This document shows, in pieces, positions 1 through 38,122 of a DNA stretch of 38,122 bases. The stretch spans positions 1 to 38,122 of the forward strand of contig LJUI01000022.1 in assembly GCA_001303705.1 (NCBI GenBank), written 5' to 3'. The position numbers were made by a program, and so were the translations under genes. Below the pieces are notes generated by a model, which did no database searches, was not told the DNA's origin, and worked only from the letters and a program-made list of their open reading frames with translations. Positions within the stretch are counted from its first letter, which is position 1, and every line of letters starts with the position of its first letter. This DNA comes from a candidate division TA06 bacterium SM23_40. Its GTDB lineage: Bacteria > LJUI01 > SM1-40.

Positions 1-1
1 T

Positions 2-730
2 ATCCCGCCGAATCTGCCCGGCTGGGGCGAGGTGCCGCTCGCCTCGCTCATCGAGGGAGCGCTCGGGTACCCGACGCGGGTGGGGAATGACACGAATATG
101 GTGACCCTCGCTGAATGGATGTGTGGTGCGGGACGCGGTGCACGCCACATGGTCTGTCTGACGCTGGGGACCGGTGTAGGAGGCGGCCTCGTGCTCGATT
201 CGCAGCTCTATCTCGGGGCACGGGGTGCGGCAGCAGAGATCGGCCACATGACCGTCGAACCGCAGGGGCCACTCTGTAACTGCGGGAACCGCGGCTGCCT
301 GGAGAGCCTCGTCGGTGCCTCCGCGATCGCGGAGCGCGCGCGCATGGCTATCGAGCGCGGGGAAGGTGAGGAGATGCGGAGGCTCAGTGGTGGCGACCAC
401 GAGCAACTCACGCCGGAGATCGTGGCACGCGCTGCCGAGTGCGGGGATGAGGCCGCTCGCCGTGTGCTCTATGATGTCGGGGTCTATCTCGGAATCGCAC
501 TCGCCAGCATCGTTAACCTGCTCGATCCTGAGATCATCGTGATCGGGGGCGGGATCTCCCATGCCGGTGACCTCATCCTGGAGCCTGCTCGGGCGGCGAT
601 GGAGGAACGCGCCATGCGGCTCGAAGATCGCCATGTCTCTGTCGTCCCTGCGGCACTTGGAGACGACGGTGGCGTGATCGGGGCAGCACTCTTCGCTCTC
701 GGCGACGACGTCGATCCGGTGCAGGGTTGA
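2..730 (+). CDS. ROK-family sugar kinase/regulator, C-terminal part (5' end outside window)
   Basis: The reading frame is open from base 2, so the N-terminus lies before the window. The visible part is the C-terminal ROK fold: a loop reading NLPGW, then GNDTN, the glycine-rich LTLGTGVGGGLV phosphate-binding stretch, and the zinc-binding ROK signature CNCGNRGCLE at about bases 277-306. The end contains the IVIGGGIS strand and GVIGAALFAL. ROK proteins are glucokinases or related sugar kinases, or repressors that bind sugars. No helix-turn-helix can be judged because the N-terminus is missing. The catalytic Asp of the GNDTN motif is present, which favours an active kinase such as glucokinase. 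It is followed by the AIM24-like gene 63 bases downstream and may be co-transcribed with it. Confidence 0.88.
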   Translation: MPPNLPGWGEVPLASLIEGALGYPTRVGNDTNMVTLAEWMCGAGRGARHMVCLTLGTGVGGGLVLDSQLYLGARGAAAEIGHMTVEPQGPLCNCGNRGCLESLVGASAIAERARMAIERGEGEEMRRLSGGDHEQLTPEIVARAAECGDEAARRVLYDVGVYLGIALASIVNLLDPEIIVIGGGISHAGDLILEPARAAMEERAMRLEDRHVSVVPAALGDDGGVIGAALFALGDDVDPVQG

Positions 731-793
731 GGACATCCGGGCAATCCCTCTCCGCCGTGCTTGTCCAGGAGGGAAAGAAAGGAGCGACGACCC

Positions 794-1582
794 ATGCGAT
801 CTCATGACGTTGGTTATGAGATCCTCGGCGATGATATACAGATCGTTGAAATAGAGCTCGATCCGGGCGAGACGGTGATCGCAGAGGCCGGCGCGATGAA
901 CTACATGGACGATGGCATCACGTACGAGGCGAAGATGGGCGACGGGTCCGATGTCGACGAAGGAGTCCTCGCAAAGCTGCTCAATGTCGGCAAGCGCGTC
1001 CTCACCTCGGAGTCGATATTCCTCACGCATTTCACCAACAACGGGGTGGGTAAGAAGCGGGTGGCCTTTGCCGCGCCATATCCCGGCAAGATCTTTCCCA
1101 TCGACATGTCGAAGGTGAGCGGAGACCTTCTCTGCCAGAAGGATGCGTTTCTCTGCGCCGCACTCGGCACGAGGCTGGGCATCGCCTTCACCAAGCGCCT
1201 GGGGGCGGGCTTCTTCGGAGGTGAAGGATTCATACTCCAGCGCATCAGCGGCGACGGGAAGGTCTTCCTGCATGCGGGTGGGACGATAATAGTGAAGAGA
1301 CTGAAGGAAGAGATCATCCGCGTCGATACCGGCTGCATAGTGGCCTTCACATCGCGTATCGACTACGACATACAGCGCGCAGGGAACCTGAAGTCGATGT
1401 TCTTCGGTGGGGAGGGGCTGTTCCTTGCCACATTGAGCGGCACCGGCACGGTGTTGCTCCAGAGCCTTCCCTTCTCCCGGATGGCGGACCGCATACTGCA
1501 GCACGCCCCCAGAGCCGGGGGCAGACGAAAAGGGGAGGGATCCATTCTTGGCGGCTTGGGAGACCTGATCGACGGCGATTGA
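794..1582 (+). CDS. AIM24-family protein (TIGR00266-like)
   Basis: A 262-residue protein with the all-beta, glycine-rich AIM24 repeat pattern: an acidic start with YEILGDD, the [15 protein letters not shown] segment, [17 protein letters not shown] in the middle and [18 protein letters not shown] near the end. The family (named for a yeast mitochondrial protein, widespread in bacteria) has no settled biochemical role. A TTG start at 761 is possible, but the ATG at 794 has AAAGGAG nine bases upstream and fits the family N-terminus, so I use it. No signal peptide or membrane segment is visible, so it is probably cytoplasmic or peripheral to the membrane. Tentatively in one unit with the ROK gene. 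Confidence 0.85.
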
Positions 1583-1619
1583 GCCCGGCCCCCGTACAGC
1601 TCGAAGCGTTACCTACTAC

Positions 1620-2534
1620 ATGCATCTTCCGATTGCGGATTTTAGAGGAGAACTGGCCGCTCTCAGTGCGGCCTTTTTGTGGGCGCTCGCCACTGTTGCG
1701 TACGGGCGTGCAGGGAAGCATGTCCCGCCGCTTGAACTGAACCTCGTCAAGGGCATACTCGCGATCATTCTCTTGTCCCTCACGCTCCTGCCGCAAGGCG
1801 AACTGCTCGTCGCCATTGATCGCTTCTCTCTTCTGTTGCTCCTCCTGAGCGGCGCGGTCGGCATCGGCTTCGGCGACACGGCCTATTTCGAGTCTCTGAG
1901 AAGTCTGGGCGCACGGCGGGCCCTGCTTCTGGGAATACTGGCACCGCCTCTGGCAGCACTCATGGCCCTGGCCTTTCTGGGAGAGATGCTCAATCCCGGT
2001 GCGTGGTTCGGTATTGCATTGACCGTCCTGGGGGTGGCGTGGGTTGTGACGGAACGGGTGCCTCGTCTATCGCACGAGGCTGCGCATCTGCGGAGAGGCG
2101 TCTGGTTCGGGGTGCTGGCTGCGCTGGCGCAGGCCGCCGGAGCAGTCATATCCCATGCCGTATTGACGCAGACTGCTATCAGCCCTCTGCCGAGCGCACT
2201 TCTGCGCCTCGTGGCAGGGGTCGTCACCATCCTCGTGTGGATTCTCGTGAGACGGCAGCCGGTGGGCCGCTGGCTGCGGATCGAGCAGTCCAGGAGGCTG
2301 TGGGCAGTGATCGCCTTCGCGACCTTCACCGGTACCTACCTCGGGATCTGGCTGCAGCAGACTTCGCTTAAGTTCGCGGAAGCTGGCGTGGCCCAGACCC
2401 TGCTTGCCACAAGCCCTCTCTTTGTCCTTCCCGTCGCCGCGGGGATGGGGGAGAGGATCAGTCCGAGGGCTATCGCCGGGGCATTCATCGCTCTGGCGGG
2501 GATTGCTCTATTGTTTGGCCTCAAGTCCGCGTAG
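1620..2534 (+). CDS. EamA/DMT-superfamily transporter
   Basis: A 304-residue, highly hydrophobic protein with about ten membrane segments arranged as two EamA repeats. The first begins RGELAALSAAFLWALATVAY; the second begins near residue 160 with GVWFGVLAALAQAAGAVIS. A conserved stretch GFGDTAYFESLRSLGARRA lies near residue 90 and a GTYLGIWLQQ motif near 240. Such permeases export or import small metabolites; the substrate cannot be told from sequence. The ATG at 1620 has no clear ribosome binding site. A strong GAGGAG lies inside the frame at about 1645-1650, so translation may begin slightly later at a rare start, without changing the membrane part. Confidence 0.85.
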   Translation: MHLPIADFRGELAALSAAFLWALATVAYGRAGKHVPPLELNLVKGILAIILLSLTLLPQGELLVAIDRFSLLLLLLSGAVGIGFGDTAYFESLRSLGARRALLLGILAPPLAALMALAFLGEMLNPGAWFGIALTVLGVAWVVTERVPRLSHEAAHLRRGVWFGVLAALAQAAGAVISHAVLTQTAISPLPSALLRLVAGVVTILVWILVRRQPVGRWLRIEQSRRLWAVIAFATFTGTYLGIWLQQTSLKFAEAGVAQTLLATSPLFVLPVAAGMGERISPRAIAGAFIALAGIALLFGLKSA

Positions 2535-2679
2535 CTCGTGTGCCAGCGGTCGGCCCCTCATGAGGTTCCTGTGCTCGATCGGGCATGAGAGATCCGGCGT
2601 GCGTTTCACGGGACGGCGATGGGTCCGCGCCGTCTGCCAGGATCCCGGAGCTGATGTCGGCCACTAGGTCGAGGTGTCC

Positions 2680-2715
2680 GGAGTCCCATGATGCAACACG
2701 CCATCAAGGGACTCC
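2680..2715 (+). promoter_or_regulatory. Leader hairpin ahead of the Ca2+ ATPase gene
   Basis: The 2535-2760 gap holds no gene. It contains a strong inverted repeat: GGAGTCCC (2680-2687) pairs with GGGACTCC (2708-2715), then after one A/A mismatch TGATG (2689-2693) pairs with CATCA (2702-2706), leaving an 8-nt loop. A smaller 7-bp hairpin lies at 2612-2634 (GACGGCG/CGCCGTC). Neither is followed by a T run, so neither is a simple terminator. The larger one ends 24 bases before the AAGGAGG at 2740-2746, so it could be an operator or an mRNA leader element for the ATPase. I see no convincing -35/-10 in this gap. Confidence 0.5.
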
Positions 2716-2760
2716 AGATGAAGCGATGCTGCTCGTGTGAAGGAGGTTCGAAGGCTAGGG

Positions 2761-5532
2761 ATGTCAACTGACCTGCTACCACAGACTGGCGGTACGGCTG
2801 GACCGGAGGCGGCGCCGTGCCACGATAGGGTGCCATGGCACGCTCTAGAGATACCGACCGTTGGCAGACGGCTGGAGTCTGACCCAGAGCGCGGCCTGAG
2901 CCTTGCGGAGGCCTATCGTCGGCTCAGACAGTATGGTCCCAATCTGCTCGAGGTCGTCGACAAGGTGCGCTGGTATCAGGTGTTCGCTCGCCAGTTCGTG
3001 AACATTCTCATCCTCATCCTGCTCGTGGCCGCCGGCATCTCGTTCGCCATCGGGGGCATCACCGATGCGATCACCATTCTGGTGATCGTGTTGCTCAATG
3101 GCGTACTCGGATTCGTGCAGGAGTGGAGGGCCGAGCGCGCGCTGGAAGCACTGCAAAGGATGCTCGCGCTGCGCAGCAGGGTGCTTCGGGACGGAGAGGA
3201 GCAGATAGTCGACGCCAGGGATCTGACGCCGGGCGACGTGGTTCTGCTGGAGGTTGGTGACCGCGTTCCTGCGGATCTGCGCCTGAGCGAGGTGCTCAAT
3301 CTCCAGGTGGACGAATCCTCTCTCACCGGCGAATCGGTGCCCATATACAAAGATCGGGCGCCTGTCGACTCGGGCGCGCCGCTTGCTGAGCGTTCATCCA
3401 TGGTCTGGATGGGAACCGTGGTCACGAACGGGCGTGCCCGTGGCATCGTCGTCGGCACCGGCATGGATACCGAGTTCGGGCGCATAGCGCAGGTGACTCG
3501 CGCCGTCGGCGAGGAGGTCACCCCGCTCCAGCATCGGCTGGGTGTGCTGGGGAAGCAGCTCGGTGCAATCGGAGTCATCGTCTCGCTGGTAGTCGCGGTC
3601 ACCGGATGGCTGCTGGGGAAACCGCTGCTGGAGATGATCCTGACGGGGATATCCCTGGCAGTGGCAGTCGTGCCGGAAGGCCTCCCCGCGGTCGTTACGA
3701 TCACTCTCGCCCTCGGGGTAAGGGCCATGGTCCGCCGCAGCGCCCTCCTTCGTCGCCTGCAGGCTGCGGAGACCCTGGGAGCCGCCACCGTCATATGTAC
3801 CGATAAGACCGGAACTCTCACAAAGAACGAGATGACAGTCCAGCGTATCTGGCTGCCGTCGCGCGAGCTCGAAGTGACCGGGGTGGGGTACGCCCCGGAG
3901 GGCGAGTTTCGTCACGGCGACGAGAGAATATCGCCGGGCGACCATCCTGATCTGCGTCATCTGCTTGAGACCGGCCTGCGGTGCAACCGTGCGAGCGTCA
4001 CTCAGGATGAGACAGGTTGGTACGCCGTGGGAGATCCGACCGAGGCCGCCCTCGTTGTCGCGGCGCGGAAGGGAGGGCTCGACTCTGATGGCGCACCTCA
4101 GCTCGTCAATGAGTTCTCCTTTGACTCCCGGCGCAAACGGATGACAGTCATCCAGGAGCATTCGGCGGGACTGATCGCGCACGTCAAAGGGGCGCCCGAG
4201 GTGGTTCTTGAGCGGTGTACACGTCTTCTGAAAGGGGGAGAAGAACGGGATCTTAGCGACGCCGACCGTGAGGCGGCGATCTCCACGTACGAGCGTCTGG
4301 CTGGGGAGGGACTTCGCACGCTGGCATTAGCGCGGCGAGTTCTCCCCCGGGATGCTGAGCTCGGAGAGGACCAGGTGGAACGAGATCTCACGCTTCTCGG
4401 CCTGGTCGGGATCATCGATCCGCCGCGTCGGGAGGTGCCCGAGGCCGTGCAGCTCGCGTACAGCGCGGGCATTCGTGTGCTTATGATCACCGGGGATGCC
4501 TCGGCCACGGCGCTGGCTGTCGCAAAGAAGATCGGGCTGCGGGCGAGACGCGCGGTCACGAGCCGCGAACTCGCAGCCATGGATGATGAAGAGCTTCGCG
4601 CCGCACTCGAGGAGGAGGCGATCTTCTCGCGGGTGGCACCTGAGCACAAGATGCGGATTGTGACGCTGTTGCAGGGAATGGGGGATGTCGTCGCGATGAC
4701 AGGGGATGGCGTCAACGACGCACCAGCTCTGAAGAAAGCCGACGTCGGCACTGCCATGGGGCTGCGTGGCACCGACGTGGCCAAGGGGGCGTCCGACATG
4801 ATCCTTCTCGACGACAACTTCGCCACGATCATCGGGGCCGTGGAGGAGGGAAGGCGTCAATATGACAACATCCAGAAGTTCGTGCGCTACCTTCTGAGTT
4901 CCAACACGGCCGAGATCGTGGCCATCTTTCTCAATATAGTGTTGGGCGGCCCGCTCATACTCCTCCCGGTGCAGATTCTGTGGATCAATCTCGTGACGGA
5001 CGGCATGACTGCGGTGGCACTGGGCGTGGAGCCTGCGGAGCGCGGGATCATGGAGCGTCGGCCGCGGCCCCCTCGCGCTCCACTTCTCGACCACGGCAGC
5101 ATCTTGAGAATCCTGCTCCTGGGCGGGTATATGGGCCTGGGGACGCTGTGGCTGTTTCGGCACTATCTGGCTGCCGGCATCGAAGATGCCCTGCCGCTCG
5201 CACAGACGGCCGCGTTCACCGGCCTCGTCCTCATCGAGAAGGTGAACGTGTTCAACTTCCGCTCACTCCGCCAGCCGCTCACGCGTATTGGCTTCTTCAG
5301 TAATCCCCTGCTGCTCATCGCGTGGGTGGTGTCAGCTGGCCTCCAGGCCTGTGCGGTCTATGTTCCGTTCCTGCAGCGGGCCATGCACACCGTCCCCCTG
5401 AGGGGCGTTGACTGGGCGCTCATGGTTCTTGTCGCGGCTCCGATTCTCGTCGTGGGGGAGGTGTATAAGTGGTCTCTCCGGCGACGAGAGCGCAGGGAGG
5501 CGGTACCGGCTCACACCAGGGACATTCGCTAG
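2761..5532 (+). CDS. P2A-type calcium-transporting P-type ATPase
   Basis: A 923-residue ion pump of the SERCA/PMR1-like group that exports Ca2+ using ATP. Landmarks from the ATG at 2761: N-terminal cation-ATPase domain, TGES (residues 189-192) in the actuator domain, PEGLP in membrane helix 4 (E306), phosphorylation motif DKTGTLT (D348), KGAPE in the nucleotide domain, and GDGVNDAP (D649, D653). The Ca2+ ligands of both SERCA sites appear kept: E306 in M4, N715 and E718 in M5 (SSNTAEIVAIF), N743, T746 and D747 in M6 (WINLVTDG), and E826 in M8 (LIEKVN). That predicts possible binding of two ions, but it is not proof. A GTG at 2737 is in frame; the ATG is preferred because AAGGAGG lies between them, although its 14-base spacing is long. 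It converges on the ABC permease gene with only 15 bases between. Confidence 0.93.
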   Translation: MSTDLLPQTGGTAGPEAAPCHDRVPWHALEIPTVGRRLESDPERGLSLAEAYRRLRQYGPNLLEVVDKVRWYQVFARQFVNILILILLVAAGISFAIGGITDAITILVIVLLNGVLGFVQEWRAERALEALQRMLALRSRVLRDGEEQIVDARDLTPGDVVLLEVGDRVPADLRLSEVLNLQVDESSLTGESVPIYKDRAPVDSGAPLAERSSMVWMGTVVTNGRARGIVVGTGMDTEFGRIAQVTRAVGEEVTPLQHRLGVLGKQLGAIGVIVSLVVAVTGWLLGKPLLEMILTGISLAVAVVPEGLPAVVTITLALGVRAMVRRSALLRRLQAAETLGAATVICTDKTGTLTKNEMTVQRIWLPSRELEVTGVGYAPEGEFRHGDERISPGDHPDLRHLLETGLRCNRASVTQDETGWYAVGDPTEAALVVAARKGGLDSDGAPQLVNEFSFDSRRKRMTVIQEHSAGLIAHVKGAPEVVLERCTRLLKGGEERDLSDADREAAISTYERLAGEGLRTLALARRVLPRDAELGEDQVERDLTLLGLVGIIDPPRREVPEAVQLAYSAGIRVLMITGDASATALAVAKKIGLRARRAVTSRELAAMDDEELRAALEEEAIFSRVAPEHKMRIVTLLQGMGDVVAMTGDGVNDAPALKKADVGTAMGLRGTDVAKGASDMILLDDNFATIIGAVEEGRRQYDNIQKFVRYLLSSNTAEIVAIFLNIVLGGPLILLPVQILWINLVTDGMTAVALGVEPAERGIMERRPRPPRAPLLDHGSILRILLLGGYMGLGTLWLFRHYLAAGIEDALPLAQTAAFTGLVLIEKVNVFNFRSLRQPLTRIGFFSNPLLLIAWVVSAGLQACAVYVPFLQRAMHTVPLRGVDWALMVLVAAPILVVGEVYKWSLRRRERREAVPAHTRDIR

Positions 5533-5547
5533 TCCCCTGTTCGGAAC

Positions 5548-6309
5548 TCACGGATTCTCCAGACCCCACCTCTCTCTGATTCTCTCCTCCAACGTCCCGA
5601 GCACGAGTCTGTCGACTACGACCCCGATGGCGACTATTACGACCATCACCGCGATCACCTGCCTGATGTCGTTCAGTTCCCGGCCCATCATCAGAAGGTG
5701 GCCCAAGCCAAGACTGACGAAGAGCATCTCCCCGGCCATGAGAGACCGCCAGGCGAACGACCATCCCAGTTTCATTCCGGTCACAATCGAAGGGAGTGCT
5801 CCCGGGAGGATCACGCCAATATACTTCCTGATTCCCCTCGCTCCCATGGTCGATGCCGCCTTCAGGTATATCGGCGATATGTTTCTCACTCCATCCGCGG
5901 TGGCGAGGCTGATGGAGAAAGCCGCACCCATGACAACGACGAACAGAATCGCCCTCTCGTTCAACCCGAACCAGAGAAGTCCCAACGGCAGCCAGCAGAT
6001 GCTGGGCAGCGTCCTCAGCCCCAACAAGGGTGCACCGAGGAACTCGTCGAGCAGCTTCATGCTGGCCAGCATGAGCCCGAATGCCACTCCGAATACGAGC
6101 GATAGTCCATATCCCAACAGAATCCGCTTCATGCTCACGAGGATACCCACGAGGAATGTCTTGTTCGCGAAGCCGGTAAGGAGTGATTCCAGTACGCCCA
6201 GGGGTGAGGGGAAGAGATACTCGGGCCAGAGCTCCAGACGGAACAGAAGTTCCCATAGGCCGAGGAGCGCCGCGTACAGGGCCAACCGCTCCACATGTCT
6301 AATCATCAC
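5548..6309 (-). CDS. ABC transporter permease, SsuC/TauC/NrtB type
   Basis: A 253-residue inner-membrane protein with about six helices and the binding-protein-dependent permease loop reading AASTMGARGIRKYIGVILPG, the site that docks on the ATPase. It matches the nitrate/sulfonate/taurine family. The GTG at 6309 is immediately followed by an in-frame ATG at 6306, and either start overlaps the 3' end of the ATPase gene by 11 or 8 bases, which points to translational coupling. It is the last gene of the unit formed with the ATPase, binding protein and DUF2490-like gene. I see no terminator in the 15 bases before the convergent Ca2+ ATPase gene. Confidence 0.92.
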   Translation of the reverse strand: MMIRHVERLALYAALLGLWELLFRLELWPEYLFPSPLGVLESLLTGFANKTFLVGILVSMKRILLGYGLSLVFGVAFGLMLASMKLLDEFLGAPLLGLRTLPSICWLPLGLLWFGLNERAILFVVVMGAAFSISLATADGVRNISPIYLKAASTMGARGIRKYIGVILPGALPSIVTGMKLGWSFAWRSLMAGEMLFVSLGLGHLLMMGRELNDIRQVIAVMVVIVAIGVVVDRLVLGTLEERIRERWGLENP

Positions 6310-7081
6310 CCATTTCCTCTCTCACGACCTTGTCTATCTCCTCTTTGAGATCTCCCATGATGAGATTTGACGTCTCCACCAATCTTCCATCGCCCAACCT
6401 CCGTGGCCGCGGCAGATCGATTCGGAATTCCCTCTTGATCCTTCCCGGGCTGGCAGTGAGGACTATGACTCTGTCTCCCAGACAGACAGCCTCGCGAATA
6501 TTGTGTGTCACGAAAATAATCGTCTTGCCGATTATCGACCAGATCGTCTGGAGAAGCATCAGCAACCTCTCTCGGGTCTGAGCATCGAGTGAGCTGAACG
6601 GTTCATCCATGAGAAGCATTTTCGGGTTCACGACGAGAGCCCTGGCGAGCGCAACTCTCTGTCTCATCCCACCCGAGAGTTCATGAATGTATGAGTTCCG
6701 GAACCGTGAGAGATGGACCATCCGGAGGAATTCCTCGGCAAGCGGCCTCACCTTCTCGTTCGGGAATTTCTTCATCTTGAGACCGAATTCGACGTTATTG
6801 ATGACGTTCAGCCAGGGGAAGAGCGCGTCTTGCTGGAAAATGAGAATCCGGTCTGGACCCGGTCCCTCCACCGGGCTGCCATCGATGGATACTGTACTGT
6901 GGGGATCGGGTTTCTCCAGACCGGCAATTATGTTGAGTACAGTCGACTTGCCGCAGCCTGAGGGGCCGATGAAACAGACGAATTCTCCTGTATCGACCTG
7001 GAAATCAATGTCTTCGAGCGCTTTGATCGGTCCATTCGCTGTCCGGAAGGTCTTCGATACGTTTCTCAATACGAGTTCCAT
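6299..7081 (-). CDS. ABC transporter ATP-binding protein, SsuB/TauB/NrtD type
   Basis: A 260-residue ATPase. Visible motifs in order: Walker A GPSGCGKST near residue 40, Q-loop in LIFQQDALFPW, signature LSGGMRQR near 140, Walker B MLLMDEP near 160, and the H-loop in IIFVTHNIREAV near 192. The motif spacing and the C-terminal LPRPR segment are typical of the importers for nitrate, sulfonates and taurine. It energises uptake through the permease encoded by the overlapping downstream gene. The binding-protein gene ends 13 bases before its start, so the three are almost certainly one operon. Confidence 0.94.
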   Translation of the reverse strand: MELVLRNVSKTFRTANGPIKALEDIDFQVDTGEFVCFIGPSGCGKSTVLNIIAGLEKPDPHSTVSIDGSPVEGPGPDRILIFQQDALFPWLNVINNVEFGLKMKKFPNEKVRPLAEEFLRMVHLSRFRNSYIHELSGGMRQRVALARALVVNPKMLLMDEPFSSLDAQTRERLLMLLQTIWSIIGKTIIFVTHNIREAVCLGDRVIVLTASPGRIKREFRIDLPRPRRLGDGRLVETSNLIMGDLKEEIDKVVREEMGDD

Positions 7082-7094
7082 GAACGGGCAGCCC

Positions 7095-8132
7095 TCATTC
7101 GATCGGTTTGAGTCGCTTCTCCGCGATCACCCGGTTCAGGGTGGCGAGATCGTAGATACCGGAGAGATCCGGTTCCTCGCTGCCGAGAAATCCTGACTCG
7201 TATGCCCACTGTGCAGACTTGAAGAGTGAGCTCGTGACCGGGTCATATGTTAAGGTGGTTCTCGAGAGGGCGTCCTCGAGCACATTGGCCGGCAATGCCT
7301 TGTGTGTGATCTCCGCGATCCCGGCGTTGATGATTGTCCTGGCTTCCTCGGGATTGTCGTTTATCCATTCTGTCACGTCTACATGGGCGCGTATCCATGC
7401 CTCCACCAGGTCCGGGTGGTCTCTCAGGAACTGGGTCCGCACGATTACGTGGGCCGTCACAAACTTCCCTGCAGGCCAGATTTCTCGCTCATCCAGGAAC
7501 AGTTCTCCATTGCCCTGCCGTATCAACCGAGCCACCCAGGGTTCTTTCGTCCAGGCTGCATCGATCTCTCCCTTTATGAACAGGGAGAGCTGGTCGGGAT
7601 TCCTGACCGGCACAACCTGGACCGTTCCGCCCTTTTCGGTGAGCTCAAAGCCCTGGTCCCTGAGCCAGGCCCGGCAGGCCACGTCCTGGGTATTGCCCAG
7701 CTGGGGAGTGGCGATTCTCTTTCCGTGAAGGTCGGCATTAGTGCGTATGTCGGCTTCCTTCCGGACCACCAGGCCCGCACCTCCGCTCGACGCGCCGCAG
7801 ACGATTCTCAAGGCTTCGCCCTTCGATTTCACGTACCCGTTAACGGCAGGATTCGGACCGATATAGCCGATATCGACCTCACCAGCGAAGAGCGCTTCAA
7901 TCGCTGACGGCCCGGCATTGAATATCGTCCAGTTGATCTCCACATTCGGCCCGAGTGCTTCCCGGAACGTTCCTTTCGCCTTGCCGACGATCGCTGCTGA
8001 ATGGACGATATCCGGGAAGTGCCACGCCCGTACAGCCAGCGGGCGCCCCGGTTCCGTTCCAGCTTGATCGCTCCTGCTGCATCCCAGGGCAGTCAGCATC
8101 AACAGCCCTGTGAGAGCGTACCTCTTCTTCAT
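7095..8132 (-). CDS. ABC transporter substrate-binding lipoprotein, SsuA/NrtA/TauA-like
   Basis: A 345-residue binding protein with a lipoprotein signal: MKKRYALTGLLMLTALGC, lipidated Cys at residue 18. The mature part has the two-lobed NMT1/SsuA fold: FNAGPSAIEALFAGEVDIGY, then GPNPAVNGYVKS, GASSGGAGLVVR, GKRIATPQLGNTQDVA and AAWTKEPW. These patterns are closest in memory to aliphatic sulfonate or nitrate/taurine binders. The ligand cannot be fixed from sequence; sulfonate is my first guess. The start has GGAGG just upstream. It follows the DUF2490-like gene by 9 bases. Confidence 0.9.
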   Translation of the reverse strand: MKKRYALTGLLMLTALGCSRSDQAGTEPGRPLAVRAWHFPDIVHSAAIVGKAKGTFREALGPNVEINWTIFNAGPSAIEALFAGEVDIGYIGPNPAVNGYVKSKGEALRIVCGASSGGAGLVVRKEADIRTNADLHGKRIATPQLGNTQDVACRAWLRDQGFELTEKGGTVQVVPVRNPDQLSLFIKGEIDAAWTKEPWVARLIRQGNGELFLDEREIWPAGKFVTAHVIVRTQFLRDHPDLVEAWIRAHVDVTEWINDNPEEARTIINAGIAEITHKALPANVLEDALSRTTLTYDPVTSSLFKSAQWAYESGFLGSEEPDLSGIYDLATLNRVIAEKRLKPIE

Positions 8133-8141
8133 CGCATCCTC

Positions 8142-8900
8142 CTAGAGGCTGAATTGCAGACTTGTATCGAGAACATTGACGCTTCTCCATTCGCCACCTT
8201 GCCGCTTGTTCCTGAAGATATACGAGGCCTCGAGGGCTATCCTGTCGACGAGTTTCGCGGAAAGGCCTATGGACGTTCGGCGTTCGTTTGATGATCCGCC
8301 ATCGAAATCGTAAAACAGCTCGTGCGACAGGAGAGGCGCTACCTGACGTCCACAAAATCTGACCGGTCTCGCGCCCTTGATTCGGGCCCGATATACCCAC
8401 CGTTCACTGTCGAAACCATACTCGCCGCGGTTCCTCCAGGCAAACTTGAAATCACTGAGCCCGAAGCTGAGTGTTCCGTCGAGCGTGGCGAGATCTTCGC
8501 TTTCCCAGACGTCACCGACCTGCTTGCGTATGTAGACGTAGTAGAGAGCTGCGTCCAGATGGTCGGTGATCTTGAGCGTCGGGCCGACATATGCTTTGAA
8601 GTAATAGAACTCGCTCATGTTGTCTCTCAGGCGGATTTCTGGCTTGATCGAGAGCTTGGTTCTCTTATTGAGTGGCACTCTGAAGTCAGTTCTGCTCCAG
8701 TACTCCCAATCGTTGGCCTGACATAGCTCGGCCGTCACCATGAGAACGAGAATCGAGAAGAGAGAGAGAATCGAGGTGAGCAGGACGATTGATCGTCTCG
8801 GGCAGCCGGAGACGCGGGCGGGGGTCCGTAAGCCGTTCGCGGGTCCAGATCCCATCCGGAGTACCGGTCTCCGCCAGGTAGATGTGGGCTGTAGCTTCAC
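8142..8900 (-). CDS. DUF2490-like outer-membrane barrel protein
   Basis: About 252 residues. A longer open frame exists upstream, but GTG at 8900 has AGGGGAA six bases before it and is my chosen start. The N-terminus is basic, followed by a long hydrophobic stretch and a likely signal-peptidase site after CQA, before NDWEYWSRTDF. The rest is alternating beta strands such as WRNRGEYGFDSERWVYRAR and LSHELFYDFDGG, ending in a C-terminal aromatic/hydrophobic strand (SLQFSL), as in DUF2490 porin-like proteins. Function unknown. The 9-base gap to the binding-protein gene suggests it provides outer-membrane passage for the same importer, which is inference. Confidence 0.78.
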   Translation of the reverse strand: MKLQPTSTWRRPVLRMGSGPANGLRTPARVSGCPRRSIVLLTSILSLFSILVLMVTAELCQANDWEYWSRTDFRVPLNKRTKLSIKPEIRLRDNMSEFYYFKAYVGPTLKITDHLDAALYYVYIRKQVGDVWESEDLATLDGTLSFGLSDFKFAWRNRGEYGFDSERWVYRARIKGARPVRFCGRQVAPLLSHELFYDFDGGSSNERRTSIGLSAKLVDRIALEASYIFRNKRQGGEWRSVNVLDTSLQFSL

Positions 8901-9014
8901 GTGAGTTCCCCTAGTCATTGGCCCTAGCGAATTGATGGTGTGTAGTGATGTCCGACCGCCGTGCAGGGCAATCATCGATATCGTCCAGCCGCGACCGGAA
9001 GCCGGACGTCCCGG

Positions 9015-10325
9015 CTAGCCCCGTTCCGCTTCAGGCCGTAGATCTATGAGATGTACAGAACAGGAGATGCACGGGTCGTAGGCGCGTACGACCATCTGGA
9101 GTTTTTCCCTCAGAGCATCCACCGGATCCTTTCCCGCTCTTTCCACCGATGCCCGGAGGTCTTTTTCTATATTTGCGCAGTTCTGAGCTGTCGGCGTAAT
9201 CACGTCGGCCTTTGTGAGACGGCCCTTCTTGTTGAAGGTATAACTGTGATAGAGTGTACCTCGTGGGGCCTCAGATGCCGCGGTCCCTGATCCCTCGCGG
9301 ATCTCCGCATGTCGCGGTCTCTCTTTCTTGACTCCCCTGTGAAGGAGCTCGTCGACTACCTCAATCGCCCGCTCTATCGAATAGACGAGTTCGACTGCCT
9401 GAGCTGCGTTGTTGTAGAGGATGTTGTCGGTCTGCTTATGCAAACCGAGTCTCCTGCACGCCGTCTTGGCCTGTCCGGAAAGGAACTTCCCGAACAGCAT
9501 GACCCTGGCAAGCGCGCCGACCATGAACGGCCTCTCCCTGAATCTGCTCTGTTTGGCGTGGGAATAGGCGACAGTCACTTCATTACACAGGTCCTTGTAG
9601 GCATGGACGTCCATCGTCTCTCCTGTCGACAGCACGATCTTGTTGCCGAAGAGGCCGAACTTGTTGGAAGGCGGCTTGAGTGCCGCATAGAGTGTGGGGG
9701 ATTCGGGGAAGGTCGGGACCTCGAGAGCAGCCATGAGGTCGATGGTCGCGAGCGCCTTTCTGATGCCTTTCTCTAGCTCTTCTCTGAGGATGACGAGATC
9801 TCCTTCGGAAGGGACGAGTCCGAACCCGCCAACCACCGCATTCACCGGGTGTATGGCTCTGCCGCCCACCATCTCCTGTATCTTGTTGCCCAGATTTTTC
9901 AGCTCCAGGCCTATCTTCGCCTCGCCGGGACGGTCTGATGCGAGCTCGATGACGCTGCTGTACCCGAGGAAATCGGGGACGGCGAGGCAGAAGAGGTGCA
10001 GAGCATGGCTCTCGATGTTACCTCCCTGGACGAGAAGATCGCGCAGAAGCTTCGTCTGTGGGCTTACCTTGATCCCGAACGCATCCTCGATCGCCATGAG
10101 AGAAGTGACGGCATGCACGGCGGAGCATATGGCGCAGATACGCATGACAATGGGTGTCACTTCATGGTAATGCCTGCCGACGAGCAGTGGTTCGAAGAAG
10201 CGGGTACCTTCTATGATATCCATCTGCACGTTGGCAGGTCTACCGTCTTTCATCTCCACCGTGATCCCGCCATGTCCTTCGATACGACATACGCGACCGA
10301 CAGTAATGGTCTTTGTGCTCATCAT
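9015..10325 (-). CDS. hydA: Group 3b [NiFe] hydrogenase (sulfhydrogenase) large subunit, alpha
   Basis: A 436-residue catalytic subunit that binds the Ni-Fe centre. The N-terminal metal motif is RICAICSAVH (C64, C67, H71) and the C-terminal one is DPCISCSVH (C419, C422, H425). All four metal-binding cysteines are present. Eleven residues follow His425, which may be the tail removed by a maturation endopeptidase. With the other three subunits in the order B-G-D-A it matches the cytoplasmic NAD(P)-linked hydrogenases of Pyrococcus type, which interconvert H2 and NADPH and can reduce sulfur. The start codon overlaps the stop of the delta gene (ATGA). No hyp maturation or protease gene is in the window. 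A short hairpin at 9000-9016 covers the stop codon but lacks a T run. Confidence 0.93.
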   Translation of the reverse strand: MMSTKTITVGRVCRIEGHGGITVEMKDGRPANVQMDIIEGTRFFEPLLVGRHYHEVTPIVMRICAICSAVHAVTSLMAIEDAFGIKVSPQTKLLRDLLVQGGNIESHALHLFCLAVPDFLGYSSVIELASDRPGEAKIGLELKNLGNKIQEMVGGRAIHPVNAVVGGFGLVPSEGDLVILREELEKGIRKALATIDLMAALEVPTFPESPTLYAALKPPSNKFGLFGNKIVLSTGETMDVHAYKDLCNEVTVAYSHAKQSRFRERPFMVGALARVMLFGKFLSGQAKTACRRLGLHKQTDNILYNNAAQAVELVYSIERAIEVVDELLHRGVKKERPRHAEIREGSGTAASEAPRGTLYHSYTFNKKGRLTKADVITPTAQNCANIEKDLRASVERAGKDPVDALREKLQMVVRAYDPCISCSVHLIDLRPEAERG

Positions 10326-11095
10326 CTGCCCCGTTCTGTAGGTGCCACCTGCATGACCTCTGATTGGCCTCCAAATGTCCGCAGTCTGTTCTGGATGTCG
10401 ACGAGGGTGAAACCCTTTTCTCTCAGGAGGTTCACCTCGGAAGCGACGTTAGCCTCCTCGACCGGCCCTCTGCAGCCGATGCACGGCTGGCCATATGCAG
10501 GACACCGGGCATTGCAGCCCGCGACCGTGATCGGCCCGAGGCACAATTCGCCTCGTTCCAGCAGAAGGCAACTGTTCTCTCGCATCTTGCATTCTGTGCA
10601 GACTGCATAGTCGGGGAGCACCGGGAGGTCTCCATGTATGAGAGAGAGCGCCGCCTGCAGAAACTGATCCTTCTCAATCGGACAGCCCGATATTGCATAG
10701 TCGACCCTGACAAAGCTGCTGAGAGGTTGGGATGGGATGATGCCGAAGTCTTTTCCCTTCGGGCCATAGACTTGTCTCTTCAGTTTCTCTCGTTGCTCCT
10801 CGTTCTTCATTGCCTGGACTCCGCCCCACACAGCACAGGTGCCGATCGCGATGAGGAGTCTCGCCCTGCTCCTGATGCGCTCGAGCATCTCCACTTCTTC
10901 CGGCTGTACGACAGAACCTTCGACGAGCGCGATGTCCAGATCGCAGTCTTCGTCATTGTCGGACATCGCCATATGGAAGGACCGGATGTCGAGGGCTCCA
11001 GCCAGGTCGAGCAGTTCGTCTTCACAGTTGAGTATGACCAATTGGTCGCCCGCGCAGCCCGTTAACCCGAAGATACCGACAATTGGCTTGGCCAT
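10322..11095 (-). CDS. hydD: Group 3b [NiFe] hydrogenase small subunit, delta
   Basis: A 257-residue electron-transfer subunit. The proximal [4Fe-4S] cluster cysteines are visible in GLTGCAGDQ (C14), IGTCAVWGG and ISGCPIEKD. A second cysteine-rich part (CTECKMRENSC, then CNARCPAYGQPCIGC) should hold the medial and distal clusters. There is no twin-arginine signal peptide, so the enzyme is cytoplasmic, as expected for group 3. It overlaps hydA by four bases and lies 13 bases after hydG. Confidence 0.92.
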   Translation of the reverse strand: MAKPIVGIFGLTGCAGDQLVILNCEDELLDLAGALDIRSFHMAMSDNDEDCDLDIALVEGSVVQPEEVEMLERIRSRARLLIAIGTCAVWGGVQAMKNEEQREKLKRQVYGPKGKDFGIIPSQPLSSFVRVDYAISGCPIEKDQFLQAALSLIHGDLPVLPDYAVCTECKMRENSCLLLERGELCLGPITVAGCNARCPAYGQPCIGCRGPVEEANVASEVNLLREKGFTLVDIQNRLRTFGGQSEVMQVAPTERGR

Positions 11096-11108
11096 CTTTC
11101 ACTCCTTA

Positions 11109-11945
11109 TCAGATCAGTTCGGGAAGGTTTATCGCGTCCCAGTAAGTGAATATGGGTCCATCCAGACACGTGTACTTGTACCCGATGGCACAGTGACCGC
11201 ATTTGCCGACACCGCATTTCATTTTCCGTTCTAGTGACATCAGAATCCTGTCCTTGGAGAGGTTTCTCTTCAGCAACTCCTCCAGGACAAACCGATACAT
11301 GACCGGCGGGCCACAGACGGCGGCGTAGGTTGTACTCGGATCTATTTCGATCTGATCGAAGAGCGTCGTCACAACTCCTATGTGGGCAGGCCAGATGCCT
11401 TCTTCATCCTTGTCGACGGTGAGCATGCATCTGAGGTCAGGCCTGTCCAAGAGGCTGAGGAGTTCGTACTTGAAAAGCATTTCGTCCGGGATCTTTGCAC
11501 CGTACATAAGGGTCACGTCCTCGAATCTCTCTCGGTTGTCCAGGGTGTACCAGAGCAAGGACCTGAGAGGAGCCATCCCCAGTCCGCCTGCGACGAGGAG
11601 CAGATTATTCCCCTCGAGCTCCTCAACCGGGAATCCATTCCCATATGGACCCCTGATACCCACGAGATCGTCCCGTTCGAGGTTGTACAGGGCATTCGTC
11701 ACCCGGCCCACCCGCCTGACGCAGAGTTCTACGGTCCCCGGGCGGGTGGGGGAGGAGGAGATAGATATCGGCGCCTCACCCGTACCTATGATGCTCAGTT
11801 CTACGAACTGGCCCGGCCGATATGAGAAATTATCCTTCATCGACTTGTCTACGAAAGTCAGCCCGAACAGCTTATGGTCTTCGATTTGGGGTAGAATGCG
11901 GGTAATCTGGGCGAGATGGGGAAAATAGATGTTTTCTCTATTCAT
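11109..11945 (-). CDS. hydG: Hydrogenase gamma subunit, FAD/NAD(P)-binding
   Basis: A 278-residue flavoprotein of the ferredoxin-NADP reductase type. FAD site: RPGQFVELSI and ISISSSPTRPG. Nucleotide-binding part: LLLVAGGLGMAPLRSLLW, then VCGPPVMYRFVLEELL. A [2Fe-2S] site lies at the end (MKCGVGKCGHCAIGYKYTC). It moves electrons between the Fe-S chain and NAD(P)H. A longer in-frame start at 12056 would overlap hydB heavily; the ATG at 11945, with GGAG eight bases upstream, gives the family N-terminus and an 8-base overlap with hydB. Confidence 0.92.
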   Translation of the reverse strand: MNRENIYFPHLAQITRILPQIEDHKLFGLTFVDKSMKDNFSYRPGQFVELSIIGTGEAPISISSSPTRPGTVELCVRRVGRVTNALYNLERDDLVGIRGPYGNGFPVEELEGNNLLLVAGGLGMAPLRSLLWYTLDNRERFEDVTLMYGAKIPDEMLFKYELLSLLDRPDLRCMLTVDKDEEGIWPAHIGVVTTLFDQIEIDPSTTYAAVCGPPVMYRFVLEELLKRNLSKDRILMSLERKMKCGVGKCGHCAIGYKYTCLDGPIFTYWDAINLPELI

Positions 11946-12972
11946 TGCCTCTGCTCCGTAGTTTGGTGAGGACATCGACCAGGCTGATCGCGGCCGGACA
12001 CGACACAATGCAGCGGCCACAGCCGACACAGCTCGGCCGACCGAACTGGGCCACAAACCCTCGTTGTTTGTGGAAGTATCTGTTCTTGATCCTTGAGCCC
12101 CTGTCGGCGCGGAAGTTGTGACCGCCTGCTACGAGTGCATAGTCTTTGAACAGGCAGGAATCCCATCTTCTCAGTCGGCTCCCGCTCTTGGCGTCCAGAT
12201 TCAGCTGATCGACGACGTCGTAGCAGTAGCACGTAGGGCAGACCATCGAGCATGTGCCGCAACTGAGGCACTTGTCACCCAATTCCTGCCAGATCCTGCT
12301 CTCGTATTCGAGGTCCATGATTTCGGGCAGATCCTCGAGGTGGATTTCAACTTCGAACGAGTTAATCCGCTGAGCCGACCTCCTCTTGTAGGCCCTTCTA
12401 TCGGTGTCGCCGATTTCCTGAAACAGGGTCGATGTTTCGAGAACGATATCATCTCCCAGGCTTGTGCCGACTCGCACAAGATAGGAGCTGCCAATATCGG
12501 ACAGGAACAGGTCAAAGCCGTCTTCAGTGAAGTCAGTTCCGGTTGATCGACAGAAGCAGTATTCGTCTGGCATGCAATCCAGACCGACCACGATCGCATT
12601 GCGTCTTCTCGCGAAGTAGTACTCATCGCGATATTGGCCGCCGAATACCAGATCGAGTATCTTGATCCCATGAATATCGCAGGGGTGAACGCCGAAGAGA
12701 ATGATCTTAGTATGGAGATCTTTGTCGGGTGCGCGATATCCTTCCGCCTCTGAGAACGTGAACATCGTATCCACGGGTTTCGTGAAGTACTTCTTTGGAG
12801 GCAGAATGGTCCTCAGGCAATCGTGCGCAATCTGCTCGGGTGCGTCGACCTTCTGGAATGCGAAGTCGTTGGTATCCCTCCTCACCGGGCCATGCAAGTC
12901 GCCGAACTTCTCGAGACCTGCAAGGAAAGCATTCAGATTCTTCTTCTGCAACTTGACCATCTTCATTGGCAT
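11938..12972 (-). CDS. hydB: Hydrogenase beta subunit, double [4Fe-4S]
   Basis: A 344-residue iron-sulfur subunit related to anaerobic sulfite reductase subunit A. Two cluster-binding motifs lie in the C-terminal third: CLSCGTCSMVCP near residue 235 and CVGCGRCIVSCP near 318. Further cysteines occur in the middle (for example GVHPCDIHG and CMPDEYCFCRS). It links the small subunit to the flavin subunit. ATGs at 12972 and 12966 are both possible; GAGGG spacing favours the second. It starts six bases after the stop of the receiver-kinase gene, so hydrogenase and signalling genes share a transcript. Confidence 0.9.
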   Translation of the reverse strand: MPMKMVKLQKKNLNAFLAGLEKFGDLHGPVRRDTNDFAFQKVDAPEQIAHDCLRTILPPKKYFTKPVDTMFTFSEAEGYRAPDKDLHTKIILFGVHPCDIHGIKILDLVFGGQYRDEYYFARRRNAIVVGLDCMPDEYCFCRSTGTDFTEDGFDLFLSDIGSSYLVRVGTSLGDDIVLETSTLFQEIGDTDRRAYKRRSAQRINSFEVEIHLEDLPEIMDLEYESRIWQELGDKCLSCGTCSMVCPTCYCYDVVDQLNLDAKSGSRLRRWDSCLFKDYALVAGGHNFRADRGSRIKNRYFHKQRGFVAQFGRPSCVGCGRCIVSCPAAISLVDVLTKLRSRGNE

Positions 12973-12978
12973 CTCCCT

Positions 12979-14073
12979 CTATTCTCGCGCCTTTGGCAGG
13001 GAGACTACGAAGGTGCTCCCCTTGTTCAATTCGCTGGATGCTGAAATCGACCCTGAATGAGCCTCGACTATTTTCCTGGCGATCGACAGCCCGAGTCCCG
13101 TTCCTTCTCTCCCATTCGTTCTGACGCGATAGAACTCGTCAAAGATGAACGGGAGGTCTTTTTCTGAGATGCCGATGCCCGTATCGGAGACGTCTATCAG
13201 CACGTTGGAATCGTCCTCTCGTCCAGTTATGGTGATTTTCCCGCCCTCCACGTTGTACTTTATCGCATTGGCGATCAGGTTGATGAAGACCTGGTTCAGG
13301 GTCCTCATGTCACCGCGGATGGTTGTCAGTGGGTCGGGCAAGTTGATGTCAAACGTAACCTTCTTGGCCTCGGCCTCCTCACGCATAAGGTCAACAGTCT
13401 CGGAGATGATGGGGGCCAGGTCGAGATCCTGAAACTTCTCGACGAGCTTACCCTTCTCGATCTGGGCCAGGTTGAGCCAATCACGAGTCAGTGTGAGCAG
13501 GCCCTGAATCCTGATTTTCATGCGCTCCAGTATTTGTCTCTGCTCGGGGGGCACCTCACCTGCTGCGCCTCCCAGAATGACCTCAAAGTATTGGAGGATC
13601 GCGGCGAATGGCGTCCTGAGCTCATGTGAGACCATTGTGATGAAATTCCGCTTCATCAGATCCCTCTCCTCCTGAAGGGCCTGGGTCTCGAGGACGAGCC
13701 TTCTCTTCTCTACTCCCCTCTTGACGATGATTCTGAGCTCGTCGGGCGTGAAGGGTTTGGGGAGGAAATCGTACGCACCTCGCTTCATAGCCTCTACAGC
13801 CGAGGAGACGGTGGCATAGCCTGTTATGACGACTGTCACGATGTTCGGATCGATTTCCGATATCTTCGTGAGCACATCCATCCCACTCATGCCGGGCATC
13901 TTGAGGTCGAGCAGGACGAGATCGGGCTTCAGATGTTCGACTTTCTCGAGTCCGACCGTGCCGTCTTCGGCGACGTCGACCGCATATCCAACCTTAGCCA
14001 GGGCATGGCTGCATGAATCTCTGACGACTTCTTCGTCATCGACAATGAGAACGGAAGGTAGACCTTGCGTCAT
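12979..14073 (-). CDS. Cytosolic receiver-histidine kinase hybrid (REC-HisKA-HATPase)
   Basis: 364 residues without any membrane segment. Residues 1-125 are a receiver with phospho-acceptor D56 in LVLLDLKMPG and Lys in FLPKPF. Residues about 138-205 hold the dimerisation/phosphoacceptor part, H150 in MVSHELRTP. The C-terminal ATPase has the N box in NLIANAIKYN, DTGIGISEKDL and GTGLGLSIARKIV. A receiver before the kinase suggests it is itself controlled by phosphorylation, so it could act as a relay step between an upstream kinase and the stand-alone receivers encoded just before it. Its stop is six bases from hydB. Confidence 0.92.
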   Translation of the reverse strand: MTQGLPSVLIVDDEEVVRDSCSHALAKVGYAVDVAEDGTVGLEKVEHLKPDLVLLDLKMPGMSGMDVLTKISEIDPNIVTVVITGYATVSSAVEAMKRGAYDFLPKPFTPDELRIIVKRGVEKRRLVLETQALQEERDLMKRNFITMVSHELRTPFAAILQYFEVILGGAAGEVPPEQRQILERMKIRIQGLLTLTRDWLNLAQIEKGKLVEKFQDLDLAPIISETVDLMREEAEAKKVTFDINLPDPLTTIRGDMRTLNQVFINLIANAIKYNVEGGKITITGREDDSNVLIDVSDTGIGISEKDLPFIFDEFYRVRTNGREGTGLGLSIARKIVEAHSGSISASSELNKGSTFVVSLPKARE

Positions 14074-14104
14074 CTCAAGCCCCCATATGCTCGAGGCTGG
14101 ATCA

Positions 14105-14494
14105 TTAGCTCGACAGCTCCCGGATTCTCCTCAGAAGCTCTGCGGGCTCGACAGGCTTGTCCAGAAGAGCCTCTGCTTCGAGGTACTCGCCGTCCTTTTC
14201 GGGAGAAAACTTGAGTCCGGTCTTTTCTGTCACCGAGGTGAGCACAATGACCGGAATGTCCTTATACCGATCGTCATTCTTGAGCTCAGTGCAGAGGACG
14301 AATCCGTCGTTCATTCTCTCCATCATCACATCCATGAGAATCAGGTCCGGTCGATGTGCCCGAATCTTCTTCTTCGCCTCATGTGTGGTGTAGCTGGAGT
14401 CCACCTCGTACCCATTGGCTTCTAAGATCTTCCTGGTGGCGGCCACAAAATCTGCGTCATCGTCTACGATGAGTATCCTGGCCTGGTTTTCCAT
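14105..14494 (-). CDS. Single-domain response regulator
   Basis: 129 residues, one receiver domain and no output domain. Acidic pocket ILIVDDDADF, phospho-acceptor D55 in LILMDVMMER, Thr/Ser position in VIVLTSVTE, Lys in LLDKPVEP. An unusually long loop between strands 4 and 5 (after TSVTEKTG) is shared with the second receiver of the neighbouring double-receiver protein, so the two are paralogues. Such proteins act as phosphate shuttles or bind a target protein directly. It sits between the double-receiver and the receiver-kinase genes, with gaps of 28 and 31 bases. Confidence 0.9.
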   Translation of the reverse strand: MENQARILIVDDDADFVAATRKILEANGYEVDSSYTTHEAKKKIRAHRPDLILMDVMMERMNDGFVLCTELKNDDRYKDIPVIVLTSVTEKTGLKFSPEKDGEYLEAEALLDKPVEPAELLRRIRELSS

Positions 14495-14522
14495 GATCCA
14501 CTCCTTCTATCTTCCGAATCTC

Positions 14523-15425
14523 CTATGCCCGGGGCTTGGAGAGCATCTCGTCGATCTTTGCCAGGAGTTCCTGGGCAGGCACCGGCTTCTCCATGAACTC
14601 TTCGACGGGGAAGAAGCGGGGATGCCTCGGTTCCCCGATGAAGCTGAAGCCGGTCTGTTCGGTAATCGACGTGAGCACGAGGATCGGAACCTTGTTCAGT
14701 CGTTCGTCCTTCTTGAACCTCCTCGACAGGATGATGCCGTCCGCGCCCTTCTGCATCATTATGTCGAGGATTATGAGGTCAGGGACACTCGCGTCTAAGG
14801 CCTCCAGGGCCTCGTCTCCGCTCAGTGCCGTCTGTACACGGTACGACGCGTCCTCCAGGATTCTTCGCGTGGCATCCACGAAGTCCGGGTCGTCGTCGAC
14901 GATCAGAATGTTCTTTTCTTTGTTCTTTTCTTTTTGCATTTCGACTGCCTCCTCACGGGATGCGTCCCGTGATGCCGGTGACGGGGTCACCTGAGGACGC
15001 GGTTGAGCTTGTGCATCAGTCCGCGTCTTTCCTTTCTCCGTGTTTGGATCTCGTTGCGGTCTTCTGAACGCGTTCTGCACGGCGGCTCTCAGCTCCTTTC
15101 TGTCAAAGGATTTGATGTAGTAGTAGAAAACGTCCTGTTGCCTGATCTTACTCTCTAACTGCTTTGTATTGACTAAAGCAGTCATGATTATGTGCACGTT
15201 CGGGTCGAGGGTTCTTATGATCGGAATGGCTTCACAGCCTTCCATATCCGGCAGGTCCTGGTCGATGATGATGCAGTCGAACCGTACCTTCCGAATTCGC
15301 TTGATCGCGTCTGAGATGCGGCTGGCCCTCTCTACGTCACAGCCGTCTTGGGACAGGAGCCGAGAGAACTCGTCCTGGGTCCGGAGATCGGGATCTATGA
15401 GGAGGATCGTCTTTGGTTTGAACAT
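14523..15425 (-). CDS. Double-receiver protein (REC-linker-REC)
   Basis: 300 residues. The first receiver spans about 1-120 (D55 in CIIIDQDLPD, T82, Lys in YYYIKSF). A charged, proline/glutamine-rich linker covers about 122-170. The second receiver spans about 171-298 (VDDDPDF, D221 in LIILDIMMQK, FMEKPVP). No output domain is present. It is the first gene after the sigma-54 promoter element at 15485-15500; the ATG at 15425 has AGGGAG ten bases upstream. Probably a phosphorelay or adaptor component acting with the kinase encoded two genes on. Confidence 0.9.
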   Translation of the reverse strand: MFKPKTILLIDPDLRTQDEFSRLLSQDGCDVERASRISDAIKRIRKVRFDCIIIDQDLPDMEGCEAIPIIRTLDPNVHIIMTALVNTKQLESKIRQQDVFYYYIKSFDRKELRAAVQNAFRRPQRDPNTEKGKTRTDAQAQPRPQVTPSPASRDASREEAVEMQKEKNKEKNILIVDDDPDFVDATRRILEDASYRVQTALSGDEALEALDASVPDLIILDIMMQKGADGIILSRRFKKDERLNKVPILVLTSITEQTGFSFIGEPRHPRFFPVEEFMEKPVPAQELLAKIDEMLSKPRA

Positions 15426-15484
15426 TGCGCCAGTCTCCCTGCAGATAGCTGCGAGGCACTCTGCTGCCTCCCGCCGCAGGGTAT

Positions 15485-15500
15485 AGCAAATTCCGCGCCA
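15485..15500 (-). promoter_or_regulatory. Sigma-54 (-24/-12) promoter for the receiver/hydrogenase unit
   Basis: On the minus strand this reads TGGCGCGGAATTTGCT, matching TGGCACG-N4-TTGCW at all but one position and keeping the essential GG-N10-GC. Transcription would start near 15474, about 50 bases before the ATG at 15425. It lies just downstream of the terminator of the sigma-54 activator gene. No matching -35 hexamer is present for the TATACC that overlaps it. The sequence match is direct; activity is inference. Confidence 0.75.
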
Positions 15501-15516
15501 GACTTCCCGTAGAGAC

Positions 15517-15550
15517 GAAAAAAGCCACTCAGGAGAATACCTAAGTGGCT
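15517..15550 (-). terminator. Rho-independent terminator of the kinase/activator unit
   Basis: Read on the minus strand, an 11-bp stem (15550-15540 with 15533-15523, AGCCACTTAGG/CCTGAGTGGCT, one U-G pair) closes a 6-nt loop and is followed directly by TTTTTT. It ends the transcript of the activator gene, so the hydrogenase unit needs its own promoter. Confidence 0.88.
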
Positions 15551-15667
15551 GCTGTATCGAGTGTTATAACCTTGCCGGCAGATGCCCTGCTTTGAACGCG
15601 GGTACCCGACCCAGAAGCAGAGTGGGGCGTTTCTCCCCATCCGGTTGGGAGTTCCGCACCAAACGGA

Positions 15668-17020
15668 TTATGCGGTGATCCCGTACTTCTTCATCTTCTG
15701 CCGCAGGGTCTTCCTGTCTATGTTGAGTGCCTCGGCGGTGCGGCCTTTGTGGCCTTCGAACGCTGTGAGCGTCCTCTCTATGTGTTCTCGTTCCACATCC
15801 GCAAGTGTCTTCTGCTCCGGTGCGCCGTCATCCTCCTGATCTACTCTGAGACCATAGTACAAGAGATCCTTCGGCTCGATCACGTCGCCTTCCGCGAGAA
15901 CGACTGCCCTCTCGATTGCATTTTCGAGTTCTCGTACATTTCCCGGCCATTCGTATCTGGCCAGCCGTTCCATCGCCTCATCAGTGATCCCGAGTATGTT
16001 CTTCTTCCTCTCCCGATTGTACATCTTGAGGAAATAGTCCGCCAAGAGCGGTATATCCTCTTTCCTCTCGCGCAGCGGAGGGAGCTCAATCGGAACTACG
16101 CTCAATCTGTAGAAGAGATCCTCGCGGAAGGATCCCGTTCTAACCGTGCTTGCCAGGTCTCGGTTCGTCGCAGCGATGATTCGAACGTCGACTCTCAGGA
16201 CCTGAGTGCTTCCGACTCTGACGATCTCTCTCTCCTGTATCGCTCTGAGCAACTTCGCCTGGACGCTCAGACTGATGTTCCCTATCTCATCGAAGAATAT
16301 GGTCCCGCCATTCGCCACTTCGAATCTGCCGTATTTCGTCGTCGTGGCGCCGGTAAAGGATCCCTTTGTGTGCCCGAAGAGTTCGCTCTCGAAGAGGCTT
16401 TCGACCAGGGAGCCGCAATCGACGACGACGAACGGCCTGGGGCTTCGGGGGCTATTCCGGTGGAGGGCTCTCGCCACGAGTTCTTTCCCGGTTCCGCTCT
16501 CGCCGTATATCAGTACAGTGCTGTCCGTCGGTCCCACCTTCTTCACTAGCGCATCGATCTCCTCCATCGCCTTGCCCTTCCCGATGAGGACGGCCTCTCC
16601 GATTGTCGACTTCAACTCCTCCGCAAGGTATATGTTGTTGAGTATCAGTCTTCTTCTCTCTAATGCACGTTTCACAATCGCACGGAGGTTGTCCGGTGTG
16701 AATGGCTTGGGTATGAAGTCATAGGCGCCCGATTTCATAGCCTCGACGGCCGACTCTACGGTGGCATAGCCTGTGATGACGAGCACAATCGCACTGGGGT
16801 CGTCGGCCCGTATCGTCTTCAGCACCTCCATTCCATCCAGGCCCGGCATCTTGAGATCGAGGACGACGAGGTCGAACGCCTGCTTCTCCATCATGGCAAG
16901 ACCCACATTTCCGTCTTCTGCGACCTTCACGGCGTAGCCGTCACGGGAGAGAATCTGTTGACAGGAGTCGCGAATGACCTGCTCGTCATCGATAACGAGT
17001 ACATTGGGCGCAATAACCAT
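15668..17020 (-). CDS. NtrC-family sigma-54-dependent response regulator
   Basis: 450 residues in three parts. Receiver 1-120 with D55 in LVVLDLKMPG and Lys in FIPKPF. AAA+ domain about 142-380 with Walker A GESGTGKE (173-180), the sigma-54 contact loop as GSFTGA (220-225, the common GAFTGA with Ala to Ser), and Walker B GGTIFFDEIGN. A Fis-type helix-turn-helix at the end (GRTAEALNIDRKTLRQKMKK). It activates RNA polymerase carrying sigma-54 when phosphorylated. The gene starts directly after the stop codon of the membrane kinase gene, with its ribosome site inside that gene. The likely targets are the element at 15485-15500 and perhaps the one at 25424-25439. Confidence 0.95.
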   Translation of the reverse strand: MVIAPNVLVIDDEQVIRDSCQQILSRDGYAVKVAEDGNVGLAMMEKQAFDLVVLDLKMPGLDGMEVLKTIRADDPSAIVLVITGYATVESAVEAMKSGAYDFIPKPFTPDNLRAIVKRALERRRLILNNIYLAEELKSTIGEAVLIGKGKAMEEIDALVKKVGPTDSTVLIYGESGTGKELVARALHRNSPRSPRPFVVVDCGSLVESLFESELFGHTKGSFTGATTTKYGRFEVANGGTIFFDEIGNISLSVQAKLLRAIQEREIVRVGSTQVLRVDVRIIAATNRDLASTVRTGSFREDLFYRLSVVPIELPPLRERKEDIPLLADYFLKMYNRERKKNILGITDEAMERLARYEWPGNVRELENAIERAVVLAEGDVIEPKDLLYYGLRVDQEDDGAPEQKTLADVEREHIERTLTAFEGHKGRTAEALNIDRKTLRQKMKKYGITA

Positions 17021-18961
17021 CTATATCTCCTCCGGGCGCATTGCTGGTTCTTCTATCGGTAGCCTGATAATGAAGGTGGCCCCTTCCCCTACCTGGCTTC
17101 TCACCTGTATGGTTCCTCCGTGACGCTCGATAACGCCGTAACTTATCGACAGACCGAGGCCCGTGCCACTTCCCACTTCTTTCGTCGTGTAGAACGGTTC
17201 GAACAGCTTCTCTACGACGTCCTCTGGTATGCCGGGCCCTGTATCCGTGATTTCGACTTCAACGTATCGTCCATCTCCGCCCAGCCGTGTCGCCAGGAGC
17301 AGATCGCCTCTTCCTTCCATTGCCTCAGCTGCGTTCAGCATGATGTTTATGAATACCTGTACGAGTTGATTGCCGTCGGCCATGATCTCTGGAAGGGAAG
17401 GTGCAAGTCTTCTGCCGACATTGATATTCTGAAAGAGTGCTTGATCCTCGAGTAGTCCGAGGGCGCTTTCCACGAGGCGGTTCAGGTCCGCGGGTTCTAT
17501 CTTGGGCTCTGTCTGGTGGGCGAAGTCGAGCAGTCCCTTGATAATGTCCTTGCATCGTGTCGCCTCTCCTGCAATCTTCTCCAGATTCGCCCTCTTCGGA
17601 TCGTCCTCTGCCGTATCTTCCAGAAGAAGGTGGCTGTAGACCAGGATGCCGCCCAGGGGGTTGTTGATCTCGTGCGCCACCCCCGCCGCCAGCTGGCCGA
17701 TCGTGGCGAGCCGTTCAGACTCCATGATTCGCCGTTCTGCGTGCTCTTTCAGTTTCTCGTCTCTCTCTTTGAGCGAGGAAGCCATGATGTTGAACGTTTG
17801 GCCGAGTTCCCCGATTTCATCTTCTGAGATTTGTCCGACGCGATGGGAGAAATCCCCCTCTGCCAACCGTTTCGATGCAGCGACCAGAGCTCTGATCGGC
17901 TTGAGTATGCCATTCGCCAGAAGATATGAGACGATGGCGCCAAGGGCCATTCCGAGAAAGGTGATACTCACGAATGCCCACATCGTTCTCTGTTTCATGT
18001 CGGCATACTTCTGCTCCAGCATTCCCACGTACAGCATTCCTATGACCGCTTCATCGACATCTCTCAGGGGCTCGTACGCGGTTATATACCAGTTGTTCAC
18101 GACAAACGCCCTCTCGATCCACGTCTCGCCCCTCTTAAGTACGGTGTCGTACACCTCCTCCGAGACGCGCGTTCCGATCGCGCGAGATCCATCTGCATTT
18201 CTCACATTTGTCGATATTCGAAGATCTCCCTGGAATATGGTGGCAGCTCCCATATCCTGGTCTTCATACGTGACACCCTGGTACACGACATCCTTGACCC
18301 GATCGACTATCTCGAAGTTGCGGTTGAGGAGGGATCCACCATAGACTACGCCAATGAGTACTCCCTCATCGCTCAGCACGGGGACTGCCGATTTCAGCAT
18401 CATGCCGGCTGTCTCCTCAGTCTCCGCTCGCACCCTTGCCCGTGGAGTCTCGATGAACGTGATGTGCGCCTTCTCAGCAAGCTCTTCCCCCTCCTTCTCC
18501 AGTTCCAGCCTGGATACGATCTGGGTCGCCGAAAACGCCCTTCGGTGCTGCAGGACTCTCCTGACGAGTGCATCTTCACTCTGGCTGTCCCCATACACAT
18601 CGGGGTTCTGGGCCCTCGCGACCACACGCCCGCGCTCGTCGGTTATGGCCAGTATGTCCAGGTTCTCCTCTCTCAGCGCGGTCTGCAGCGCGGAGAGAAG
18701 CAGCTCGCGGTCGTTCGCCAGCAGCGCGTGCTGAACGGCAAACGTTCTCATAGCGGTCAGCGTGAGCGCTCTCTCGATATCTCTCAGGCGCTGGTCGTAG
18801 ATTTCCCGCGCCGCATTGAGATCTGTCCTCACTCTTTCCTGGACTTCTCGGACCACATTCGTCGAAATGAAATGGAGGCCCACTGCAGTAGCTATCACAC
18901 CGGGAATGATGACCACCGGGATGAACGCCAGGACGAACTTGAGTTTCAGAGGGATACGCAT
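17021..18961 (-). CDS. Membrane sensor histidine kinase with periplasmic Cache-like domain
   Basis: 646 residues. First membrane helix about 8-31, a large periplasmic sensor about 35-320 (Cache-like, with GVVYGGSLLNRNFEIVDRV and WYITAYEPLRD), second helix about 326-349, HAMP about 350-402, phosphoacceptor H430 in AAGVAHEINNPLGG, and an ATPase with INIMLNAAEAME, DTGPGIPED and GSGTGLGLSIS. This is the NtrB/AtoS-like kinase type paired with sigma-54 activators. Its stop codon abuts the start of the activator gene, so they are a cognate pair. The signal is not known. It is transcribed from the promoter at 19016-19044. Confidence 0.94.
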   Translation of the reverse strand: MRIPLKLKFVLAFIPVVIIPGVIATAVGLHFISTNVVREVQERVRTDLNAAREIYDQRLRDIERALTLTAMRTFAVQHALLANDRELLLSALQTALREENLDILAITDERGRVVARAQNPDVYGDSQSEDALVRRVLQHRRAFSATQIVSRLELEKEGEELAEKAHITFIETPRARVRAETEETAGMMLKSAVPVLSDEGVLIGVVYGGSLLNRNFEIVDRVKDVVYQGVTYEDQDMGAATIFQGDLRISTNVRNADGSRAIGTRVSEEVYDTVLKRGETWIERAFVVNNWYITAYEPLRDVDEAVIGMLYVGMLEQKYADMKQRTMWAFVSITFLGMALGAIVSYLLANGILKPIRALVAASKRLAEGDFSHRVGQISEDEIGELGQTFNIMASSLKERDEKLKEHAERRIMESERLATIGQLAAGVAHEINNPLGGILVYSHLLLEDTAEDDPKRANLEKIAGEATRCKDIIKGLLDFAHQTEPKIEPADLNRLVESALGLLEDQALFQNINVGRRLAPSLPEIMADGNQLVQVFINIMLNAAEAMEGRGDLLLATRLGGDGRYVEVEITDTGPGIPEDVVEKLFEPFYTTKEVGSGTGLGLSISYGVIERHGGTIQVRSQVGEGATFIIRLPIEEPAMRPEEI

Positions 18962-19015
18962 TTCCTGAAGACTCCGGGCTCAGGGCAGATGGGGATCTGT
19001 CGTGCCTGCGCGGAT

Positions 19016-19044
19016 ATCATAGCCGACGAGATGGACGAAGTCAA
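19016..19044 (-). promoter_or_regulatory. Sigma-70-type promoter for the kinase/activator pair
   Basis: On the minus strand: TTGACT (19044-19039), 17 bases, TATGAT (19021-19016). It points into the histidine kinase gene, start at 18961. It is back to back with the promoter at 19107-19135; together they account for the 304-base divergent gap 18962-19265, where I see no gene. Confidence 0.8.
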
Positions 19045-19106
19045 GGATGCTTCGATGCCGTCGGCGCCGGCCGGCGACAGGATTTCACCGTTCCCGTGCG
19101 ACTTCC

Positions 19107-19135
19107 TTGACTCCCTCGGCGTTGCTTGGTATAGT
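19107..19135 (+). promoter_or_regulatory. Sigma-70-type promoter for the phosphatase-superfamily gene
   Basis: TTGACT (19107-19112), 17-base spacer, TATAGT (19130-19135). Transcription would start near 19142, giving a leader of about 125 bases before the ATG at 19266. Confidence 0.82.
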
Positions 19136-19265
19136 AGGTGTTCGAGTCGTGGGGGACGTGGGGACCAGAGGCGGGATGCGATGTTCCTCCCTGGCTCGAA
19201 CGGCTGAGTGCAGGCAGCATAGGAGTGTAACAGGTCATCGCAGGTGGAACGTGAGGTTGACTTCT

Positions 19266-20564
19266 ATGGGAGCGAAAAGAAACATCCTCTTCCTGCTCAT
19301 CGACTGTCTCCGAGCGGACATGTGCTTTGGAGAGGAGAGGTTCGTTAAGACGCCCACCATCGATCGCCTTAAGGAAGGGGGTACGGCGTTCACCCAGGCA
19401 ATATCGGTGTCGGCCGCCACGCAGGCAACTGTGTCGACCATGCTGACCGGTGTGTACCCGTTTGTGCATGGCATCATGATGAAGCGTCATGGCAAGAGAA
19501 GGTTCGGCACCCTTAATCCCAGGTGTGCAACACTGCCGGAGATCATCGGCAAGAATGGGTACCACACCTATGCCATGGTTACGGGGCCGCTTTTGAGACA
19601 GCTGGGCTTGGATAGAGGGTTCGAGCAATATCTACACAGAGCTGTGGAATGCGATGTCTACTCTGATTGGGGGAGGGAACTCCTGGATGCACTAAGAGGC
19701 AGGACCCTGGAAGAACCGTGGTTCCTTTTTCTCCATCTCTGGGAACTCCACATGCCTCGAGTAGTCTTGAAACCGTTCAACTCCAGACTCTATGGTCGTA
19801 ACCGATATGAAAGGGCCGTCTCTTGCCTGGACCACCATTTGCAGCGCATTTTGGATTCGGTAGATCTTGATCGAACTATCGTTCTCCTCCACGGGGATCA
19901 TGGGGAGAACTATGACTACCCGCCTCTTGTGCTCAGACCTTTGTTTACGAGGCCAGGCAGGGTGGTGAATGCTAGATTGGGTATTCTGAGGAAATTGAGA
20001 AAGCTGAGAAAACAGTCCTGGAACCCGCATCAGCCAAAGGCGCACATCCGGTGGATCTCTCACGGGGACGGTCTGTACGAGTTCCTCGTGCGGGTTCCTT
20101 TGATTGCCGTGGGATCTGGTCTCTTTCCTGAGGCCAAGATCGTCGATAGCCAGGTCTCTCAGGTTGATATCCTGCCTACGATACTCGATGCGATCGGTCT
20201 GGCCGATCGCCTGAATCAACGGATTCACGGAAGGAGCCTCTTGCCTCTCGTCAAAGACCAGTCCTTGCCGGAGAGACCCGTCATCCTAGAGACGAGAAAG
20301 CGTATGGGGATCAGGACACCTCGATGGAAGCTCATCGTCAGCGCATCCAATCCCGATCTTCCGGAGCTGTACGATCTCCAGAATGATCCCATGGAGGATA
20401 ACAATCTGCGGGAGGGAGAGGAAGGTATCGTCAGGATGCTGGAGGAGGAGCTGCGGGATATCGAGACTCTGAAATACCCTGAGTTGCTTGCTGAGCCGAG
20501 CGTGATGAGCGAAGAAGATAGCAGGCTCGTCGAGAAGAAGCTCCGAGATCTCGGCTACCTATAG
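19266..20564 (+). CDS. Alkaline-phosphatase-superfamily (sulfatase-fold) hydrolase with Thr nucleophile
   Basis: 432 residues. The fold is clear from LFLLIDCLRAD at the start (metal ligand D13), the LTGVYPFVHG stretch, LLHGDHGENYDYP in the middle, HGDGLYEFLVRVPLI, and SQVDILPTILDAIG. A true sulfatase has CxPSR before the TG; here the aligned segment is TQATVSTMLTG, which places a Thr (T52) where the formylglycine Cys would be. That suggests a phosphate- or phosphoglycerol-type hydrolase or transferase rather than a sulfatase. No signal peptide or membrane helix is seen, so it may be cytoplasmic. An in-frame extension upstream to 19047 runs across the promoter and is rejected; ATG 19266 has GAGG nine bases before it. 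Confidence 0.85.
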   Translation: MGAKRNILFLLIDCLRADMCFGEERFVKTPTIDRLKEGGTAFTQAISVSAATQATVSTMLTGVYPFVHGIMMKRHGKRRFGTLNPRCATLPEIIGKNGYHTYAMVTGPLLRQLGLDRGFEQYLHRAVECDVYSDWGRELLDALRGRTLEEPWFLFLHLWELHMPRVVLKPFNSRLYGRNRYERAVSCLDHHLQRILDSVDLDRTIVLLHGDHGENYDYPPLVLRPLFTRPGRVVNARLGILRKLRKLRKQSWNPHQPKAHIRWISHGDGLYEFLVRVPLIAVGSGLFPEAKIVDSQVSQVDILPTILDAIGLADRLNQRIHGRSLLPLVKDQSLPERPVILETRKRMGIRTPRWKLIVSASNPDLPELYDLQNDPMEDNNLREGEEGIVRMLEEELRDIETLKYPELLAEPSVMSEEDSRLVEKKLRDLGYL

Positions 20565-20567
20565 TGA

Positions 20568-20605
20568 AAAAGAGACCCGGGCTCGTAGTGCCTGACGAGC
20601 CCGGG
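20568..20605 (-). terminator. Rho-independent terminator of the HD-GYP-like gene
   Basis: A perfect 11-bp stem, CCCGGGCTCGT (20576-20586) with ACGAGCCCGGG (20595-20605), and an 8-nt loop, between two convergent genes. On the minus strand it is followed by TCTCTTTTTC, so it ends the minus-strand transcript. On the plus strand there is no T run after it, though the stem could still slow plus-strand transcription. Confidence 0.82.
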
Positions 20606-20631
20606 CAAAGGACGTGCGAAGGCGACAGCGC

Positions 20632-21576
20632 CTATACTACTTCTGCTTTCTCCGCATACACCCTTCGGAACGCCTCCACCACTTGAGGATCGAACTGCGT
20701 GCCGGCACAGCGCTCCAGTTCCTCCAGAGCCTCCCAGTGGGGCTTGCCCTTGCGGTAGGGCCTGTCGGTCACCATCGCATCGAAAGCATCTGCGACGGCC
20801 AGTATCCGCGCTCCCACCGGAATCTCTCTGGTCCGCTGCTTTTGAGGGGTCCCCACTTCCACGAAATATGAGTGATGCGCTTCCACTATGGGCATCGCTT
20901 CCTTCAGGACCGGCCCCACCATGTACAGCAGTTCCATCCCCTTTCGAGGGTGACTGTCCACCTTCTCTTTCTCCTCGTTTGTCAGGGCGGCAGCTTTCTT
21001 GATCAGGTCGGAGCTGATCTCGATCTTTCCGATATCATGGAGCAGGGCGGCCACCTTTATGTTCTCCACCTCGTGGCGCGGTAGCTCCATGGCGATAGCG
21101 ATGCTGACTGCATAGTCTGCCACCCGCAGGGAGTGGCTCCTCGTATACTTGTCATACGATTCGAGGTATTTTGCGAGGATCTCGAGCACCCCGACATAGG
21201 CATTCTTCAGCTCCGAGACTCTCTTCTCCTTCTGTTCGTACAGTGTCCCGACCACATAGGCGGCCAGGATGAGGAACCCGGCCCAGAGTGCCATGTCGGT
21301 GGCCGTGAGAAGGCCGCCCGACAGGGTTGATGCAGCCTTGAATCCGCTGAAGTTGTTGAGAGCGGTGAACGCGACGAGGAGTACGCAGAATACGGCGGTG
21401 AGGATCGACATCCTCTTGCCCAGCACGTACCCCGCGATGAGAACCGGAAGATAGTAGATGTTCAGAAATGCTAGCTTCTGCAGGATGAAGAAGTTGACGG
21501 AGACGACGACAATAGCCAGACTGAGGACGAGGATCTCCTCGAAGTGCAAGAAGATAAACTGCTTAGCGCGTTCCAT
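20632..21576 (-). CDS. Membrane-bound HD-GYP-like protein with altered GYP motif
   Basis: 314 residues. About four hydrophobic segments in residues 15-113, then a cytoplasmic HD domain: HSLRVADYA, LLHDIGK (H180, D181), H209, HH (234-235) and ARILAVADAFDAMVTDRPYR (D263). The family hydrolyses cyclic di-GMP. The segment that is usually DGSGYP reads VEVGTP here, so the Tyr of GYP is Thr and the preceding Asp-Gly is lost, while the metal-binding residues stay. It may be a phosphodiesterase of altered specificity or another HD hydrolase. GGAGGTG lies ahead of the ATG. Confidence 0.88.
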   Translation of the reverse strand: MERAKQFIFLHFEEILVLSLAIVVVSVNFFILQKLAFLNIYYLPVLIAGYVLGKRMSILTAVFCVLLVAFTALNNFSGFKAASTLSGGLLTATDMALWAGFLILAAYVVGTLYEQKEKRVSELKNAYVGVLEILAKYLESYDKYTRSHSLRVADYAVSIAIAMELPRHEVENIKVAALLHDIGKIEISSDLIKKAAALTNEEKEKVDSHPRKGMELLYMVGPVLKEAMPIVEAHHSYFVEVGTPQKQRTREIPVGARILAVADAFDAMVTDRPYRKGKPHWEALEELERCAGTQFDPQVVEAFRRVYAEKAEVV

Positions 21577-21776
21577 GCACCACCTCCGCGTAGATCTGCT
21601 CTCGGGAGTTGGCCTGTCTCTGGGCAGCCACGTGAAATTCCTTTACAGCAGCTGTGCCTGCCAGGCGGACGGCCGGTCACACTGACCTGCTCAGGCCGCG
21701 CCTGTGGCCGACAACCGCTGTTTCCTGTAATCTGGCGGCCTCCAGCATCAGATCTGCCGCCCGAACTACATACATA

Positions 21777-21804
21777 AATCTAGTGCAAAACCCCGTTCTG
21801 TCAA
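21777..21804 (-). promoter_or_regulatory. Probable promoter for the HD-GYP-like gene
   Basis: On the minus strand: TTGACA (21804-21799), 16-base spacer, TAGATT (21782-21777), giving a leader of about 190 bases. The perfect -35 supports it; the -10 is four of six. Confidence 0.5.
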
Positions 21805-21913
21805 TATTCGGGGCCAGATTTTTCGTTGCCGCGGAGGTCTGTTGCTCCCGTTCGCTGCCTCCCAGGCCTCATTCCGGCTCTCGGCCTAAAGTCCGGAACA
21901 CGTCATTTTTTAC

Positions 21914-21943
21914 TTGATCTCGAATGGACAATTGTGATATACT
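21914..21943 (+). promoter_or_regulatory. Promoter for the metallopeptidase/barrel gene
   Basis: TTGATC (21914-21919), 18-base spacer, TATACT (21938-21943). Just after the expected start site comes a perfect 7-bp hairpin, GGCACGG/CCGTGCC (21953-21972), that would sit at the 5' end of the mRNA. The gap 21577-22065 holds only this promoter, the opposing one, and leader sequence. Confidence 0.62.
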
Positions 21944-22065
21944 GGTTACGGTGGCACGGCGGCATCCGTGCCCCGGCAGTATGATGGACTTGACAACTAA
22001 GCACCGCCTTCACTTGTTGTACATCGCTGGTATGGACGCAGGCGAGGCGTGGGGAGGGGAGATAG

Positions 22066-23988
22066 ATGGGACGCTTACGACCCCTCGCGTTGGTTTTGCT
22101 CTTTGCCTCGTTCTGCCCTGGACTAGCGGGAGCGCAGTATTTCGGGCAGAATAAAGTCCAATACGACCGGTTTGATTGGTCGACGATCGAAACCGAACAC
22201 TTCGACGTCTATTTCTACGAAGGCGAGCGTGATGCGGCGCTCGATGCCGCCAGAATGGCGGAACGATCCTACCGTGAACTAGCGGATCTGTTTTCTCACG
22301 AACCTCGGGAGCGGATTCCGCTTATCCTGTACGCATCCCACACTGATTTCCAGCAGACCAACATAACCTCATCTCTCATCGGCGACGGAACCGGCGGCCT
22401 GACCGAGTTGCTCAGGCGACGTGTAGTCGTCCCGTTCACCGGATCCTACGCCGAACTCGATCACGTGCTCAAGCACGAGCTTGTCCACGTCTTCCAGATC
22501 GACATCCTGTACGGCGCGTCAGGCGAGGCGATGCGGAATCTGTTCCTGTTCCAGCCGCCTCTCTGGTTCATTGAGGGGATGGCCGAGTATCTCTCGCTGG
22601 GCGGGCTCGACGCGCAGACCGAGATGTGGCTGAGCGATGCGGCGATGGAGGGCAGGTTGACGACCCTCGATCAGCTGGGCCAGGTGGCCGATATCCGCGT
22701 GTACCGATTCGGCCAGGGGGTCTGGGAGTTCATCGCCAGGAAATATGGTGTTGAGAGGATCGGGGAGACGATGCATCAGCTGGCCATGACGCGGGATCTC
22801 GACCTCGCATTCCGTCAGACCCTCGGCATCGGACTCCAGAGACTGAGCGAGAAGTGGATCTCCGACATACGGCGACGATACTTGCCGCAGGTTGCCGGGC
22901 TCGAAGATCCCGGTGATGCCGGGAATCGACTCACATCTCATCTCGCAGATTACTCGCAGTACAACGTAGCCGGCGCAATATCGCCTGAGGGCGACGAGTA
23001 CGTTTACATCTCGGACCGCAGCATGTACTCCGACATCTACCTCGCCTCGACGGTCGATAGTCGGTACGAGGTGAAGTTGGTGAGCGGCGAGCGATCACCC
23101 GACTTCGAGTCCCTGCGATTCTTCCATACGTCGATCGCGTGGTCGCCCGACGCCAGCGTGATAGCGTTTCCCGCCAAGATCGGGGCAGAGGACGCGATCT
23201 ACGTCATGGACGTCCGGACGCGTCGGATCGAACGGCGCCTCACGTTCGGGCTCGACGGCCTTCTCTCGCCGACCTGGTCTCCTGAGGGGGACCGACTTGC
23301 ATTCGCCGGGCTCGACCACGGCCGCTCGGATCTATACGTCGTCGATAGAGACGGGTCGAATCTCAGAAAGCTCACCGATGACAGATACACGGTGAGGGAT
23401 CCTGCATGGTCGCCGAACGGAACCACGATCGTATTCGTTACAGACCGGGGACCTGATACGGATGTCGATGCTCTCACGTTCGGCCAGTCGCGGCTCGCAT
23501 TGTACGATCTGCCGACGGGAACGATCGAACTGATCGGTGGACAGGAAGGAATGAATTACTCTCCCCAGTGGTCACCCGACGGGACGAAGATCGGATTCGT
23601 CTCAGACAGGAACGGTATCTCGAACATATTCGTGTTCGATCTAATCGACCATAGACTGTACCAGGTGACCAATCTCTCGACAGGTGTCTGTGGGATCGCG
23701 CAGGGGAGTCCTGCGATGAGCTGGGCTCGGGAGCGTGATCGCATGCTCTTCTCCGCGTTCAAGCGGGGAGGGTGGGACATCTACGTAGTGGAGAGGCCGC
23801 TCGACCGGATGGTGGCCGTGGCGAACGAGTCGACTGAAGAGATCCATCCGAGCCCTTTACGGGTGAGTTGGCGGAGGGGCCGGGCCAGGCGAACACGTCG
23901 GATGAGAACAGCGGATCGCGGTATGGCCTCCCCGATACGACCTCGTTTGCCATTCGCGGGTACAAGGTCCGGTTCAGCCCCGACATGA
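22066..23988 (+). CDS. Secreted metallopeptidase-MA / TolB-propeller protein, zero-frame part
   Basis: 640 residues as read. Signal peptide 1-23 (cleavage after AGA, before QYF). A gluzincin peptidase domain about 40-270 with zinc motif HELVH (137-141) and a downstream Glu in WFIEGMAEY. Then at least six PD40/TolB-like blades about 295-590, each with a W-S-P-(D/E/N)-G type turn (TWSPEGDRLAF, QWSPDGTKIGF). The last 40 or so residues after about base 23859 are arginine-rich and unlike the rest. They arise because the true continuation is in the -1 frame, where an outer-membrane barrel follows. Proteins with peptidase, propeller and barrel in one chain of about 1000 residues fit the joined length of 976. 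GGGGAGGGGAG precedes the ATG. Confidence 0.88.
   Translation: MGRLRPLALVLLFASFCPGLAGAQYFGQNKVQYDRFDWSTIETEHFDVYFYEGERDAALDAARMAERSYRELADLFSHEPRERIPLILYASHTDFQQTNITSSLIGDGTGGLTELLRRRVVVPFTGSYAELDHVLKHELVHVFQIDILYGASGEAMRNLFLFQPPLWFIEGMAEYLSLGGLDAQTEMWLSDAAMEGRLTTLDQLGQVADIRVYRFGQGVWEFIARKYGVERIGETMHQLAMTRDLDLAFRQTLGIGLQRLSEKWISDIRRRYLPQVAGLEDPGDAGNRLTSHLADYSQYNVAGAISPEGDEYVYISDRSMYSDIYLASTVDSRYEVKLVSGERSPDFESLRFFHTSIAWSPDASVIAFPAKIGAEDAIYVMDVRTRRIERRLTFGLDGLLSPTWSPEGDRLAFAGLDHGRSDLYVVDRDGSNLRKLTDDRYTVRDPAWSPNGTTIVFVTDRGPDTDVDALTFGQSRLALYDLPTGTIELIGGQEGMNYSPQWSPDGTKIGFVSDRNGISNIFVFDLIDHRLYQVTNLSTGVCGIAQGSPAMSWARERDRMLFSAFKRGGWDIYVVERPLDRMVAVANESTEEIHPSPLRVSWRRGRARRTRRMRTADRGMASPIRPRLPFAGTRSGSAPT
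23853..23859 (+). other. Frame junction: CCCTTTA slippery-type heptamer
   Basis: Zero-frame codons here are CCT (23854-23856) and TTA (23857-23859), preceded by C, so the site has the canonical X XXY YYZ phase of a -1 slippery heptamer. After a -1 slip the codons are CCC, TTT, ACG, GGT, GAG, leading straight into the barrel frame. The -1 frame is open only from 23838 and the zero frame stops at 23988, so the shift must fall in that interval. A single missing base in the TTT run would give the same picture and is the simpler explanation. Confidence 0.6.
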
Positions 23989-24995
23989 GCGCAACCGGCG
24001 CGATGTACTCGTCGAACGTCGGGATCGCCGGCAACACGAGTGTGGCGTTCAGCGACGTCCTCGGCAACCATACCCTGTTCGGAGCGGCAAGCATATACGG
24101 ATCCCTGTCTCAGTCGGACATCCTGATCGGCTATCTGAACCGCCAGCACCGCACCAATTGGAGTATCGCTCTGTACCAGTTTCGGAATGACTTCCTGCTC
24201 TTCGTTGCCGAAGAGGAGGCCGGATTCGAGAGCCAGATCTATCGCGGCGGCCAGGTCATGCTCAGCCGACCGTTCGACCGTTTTCGGCGGATCGAATTAG
24301 GTTTGGATGCGATGTCGATCAACAGGGCGGTCTTCCGTCAGAGTTACTATTCCGGGCAGAGTGAGACTTCCAGCAAGGGGACTCTCTACTTCGCCAGTCC
24401 GTTCGTTGCCTTCGTCGCCGATAATGTGCTGTTCGGGAGCACGGGCCCGATCGATGGTATGCGAGCTCGTCTCAGCGTTGAGCACGCGGTCGGCGATCTC
24501 TCCTATTCAAGCGCGACGATCGATGCCCGCAAGTACTTCAACATCCGTCACCGCTATGTAGCGGCCATCCGTGCAGTGAGCGGAGCGAGCAGAGGACGCG
24601 ATCCACAGCTGTACCGGATCGGCGGCGCCACGACGCTGCGGGGTCTGGGGTACGGCGAGCTCACGGGCACAAACGCTTTCATGTTGAATACCGAATTCAG
24701 ATTTCCGCTCATCGAGCGGCTGAAGATGGGATGGCCACTACCCCTCCACCTGCGAAATGTGCGCGGGTCTCTGTTCTTCGACATCGGAGGCGCCTGGCAT
24801 GCAGACCAGTTCCGGCCGTTCACTACCGACGGTCCGGGTGTTCTGAGGATCGAGGACGCGTTCGCCGCATATGGCTTCGGGGCGAGGCTCAACGTCGGGT
24901 TCCTTATCCTCAAGTATGACCTGGCGCAGCCCACCGACCTCGTGTCGCACACGGAGAAGATGCGGCACTACTTCAGCATCGGTTCGGAATTCTAG
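23859..24995 (+). CDS. Omp85/BamA-like barrel, -1 frame continuation of the upstream gene
   Basis: About 378 residues with no start codon and ribosome site of their own (the first usable start would be TTG at 23868 with none). Strand-rich barrel sequence includes RRIELGLDAMSINRAVF and the surface-antigen motif YRIGGATTLRGLGYGE, with the L-R-G-L/Y signature of Omp85 barrels, and it ends in a C-terminal aromatic residue (SIGSEF). The barrel would anchor the secreted peptidase/propeller part to the outer membrane. I regard this and the preceding entry as one gene, either programmed, mutated or mis-sequenced. Confidence 0.85.
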   Translation, partial: TGELAEGPGQANTSDENSGSRYGLPDTTSFAIRGYKVRFSPDMSATGAMYSSNVGIAGNTSVAFSDVLGNHTLFGAASIYGSLSQSDILIGYLNRQHRTNWSIALYQFRNDFLLFVAEEEAGFESQIYRGGQVMLSRPFDRFRRIELGLDAMSINRAVFRQSYYSGQSETSSKGTLYFASPFVAFVADNVLFGSTGPIDGMRARLSVEHAVGDLSYSSATIDARKYFNIRHRYVAAIRAVSGASRGRDPQLYRIGGATTLRGLGYGELTGTNAFMLNTEFRFPLIERLKMGWPLPLHLRNVRGSLFFDIGGAWHADQFRPFTTDGPGVLRIEDAFAAYGFGARLNVGFLILKYDLAQPTDLVSHTEKMRHYFSIGSEF

Positions 24996-25026
24996 ACTGA
25001 TCGCTGCGGGTGAAGCCAAGCACCCG

Positions 25027-25202
25027 CCCGGGATTGGAAGGCGGTCTGCCCGGGATTCGCTGGCGAGGTGTCGCCGGTTCGCTGTCCAGTTGTCTGCGGT
25101 TCAGGGGTGAGCTGTCCGCGATCCGCTGCCGGTCGCCAGGAGTTCGCCGGCCGGGGAATCCGAATTCCAGGGAAGCTGCCCCGGGATTGGCCGCCAGCGG
25201 CC
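25027..25202 (+). repeat. Degenerate 22-bp tandem repeat, about 8 units
   Basis: Units start at 25027, 25049, 25071, 25093, 25115, 25137, 25159 and about 25181. The first two share CCCGGGATT and most share a central TTCG/TTC and a closing TG. Individual units differ at many positions. No coding frame with good features covers it. It fills the first part of the 570-base gap after the barrel gene. Confidence 0.6.
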
Positions 25203-25296
25203 GGCAGGTGTGACTGTCGCGGTCTCTACGCGACCACTCCCGTCATGCTTCTAACCGCTTATATTACATAGAACAAGCTCGATACCGTCACCATAG

Positions 25297-25327
25297 TGCG
25301 ACCGTAATGGTCGCATTTCTCTTGTTT
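25297..25327 (+). terminator. Rho-independent terminator after the barrel gene
   Basis: TGCGACC (25297-25303) pairs with GGTCGCA (25309-25315), loop GTAAT, tail TTTCTCTTGTTT. It separates the barrel gene from the promoter of the C39-like gene. Confidence 0.75.
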
Positions 25328-25423
25328 GTCCTCCTGATTTCCCACGGAGACCGACCTACGTATCTCTTTGTGGGACAGAATGTTATGGACGAACGCCTGG
25401 GCTCCCGGCAGCCTGAGCTCACC

Positions 25424-25439
25424 TGGCACGGCGATTGCT
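25424..25439 (+). promoter_or_regulatory. Sigma-54 (-24/-12) element ahead of the C39-like gene
   Basis: Reads TGGCACGGCGATTGCT, a perfect match to TGGCACG-N4-TTGCW. Transcription would start near 25450, leaving a leader of about 115 bases. A caveat is an overlapping TATAGT (25440-25445) like the -10 of other promoters here, but the -35 position 17 bases upstream reads GCTCAC, which does not match. An inverted repeat TCCCAC/GTGGGA (25340-25345, 25370-25375) upstream could be an activator site. Confidence 0.62.
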
Positions 25440-25565
25440 TATAGTGGTAGGTTGAGCGGACACGAGTGAGCAACATAAGGCGCTCGACAGGAATCGGCAC
25501 AGGAAGGAAAGGTCTGCTCCCGGTTTTGGAGCGCCAGCCAACCTCTCAAGAAGGGGGAAACAGCC

Positions 25566-27218
25566 ATGACTGCACAGAAGAACCTCACCACCTCGGGACA
25601 GATCCTGGGGGCAGGATTGCTCGTCGCGCTGCTGGCGCTCTGTTCGCCCGTCGGAGCCCAGCCACTACTGCGCGTCTGCCCGACCCAGTTCGACGTGACG
25701 GTCTCCGAGGAAGACACAGTCGCCGAGATGATGCTCGTCGCCAATGATGGGTACGACGTGCTCACGTTCGACATCACTCCCGATGTCACGTGGGCATGGG
25801 ATGAGCCGTCCTCGGGCACCCTCTATCCCGGCGACAGCACTTTCGTCACGGTCTACTTCAGCTCCGTGGGTCTCACCCCGGGCGAGCACTGGGGGTTCAA
25901 CTTCATCGATCACAACGACCCCTTCCATCCTCACCCGTGGCCGATCCCGAAGCACTTCGTCTTCGTCGTCCGGACCATCACCATGATTACCGGTGTGCCG
26001 GACGAGAATCAGCCTCCCGCGGGTCTCTTCCCGCAGGGGGGCGTCTTCACGAACTTCTGCGCGCCCACTGCTGCAGCCAACATCGTCAGCTTCTGGGACG
26101 AGTACCGCGTCAATCCAGGGGCGATCAAGGTGCTCAACTGCTGGCAGCCGTGCTACGCGATCGGCCGGATCAACGACTGCGCGAAGCGCAAGGAGGCGGC
26201 CGACTACATCGGGTGGTTCATGGATACGAACAACCAGGGCGACCCGGTTCGCATGAACGGCACAGTCTTTCCGGCGGCCATGGGTACATTCAATGGCGAC
26301 GTCGGGCCCGGTCTGACGAACTTCGTCTCCTGGGAGGGGACCTACCCGAACCTCCCGGACACCGCCGGAGTGTGCAAACAGGGGTACAACTGGACCGTCA
26401 CTCCGTTCTACGGTCCGGATCCCGAGCAGGCCTGGGAGTTCTACAAGGCCGAGATCGATTCAGGGCGGCCTCTCCTCACCAGCTTTCTGTACTGGAATCC
26501 GGTTCCTGAGGGGAAGCGGCAGAAGGCGACCGACGCCGCATCGCTCTGGGAAGACGAGTGGGTCGACTACTACACCTGGGGCAATGCGGTCAATGCGTCG
26601 GGCGCTCCTGACCCAGTAGAGCAGTGGAACTGGTACGAAGAAGAGCAGGGGATCGGGCACATGGTGACGGGTGTCGGATATGCAACCGACAATCTCGGAA
26701 ACAGGTGGGCGATCGTACACGACAACTGGCCCACTACACCGCGCAACATCGCCATCCCCTGGGCCAACTGGGCGGCCAACTTCCGCGTGTTGCCCGATGT
26801 GACCCCGAACGTCCACTGCGTCGTCTCGCCGATGCAGCGGTCGGTGCCGAAGGGTGCTACGCTCGATTTCTCGGTCGGGTACCACAACAACACGCAGGCG
26901 GCGCAGAACTTCCGGATCAAGATCATGGCGTACTTGCCCGGGAGCACGAATCCGGCCAAGACGTATGCGACCGGCGGCGGTAATCCCGATCCGACCCTGC
27001 AGGCCGGTACCTCGATGACACGCTACTATGCGCTCGATGTGCCGAACATCCCGCAGGTCCAGCCGGTGAGCGGGTACGTGATCAAGGTGGCAGTCTATCA
27101 GCCTCCACAGGCTCTGAACCCGATCGCCAGTGACTGCTTCTGTTTCTCGGTCACGCAGCCGATGAGCAGCATGCCGCTGAACGGACCCGAGTGGGCAATC
27201 CGGCCGCTCGGCATGTAG
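25566..27218 (+). CDS. Secreted C39-like papain-fold protein
   Basis: 550 residues. Signal peptide about 1-31 (VALLALCSPVGAQ). Residues about 37-135 form an Ig-like strand-rich domain with a choice-of-anchor look (FDVTVSEEDTVAEMMLV, TLYPGDSTFVTVYF). The peptidase-like domain follows, with the Cys in NFCAPTAAANIVSFW (C165), His in GHMVTGVGYATD (H365) and Asp/Asn in AIVHDNWPTT (386-387). That is the Cys-His-Asp order of the C39_2 group. The C-terminal about 130 residues are again strand-rich. The spacing between Cys and His is long, with a large insert rich in Trp and Cys. Target unknown. AAGGGGG lies ahead of the ATG. Confidence 0.85.
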   Translation: MTAQKNLTTSGQILGAGLLVALLALCSPVGAQPLLRVCPTQFDVTVSEEDTVAEMMLVANDGYDVLTFDITPDVTWAWDEPSSGTLYPGDSTFVTVYFSSVGLTPGEHWGFNFIDHNDPFHPHPWPIPKHFVFVVRTITMITGVPDENQPPAGLFPQGGVFTNFCAPTAAANIVSFWDEYRVNPGAIKVLNCWQPCYAIGRINDCAKRKEAADYIGWFMDTNNQGDPVRMNGTVFPAAMGTFNGDVGPGLTNFVSWEGTYPNLPDTAGVCKQGYNWTVTPFYGPDPEQAWEFYKAEIDSGRPLLTSFLYWNPVPEGKRQKATDAASLWEDEWVDYYTWGNAVNASGAPDPVEQWNWYEEEQGIGHMVTGVGYATDNLGNRWAIVHDNWPTTPRNIAIPWANWAANFRVLPDVTPNVHCVVSPMQRSVPKGATLDFSVGYHNNTQAAQNFRIKIMAYLPGSTNPAKTYATGGGNPDPTLQAGTSMTRYYALDVPNIPQVQPVSGYVIKVAVYQPPQALNPIASDCFCFSVTQPMSSMPLNGPEWAIRPLGM

Positions 27219-27264
27219 CGGAGTACTCTCTCTCTGCGTCAGAGGGATCGCCTTCAACTCAGCT

Positions 27265-27317
27265 GCCCCTGGCCTCCACAGCTTCCCAGCCGTGGGGCGC
27301 CAGGGGCGCGTCTTTCT
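27265..27317 (+). terminator. Terminator-like hairpin after the C39-like gene
   Basis: GCCCCTGGC (27265-27273) pairs with GCCAGGGGC (27299-27307), with an inner CCAC/GTGG pair, followed by GCGTCTTTCTG. The T tract is short, so it is a moderate candidate. Confidence 0.6.
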
Positions 27318-27406
27318 GTACGCCGCGGTGCCAGGCCCATGACAGCGAAGCTTCCGGAGGGGGATACGATGAACTTGAGAGATCCCACAGTTGGCCGCAA
27401 AACCGC

Positions 27407-27435
27407 TTGACGCCCCACTCCAGATCTGGTATAGT
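27407..27435 (+). promoter_or_regulatory. Sigma-70-type promoter for smc-ftsY
   Basis: TTGACG (27407-27412), 17-base spacer, TATAGT (27430-27435). Expected start near 27442, a leader of about 67 bases to the smc ATG. Confidence 0.82.
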
Positions 27436-27508
27436 GGCGCCCAAGTATTCCCCAAGATGTGGTGGCCATCTCGGAGAGCTTCTCCACGATCGCTGAGGGG
27501 GAGATTAT

Positions 27509-30500
27509 ATGGAACTGAAGCGGCTTGTGATCTCCGGGTTCAAGTCTTTCGTCGACAGGACCGAACTGTCCCTGGGAACCGGCGTGACCGCACTCGTCGG
27601 GCCGAATGGGTGCGGCAAGACGAATGTTGCGGAGGCGATTCGGTGGGCGCTCGGCGAACAGAATGCGCGGATACTGCGCGGCGAGCGGATGGAGGACTTG
27701 ATCTTCAATGGCACGAGAGAGCGGCCCCCCGTCGGCATGGCAGAGGTGACGCTCACCTTCACGAACGAGCAGGGCCTTCTGCCGATCGACTTCGAGGAAG
27801 TCGAGATCAGCCGACGGTTGTACCGCTCGGGCGAGAGCGAGTACCTGATCAACCGGTCGCCGTGCCGTCTGCGCGACGTCACCGATCTCATAGTTGGGAC
27901 GGGAGCTGGACCTCACGCCTACGCGATTTTCGAGCAGAGGATGGTCGAGGCGTTACTCAGTTCCGATCCGGCCCAGCGTCGGGCGATGTTCGAACAGGCG
28001 GCGGGGATCGCGAAATATCATGCTCAGAAACACCTGACTCTGCGCAAGCTCAAGACGACGCAGCAGGATCTCCATCGCGTGGAAGATCTGGTCGCTGAGG
28101 TCGAGAAGCTGGTTCGATCGCTCTCGCGCCAGGCGAAGGCGGCGGCGCGGTATGGCGGACGAAAGGAGGAACTCCGCAAGCTGGTGATGGAACGGTATCG
28201 CCGGCGCCATCACGATGTGATCGCAGCAGCACGTGCCCTCGAGGGAGAGCTGTCGGAAGCGCAGGCACGACGGGACGAGAGGATGCAGTGGATCGCTGCC
28301 CGCACCGATGAACTCGTCGCATGGAAAGAGCATCACGATGTGATCGTTCAGCGGCGGACGCAGGCCCAGGACCGAGCCGCAGTACTGACCTCCGCGATGC
28401 AGCGGGCAGAGGAACAGTTGCTCGTTCTCAGGGAGCGCCAGTTGGCGTGTGATGAACGTCGCGAGCGTTCGACCGAGGCGACCGCCCGGCTCCGCCGGCG
28501 CCTCGCGGAGGTGAAGAATGAAGCCCGGAGTCTCGACCGGGAATCGAAGGCCGTGAGGGAGCGCCGAACGGCAGGAGCTACCCATCTGAGAGATTTGAGT
28601 TCCGAGCTGTCGGTCGTGGAGAGCCAGCTCGCCGGACGGCGCGCGCTCGCGTCAAGGATGAAGACGCAGCTCGGTGAACTTCTGAAGCGGGAGTCGGAGC
28701 GGAGGGCCGAGTTGAGCGAGGTTGCGGCGAAGACTGACGCAGCGGCCGCTCAGCGGGAGTTCCTCGCTGCCGAGGTATCGCGCCTCGCGGATGAGGTGTC
28801 GGGGACGGCAACGCGGGTGAGTGACGTGCGGGAGGAGCTGCGACAGGAGAGGGAGAAGGCAGACGACGTTGCCGCCCGATCCGAGCGCCTGCGGCGCACG
28901 AGGGAGGAACTTCAGGCCCAGCTCGAACGGGTGAACGGCGAGAGAGAGGCGGTGTCGCGGGAACTCTCGGCACGCAAGGCGGAGTTGGAGACTCAGGAGC
29001 GGGCCCGGCAGCAGCACGAGGGGATGGGCCGGGGAGTCCATGCGGTTCTCGTCTCGCCGCTCGCCGGCGATGCGCTCATCGGCGTTCTCGCCGACATGAT
29101 CAAGGTTCCGGCCGAATTCGAGCGGGCGATCGAGGGAGCTCTGGCCCACAGGCTGCAGTACGTCGTGGCGCGCGCACGCGGAGAGATCAGAGATGCCGTC
29201 CGATATCTTCGGAAGCATGGACGGGGGCGGGCAAGTTTCGTGACGCTTGGCGCCGAGAATGGAGATAGGCCTCGAGAGCTCCCGCCGGAGCTGGCGTCTG
29301 AAGGCGGCGTGGTCGGGCTGGCGCGGGATCTCGTCGAGTGCGAGGAATCCCTCCGCGGCCTGATCGCCTCTGTGCTGCGGGACGTCGTCGTGGTGAAGGA
29401 CTTCGATCTCGCGTGGCAGCTCGCCGATCGATATGCTGAGTGGAGCTTCGTGACGCTGAAGGGTGATCTGATCGAGCGTGGCGGCATAGTCACCGGAGGC
29501 AGCACGGTCGAACCCGACCTGGTAGCGCGCCGCAGGAGGGGGGAAGAGCTGCGGACCAGGGTTGAGGCGCTCGCGGCGGGGGTGACCGCGCTCGAGAGAG
29601 AAGGAGCTGATCTCCGTCGCCGGCTCGAGGAGAATGATCGGGAGATCGAAGGACACGAGAATGGGGTCCGTCTCTACAGTCTCAAGCTGGCGGAACTCGA
29701 GCAGCGGATCGCCGGGTTAGCGGAAAGGGAGAGGCAGCTGAGGGACAAACAGCGCGTCGTCCAGGGCGAGTTGGGCGGGGTGACAGCCCGCTCGGAGGAG
29801 CTGCTCGCCGAAAAGGGTCGTCTCGATGAGATCGTCCGGCGGCTCGGGGAGGATCTGGCTGCGTTGGAGCGCGATGCCGCTGCCGAGGACGTGCGGGTCC
29901 GCGGCCTGGCTGAACGTCGCACGCAGCTCTCGCAGGGAATCGACGAGTGTAACATCCGCGTCATTCGATTCGACGGTCAGCTCGAGCGCCTTGTGGCCGG
30001 TGTTGAGAGGGCGAACAAGGCGGCGGCTGAGATCATCGGCGAGCTCGGACAAGTGGAGAAGGACGGTGCCGAGGCGCTCGAGTCCACCGAGCAACTGAAC
30101 GAGCTCATCGGTGAGACACGGAGCGAGGTCTCTAGGCTCAAGGGCGAGCAGACCGAGGCAGGCCAGGCGGTGGAACGGCTGGACGAGGAGGCGCGGGATT
30201 GGTCGAGGAAGATCGAGCAGGGCCGCGCTGAGCTGGAGGAGGCCAGACAGGCGCTCACCGAGGCGACGGAGCATGCGCACCGGCTCAGGATGCAGGCGCT
30301 GGAGCGGGAGATGGAGCGGAAGTCTCTGGAGGAACGTGTGCGGGACGAGCATGGCGACGTCGCGCTCGCCGACCTCGAACCCCTTCCCGAGCTCTCGGGA
30401 GAAGAGTTGGGCAACCAGATCGAGACGTTGACGCGGTTGATCGGGAGGATGGAACCGGTGAATATGCTCGCGGTCGAGGAGCATCGGCGTGAACGTGAGC

Positions 30501-31069
30501 GGCTCGATCACCTGGTGATTCAACGAGCGGATCTGGTTGAGGCGCGGAAGACGCTCGGTGAGACGGTGCGGAAGCTCGATCGGACAGCGCGAACTCAGTT
30601 TCTCGAAACCTTCGACGCTGTGCAGCAAAACTTCCGCTCGATATTCGAGCGGCTGTTTGAGGGCGGGTATGCCGATATCAGGATCGAGGAGGGAGTCGAC
30701 CCACTGGAGGCACACATAGAGATCGTGGCGAGGCCGCGGGGCAAGCGGTTGAGCCGGATCGAGCTCCTCTCCGGGGGAGAGCGCGCTCTCGTTGCGATTG
30801 GACTCCTGTTTGCCTTCTACCTCGTCAAGCCGTCTCCCTTCTGCCTGCTCGATGAAATCGATGCCCCGCTCGACGACATGAATATCGGCCGGTTTACGGC
30901 ACTGGTGAAGGAGCTGAGTGAGCGTACGCAGTTTGCGATCATCACCCATAATAAGCGGACGATGGAGATCGCCGACTGCCTGTATGGCATCACGATGCAG
31001 GAGCCGGGTGTTTCAAAGGTCGTCTCCGTGCGGTTCGGTGGCGATGGCAACGGCGGGGAGCCGGAGTAG
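27509..31069 (+). CDS. smc: Chromosome segregation protein SMC
   Basis: 1186 residues, the usual length. Walker A GPNGCGKTN near residue 32 in the N-terminal head, long coiled coil about 165-500, hinge about 510-665 (GVHAVLVSPLAGDALIGVL and GGIVTGGST), second coiled coil about 670-1000, and C-terminal head with the ABC signature LLSGGERALVAIGLLFAF, Walker B FCLLDEIDAPLDD and the switch His in FAIITHNKRTM. SMC dimers with ScpA and ScpB load on DNA and organise and segregate the chromosome; scpAB are not in the window. GAGGGGGAG precedes the ATG. ftsY follows 14 bases later, a common pairing. Confidence 0.97.
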   Translation: MELKRLVISGFKSFVDRTELSLGTGVTALVGPNGCGKTNVAEAIRWALGEQNARILRGERMEDLIFNGTRERPPVGMAEVTLTFTNEQGLLPIDFEEVEISRRLYRSGESEYLINRSPCRLRDVTDLIVGTGAGPHAYAIFEQRMVEALLSSDPAQRRAMFEQAAGIAKYHAQKHLTLRKLKTTQQDLHRVEDLVAEVEKLVRSLSRQAKAAARYGGRKEELRKLVMERYRRRHHDVIAAARALEGELSEAQARRDERMQWIAARTDELVAWKEHHDVIVQRRTQAQDRAAVLTSAMQRAEEQLLVLRERQLACDERRERSTEATARLRRRLAEVKNEARSLDRESKAVRERRTAGATHLRDLSSELSVVESQLAGRRALASRMKTQLGELLKRESERRAELSEVAAKTDAAAAQREFLAAEVSRLADEVSGTATRVSDVREELRQEREKADDVAARSERLRRTREELQAQLERVNGEREAVSRELSARKAELETQERARQQHEGMGRGVHAVLVSPLAGDALIGVLADMIKVPAEFERAIEGALAHRLQYVVARARGEIRDAVRYLRKHGRGRASFVTLGAENGDRPRELPPELASEGGVVGLARDLVECEESLRGLIASVLRDVVVVKDFDLAWQLADRYAEWSFVTLKGDLIERGGIVTGGSTVEPDLVARRRRGEELRTRVEALAAGVTALEREGADLRRRLEENDREIEGHENGVRLYSLKLAELEQRIAGLAERERQLRDKQRVVQGELGGVTARSEELLAEKGRLDEIVRRLGEDLAALERDAAAEDVRVRGLAERRTQLSQGIDECNIRVIRFDGQLERLVAGVERANKAAAEIIGELGQVEKDGAEALESTEQLNELIGETRSEVSRLKGEQTEAGQAVERLDEEARDWSRKIEQGRAELEEARQALTEATEHAHRLRMQALEREMERKSLEERVRDEHGDVALADLEPLPELSGEELGNQIETLTRLIGRMEPVNMLAVEEHRRERERLDHLVIQRADLVEARKTLGETVRKLDRTARTQFLETFDAVQQNFRSIFERLFEGGYADIRIEEGVDPLEAHIEIVARPRGKRLSRIELLSGGERALVAIGLLFAFYLVKPSPFCLLDEIDAPLDDMNIGRFTALVKELSERTQFAIITHNKRTMEIADCLYGITMQEPGVSKVVSVRFGGDGNGGEPE

Positions 31070-31083
31070 GGAGATGTGAATCG

Positions 31084-32109
31084 ATGGTCCTTTCGGTTCT
31101 CGGGAAATTCAAGGGGTCGCTGCGCCGCACGAGAGAGCAGCTGAAGAGCGGTCTCGAACGGGTGCTGCGCGGGAGAGCGCGCATCGATGATGACCTGTTC
31201 GAGGAGCTGGGCGAGATCCTGATCAGCGCCGATGTCGGGGTAGCGGCGAGCGAGAGGATTCTCGACCGGGTGAAGTCCCGGGTGCGCTCGAACGGGGTGG
31301 ACGACCCGGGTGAGATTCCGCGGCTCCTCCAGGAGGAGATCGAGGAGATATTGGAGGCGGCCTCTCGGCGCCTGACCGCTCCGGAGAAGAGGCCTCCGGG
31401 GGAGAGGCCTCGGTGGGAGAGGCCGGAGGCCGGCGAAGGTGCCGACGAAGTTCCGGTGACGGAGGCGTCGATGGCGGCGAAAGAGGGGACGGGCGGTCCA
31501 AGGGTGATGATGGTCGTCGGTGTCAACGGAACGGGAAAGACGACGACGATCGGGAAACTGGCCAAGCGGTATGTGGATGAAGGGCAGCGTGTGCTCGTCG
31601 CGGCGTGTGACACGTATCGTGCTGCAGCGGCCGAGCAGCTTCAGATCTGGGCAGATCGGGCCGGCGTGGAGATGGTGGGCTCACATAGCGGGGCCGACCC
31701 TGCGTCGGTCGCATACGATGCACTCTCGAGTACTGTCGCCAGGGGAGGCGATGTGCTGCTCATCGACACTGCCGGCAGGCTGCATACGAGGACGCCGCTG
31801 ATGGAGGAGTTGCGCAAGATGAAGCGGGTCCTCGCCCGCCTTCATCCCGGTGCACCGCACGACACACTGCTCGTCCTCGATGCGACGACAGGACAGAACG
31901 GCCTGTCCCAGTGTCGTCTGTTCCACGAGGCCCTTGACCTGACCGGGATCGTCCTGGCGAAGCTCGATGGGACCGCGAGGGGAGGGATTGTGATCGCCGC
32001 GGCGGAGGAGCTGGGTATACCGGTACGGTATGTGGGAACGGGAGAGACGATCGCTGATATCGCGGAGTTCGACCCTCGTTCGTTTGCCGCCGCGCTGTTT
32101 TCGGACTGA
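31084..32109 (+). CDS. ftsY: Signal recognition particle receptor FtsY
   Basis: 341 residues: N domain about 1-95, then the GTPase G domain with G1 GVNGTGKTTT (about 146-155), DTYRAAAAEQL, G3 DTAGRLHT, DATTGQNGL and G4 LAKLDGTARGG, ending GTGETIADIAEFD. FtsY brings ribosome-SRP complexes to the membrane translocon. Between N and G domains lies an unusual charged, Pro-rich linker (about residues 98-139) encoded partly by a 15-bp tandem repeat. The long acidic N-terminal region of some FtsY proteins is absent. The last seven codons, stop included, form the first unit of a 21-bp repeat that continues beyond the gene. Confidence 0.96.
   Translation: MVLSVLGKFKGSLRRTREQLKSGLERVLRGRARIDDDLFEELGEILISADVGVAASERILDRVKSRVRSNGVDDPGEIPRLLQEEIEEILEAASRRLTAPEKRPPGERPRWERPEAGEGADEVPVTEASMAAKEGTGGPRVMMVVGVNGTGKTTTIGKLAKRYVDEGQRVLVAACDTYRAAAAEQLQIWADRAGVEMVGSHSGADPASVAYDALSSTVARGGDVLLIDTAGRLHTRTPLMEELRKMKRVLARLHPGAPHDTLLVLDATTGQNGLSQCRLFHEALDLTGIVLAKLDGTARGGIVIAAAEELGIPVRYVGTGETIADIAEFDPRSFAAALFSD
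31386..31430 (+). repeat. 15-bp x3 in-frame tandem repeat inside ftsY
   Basis: Three units (31386-31400, 31401-31415, 31416-31430) share GAGAGGCC or close to it, with GGCC exactly 15 bases apart (31391, 31406, 31421). They encode related five-residue blocks rich in Glu-Arg-Pro in the linker between the N and G domains. Confidence 0.7.
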
Positions 32110-32256
32110 GCCGCGCTGTTTGCGCATTGAGCTGCCTCGCTTTCGGACCGAGCTGCCCCGTTTTCGGACTGAGCCGCGCTGTTTTCGGACCGAGCTGCCC
32201 CGTTTTCGGACTGAGCCGCGCTCTTTTCTGACTGTCAGGCCCGGTTTGCGGAATGA
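32089..32256 (+). repeat. 21-bp tandem repeat, 8 units, starting in the ftsY 3' end
   Basis: Units begin at 32089, 32110, 32131, 32152, 32173, 32194, 32215 and 32236 with no indel. Unit 1 is the last seven ftsY codons including TGA. Units 1, 2, 5 and 7 start GCCGCGCT; units 3, 4 and 6 start GCTGCC. Units 1, 2, 4, 6 and 8 end in an in-frame TGA, while 3 and 5 end in CGA. Units 4 and 6 are identical. The last two are the most diverged. No spacers, so this is not CRISPR. Confidence 0.92.
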
Positions 32257-32298
32257 CACGCCGGCCGTGACATAGATGTAGAAAAAACTCGTCGAGTA

Positions 32299-32341
32299 TT
32301 GATCGCCGTCGGCAGGCCGGGCAGAGGCTGCCGGCAATCAA
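32299..32341 (+). repeat. Imperfect inverted repeat in the ftsY-rrf2 gap
   Basis: TTGATCGCCG-(T)-CGGCAGG (32299-32316) can pair with CTGCCGGCAATCAA (32328-32341) with a small bulge and a mismatch. There is no T run after it, so I do not call it a terminator. The gap 32110-32650 otherwise holds two tandem repeats and a promoter; I see no convincing gene there. Confidence 0.45.
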
Positions 32342-32413
32342 CAGGTGATGACGAATCGGGCGGCCGGGGCCGATCGCAGGGAGCTGTTGCACGAGGATCT
32401 GCTGCAGACGCAG

Positions 32414-32469
32414 CCTTGGAGAGAGGGCCCCGGACAGGGGTCCCTGGACAGGGGACCCTGGAGAGGGAT
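32414..32469 (+). repeat. 14-bp x4 tandem repeat
   Basis: Four units without indels start at 32414, 32428, 32442 and 32456: CCTTGGAGAGAGGG, CCCCGGACAGGGGT, CCCTGGACAGGGGA and CCCTGGAGAGGGAT. Pattern CCYYGGASAGRGGN. The middle units are near-palindromic and could form a hairpin. Confidence 0.85.
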
Positions 32470-32573
32470 CCTACATAAGGGGCCTTTCTGGATAGTCGCG
32501 CTCTCGCCCGGCGCCGGGCCCGCCCGGGATGCCGTCGTCTGGATTTCTTCGTGTGGTGGGGGAGTCGCCTTTC

Positions 32574-32602
32574 TTGACAAAGATGAGCTATTAAGGTAGA
32601 TT
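32574..32602 (+). promoter_or_regulatory. Sigma-70-type promoter for the Rrf2 gene
   Basis: TTGACA (32574-32579), 17-base spacer, TAGATT (32597-32602). Expected start near 32609, about 42 bases before the ATG. Confidence 0.8.
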
Positions 32603-32650
32603 TCGCCTGAGCAGTGAACATCAGGGGAGGGTCTTGAGAGGGGAACGTCT

Positions 32651-33094
32651 ATGCGCTTGACGAGAGGGGCCGATTACGGTATCCGTTGTATTCTCTATCT
32701 GGCCAAGCAAGGCGGTGAGAGGGCAGTCCTGCTGCGAGATATCTCGCAGGCTGAGGAAGTGCCCCAGAGCTTTCTCGCCAAGATATTCCATACGCTCGGA
32801 AAGGCGGGGCTCGTCAAATCGCGCCGGGGCGCAAACGGGGGATTCTTTCTCGCAAGACCGGCCGACCGGATCACCCTCAGGGAGCTTATTGAGGCTCTGG
32901 AAGGCCCGATCGCGCTGAACATGTGCCTCATCCGAGAGGGTGAGTGTGACCGCTCGGACGTATGCCCGGTGCATCCGGTATGGGTTGAGGCGCAAGAGCG
33001 CATGCTTGAGGTGCTGGAGCGGGCGACGGTGGCTCAACTCGTCGAGAAATCGGCTCCCTCGCCGCGCTCGCGCTCTCGACGCCGACGTTCGTAA
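32651..33094 (+). CDS. Rrf2-family transcriptional regulator with three Fe-S-type cysteines
   Basis: 147 residues. Winged helix-turn-helix at the N-terminus (LTRGADYGIRCILYLA, then VPQSFLAKIFHTLGKAGLVKSRRGANGGFFLA). C92, C99 and C105 in CLIREGECDRSDVC match the position and near-spacing of the IscR cluster cysteines, so it probably binds a [2Fe-2S] or [4Fe-4S] cluster and senses iron-sulfur status, oxygen or NO. The end is an Arg/Ser-rich tail. GAGGGG precedes the ATG. No isc or suf genes lie next to it; a ferredoxin lies two genes downstream. Confidence 0.92.
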   Translation: MRLTRGADYGIRCILYLAKQGGERAVLLRDISQAEEVPQSFLAKIFHTLGKAGLVKSRRGANGGFFLARPADRITLRELIEALEGPIALNMCLIREGECDRSDVCPVHPVWVEAQERMLEVLERATVAQLVEKSAPSPRSRSRRRRS

Positions 33095-33236
33095 GCCCGT
33101 CCAATTCTGGATGATTCAATTGAAGACCCGCCGCTGAGGCCCGGCGATTCTCTCCAGGCGCGATCCAGGCCCCGGCGTGATCGCAGATCGAACGCGGTCC
33201 GGGGTCCGACGCGATTGTGCGTCGAGCGCGATAGCT

Positions 33237-33388
33237 GATCCGAGGCGGTCGCGGGTCTGATGCAGCACTGGGCGCAACGCCATCGTTGATCGGACGCGGT
33301 CGCTGGTCTGATGTGGCACCGGGCGCAACGCTATCGTTGATCCGACGCGGTCGCGGGTCCATGCCGCGCCGGGCGCAACCCCATCGTT
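33237..33388 (+). repeat. 51-bp degenerate tandem repeat, 3 clear units in a longer array
   Basis: Units at 33237-33287, 33288-33338 and 33339-33388 (the last one base shorter), each beginning GATCCGA/GATCGGA and ending ATCGTT. Diverged copies flank them, from about 33180 to 33480 (GTCCGACGCGAT occurs at 33205-33216 and again near 33441). The 51-bp unit looks like three 17-bp sub-repeats. The array fills most of the 444-base gap before thiD; I see no gene or promoter in it. Confidence 0.8.
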
Positions 33389-33538
33389 GATGGGACGCGA
33401 TCCCGGGTACGACACGGTCGCGGACGCAAGGCGGTCCACGGTCCGACGCGATTCTGAGCCCCATGCGGTCCTCGCCCCGACGCGACCATGGATCGTGGAG
33501 ACGCGCATCTTGTGTACCCAGGCGAGGGAGGAGTCCCC

Positions 33539-34336
33539 GTGGAGAGGCTATTGACCATCGCCGGCTCCGACCCGGGAGGCGGCGCGGGCATCCAGGCTGA
33601 CCTCAGGACATTCAGCCGCCTCGGCGTGTACGGAATGGCGGTCGTCACCGCAGCGACTGCACAGAACACGCGAGGCGTCCAGGGTGTCCATTTTGTGCCC
33701 GCGGAGTCGGTGGCGCTCCAGCTCGATGCTGTCCTCTCCGACATCGGTGCGGATGCAGTCAAGACCGGGATGCTCGGGAACGCGGAGATCGTGCGCGCGA
33801 CAGCGGAGAAGATCCGGCAGTACGGGGTACCCCACCTCATCGTCGATCCCGTGATGGAGGCGGAGAGCGGCACTAGATTGCTCACCGAGGATGGGGTGGA
33901 GTCGATGGTGGACCTACTCCTCCCGCTCGCGACCGCCGTGACTCCCAATCTGGCAGAGGCGGGAGTGCTCGTGGGCCAACGGGTCGAGACGATCTCTGAC
34001 ATGAAGCTGGCGGCCCGCCGCATCCACGAAAAAGGGCCCCGGTGGGTCATCGTGAAGGGCGGCCACCTGAAAGAGAATCCGGTCGACGTGGTATTCGACG
34101 GCTCAGGATATGTCGAGCTGGCAGGTGAACGGGTGCTGGGGCCGAGCGTACATGGGACAGGATGTACATTCTCCGCGGCGCTTGCGGTAGGCATCGCACG
34201 GGGGATGCCGGTGACAGAGGCTGTGCTCACGGCCAAGCGGTTCGTCACTGCTGCACTGAGAACGCCGCTGGGCCTCGGGAAGGGGAGATCGATCGCCAAT
34301 CAGTTTGTCGATGTCGATGAGGAGATGGAGAGTTGA
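33539..34336 (+). CDS. thiD: Hydroxymethylpyrimidine/phosphomethylpyrimidine kinase
   Basis: 265 residues of the ribokinase-like fold. Start region LLTIAGSDPGGGAGIQADL is the classic ThiD N-terminus, followed by VTAATAQNT, VDPVM, TPNLAEA, VIVKGGH and the catalytic HGTGCTFSAALA. It phosphorylates HMP and HMP-P in thiamine synthesis and may act on pyridoxal compounds. GTG 33539 has GGGAGGAG five bases upstream; an ATG at 33488 is in frame but lies next to the repeat array with no ribosome site. No other thiamine genes are near. Confidence 0.94.
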   Translation: MERLLTIAGSDPGGGAGIQADLRTFSRLGVYGMAVVTAATAQNTRGVQGVHFVPAESVALQLDAVLSDIGADAVKTGMLGNAEIVRATAEKIRQYGVPHLIVDPVMEAESGTRLLTEDGVESMVDLLLPLATAVTPNLAEAGVLVGQRVETISDMKLAARRIHEKGPRWVIVKGGHLKENPVDVVFDGSGYVELAGERVLGPSVHGTGCTFSAALAVGIARGMPVTEAVLTAKRFVTAALRTPLGLGKGRSIANQFVDVDEEMES

Positions 34337-34361
34337 TTGTCGGTCGATGGGATGATATGAT
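34333..34361 (+). promoter_or_regulatory. Promoter for the ferredoxin gene overlapping the thiD stop
   Basis: TTGATT (34333-34338), 17-base spacer, TATGAT (34356-34361). The -35 includes the thiD TGA. Expected start near 34368. Confidence 0.7.
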
Positions 34362-34438
34362 TCGTCATCGTGGAGATAGGAATTGCCGGCGGGCAGGAGA
34401 TAGAGGCAGTCCGCCGTCGTGGGAGAGGAGGTGAGAGA

Positions 34439-34687
34439 ATGGCGTTGTTGATCAACGAGGAATGTACGGCCTGCGGAGTCTGTGAGCCCGAGTGCCCGAA
34501 CGAAGCGATCACCGAAGGCGACCCGATCTACGTGATAGATCCGGATAAGTGCACTGAGTGTGTGGGGGCGTTCGATGAACCGCAGTGCGCATCAGTCTGT
34601 CCGGTTGATTCATGCGTCCCGGATCCGGCACACGAGGAGTCGAAGGAGGATCTCCTCAAGAAGTACCGAGAGCTGCACCCCGAGTAG
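34439..34687 (+). CDS. 2[4Fe-4S] ferredoxin, YfhL type
   Basis: 82 residues. First cluster motif [12 protein letters not shown]; second [20 protein letters not shown], with the longer C-x2-C-x8-C-x3-C spacing typical of the YfhL/Alvin group of low-potential ferredoxins. A likely cytoplasmic electron carrier. GGAGGTGA precedes the ATG at 34439; an in-frame upstream extension is rejected because of it. Partner enzymes are unknown; the hydrogenase subunits in this window carry their own clusters. Confidence 0.93.
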
Positions 34688-34812
34688 ATGAACGATCGAT
34701 ACTTCACCACCTCGTTGCACTGCTTTCCGGAGGGCCTGGCTCGATTTCGCGTGGCGTCCTGAGGATTCACAGCACAGTCAGGATCTCCTGCCCTTCTTCA
34801 TCTGGTGGATGG

Positions 34813-34839
34813 GGCCCGGCCTGCCTCGGCTGCCGGGCC
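34813..34839 (+). other. GC-rich hairpin in the ferredoxin-amidohydrolase gap
   Basis: GGCCCGGC (34813-34820) pairs with GCCGGGCC (34832-34839), 11-nt loop. The following bases (TGTATCC) are only weakly T-rich. It may be a terminator for the ferredoxin transcript or a leader element of the amidohydrolase gene. No clear promoter is visible in 34688-34900. Confidence 0.45.
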
Positions 34840-34900
34840 TGTATCCATCAACAGGCAGGCGCCGCCCTGCTCCCGGGCAGTGCCTCGGAGTCGTGAGCGA

Positions 34901-36463
34901 ATGGCATATGTCCTGTACAATGCAACTCTCCACTCCTCTCGATTGAACAGAGACGAAGCTGATGCGGTCGCCGTCTCTGGCGGTCGGATCTCCGCCGTCG
35001 GCCGCACTGATGAAGTGAGGCGTCGGGCCGGGAAAGGGGCGTCCGAGATCGATCTCGCGGGCCGGAGTGTGGTACCGGGATTCATCGATGCTCACACCCA
35101 CCTCATCCCCGAGAGCCTGGCAAAGATCAGATTCCACCTCGGAGACGTGAGGAGCCCTGAGGGCCTGCTCGAGCGGCTGCGGGAGCGGGTGAGAGAAGTC
35201 GGCGCGGGAGAGGCCATCGTGGGAGAGGGCTGGGATGACAGCGAGTGGGGTGGAGGATATCCGGGGAGGGAGGAGCTCGACGCCGTGGCTCCCCGCAATC
35301 CGGTCGTCCTGCGAAGAGTCTGCGGACACCTGGCGATCGCCAATAGCCGAGCCCTCGATGCCATCGGCGAGGAGTGGTCGGAGGTAGACCGGACCGCCGG
35401 AGTCCTTCGCGGGATGGTTGCGCTCCAGGTGAATCGGATCTTTCCTCCCTCGCGGGAAGACCTGATTCGAGCGCTTCGCTACGCCGAAGAGCTCGCTTTC
35501 GCCTCCGGGGTGACATCCGTGCATGAAATCGCTTCGCGCGGCATGCTGCAACTATGTATGGAAGAGAGGGAGCGCGGGACCCTCAGGCTCAGGATGTACT
35601 TCACTCTTCCCCGGGGAGACGTTGAGTCTGCCCGGCAGGATGGGCTCGCGGCCGGTACGGGTGACGAGTGGCTCCGCATCGGCGGATCGAAGATCATGGC
35701 GGACGGTTCGGTCGGAGCGAAGACGGCAGCGCTGCTCGAGCCTTACGCCGGGGATCAGGAAAACCGCGGGATGCTCCTCCACTCAGACGAGGAGATGGCC
35801 GAGATGGTAGGTCGATTCCACGGCGATGGGTGTCAGGTATTGACTCATGCGATCGGGGACCGTAGTGTGAGGCAGGTCGTGGGGGCGTACGAGCGTGTCA
35901 TGGGTGCGGGAGGAAATGCACTCCGTCATCGGATAGAACACGTGGAGATGGCGGATCCGGCGGATCTCGAGCGGATGGCCCGGCTGGGGATCATCGCATG
36001 TATGCAGCCGAACTTCGTCGTGAGATGGGGTCGTCGAGGGGGGATGTACGAGGCCCTGATCGGCGAAGAGCGGCTTCGCACGTCGAACCGGTTCCGCACC
36101 ATGCGCGAGATGGGGATACGCGTGGCGTTCGGCTCTGACTGCATGCCCGTCTCGCCTCTGTACGGGCTCGACGGGGCGGTCAATCATACGAACCCCGATG
36201 AATCGCTCTCTCTCGATGAGGCCGTCGAGTGCTACACAGCTGAGGGGGCGTACGCTGCATTCGAGGAGGGAGAGAAGGGGAGGATTGAGGAGGGGAGCGT
36301 GGCTGATCTCGCGGTGCTCTCGGGCAATCTCCTGGAGGTCGAGAGGCCGAGCGATCTCCAGATCATGACGACGATCGTGGGCGGGGCAGTGGTATACGGA
36401 GCGCTTCCTGGAGGTGCGGAAAGCCTATCCGATTTTTCTGTTGACACTACAAAAACCGCGTGA
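34901..36463 (+). CDS. Amidohydrolase family 3 (YtcJ-like) metal-dependent hydrolase
   Basis: 520 residues. N-terminal beta-sandwich strand LYNATLHSS, then the metal motif GFIDAHTHL, GEGWDDSEWGGG, ADGSVGAKTAALLEPY, H in LTHAIGDRSVRQV, RIEHVEM, and the catalytic Asp in VAFGSDCMPVSPL. C-terminal part GSVADLAVLSGNLLE is typical of the superfamily. Members hydrolyse amides or related C-N bonds; the substrate is unknown. ATG 34901 with GGAG ten bases upstream is preferred to the in-frame extension from 34805, which would run through the hairpin at 34813. The last codons contain the promoter of the next gene. Confidence 0.9.
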   Translation: MAYVLYNATLHSSRLNRDEADAVAVSGGRISAVGRTDEVRRRAGKGASEIDLAGRSVVPGFIDAHTHLIPESLAKIRFHLGDVRSPEGLLERLRERVREVGAGEAIVGEGWDDSEWGGGYPGREELDAVAPRNPVVLRRVCGHLAIANSRALDAIGEEWSEVDRTAGVLRGMVALQVNRIFPPSREDLIRALRYAEELAFASGVTSVHEIASRGMLQLCMEERERGTLRLRMYFTLPRGDVESARQDGLAAGTGDEWLRIGGSKIMADGSVGAKTAALLEPYAGDQENRGMLLHSDEEMAEMVGRFHGDGCQVLTHAIGDRSVRQVVGAYERVMGAGGNALRHRIEHVEMADPADLERMARLGIIACMQPNFVVRWGRRGGMYEALIGEERLRTSNRFRTMREMGIRVAFGSDCMPVSPLYGLDGAVNHTNPDESLSLDEAVECYTAEGAYAAFEEGEKGRIEEGSVADLAVLSGNLLEVERPSDLQIMTTIVGGAVVYGALPGGAESLSDFSVDTTKTA

Positions 36464-36469
36464 TAGGCT
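36441..36469 (+). promoter_or_regulatory. Possible promoter with flanking inverted repeat for the cNMP-binding gene
   Basis: TTGACA (36441-36446), 17-base spacer, TAGGCT (36464-36469); the -10 is poor. AGCCTATC (36422-36429) and GATAGGCT (36462-36469) form a perfect 8-bp inverted repeat, one arm upstream of the -35 and one over the -10, as an operator might. It begins inside the end of the amidohydrolase gene. Confidence 0.45.
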
Positions 36470-36554
36470 CGCGCAAAGGTTGCAGGAGGGTACTCGAGCA
36501 TAATCAAACGGAGGCATTCGGGTACCTATCTCTTTCCAGAGAGAGGTCTTGATC

Positions 36555-37112
36555 ATGTCCGTAGATACCGGATTGCTTGGTCGCATCGAACTCTTCAAGA
36601 ATCTCGAGCCGTCAGAGATCACCGAGGTCGCAAAGCACCTCAAACCGCGGCAGTTCAGTAAGGGCGAGGTCATCTTCAAAGAGAAGGCTCCCGGCGATGA
36701 GATGTTCCTCATCGAGAAGGGGAGCGTGGAGGTGAGCCTTGCCCGCGATGACGTGCTGCTGGTGCTTGCTGAGCTCGGTCGATACTCCTTCTTCGGCGAG
36801 ATGGCTCTCCTCACCCAGCGGGTCCGCTCAGCCACGGTTACCGCCCTCTCGGACTGCGTCCTCTACTCTCTGAAGCGGTCCGATCTGAGCCGTCTGGTGG
36901 AGGAACGTCCGGCGCTCTCGGCGAAAGTCCTGCTGGCGCTCTCGCAGACGCTCTGCGACCGAATCGCCGCCACCAACGACAATCTGGAAACACACTTCCT
37001 CATCAATCGAGCAATAGTCGACAACGAACAGTTCCGGCAGCTGTATATCGGCGCACAGCAGACGAAGGCCCCCCAGGAGGAGAAGGAGACGAAGAGCGCC
37101 AAGGAGAGCTAG
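36555..37112 (+). CDS. Stand-alone cyclic-nucleotide-binding domain protein
   Basis: 185 residues. The cNMP-binding fold covers about 8-130: GEVIFKEKAPGDEMFLIEKG, then the phosphate-binding cassette FFGEMALLTQRVRSATVTAL with the Glu and Arg that hold the nucleotide. After an alpha-helical segment the protein ends in a Glu/Lys-rich tail; there is no helix-turn-helix, so it is not a CRP-type regulator by itself. It probably signals through protein contacts. ATG 36555 is preferred over TTG 36549, with AGAGG ten bases upstream. Confidence 0.88.
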   Translation: MSVDTGLLGRIELFKNLEPSEITEVAKHLKPRQFSKGEVIFKEKAPGDEMFLIEKGSVEVSLARDDVLLVLAELGRYSFFGEMALLTQRVRSATVTALSDCVLYSLKRSDLSRLVEERPALSAKVLLALSQTLCDRIAATNDNLETHFLINRAIVDNEQFRQLYIGAQQTKAPQEEKETKSAKES

Positions 37113-37232
37113 CGACCGCTCGGACGGATCGGCTCGCCAGTCGCCAGAGCTGTTTGGCGTCATATCGAGTAGTCTGCCCTTCGTGTACCTTCCGGGATCT
37201 ACCATTCATCCTGCTCATTCTGCCTACTACGT

Positions 37233-37307
37233 GTCCCCATCGTCTAGCGGTTAGGACTCCACTCTTTCAAGGTGGCAACGCGGGTTCGACTCCCGCTGGG
37301 GACACCA
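37233..37307 (+). tRNA. tRNA-Glu (anticodon TTC), CCA encoded
   Basis: Cloverleaf: acceptor GTCCCCA (37233-37239) with TGGGGAC (37297-37303), anticodon stem CCACT/GGTGG around loop CTTTCAA, anticodon TTC at 37266-37268, T arm GCGGGTTCGACTCCCGC, discriminator A, CCA at 37305-37307. The D arm GTCTAGCGGTTAGGAC is typical of tRNA-Glu. No clear promoter is visible in the 120 bases before it. Confidence 0.96.
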
Positions 37308-37315
37308 GCCTGGGT

Positions 37316-37342
37316 TTGACTGGTCTGACCCTGGGCTATTAT
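37316..37342 (+). promoter_or_regulatory. Possible promoter of the candidate structured RNA
   Basis: TTGACT (37316-37321) and TATTAT (37337-37342), 15 bases apart, shorter than the 16-18 seen elsewhere here. Expected start near 37350. Confidence 0.45.
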
Positions 37343-37349
37343 ATTGCAG

Positions 37350-37602
37350 ATTTTTCGATTAGCTTGTGGGGCCGGTAGGCCTCCAGACCAAGCCACCTCG
37401 GTTGGGAGGCTGAGGGTCCAGCCCCCGGACAACGGTCCCATTTGGAGCTGAGGCGATGGATGCACCGGGTAGAATCGTCTCAGCTCCGCCTGTCTGGGCT
37501 CCCAAGCTGTGGTGCGACTCCCGGACCCTGTGGCCGCCATGCAAGTAGTTATACTGTAAGCAGATATGGTGCAACGGGCGACGCCCACTTTTTTCATTTT
37601 TC
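37350..37602 (+). ncRNA. Candidate structured non-coding RNA (6S-like outline)
   Basis: No gene is readable here, but the sequence folds as a closed unit. Outer stem: CTTG, TGG and GGCC (37363-37373) with GGCC, CCA and CAAG (37532-37545). Inside, a local hairpin GCCTCC/GGAGGC (37379-37410), then a long arm: AGGGTCC (37413-37419) with GGACCCT (37523-37529), AGCCC (37420-37424) with GGGCT (37496-37500), GAC with GTC, and a 14-bp stem GGAGCTGAGGCGAT (37444-37457) with ATCGTCTCAGCTCC (37474-37487). A closing stem, a bubble with a side hairpin and one long arm in 183 nt is the outline of 6S RNA. I cannot confirm the class. It lies between a promoter-like and a terminator-like sequence. Confidence 0.5.
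37568..37602 (+). terminator. Terminator of the candidate RNA
   Basis: A short stem GGGC/GCCC (37576-37579, 37583-37586), possibly extended by GTG/CAC, followed by TTTTTTCATTTTT. The stem is weak but the T tract is long, and a new promoter starts right after it. Confidence 0.6.
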
Positions 37603-37604
37603 AC

Positions 37605-37634
37605 TTGACTCGCCGGGCCGACTGGGTGTACAAT
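37605..37634 (+). promoter_or_regulatory. Promoter of the last (secreted protein) gene
   Basis: TTGACT (37605-37610), 18-base spacer, TACAAT (37629-37634). Expected start near 37641, about 390 bases before the next start codon. Confidence 0.7.
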
Positions 37635-37640
37635 CACCAT

Positions 37641-38031
37641 AGCCGATTCTTCTCGGCTTTGGAGGATTGAGCCCAGGAAACGGCCGCATATTCGCTAAGG
37701 TCGACGGCGGCGCCTTCCGCTGCCCGGGCCTATTTGAGACTGATTTCCGGCATCGATAGAGTGGGTGGCACACGGAACCAGAGACGGACTTCGATTTCGC
37801 TGACCCGAGCGGTAGAGCTGCTGGGGTCTGTCTATTTTTCGGCGGATACCCCGGCAGAGGAGCGAGGCCACGGTCGGCTGAGTGGCTGTGAGATTGGCAG
37901 GCACGAGGCTCCTCTTCTAACCCACGAGAGGAGGTGAATACGAGACGGGCCGAGATGAATCTGCGCAGCACCTGAGCACAACGGATTTTTGGGCAAACAT
38001 CGACGGTGTTTCCCAGCAGGAGGTCACAACG
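37641..38031 (+). promoter_or_regulatory. Long structured 5' leader, class unknown
   Basis: About 390 bases without a convincing gene. Hairpins: AGCCGA/TCGGCT (37641-37658) at the very 5' end; TTCCG/CGGAA (37745-37777); a perfect 10-bp stem CTGCTGGGGT/ACCCCGGCAG (37818-37857); CTCCTCT/AGAGGAG (37909-37933), which would hide a strong AGGAGG that has only a 13-codon frame after it (37934-37975, GTG start); and GGG-AAACA/TGTTT-CCC (37991-38013) just before the real ribosome site. This is more structure than a plain leader needs, so a riboswitch or attenuator is possible. I do not recognise a known class. Confidence 0.4.
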
Positions 38032-38122
38032 ATGAAAAGGCTCAACAGACGAGGTACCGTCTGTGCGGCGGTCGTGATGGCTGCTGCGCTCGTGGTCGGA
38101 GTTTGGTCCCCGGATGTCAGCG
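38032..38122 (+). CDS. Start of a secreted protein (cut by window end)
   Basis: ATG 38032 has AGGAGG eight bases upstream. The 30 codons visible begin MKRLNRRG and continue into a hydrophobic stretch of Ala and Val (AAVVMAAALVVGV), a signal peptide. The mature protein lies beyond the window, so its function is unknown. Confidence 0.75.
   Translation, partial: MKRLNRRGTVCAAVVMAAALVVGVWSPDVS

Follow-up and report, generated by a model that had tools for sequence, protein, structure and literature searches.

Hydrogenases of group 3b occur widely among uncultured bacteria, and the switches that control them are mostly unknown. In the window, by which we mean the whole stretch of 38,122 nucleotides analyzed here, the genes for a cytoplasmic enzyme of this type lie next to those for a two-component system. 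A preliminary description had proposed that the two are coupled by a sigma-54 promoter. The question that the locus raises is whether the hydrogenase genes are indeed controlled in this way and, if so, in response to which signal. It offers a complete circuit for such an analysis, consisting of a sensor, an activator, an enhancer, a promoter and a target, together with a candidate signal.

The gene content that had been described, an NtrB/NtrC-type pair directly upstream of a seven-gene unit ending in hydB-G-D-A, was borne out by our analysis (Table 1). The activator gene is found directly 3' of the kinase gene, and the unit encodes three phospho-receiver proteins followed by HydBGDA, its genes being separated, in order, by 28, 31 and 6 nt, an overlap, 13 nt and a further overlap. 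The start of RR2 is preceded by AGGGAG, which resembles a ribosome site. In the activator, the loop sequence is GSFTGA rather than GAFTGA, as it also is in 4 of 13 activators from G720, a genome considered below. RRHK and the activator have receivers that share 65% identity, suggesting a common kinase for the two. All of the HydBGDA subunits were identified, with scores below the NCBIfam equivalog cut-offs, and on the electron-carrier side an NAD-binding domain alone was detected. The best solved-structure match of HydA was sulfhydrogenase I of Pyrococcus furiosus, a group 3b enzyme; thus, the group 3b kinship proposed earlier is, as judged by similarity, well founded. A second group 3b-like hydrogenase, with a HydA that is 40% identical, is encoded on another contig of the same genome (L092/L133, contig C79).

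Table 1. Features of the hydrogenase locus, in window coordinates.
Feature	Position	Strand	Remarks
Sigma-70-like site ahead of kinase gene	19016..19044	-	10/12; consensus match only; candidate promoter of regulators
Membrane histidine kinase	17021..18961	-	Double-Cache sensor with sCache_3_3 module, HAMP, HisKA, HATPase
NtrC-type sigma-54 activator	15668..17020	-	Receiver, AAA+ with GSFTGA loop, Fis-type HTH
Possible second, degenerate enhancer copy TGGTGCGGAACTCCCAA	15645..15661	-	4 mismatches
Predicted enhancer (UAS) TGGGGAGAAACGCCCCA	15639..15623	-	Palindrome kept in G720 at similar spacing
Intrinsic terminator 3' of activator gene	15550..15523	-	-20.1 kcal/mol, z -6
Sigma-54 promoter element TGGCGCGGAATTTGCT	15500..15485	-	-24 GG, -12 GC (predicted)
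RR2, double receiver protein	14523..15425	-	First gene of unit
RR1, single receiver protein	14105..14494	-	
RRHK, receiver-histidine kinase	12979..14073	-	
hydB, 4Fe-4S subunit	11938..12972	-	
hydG, FAD/NAD(P)-binding subunit	11109..11948	-	
hydD, small subunit	10322..11095	-	
hydA, [NiFe] large subunit	9015..10325	-	Group 3b type

The gap of 242 nt between the activator stop and the first gene of the unit contains a terminator, as strong as had been claimed, and then the putative promoter element, TGGCGCGGAATTTGCT. This GG-N10-GC element is real. It shows 0 mismatches to the pattern TGGCN7TTGCW, agrees with the consensus TGGCACGN4TTGCW at 11 of the 12 fixed positions, and is separated by 59 nt from the first gene (gene start 15425). 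Its score was reached by 12 of 5000 dinucleotide shuffles of the gap, in which a search for a sigma-70-like promoter found none. The bare sigma-54 pattern was not enriched genome-wide, with 54 matches as compared to 46 for the reversed control, so that the sequence of TGGCGCGGAATTTGCT alone is weak and its weight rests on position. We found rpoN, without which the original proposal would have failed, in the genome. Furthermore, of the 17 activator genes in this genome, 9 are followed, no more than 600 nt past their stop, by a sense-strand site scoring 11-12/12, and the same zones contained 0 antisense sites (0.03 expected). Among these activators is that of a locus with a PilS/PilR-like pair, a prepilin-peptidase-like gene and sigma-54 sites before two pilin-like genes (L127, contig C63). 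A PilS/PilR-type pair beside pilin genes is a classical sigma-54 setting.

Conservation of the element in relatives, which the preliminary description had named as a test, was found in part. A kinase-based, domain-wide survey of 386 genomes yielded G720; the genomes compared included none from the organism's own phylum. G720 contains rpoN, and its gene order is HK-EBP-RR2-RRHK-RR1-hydB-G-D-A followed by a hydrogenase maturation protease, with identities to the window of 53% (kinase), 57% (activator), 62% (hydB), 75% (hydG), 69% (hydD) and 60% (hydA). The two activators are reciprocal best matches, the next matches being at 48-50%. The gap after the G720 activator is 777 nt long, and its best sigma-54-like site, TGGCACAGATCTTGTT, lies just ahead of RR2. 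This near-consensus site scores 10/12, has GT instead of GC at -12, and was equalled in 161 of 2000 shuffles, and is thus not significant alone. Both sigma-54-like sites after activators in G720 (L194 and L172) read TTGT and not TTGC at -12, which may reflect a preference of the lineage.

The enhancer comparison was more informative. The predicted enhancer of the window, TGGGGAGAAACGCCCCA, has a counterpart in G720, TGTGGAGAAACTCCACA (L172, 4513-4497). Both are palindromic, 14 of their 17 bases are identical, and the differences include a compensatory pair, G..C to T..A. The distance to the -24 element is 139 bp in the window and 136 bp in G720, within the range of about 100-200 bp upstream in which an enhancer for an NtrC-type activator is expected. 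Shuffled pairs matched as well at equal spacing in 2 of 1000 cases; when spacing was ignored, 93 of 1000 did so, which is not rare, and a 14/17 match was also reached in one other tested G720 region. The shared palindrome appears to be a stronger sign of conservation than the -24/-12 element of G720, and we regard the recurrence of the arrangement in that genome as the strongest new evidence for the predicted sigma-54 control. An imperfect dyad, TCCGTTTGGTGCGGAACTCCCAACCGGA (15667-15640), was considered as the main enhancer and rejected, being no better than shuffles. A zero-mismatch copy of the enhancer at C175:15146 was likewise rejected as a second target of the activator, as it had no good -24/-12 site nearby.

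The sensor of the kinase was of the Cache type, as had been suggested: it was assigned by Pfam to sCache_3_3 / Cache_3-Cache_2, and its AlphaFold model is a double Cache domain (pLDDT 91). The membrane-proximal module and its long helix aligned with formate-bound 8py0 (Z 16.4, rmsd 2.1 Å, 149 of 155 residues), and the proximal module also matched formate-bound 8py1. R248, T251 and T264 of the kinase, which were invariant in 12 of 12 kinases compared, have the same spacing as R142, T145 and T158 of PacF and align to the same residues in 8py0 and 8py1. These PacF residues are reported to affect formate binding, which reportedly takes place in the distal module of that protein (PMC12501870), unlike the triad of the window kinase, which is located in the proximal module. 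A gut sCache_3_3 domain with these Arg/Thr residues has been assigned formate as well (PMC12415202). In another genome region (L181), a related kinase/activator pair adjoins formate dehydrogenase N and a hydrogenase-2-like enzyme. Formate is thus the most likely ligand of the sensor, a plausible prediction from the modelled fold and the conserved residues.

The kinase also occurs in cassettes without the activator, and several unrelated genomes have Cache kinases of its family associated with gene clusters for hydrogenases, heterodisulfide-reductase-like proteins or formate dehydrogenase. The closest relative of the unit, in a metagenome-assembled genome labelled Actinomycetota (L022, genome G041), has the kinase (57%), RR1, RRHK (57%) and hydB-G-D-A (61-75%) in one run. 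No activator, sigma-54 site or rpoN was found in this genome, which may be incomplete, and in this respect conservation did not hold. Because the kinase, receivers and hydrogenase are present there without sigma-54, the kinase and receivers appear to travel with the hydrogenase independently of it. Since this relative has neither the activator nor rpoN, sigma-54 is, on this comparison, an optional layer over a wider signalling cassette. Directly after the first hydrogenase set of L022, on the opposite strand, is a second, divergent set that includes a maturation-protease-like gene (12352-16319). In the window genome itself, contig C27, taken whole, carries a paralogous cassette without activator (L124), comprising a small-subunit-like protein, a Cache kinase (50% identical to that of the window), a receiver-kinase, a receiver and an HdrC-like protein. 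Another activator-less cassette is near a Vhu-type hydrogenase (L175, genome G609). On contig C64 of the window genome (L132), an HdrA2-like protein of 1081 aa is encoded, and VhuD- and VhuG-like proteins flank a receiver protein that belongs to the same family.

Based on these observations, the following circuit is likely. The kinase would use its membrane-proximal Cache module to sense a small carboxylate in the periplasm, formate being the most likely one, and would phosphorylate the NtrC-type activator on its receiver. The activator would then bind the palindromic enhancer, loop across ~140 bp to sigma-54 RNA polymerase at the predicted element and open the promoter. The seven genes, three for phospho-receiver proteins and four for the subunits of the group 3b [NiFe] hydrogenase, would be expressed as a single transcript, from which the terminator would keep the regulator transcript separate. 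The sibling receiver in RRHK is probably another phosphorylation target of the kinase, so that the enzyme or additional receivers may be adjusted through a second branch that does not involve transcription. The step at its center, that the activator switches on the hydrogenase operon through the sigma-54 promoter, is very probable.

Other explanations bear on different parts of this circuit. That TGGCGCGGAATTTGCT is a chance match, the unit being transcribed by read-through or from an unrecognized promoter, would fit the frequency of the bare pattern, no higher than that of the reversed control; this is highly improbable given the position and score of the element, the enhancer spacing and the genome-wide pattern of sites after activators, and read-through is further opposed by the terminator. 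It is also possible for the sigma-54 promoter to be real and to serve mainly the receiver proteins, with the hydrogenase genes having an internal promoter and sigma-54 only tuning their expression. The unit is long and contains a weak sigma-70-like site (14797-14770), but the tight spacing of the genes argues against this arrangement, and sigma-70-like sites are as numerous as expected from shuffles; we consider it improbable.

With a promoter driving the whole operon as the preferred reading, the signal and the mode of control have to be weighed. A serious competitor to formate, with a chance somewhat below even, is that the same architecture responds to citrate, another small carboxylate or the redox state through the distal module, which aligns equally well to the citrate-binding CitA (rmsd 1.5-2.0). 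Consistent with this, no formate dehydrogenase (alpha match) was found in the window genome, which is 90% complete. However, the invariant Arg/Thr/Thr residues and the near full-length match to formate-bound domains both lie in the proximal module. It is rather unlikely, while deserving consideration, that the cassette acts mainly by protein phosphorylation, with the hydrogenase controlled post-translationally and the activator being a lineage-specific addition. In its favor, L022, L124 and L175 all keep the kinase, RRHK and a receiver beside cytoplasmic redox enzymes in the absence of the activator. On the other hand, the topology of the kinase tree does not separate gain of the activator from its loss, and an activator accompanies many members of the kinase family.

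The circuit favored here, from a formate-type sensor kinase to a sigma-54-dependent hydrogenase operon, resembles several known systems in part. It shares with FhlA and formate hydrogenlyase of Escherichia coli a sigma-54 activator, a hydrogenase operon and a formate-linked input, which is predicted in the present case. In E. coli, formate is bound by FhlA directly, inside the cytoplasm, and the enzyme under its control is a membrane hydrogenase of group 4; the window instead encodes a kinase whose sensor is periplasmic, and its enzyme belongs to group 3b. Similarly, HoxA and HupR combine an NtrC-type activator with a sigma-54 promoter for an [NiFe] hydrogenase. Their targets are uptake enzymes of group 1/2, and their kinase receives its signal from a hydrogen-sensing hydrogenase, whereas the window has a Cache sensor and a group 3b enzyme. 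HupR goes with a group 2 hydrogenase (PMC2621215, PMC12194929), and according to the literature the sigma-54 regulator of Acidithiobacillus ferrooxidans also belongs to a group 2 enzyme. Sulfhydrogenase I of P. furiosus has the same HydBGDA subunits but is archaeal, without sigma-54. PacF and the sCache_3_3 formate receptors 8py0 and 8py1 share the sensor fold and the Arg/Thr/Thr motif; they are chemotaxis receptors, while the protein in the window is a kinase and has an additional Cache module in distal position. In the sigma-54 regulons of Clostridiales, activator genes commonly adjoin the operons that they control, as in the window, although the accessible text of that study mentions no group 3b hydrogenase (PMC6615313). 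No sigma-54-controlled group 3b hydrogenase was found in a literature search that took in few subscription papers, in agreement with the preliminary description. Thus, sigma-54 activators beside their targets are known, the combination with a group 3b hydrogenase appears to be new, and the formate link is plausible. Tentatively, and with some doubt, we suggest a broader view, in which a periplasmic formate-sensing two-component system would drive an NAD(P)-linked group 3b hydrogenase via sigma-54, following an FhlA-like logic with different proteins, and in which its kinase would be shared with a cassette of receivers, found beside cytoplasmic redox enzymes, that has no DNA-binding output.

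Elsewhere in the window, with no activator gene near it, a perfect 12/12 sigma-54 site, TGGCACGGCGATTGCT (25424-25439, + strand), was observed 126 nt ahead of a gene (25566-27218) for an exported-looking protein of 550 aa.

Follow-up and report, generated by a model that had tools for sequence, protein, structure and literature searches.

The stretch of DNA analysed here (the window) is the whole of contig C88, 38,122 nt, from a metagenome-assembled genome of 2.88 Mb in 189 contigs (89.8% complete), the single representative of its phylum among the genomes examined. Near the end of the window lies an intact tRNA-Glu gene (TTC; 37233–37307; 62.5 bits to RF00005), the sole find in ARAGORN and Rfam scans of the window, and directly downstream of it, as the initial annotation had said, a candidate structured RNA. 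The conserved part of this RNA, here called unit A, occupies 37352–37489; it is followed by a 3′ extension (37490–37596), a further promoter-like site, and a separately repeated leader, C (37636–38031), ahead of a reading frame for an exported protein that starts at 38032. All of these, and the substructures of A described below, are on the forward strand. For the genome, ARAGORN also reports a tRNA-SeC (TCA), which suggests selenocysteine use.

A promoter-like sequence, TTGACT-18-TATATT (37316–37345), lies ahead of A, with its -10 box (37340–37345) ending 22 nt before the first helix, P1 (GGGGCCG). The spacing is exactly 22 nt in two paralogs as well, C185a and C164, though C164 has only 72% identity to the window copy; their promoters are TTGACG-18-TATATT and the near-consensus TTGACA-17-TATACT, and all three are sigma-70-like. 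A second site, TTGACT-18-TACAAT (37605–37634), was found by promoter scan ahead of leader C. The region holds three promoter-like sites, against 0.4 expected from shuffles; a promoter flank (proposed as TTGACT/TATTAT) and a new promoter past the unit, both part of the initial annotation, are confirmed by the scan. For the copies on C73 and at C185b the scan listed no promoter for A. An inverted repeat, GCCTAGGGTT-N10-AACCCTAGGC, overlaps A's -35 box; it is perfect at C185a (L012:5441–5472) and imperfect in the window copy (about 37309–37336), and may be a tRNA terminator or else an operator.

The limits of A were set at a presumed start 7 nt after the -10 box and at the point where both the homology shared with its paralogs and the last hairpin end; they agree with the fold and with the match to a covariance model of the unit, R1 (37355–37489). 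Its 5′ part is a core of three helices (37368–37439), of which P1 (37368–37374/37433–37439) pairs GGGGCCG with CGGTCCC, P2 (37378–37384/37405–37411) carries the loop GCCACCTC (37392–37399, placed from alignments), and P3 is a short stem (37416–37419/37427–37430). P1 and P3 appear both in the folds and in pair counts, P2 in the folds. After a linker of variable length comes a strong hairpin, P4 (37445–37486), again seen in folds and pair counts: a 13-bp stem with one G-U pair (37445–37457 with 37474–37486), which has a probability of 1.0 in all three folded lengths of the window locus and can be recognized as the long arm with one G-U pair first proposed. P4 probably marks the 3′ end of RNA A.

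The 183-nt structure of the initial annotation does not survive as drawn. Its outer stem, CTTG/CAAG (the second strand at ~37540), uses sequence between 37490 and 37550 that is absent from every paralog, and the probability of that stem drops to 0 in the folded 37352–37596 transcript. The folding advantage of 37360–37550 over shuffles is only moderate (z -2.1; 5/200 as good), and for 37350–37602 eight of 200 shuffles were as good; 37354–37489 beats all of them (z -3.32, 0/200), chiefly thanks to P4, and 40 of 300 shuffles equal the core on its own. Across the copies, the whole unit compared with dinucleotide shuffles gave 0/200 for the window, 1/200 for C185a, 0/200 for C164, 6/200 for C185b, and 129/200 for C73; for the core without P4, the counts were 29/300 in C185a, 2/300 in C164, and 28/300 in C185b. 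The opposite strand is about equally stable, and more so in C164 (-69.3 vs. -62.2), so the strand assigned to A rests on the promoters. Beyond A, paralog matches stop at 37489, and the extension private to the window locus ends in a weak terminator-like stem and T-run: the T-rich terminator suggested earlier is there as a run of T at 37589–37594 preceded by a 4-bp stem, GGGC/GCCC, which a terminator scan with a threshold of five pairs did not list.

There are five copies of A in the genome, the window copy and four paralogs: C185:5447–5621 (C185a), with 84% identity to the window copy; C164:27148–27278, on the minus strand; one at the end of contig C73; and C185:3309 (C185b). A partial piece is found on C160. 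Homology to the window locus ends at 37488–37489, exactly where the P4 hairpin ends, so the sequence up to 37602 that was included in the original structure is private to this locus. R1, which was built from the same five copies that it recovers, finds them in a search of the whole genome at E ≤ 2.4e-11; on C160 it has a marginal match (E 0.09), apparently to the P4 hairpin alone. The C73 and C185b copies may be decayed, given the scan results for their promoters and, for C73, a fold at chance level.

Support for A from covariation is modest to weak. Of the cells in a five-sequence alignment (A2), 95.1% are paired, vs. 30–50% with the partners slid, and two P3 pairs show two-sided change: C164 has GCTC/GAGC in this stem and C185b GCTT/GGGC, where the other three copies have GTCC/GGAC. 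The covariation score was matched by 21 of 500 shuffles and the count of two-sided pairs by 141 of 500; 10 of 12 P4 pairs are invariant across the alignment, and the covariation term from RNAalifold for the five copies is slightly unfavourable (+2.62). P2 was not scored by the tool, and was left out of R1, because MAFFT misaligned C164 by one column; in the folds, as judged by eye, C88 and C164 differ in it by C-G to U-A and U-A to G-U. Stem probabilities of P3 in C164 and C185b were excluded as an artefact, the text search having picked another occurrence.

Outside this genome, R1 gave six weak matches in 289 other genomes, each antisense to a real tRNA gene, and a DNA search of 58 other genomes found no copy of A. 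A pattern from the 3′ half matched 13 loci in 84,980 species genomes, with a best R1 E-value among them of 2.2; two A patterns had no match in viral contigs, and likewise none in plasmids and phages. A matches no Rfam family at gathering score, and a permissive scan of 37300–37750 returned only nuoG (16 bits) and ctRNA_pGA1 (12.9 bits), both far under their cut-offs. The Acido-Lenti-1 RNA (RF01687), which appears in Table 1 of PMC2864571, has a sub-threshold match in C185a (24.9 bits; cut-off 37) that spans the inverted repeat and the -10 region; this covers the promoter region and not RNA A, was not seen in the window copy, and is probably due to chance. Literature searches, partial in coverage, found no description of an RNA like A. 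The idea of a structured RNA gene at this place is upheld by the fixed promoter distance in three copies, the shared structure, and the paralogs; A is probably an uncatalogued, lineage-restricted small RNA with paralogs, for which a function can be proposed by inference.

Two further repeated elements accompany exported-protein genes in this genome. Leader C, downstream of A in the window, is repeated on C90, C112, C116, and C61 at about 77–80% identity. Near 37930 it includes GAGAGGAGGTGA, also found in the C90 and C112 copies and located about 100 nt before the frame in several copies, and a putative ribosome-binding site, GAGGAGGTG. Leader B, about 150–170 nt long, has its own promoter (TTGACA-17-TARACT in scanned copies), a pair of conserved helices, and a T-run at its terminator-like end. 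Six copies were aligned: two on C185 (L012:5620–5850 and 3350–3545), and one each on C160 (L015 from about 12920), C128 and C28 (L019 and L021 from about 1500), and C117 (L110, minus strand). All six precede frames read as exported proteins, by a Pfam beta-helix match in one case and by eye in the remaining five. At gathering score Rfam matched neither the C185 copies nor the one on C160. Matches to a leader-B pattern in three viral contigs have only an 18-mer in common, look coding, and were set aside as chance. Similar promoter-plus-leader starts (TTGACA...GATAGGCTCTC...GGCTGATCCG) are found at L012 8390 and 10330, before the next beta-helix genes.

If A has a function as RNA, its loop may offer a clue. 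The 3′ end of this genome's 16S rRNA is GGATCACCTCCTTTCT, and it has CACCUC, 6 nt, in common with the loop GCCACCUC; at the DNA level the loop is identical in C88, C185a, C164, and C73, and the fifth copy retains CACCT. The loop is only variably open: its first bases are unpaired in C88, all of them in C164, and only part in C185a and C185b. Our preferred reading, with a probability of about 0.4, is that A is a stand-alone small RNA, one of a multicopy family of this lineage, made from its own promoter and acting in trans by pairing with ribosome-binding sites. Transcription would start from the sigma-70-type promoter just past tRNA-Glu (promoter-like sites precede A in three of the five copies) and would yield an RNA of about 138 nt from 37352–37489, at the window locus perhaps read through to 37596. 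The RNA would fold as the short three-helix core and the strong hairpin, and the loop would pair with mRNA ribosome-binding sites of the GAGGUG type, lowering translation; possible targets are the exported-protein genes adjoining most copies. As the predicted pairing spans only six bases, the mechanism is held as the most likely one at low confidence.

Binding to ribosome-binding sites is well documented among small RNAs. Of these, the multicopy CCUCCUCCC RNAs of alphaproteobacteria pair with these sites through a loop that is anti-Shine-Dalgarno-like or C-rich. A resembles AbcR1 and the CCUCCUCCC RNAs in being present in several copies per genome and in its loop with CACCUC, a predicted anti-Shine-Dalgarno sequence; it differs in lineage and in lacking any sequence relation that could be found, and A is known from sequence only. 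AbcR1 has an anti-Shine-Dalgarno region in the account of PMC6234868, in contrast to PmaR, the RNA with which that paper is concerned.

The main rival, unlikely but the one to be taken most seriously, is that A is passenger DNA: as exported-protein genes were duplicated in tandem and to scattered sites, the upstream tRNA end, promoter, and inverted repeats could have been copied with them, and the structure common to the copies would then be inherited sequence rather than a selected RNA. The C185a, C185b, and C160 copies do lie directly ahead of leader B and an exported-protein gene, decay is uneven (C160 retains P4 only, and C73 and C185b are without a promoter by scan), and the weak covariation is what such an origin would allow. 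Against it, the C164 copy stands away from leaders B and C with a near-consensus promoter of its own and the same 22-nt spacing, and its fold excess is strong (0/200); in addition, P3 pairing has been kept through two-sided changes.

A cis-acting role is distinctly less probable. A would then act on the downstream exported-protein gene in the manner of a riboswitch, as a leader or attenuator in which P4 is the terminator. Such genes do follow most copies, and P4 is strong and is followed by T-rich stretches in C185a, C185b, C160, and C164. However, in C185a and C185b a new promoter begins 7–11 nt past P4, so that the downstream gene has a start site of its own, and at the window locus the gene is 540 nt off, behind its own promoter. 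The C164 copy is near neither leader B nor leader C, and since it is absent among the copies of these leaders, A is more than a component of a leader. Nor is there an Rfam riboswitch at gathering score, permissive scans giving only NiCo at 12.9 bits, a chance-level result.

The orientation of the R1 matches in other genomes raises the question of whether the core of A is what is left of a tRNA gene, seen from its opposite strand, with the tRNA-like strand, or an antisense RNA, as the part that matters. The likeness extends to this genome: in a test of R1 on 30 of 44 tRNA loci, some of them overlapping and a few tRNAs counted twice, the 13 best matches were antisense, as were 19 of 41 overall, vs. 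3 sense. Read on the opposite strand, a tRNA (RF00005) has much of the geometry of A, with a 7-bp closing stem, a 2-nt joint, a 4-bp hairpin, and about 72 nt between stem ends, corresponding to the spacing of acceptor and D-arm; A has no T-arm or anticodon arm, however. The complement of C164 also matches tRNA-Lys over 27 nt, but in ten pairwise tests only C164 reached 4/200 shuffles, the other nine ranging from 15 to 181 of 200. The Rfam tRNA model is silent on both strands of C88 and C164 at E ≤ 10, and a sequence-only model found antisense tRNAs in just 6 of 47 matches (coordinates by eye) and in none of its top three. As most of the antisense matches are lost with that model, the likeness is mainly one of geometry, and we give this origin little weight.

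The tRNA 3′ ends near several copies are another matter. A pattern for the 3′ end of tRNA-Asn (≤3 mismatches) has four matches in the whole genome, one of them the real tRNA; its reversed control has no match. The other three tails precede copies of B (on C28), C (on C90), and A (on C73), and belong to decayed tRNA-Asn-like copies with their last 23 nt nearly intact (L021 ~1380–1440; L105 1420–1500, minus strand; L014 95–117, minus strand). On C185 a Glu-like tRNA tail precedes A and recurs ahead of the following leader, inside a 58-bp direct repeat (86% identity; L012:5381–5438 and 8118–8175) that ends in the tail; the two copies, about 2.7 kb apart, enclose a beta-helix gene together with RNA A and RNA B, and four beta-helix-like genes form an array here. 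A wider search for tRNA tails in 121,546 bases gave 12 matches, vs. 6 for reversed controls, and besides the native Glu (in the window) and Val (on C44, counted twice), only Asn-like tails occur at such places. These placements lend weak support to a speculative and rather improbable scenario in which A originated on the strand opposite a tRNA copy and spreads together with B, C, and exported-protein genes in cassettes bordered upstream by tRNA 3′ ends. It would amount to a gene-cassette system based on tRNA ends and equipped with RNA modules, its borders being the intact tRNA-Glu in the window, the Glu tails on C185, and the Asn-like tails on C73, C28, and C90.

There remains 6S RNA, which the initial annotation had seen in the outline of its structure. 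6S is a long rod whose large central bulge mimics an open promoter; it binds RNA polymerase and templates product RNAs. The unit as first drawn resembles 6S (SsrS, RF00013) in size range and in having its own promoter, and the 191-nt fold of the window locus is rod-like, but the rod is seen only in that fold, the paralogs being without its 3′ strand; where 6S has a rod with a central bulge, A has a three-helix core and a separate hairpin. RF00013 (gathering score 46.4 bits) has no match in the window region even at E ≤ 10, and its single match in the genome, at 101 bits, is on another contig (G000 C44:988–1170), beside a frame that we take to be zapA-like from the usual neighbour of 6S; a known 6S gene elsewhere in the genome is one half of the combination (such a gene there, no transcript here) that the initial annotation itself had named as evidence against its suggestion. 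As some bacteria carry two 6S RNAs, the gene on C44 alone is not decisive; yet a second, divergent 6S RNA is very improbable here, for all the length of the unit first proposed and the rod-like fold, given the silence of RF00013, the 101-bit gene on C44, the paralog boundary at 37489, the absence of the rod sequence from every paralog, and the loss of the outer stem in the 37352–37596 transcript.

If A is just a passenger of duplication, it usefully shows the risk of naming an RNA gene when fold and promoter are the only grounds. If it is expressed as the small RNA preferred here, it would be an uncatalogued family in a phylum represented here by a single genome, accompanied by two or more further families of repeated leader (B, C) ahead of exported-protein genes. 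That would suggest that this unexplored lineage controls secretion through RNA, and that units of gene plus RNA accumulate at tRNA ends.
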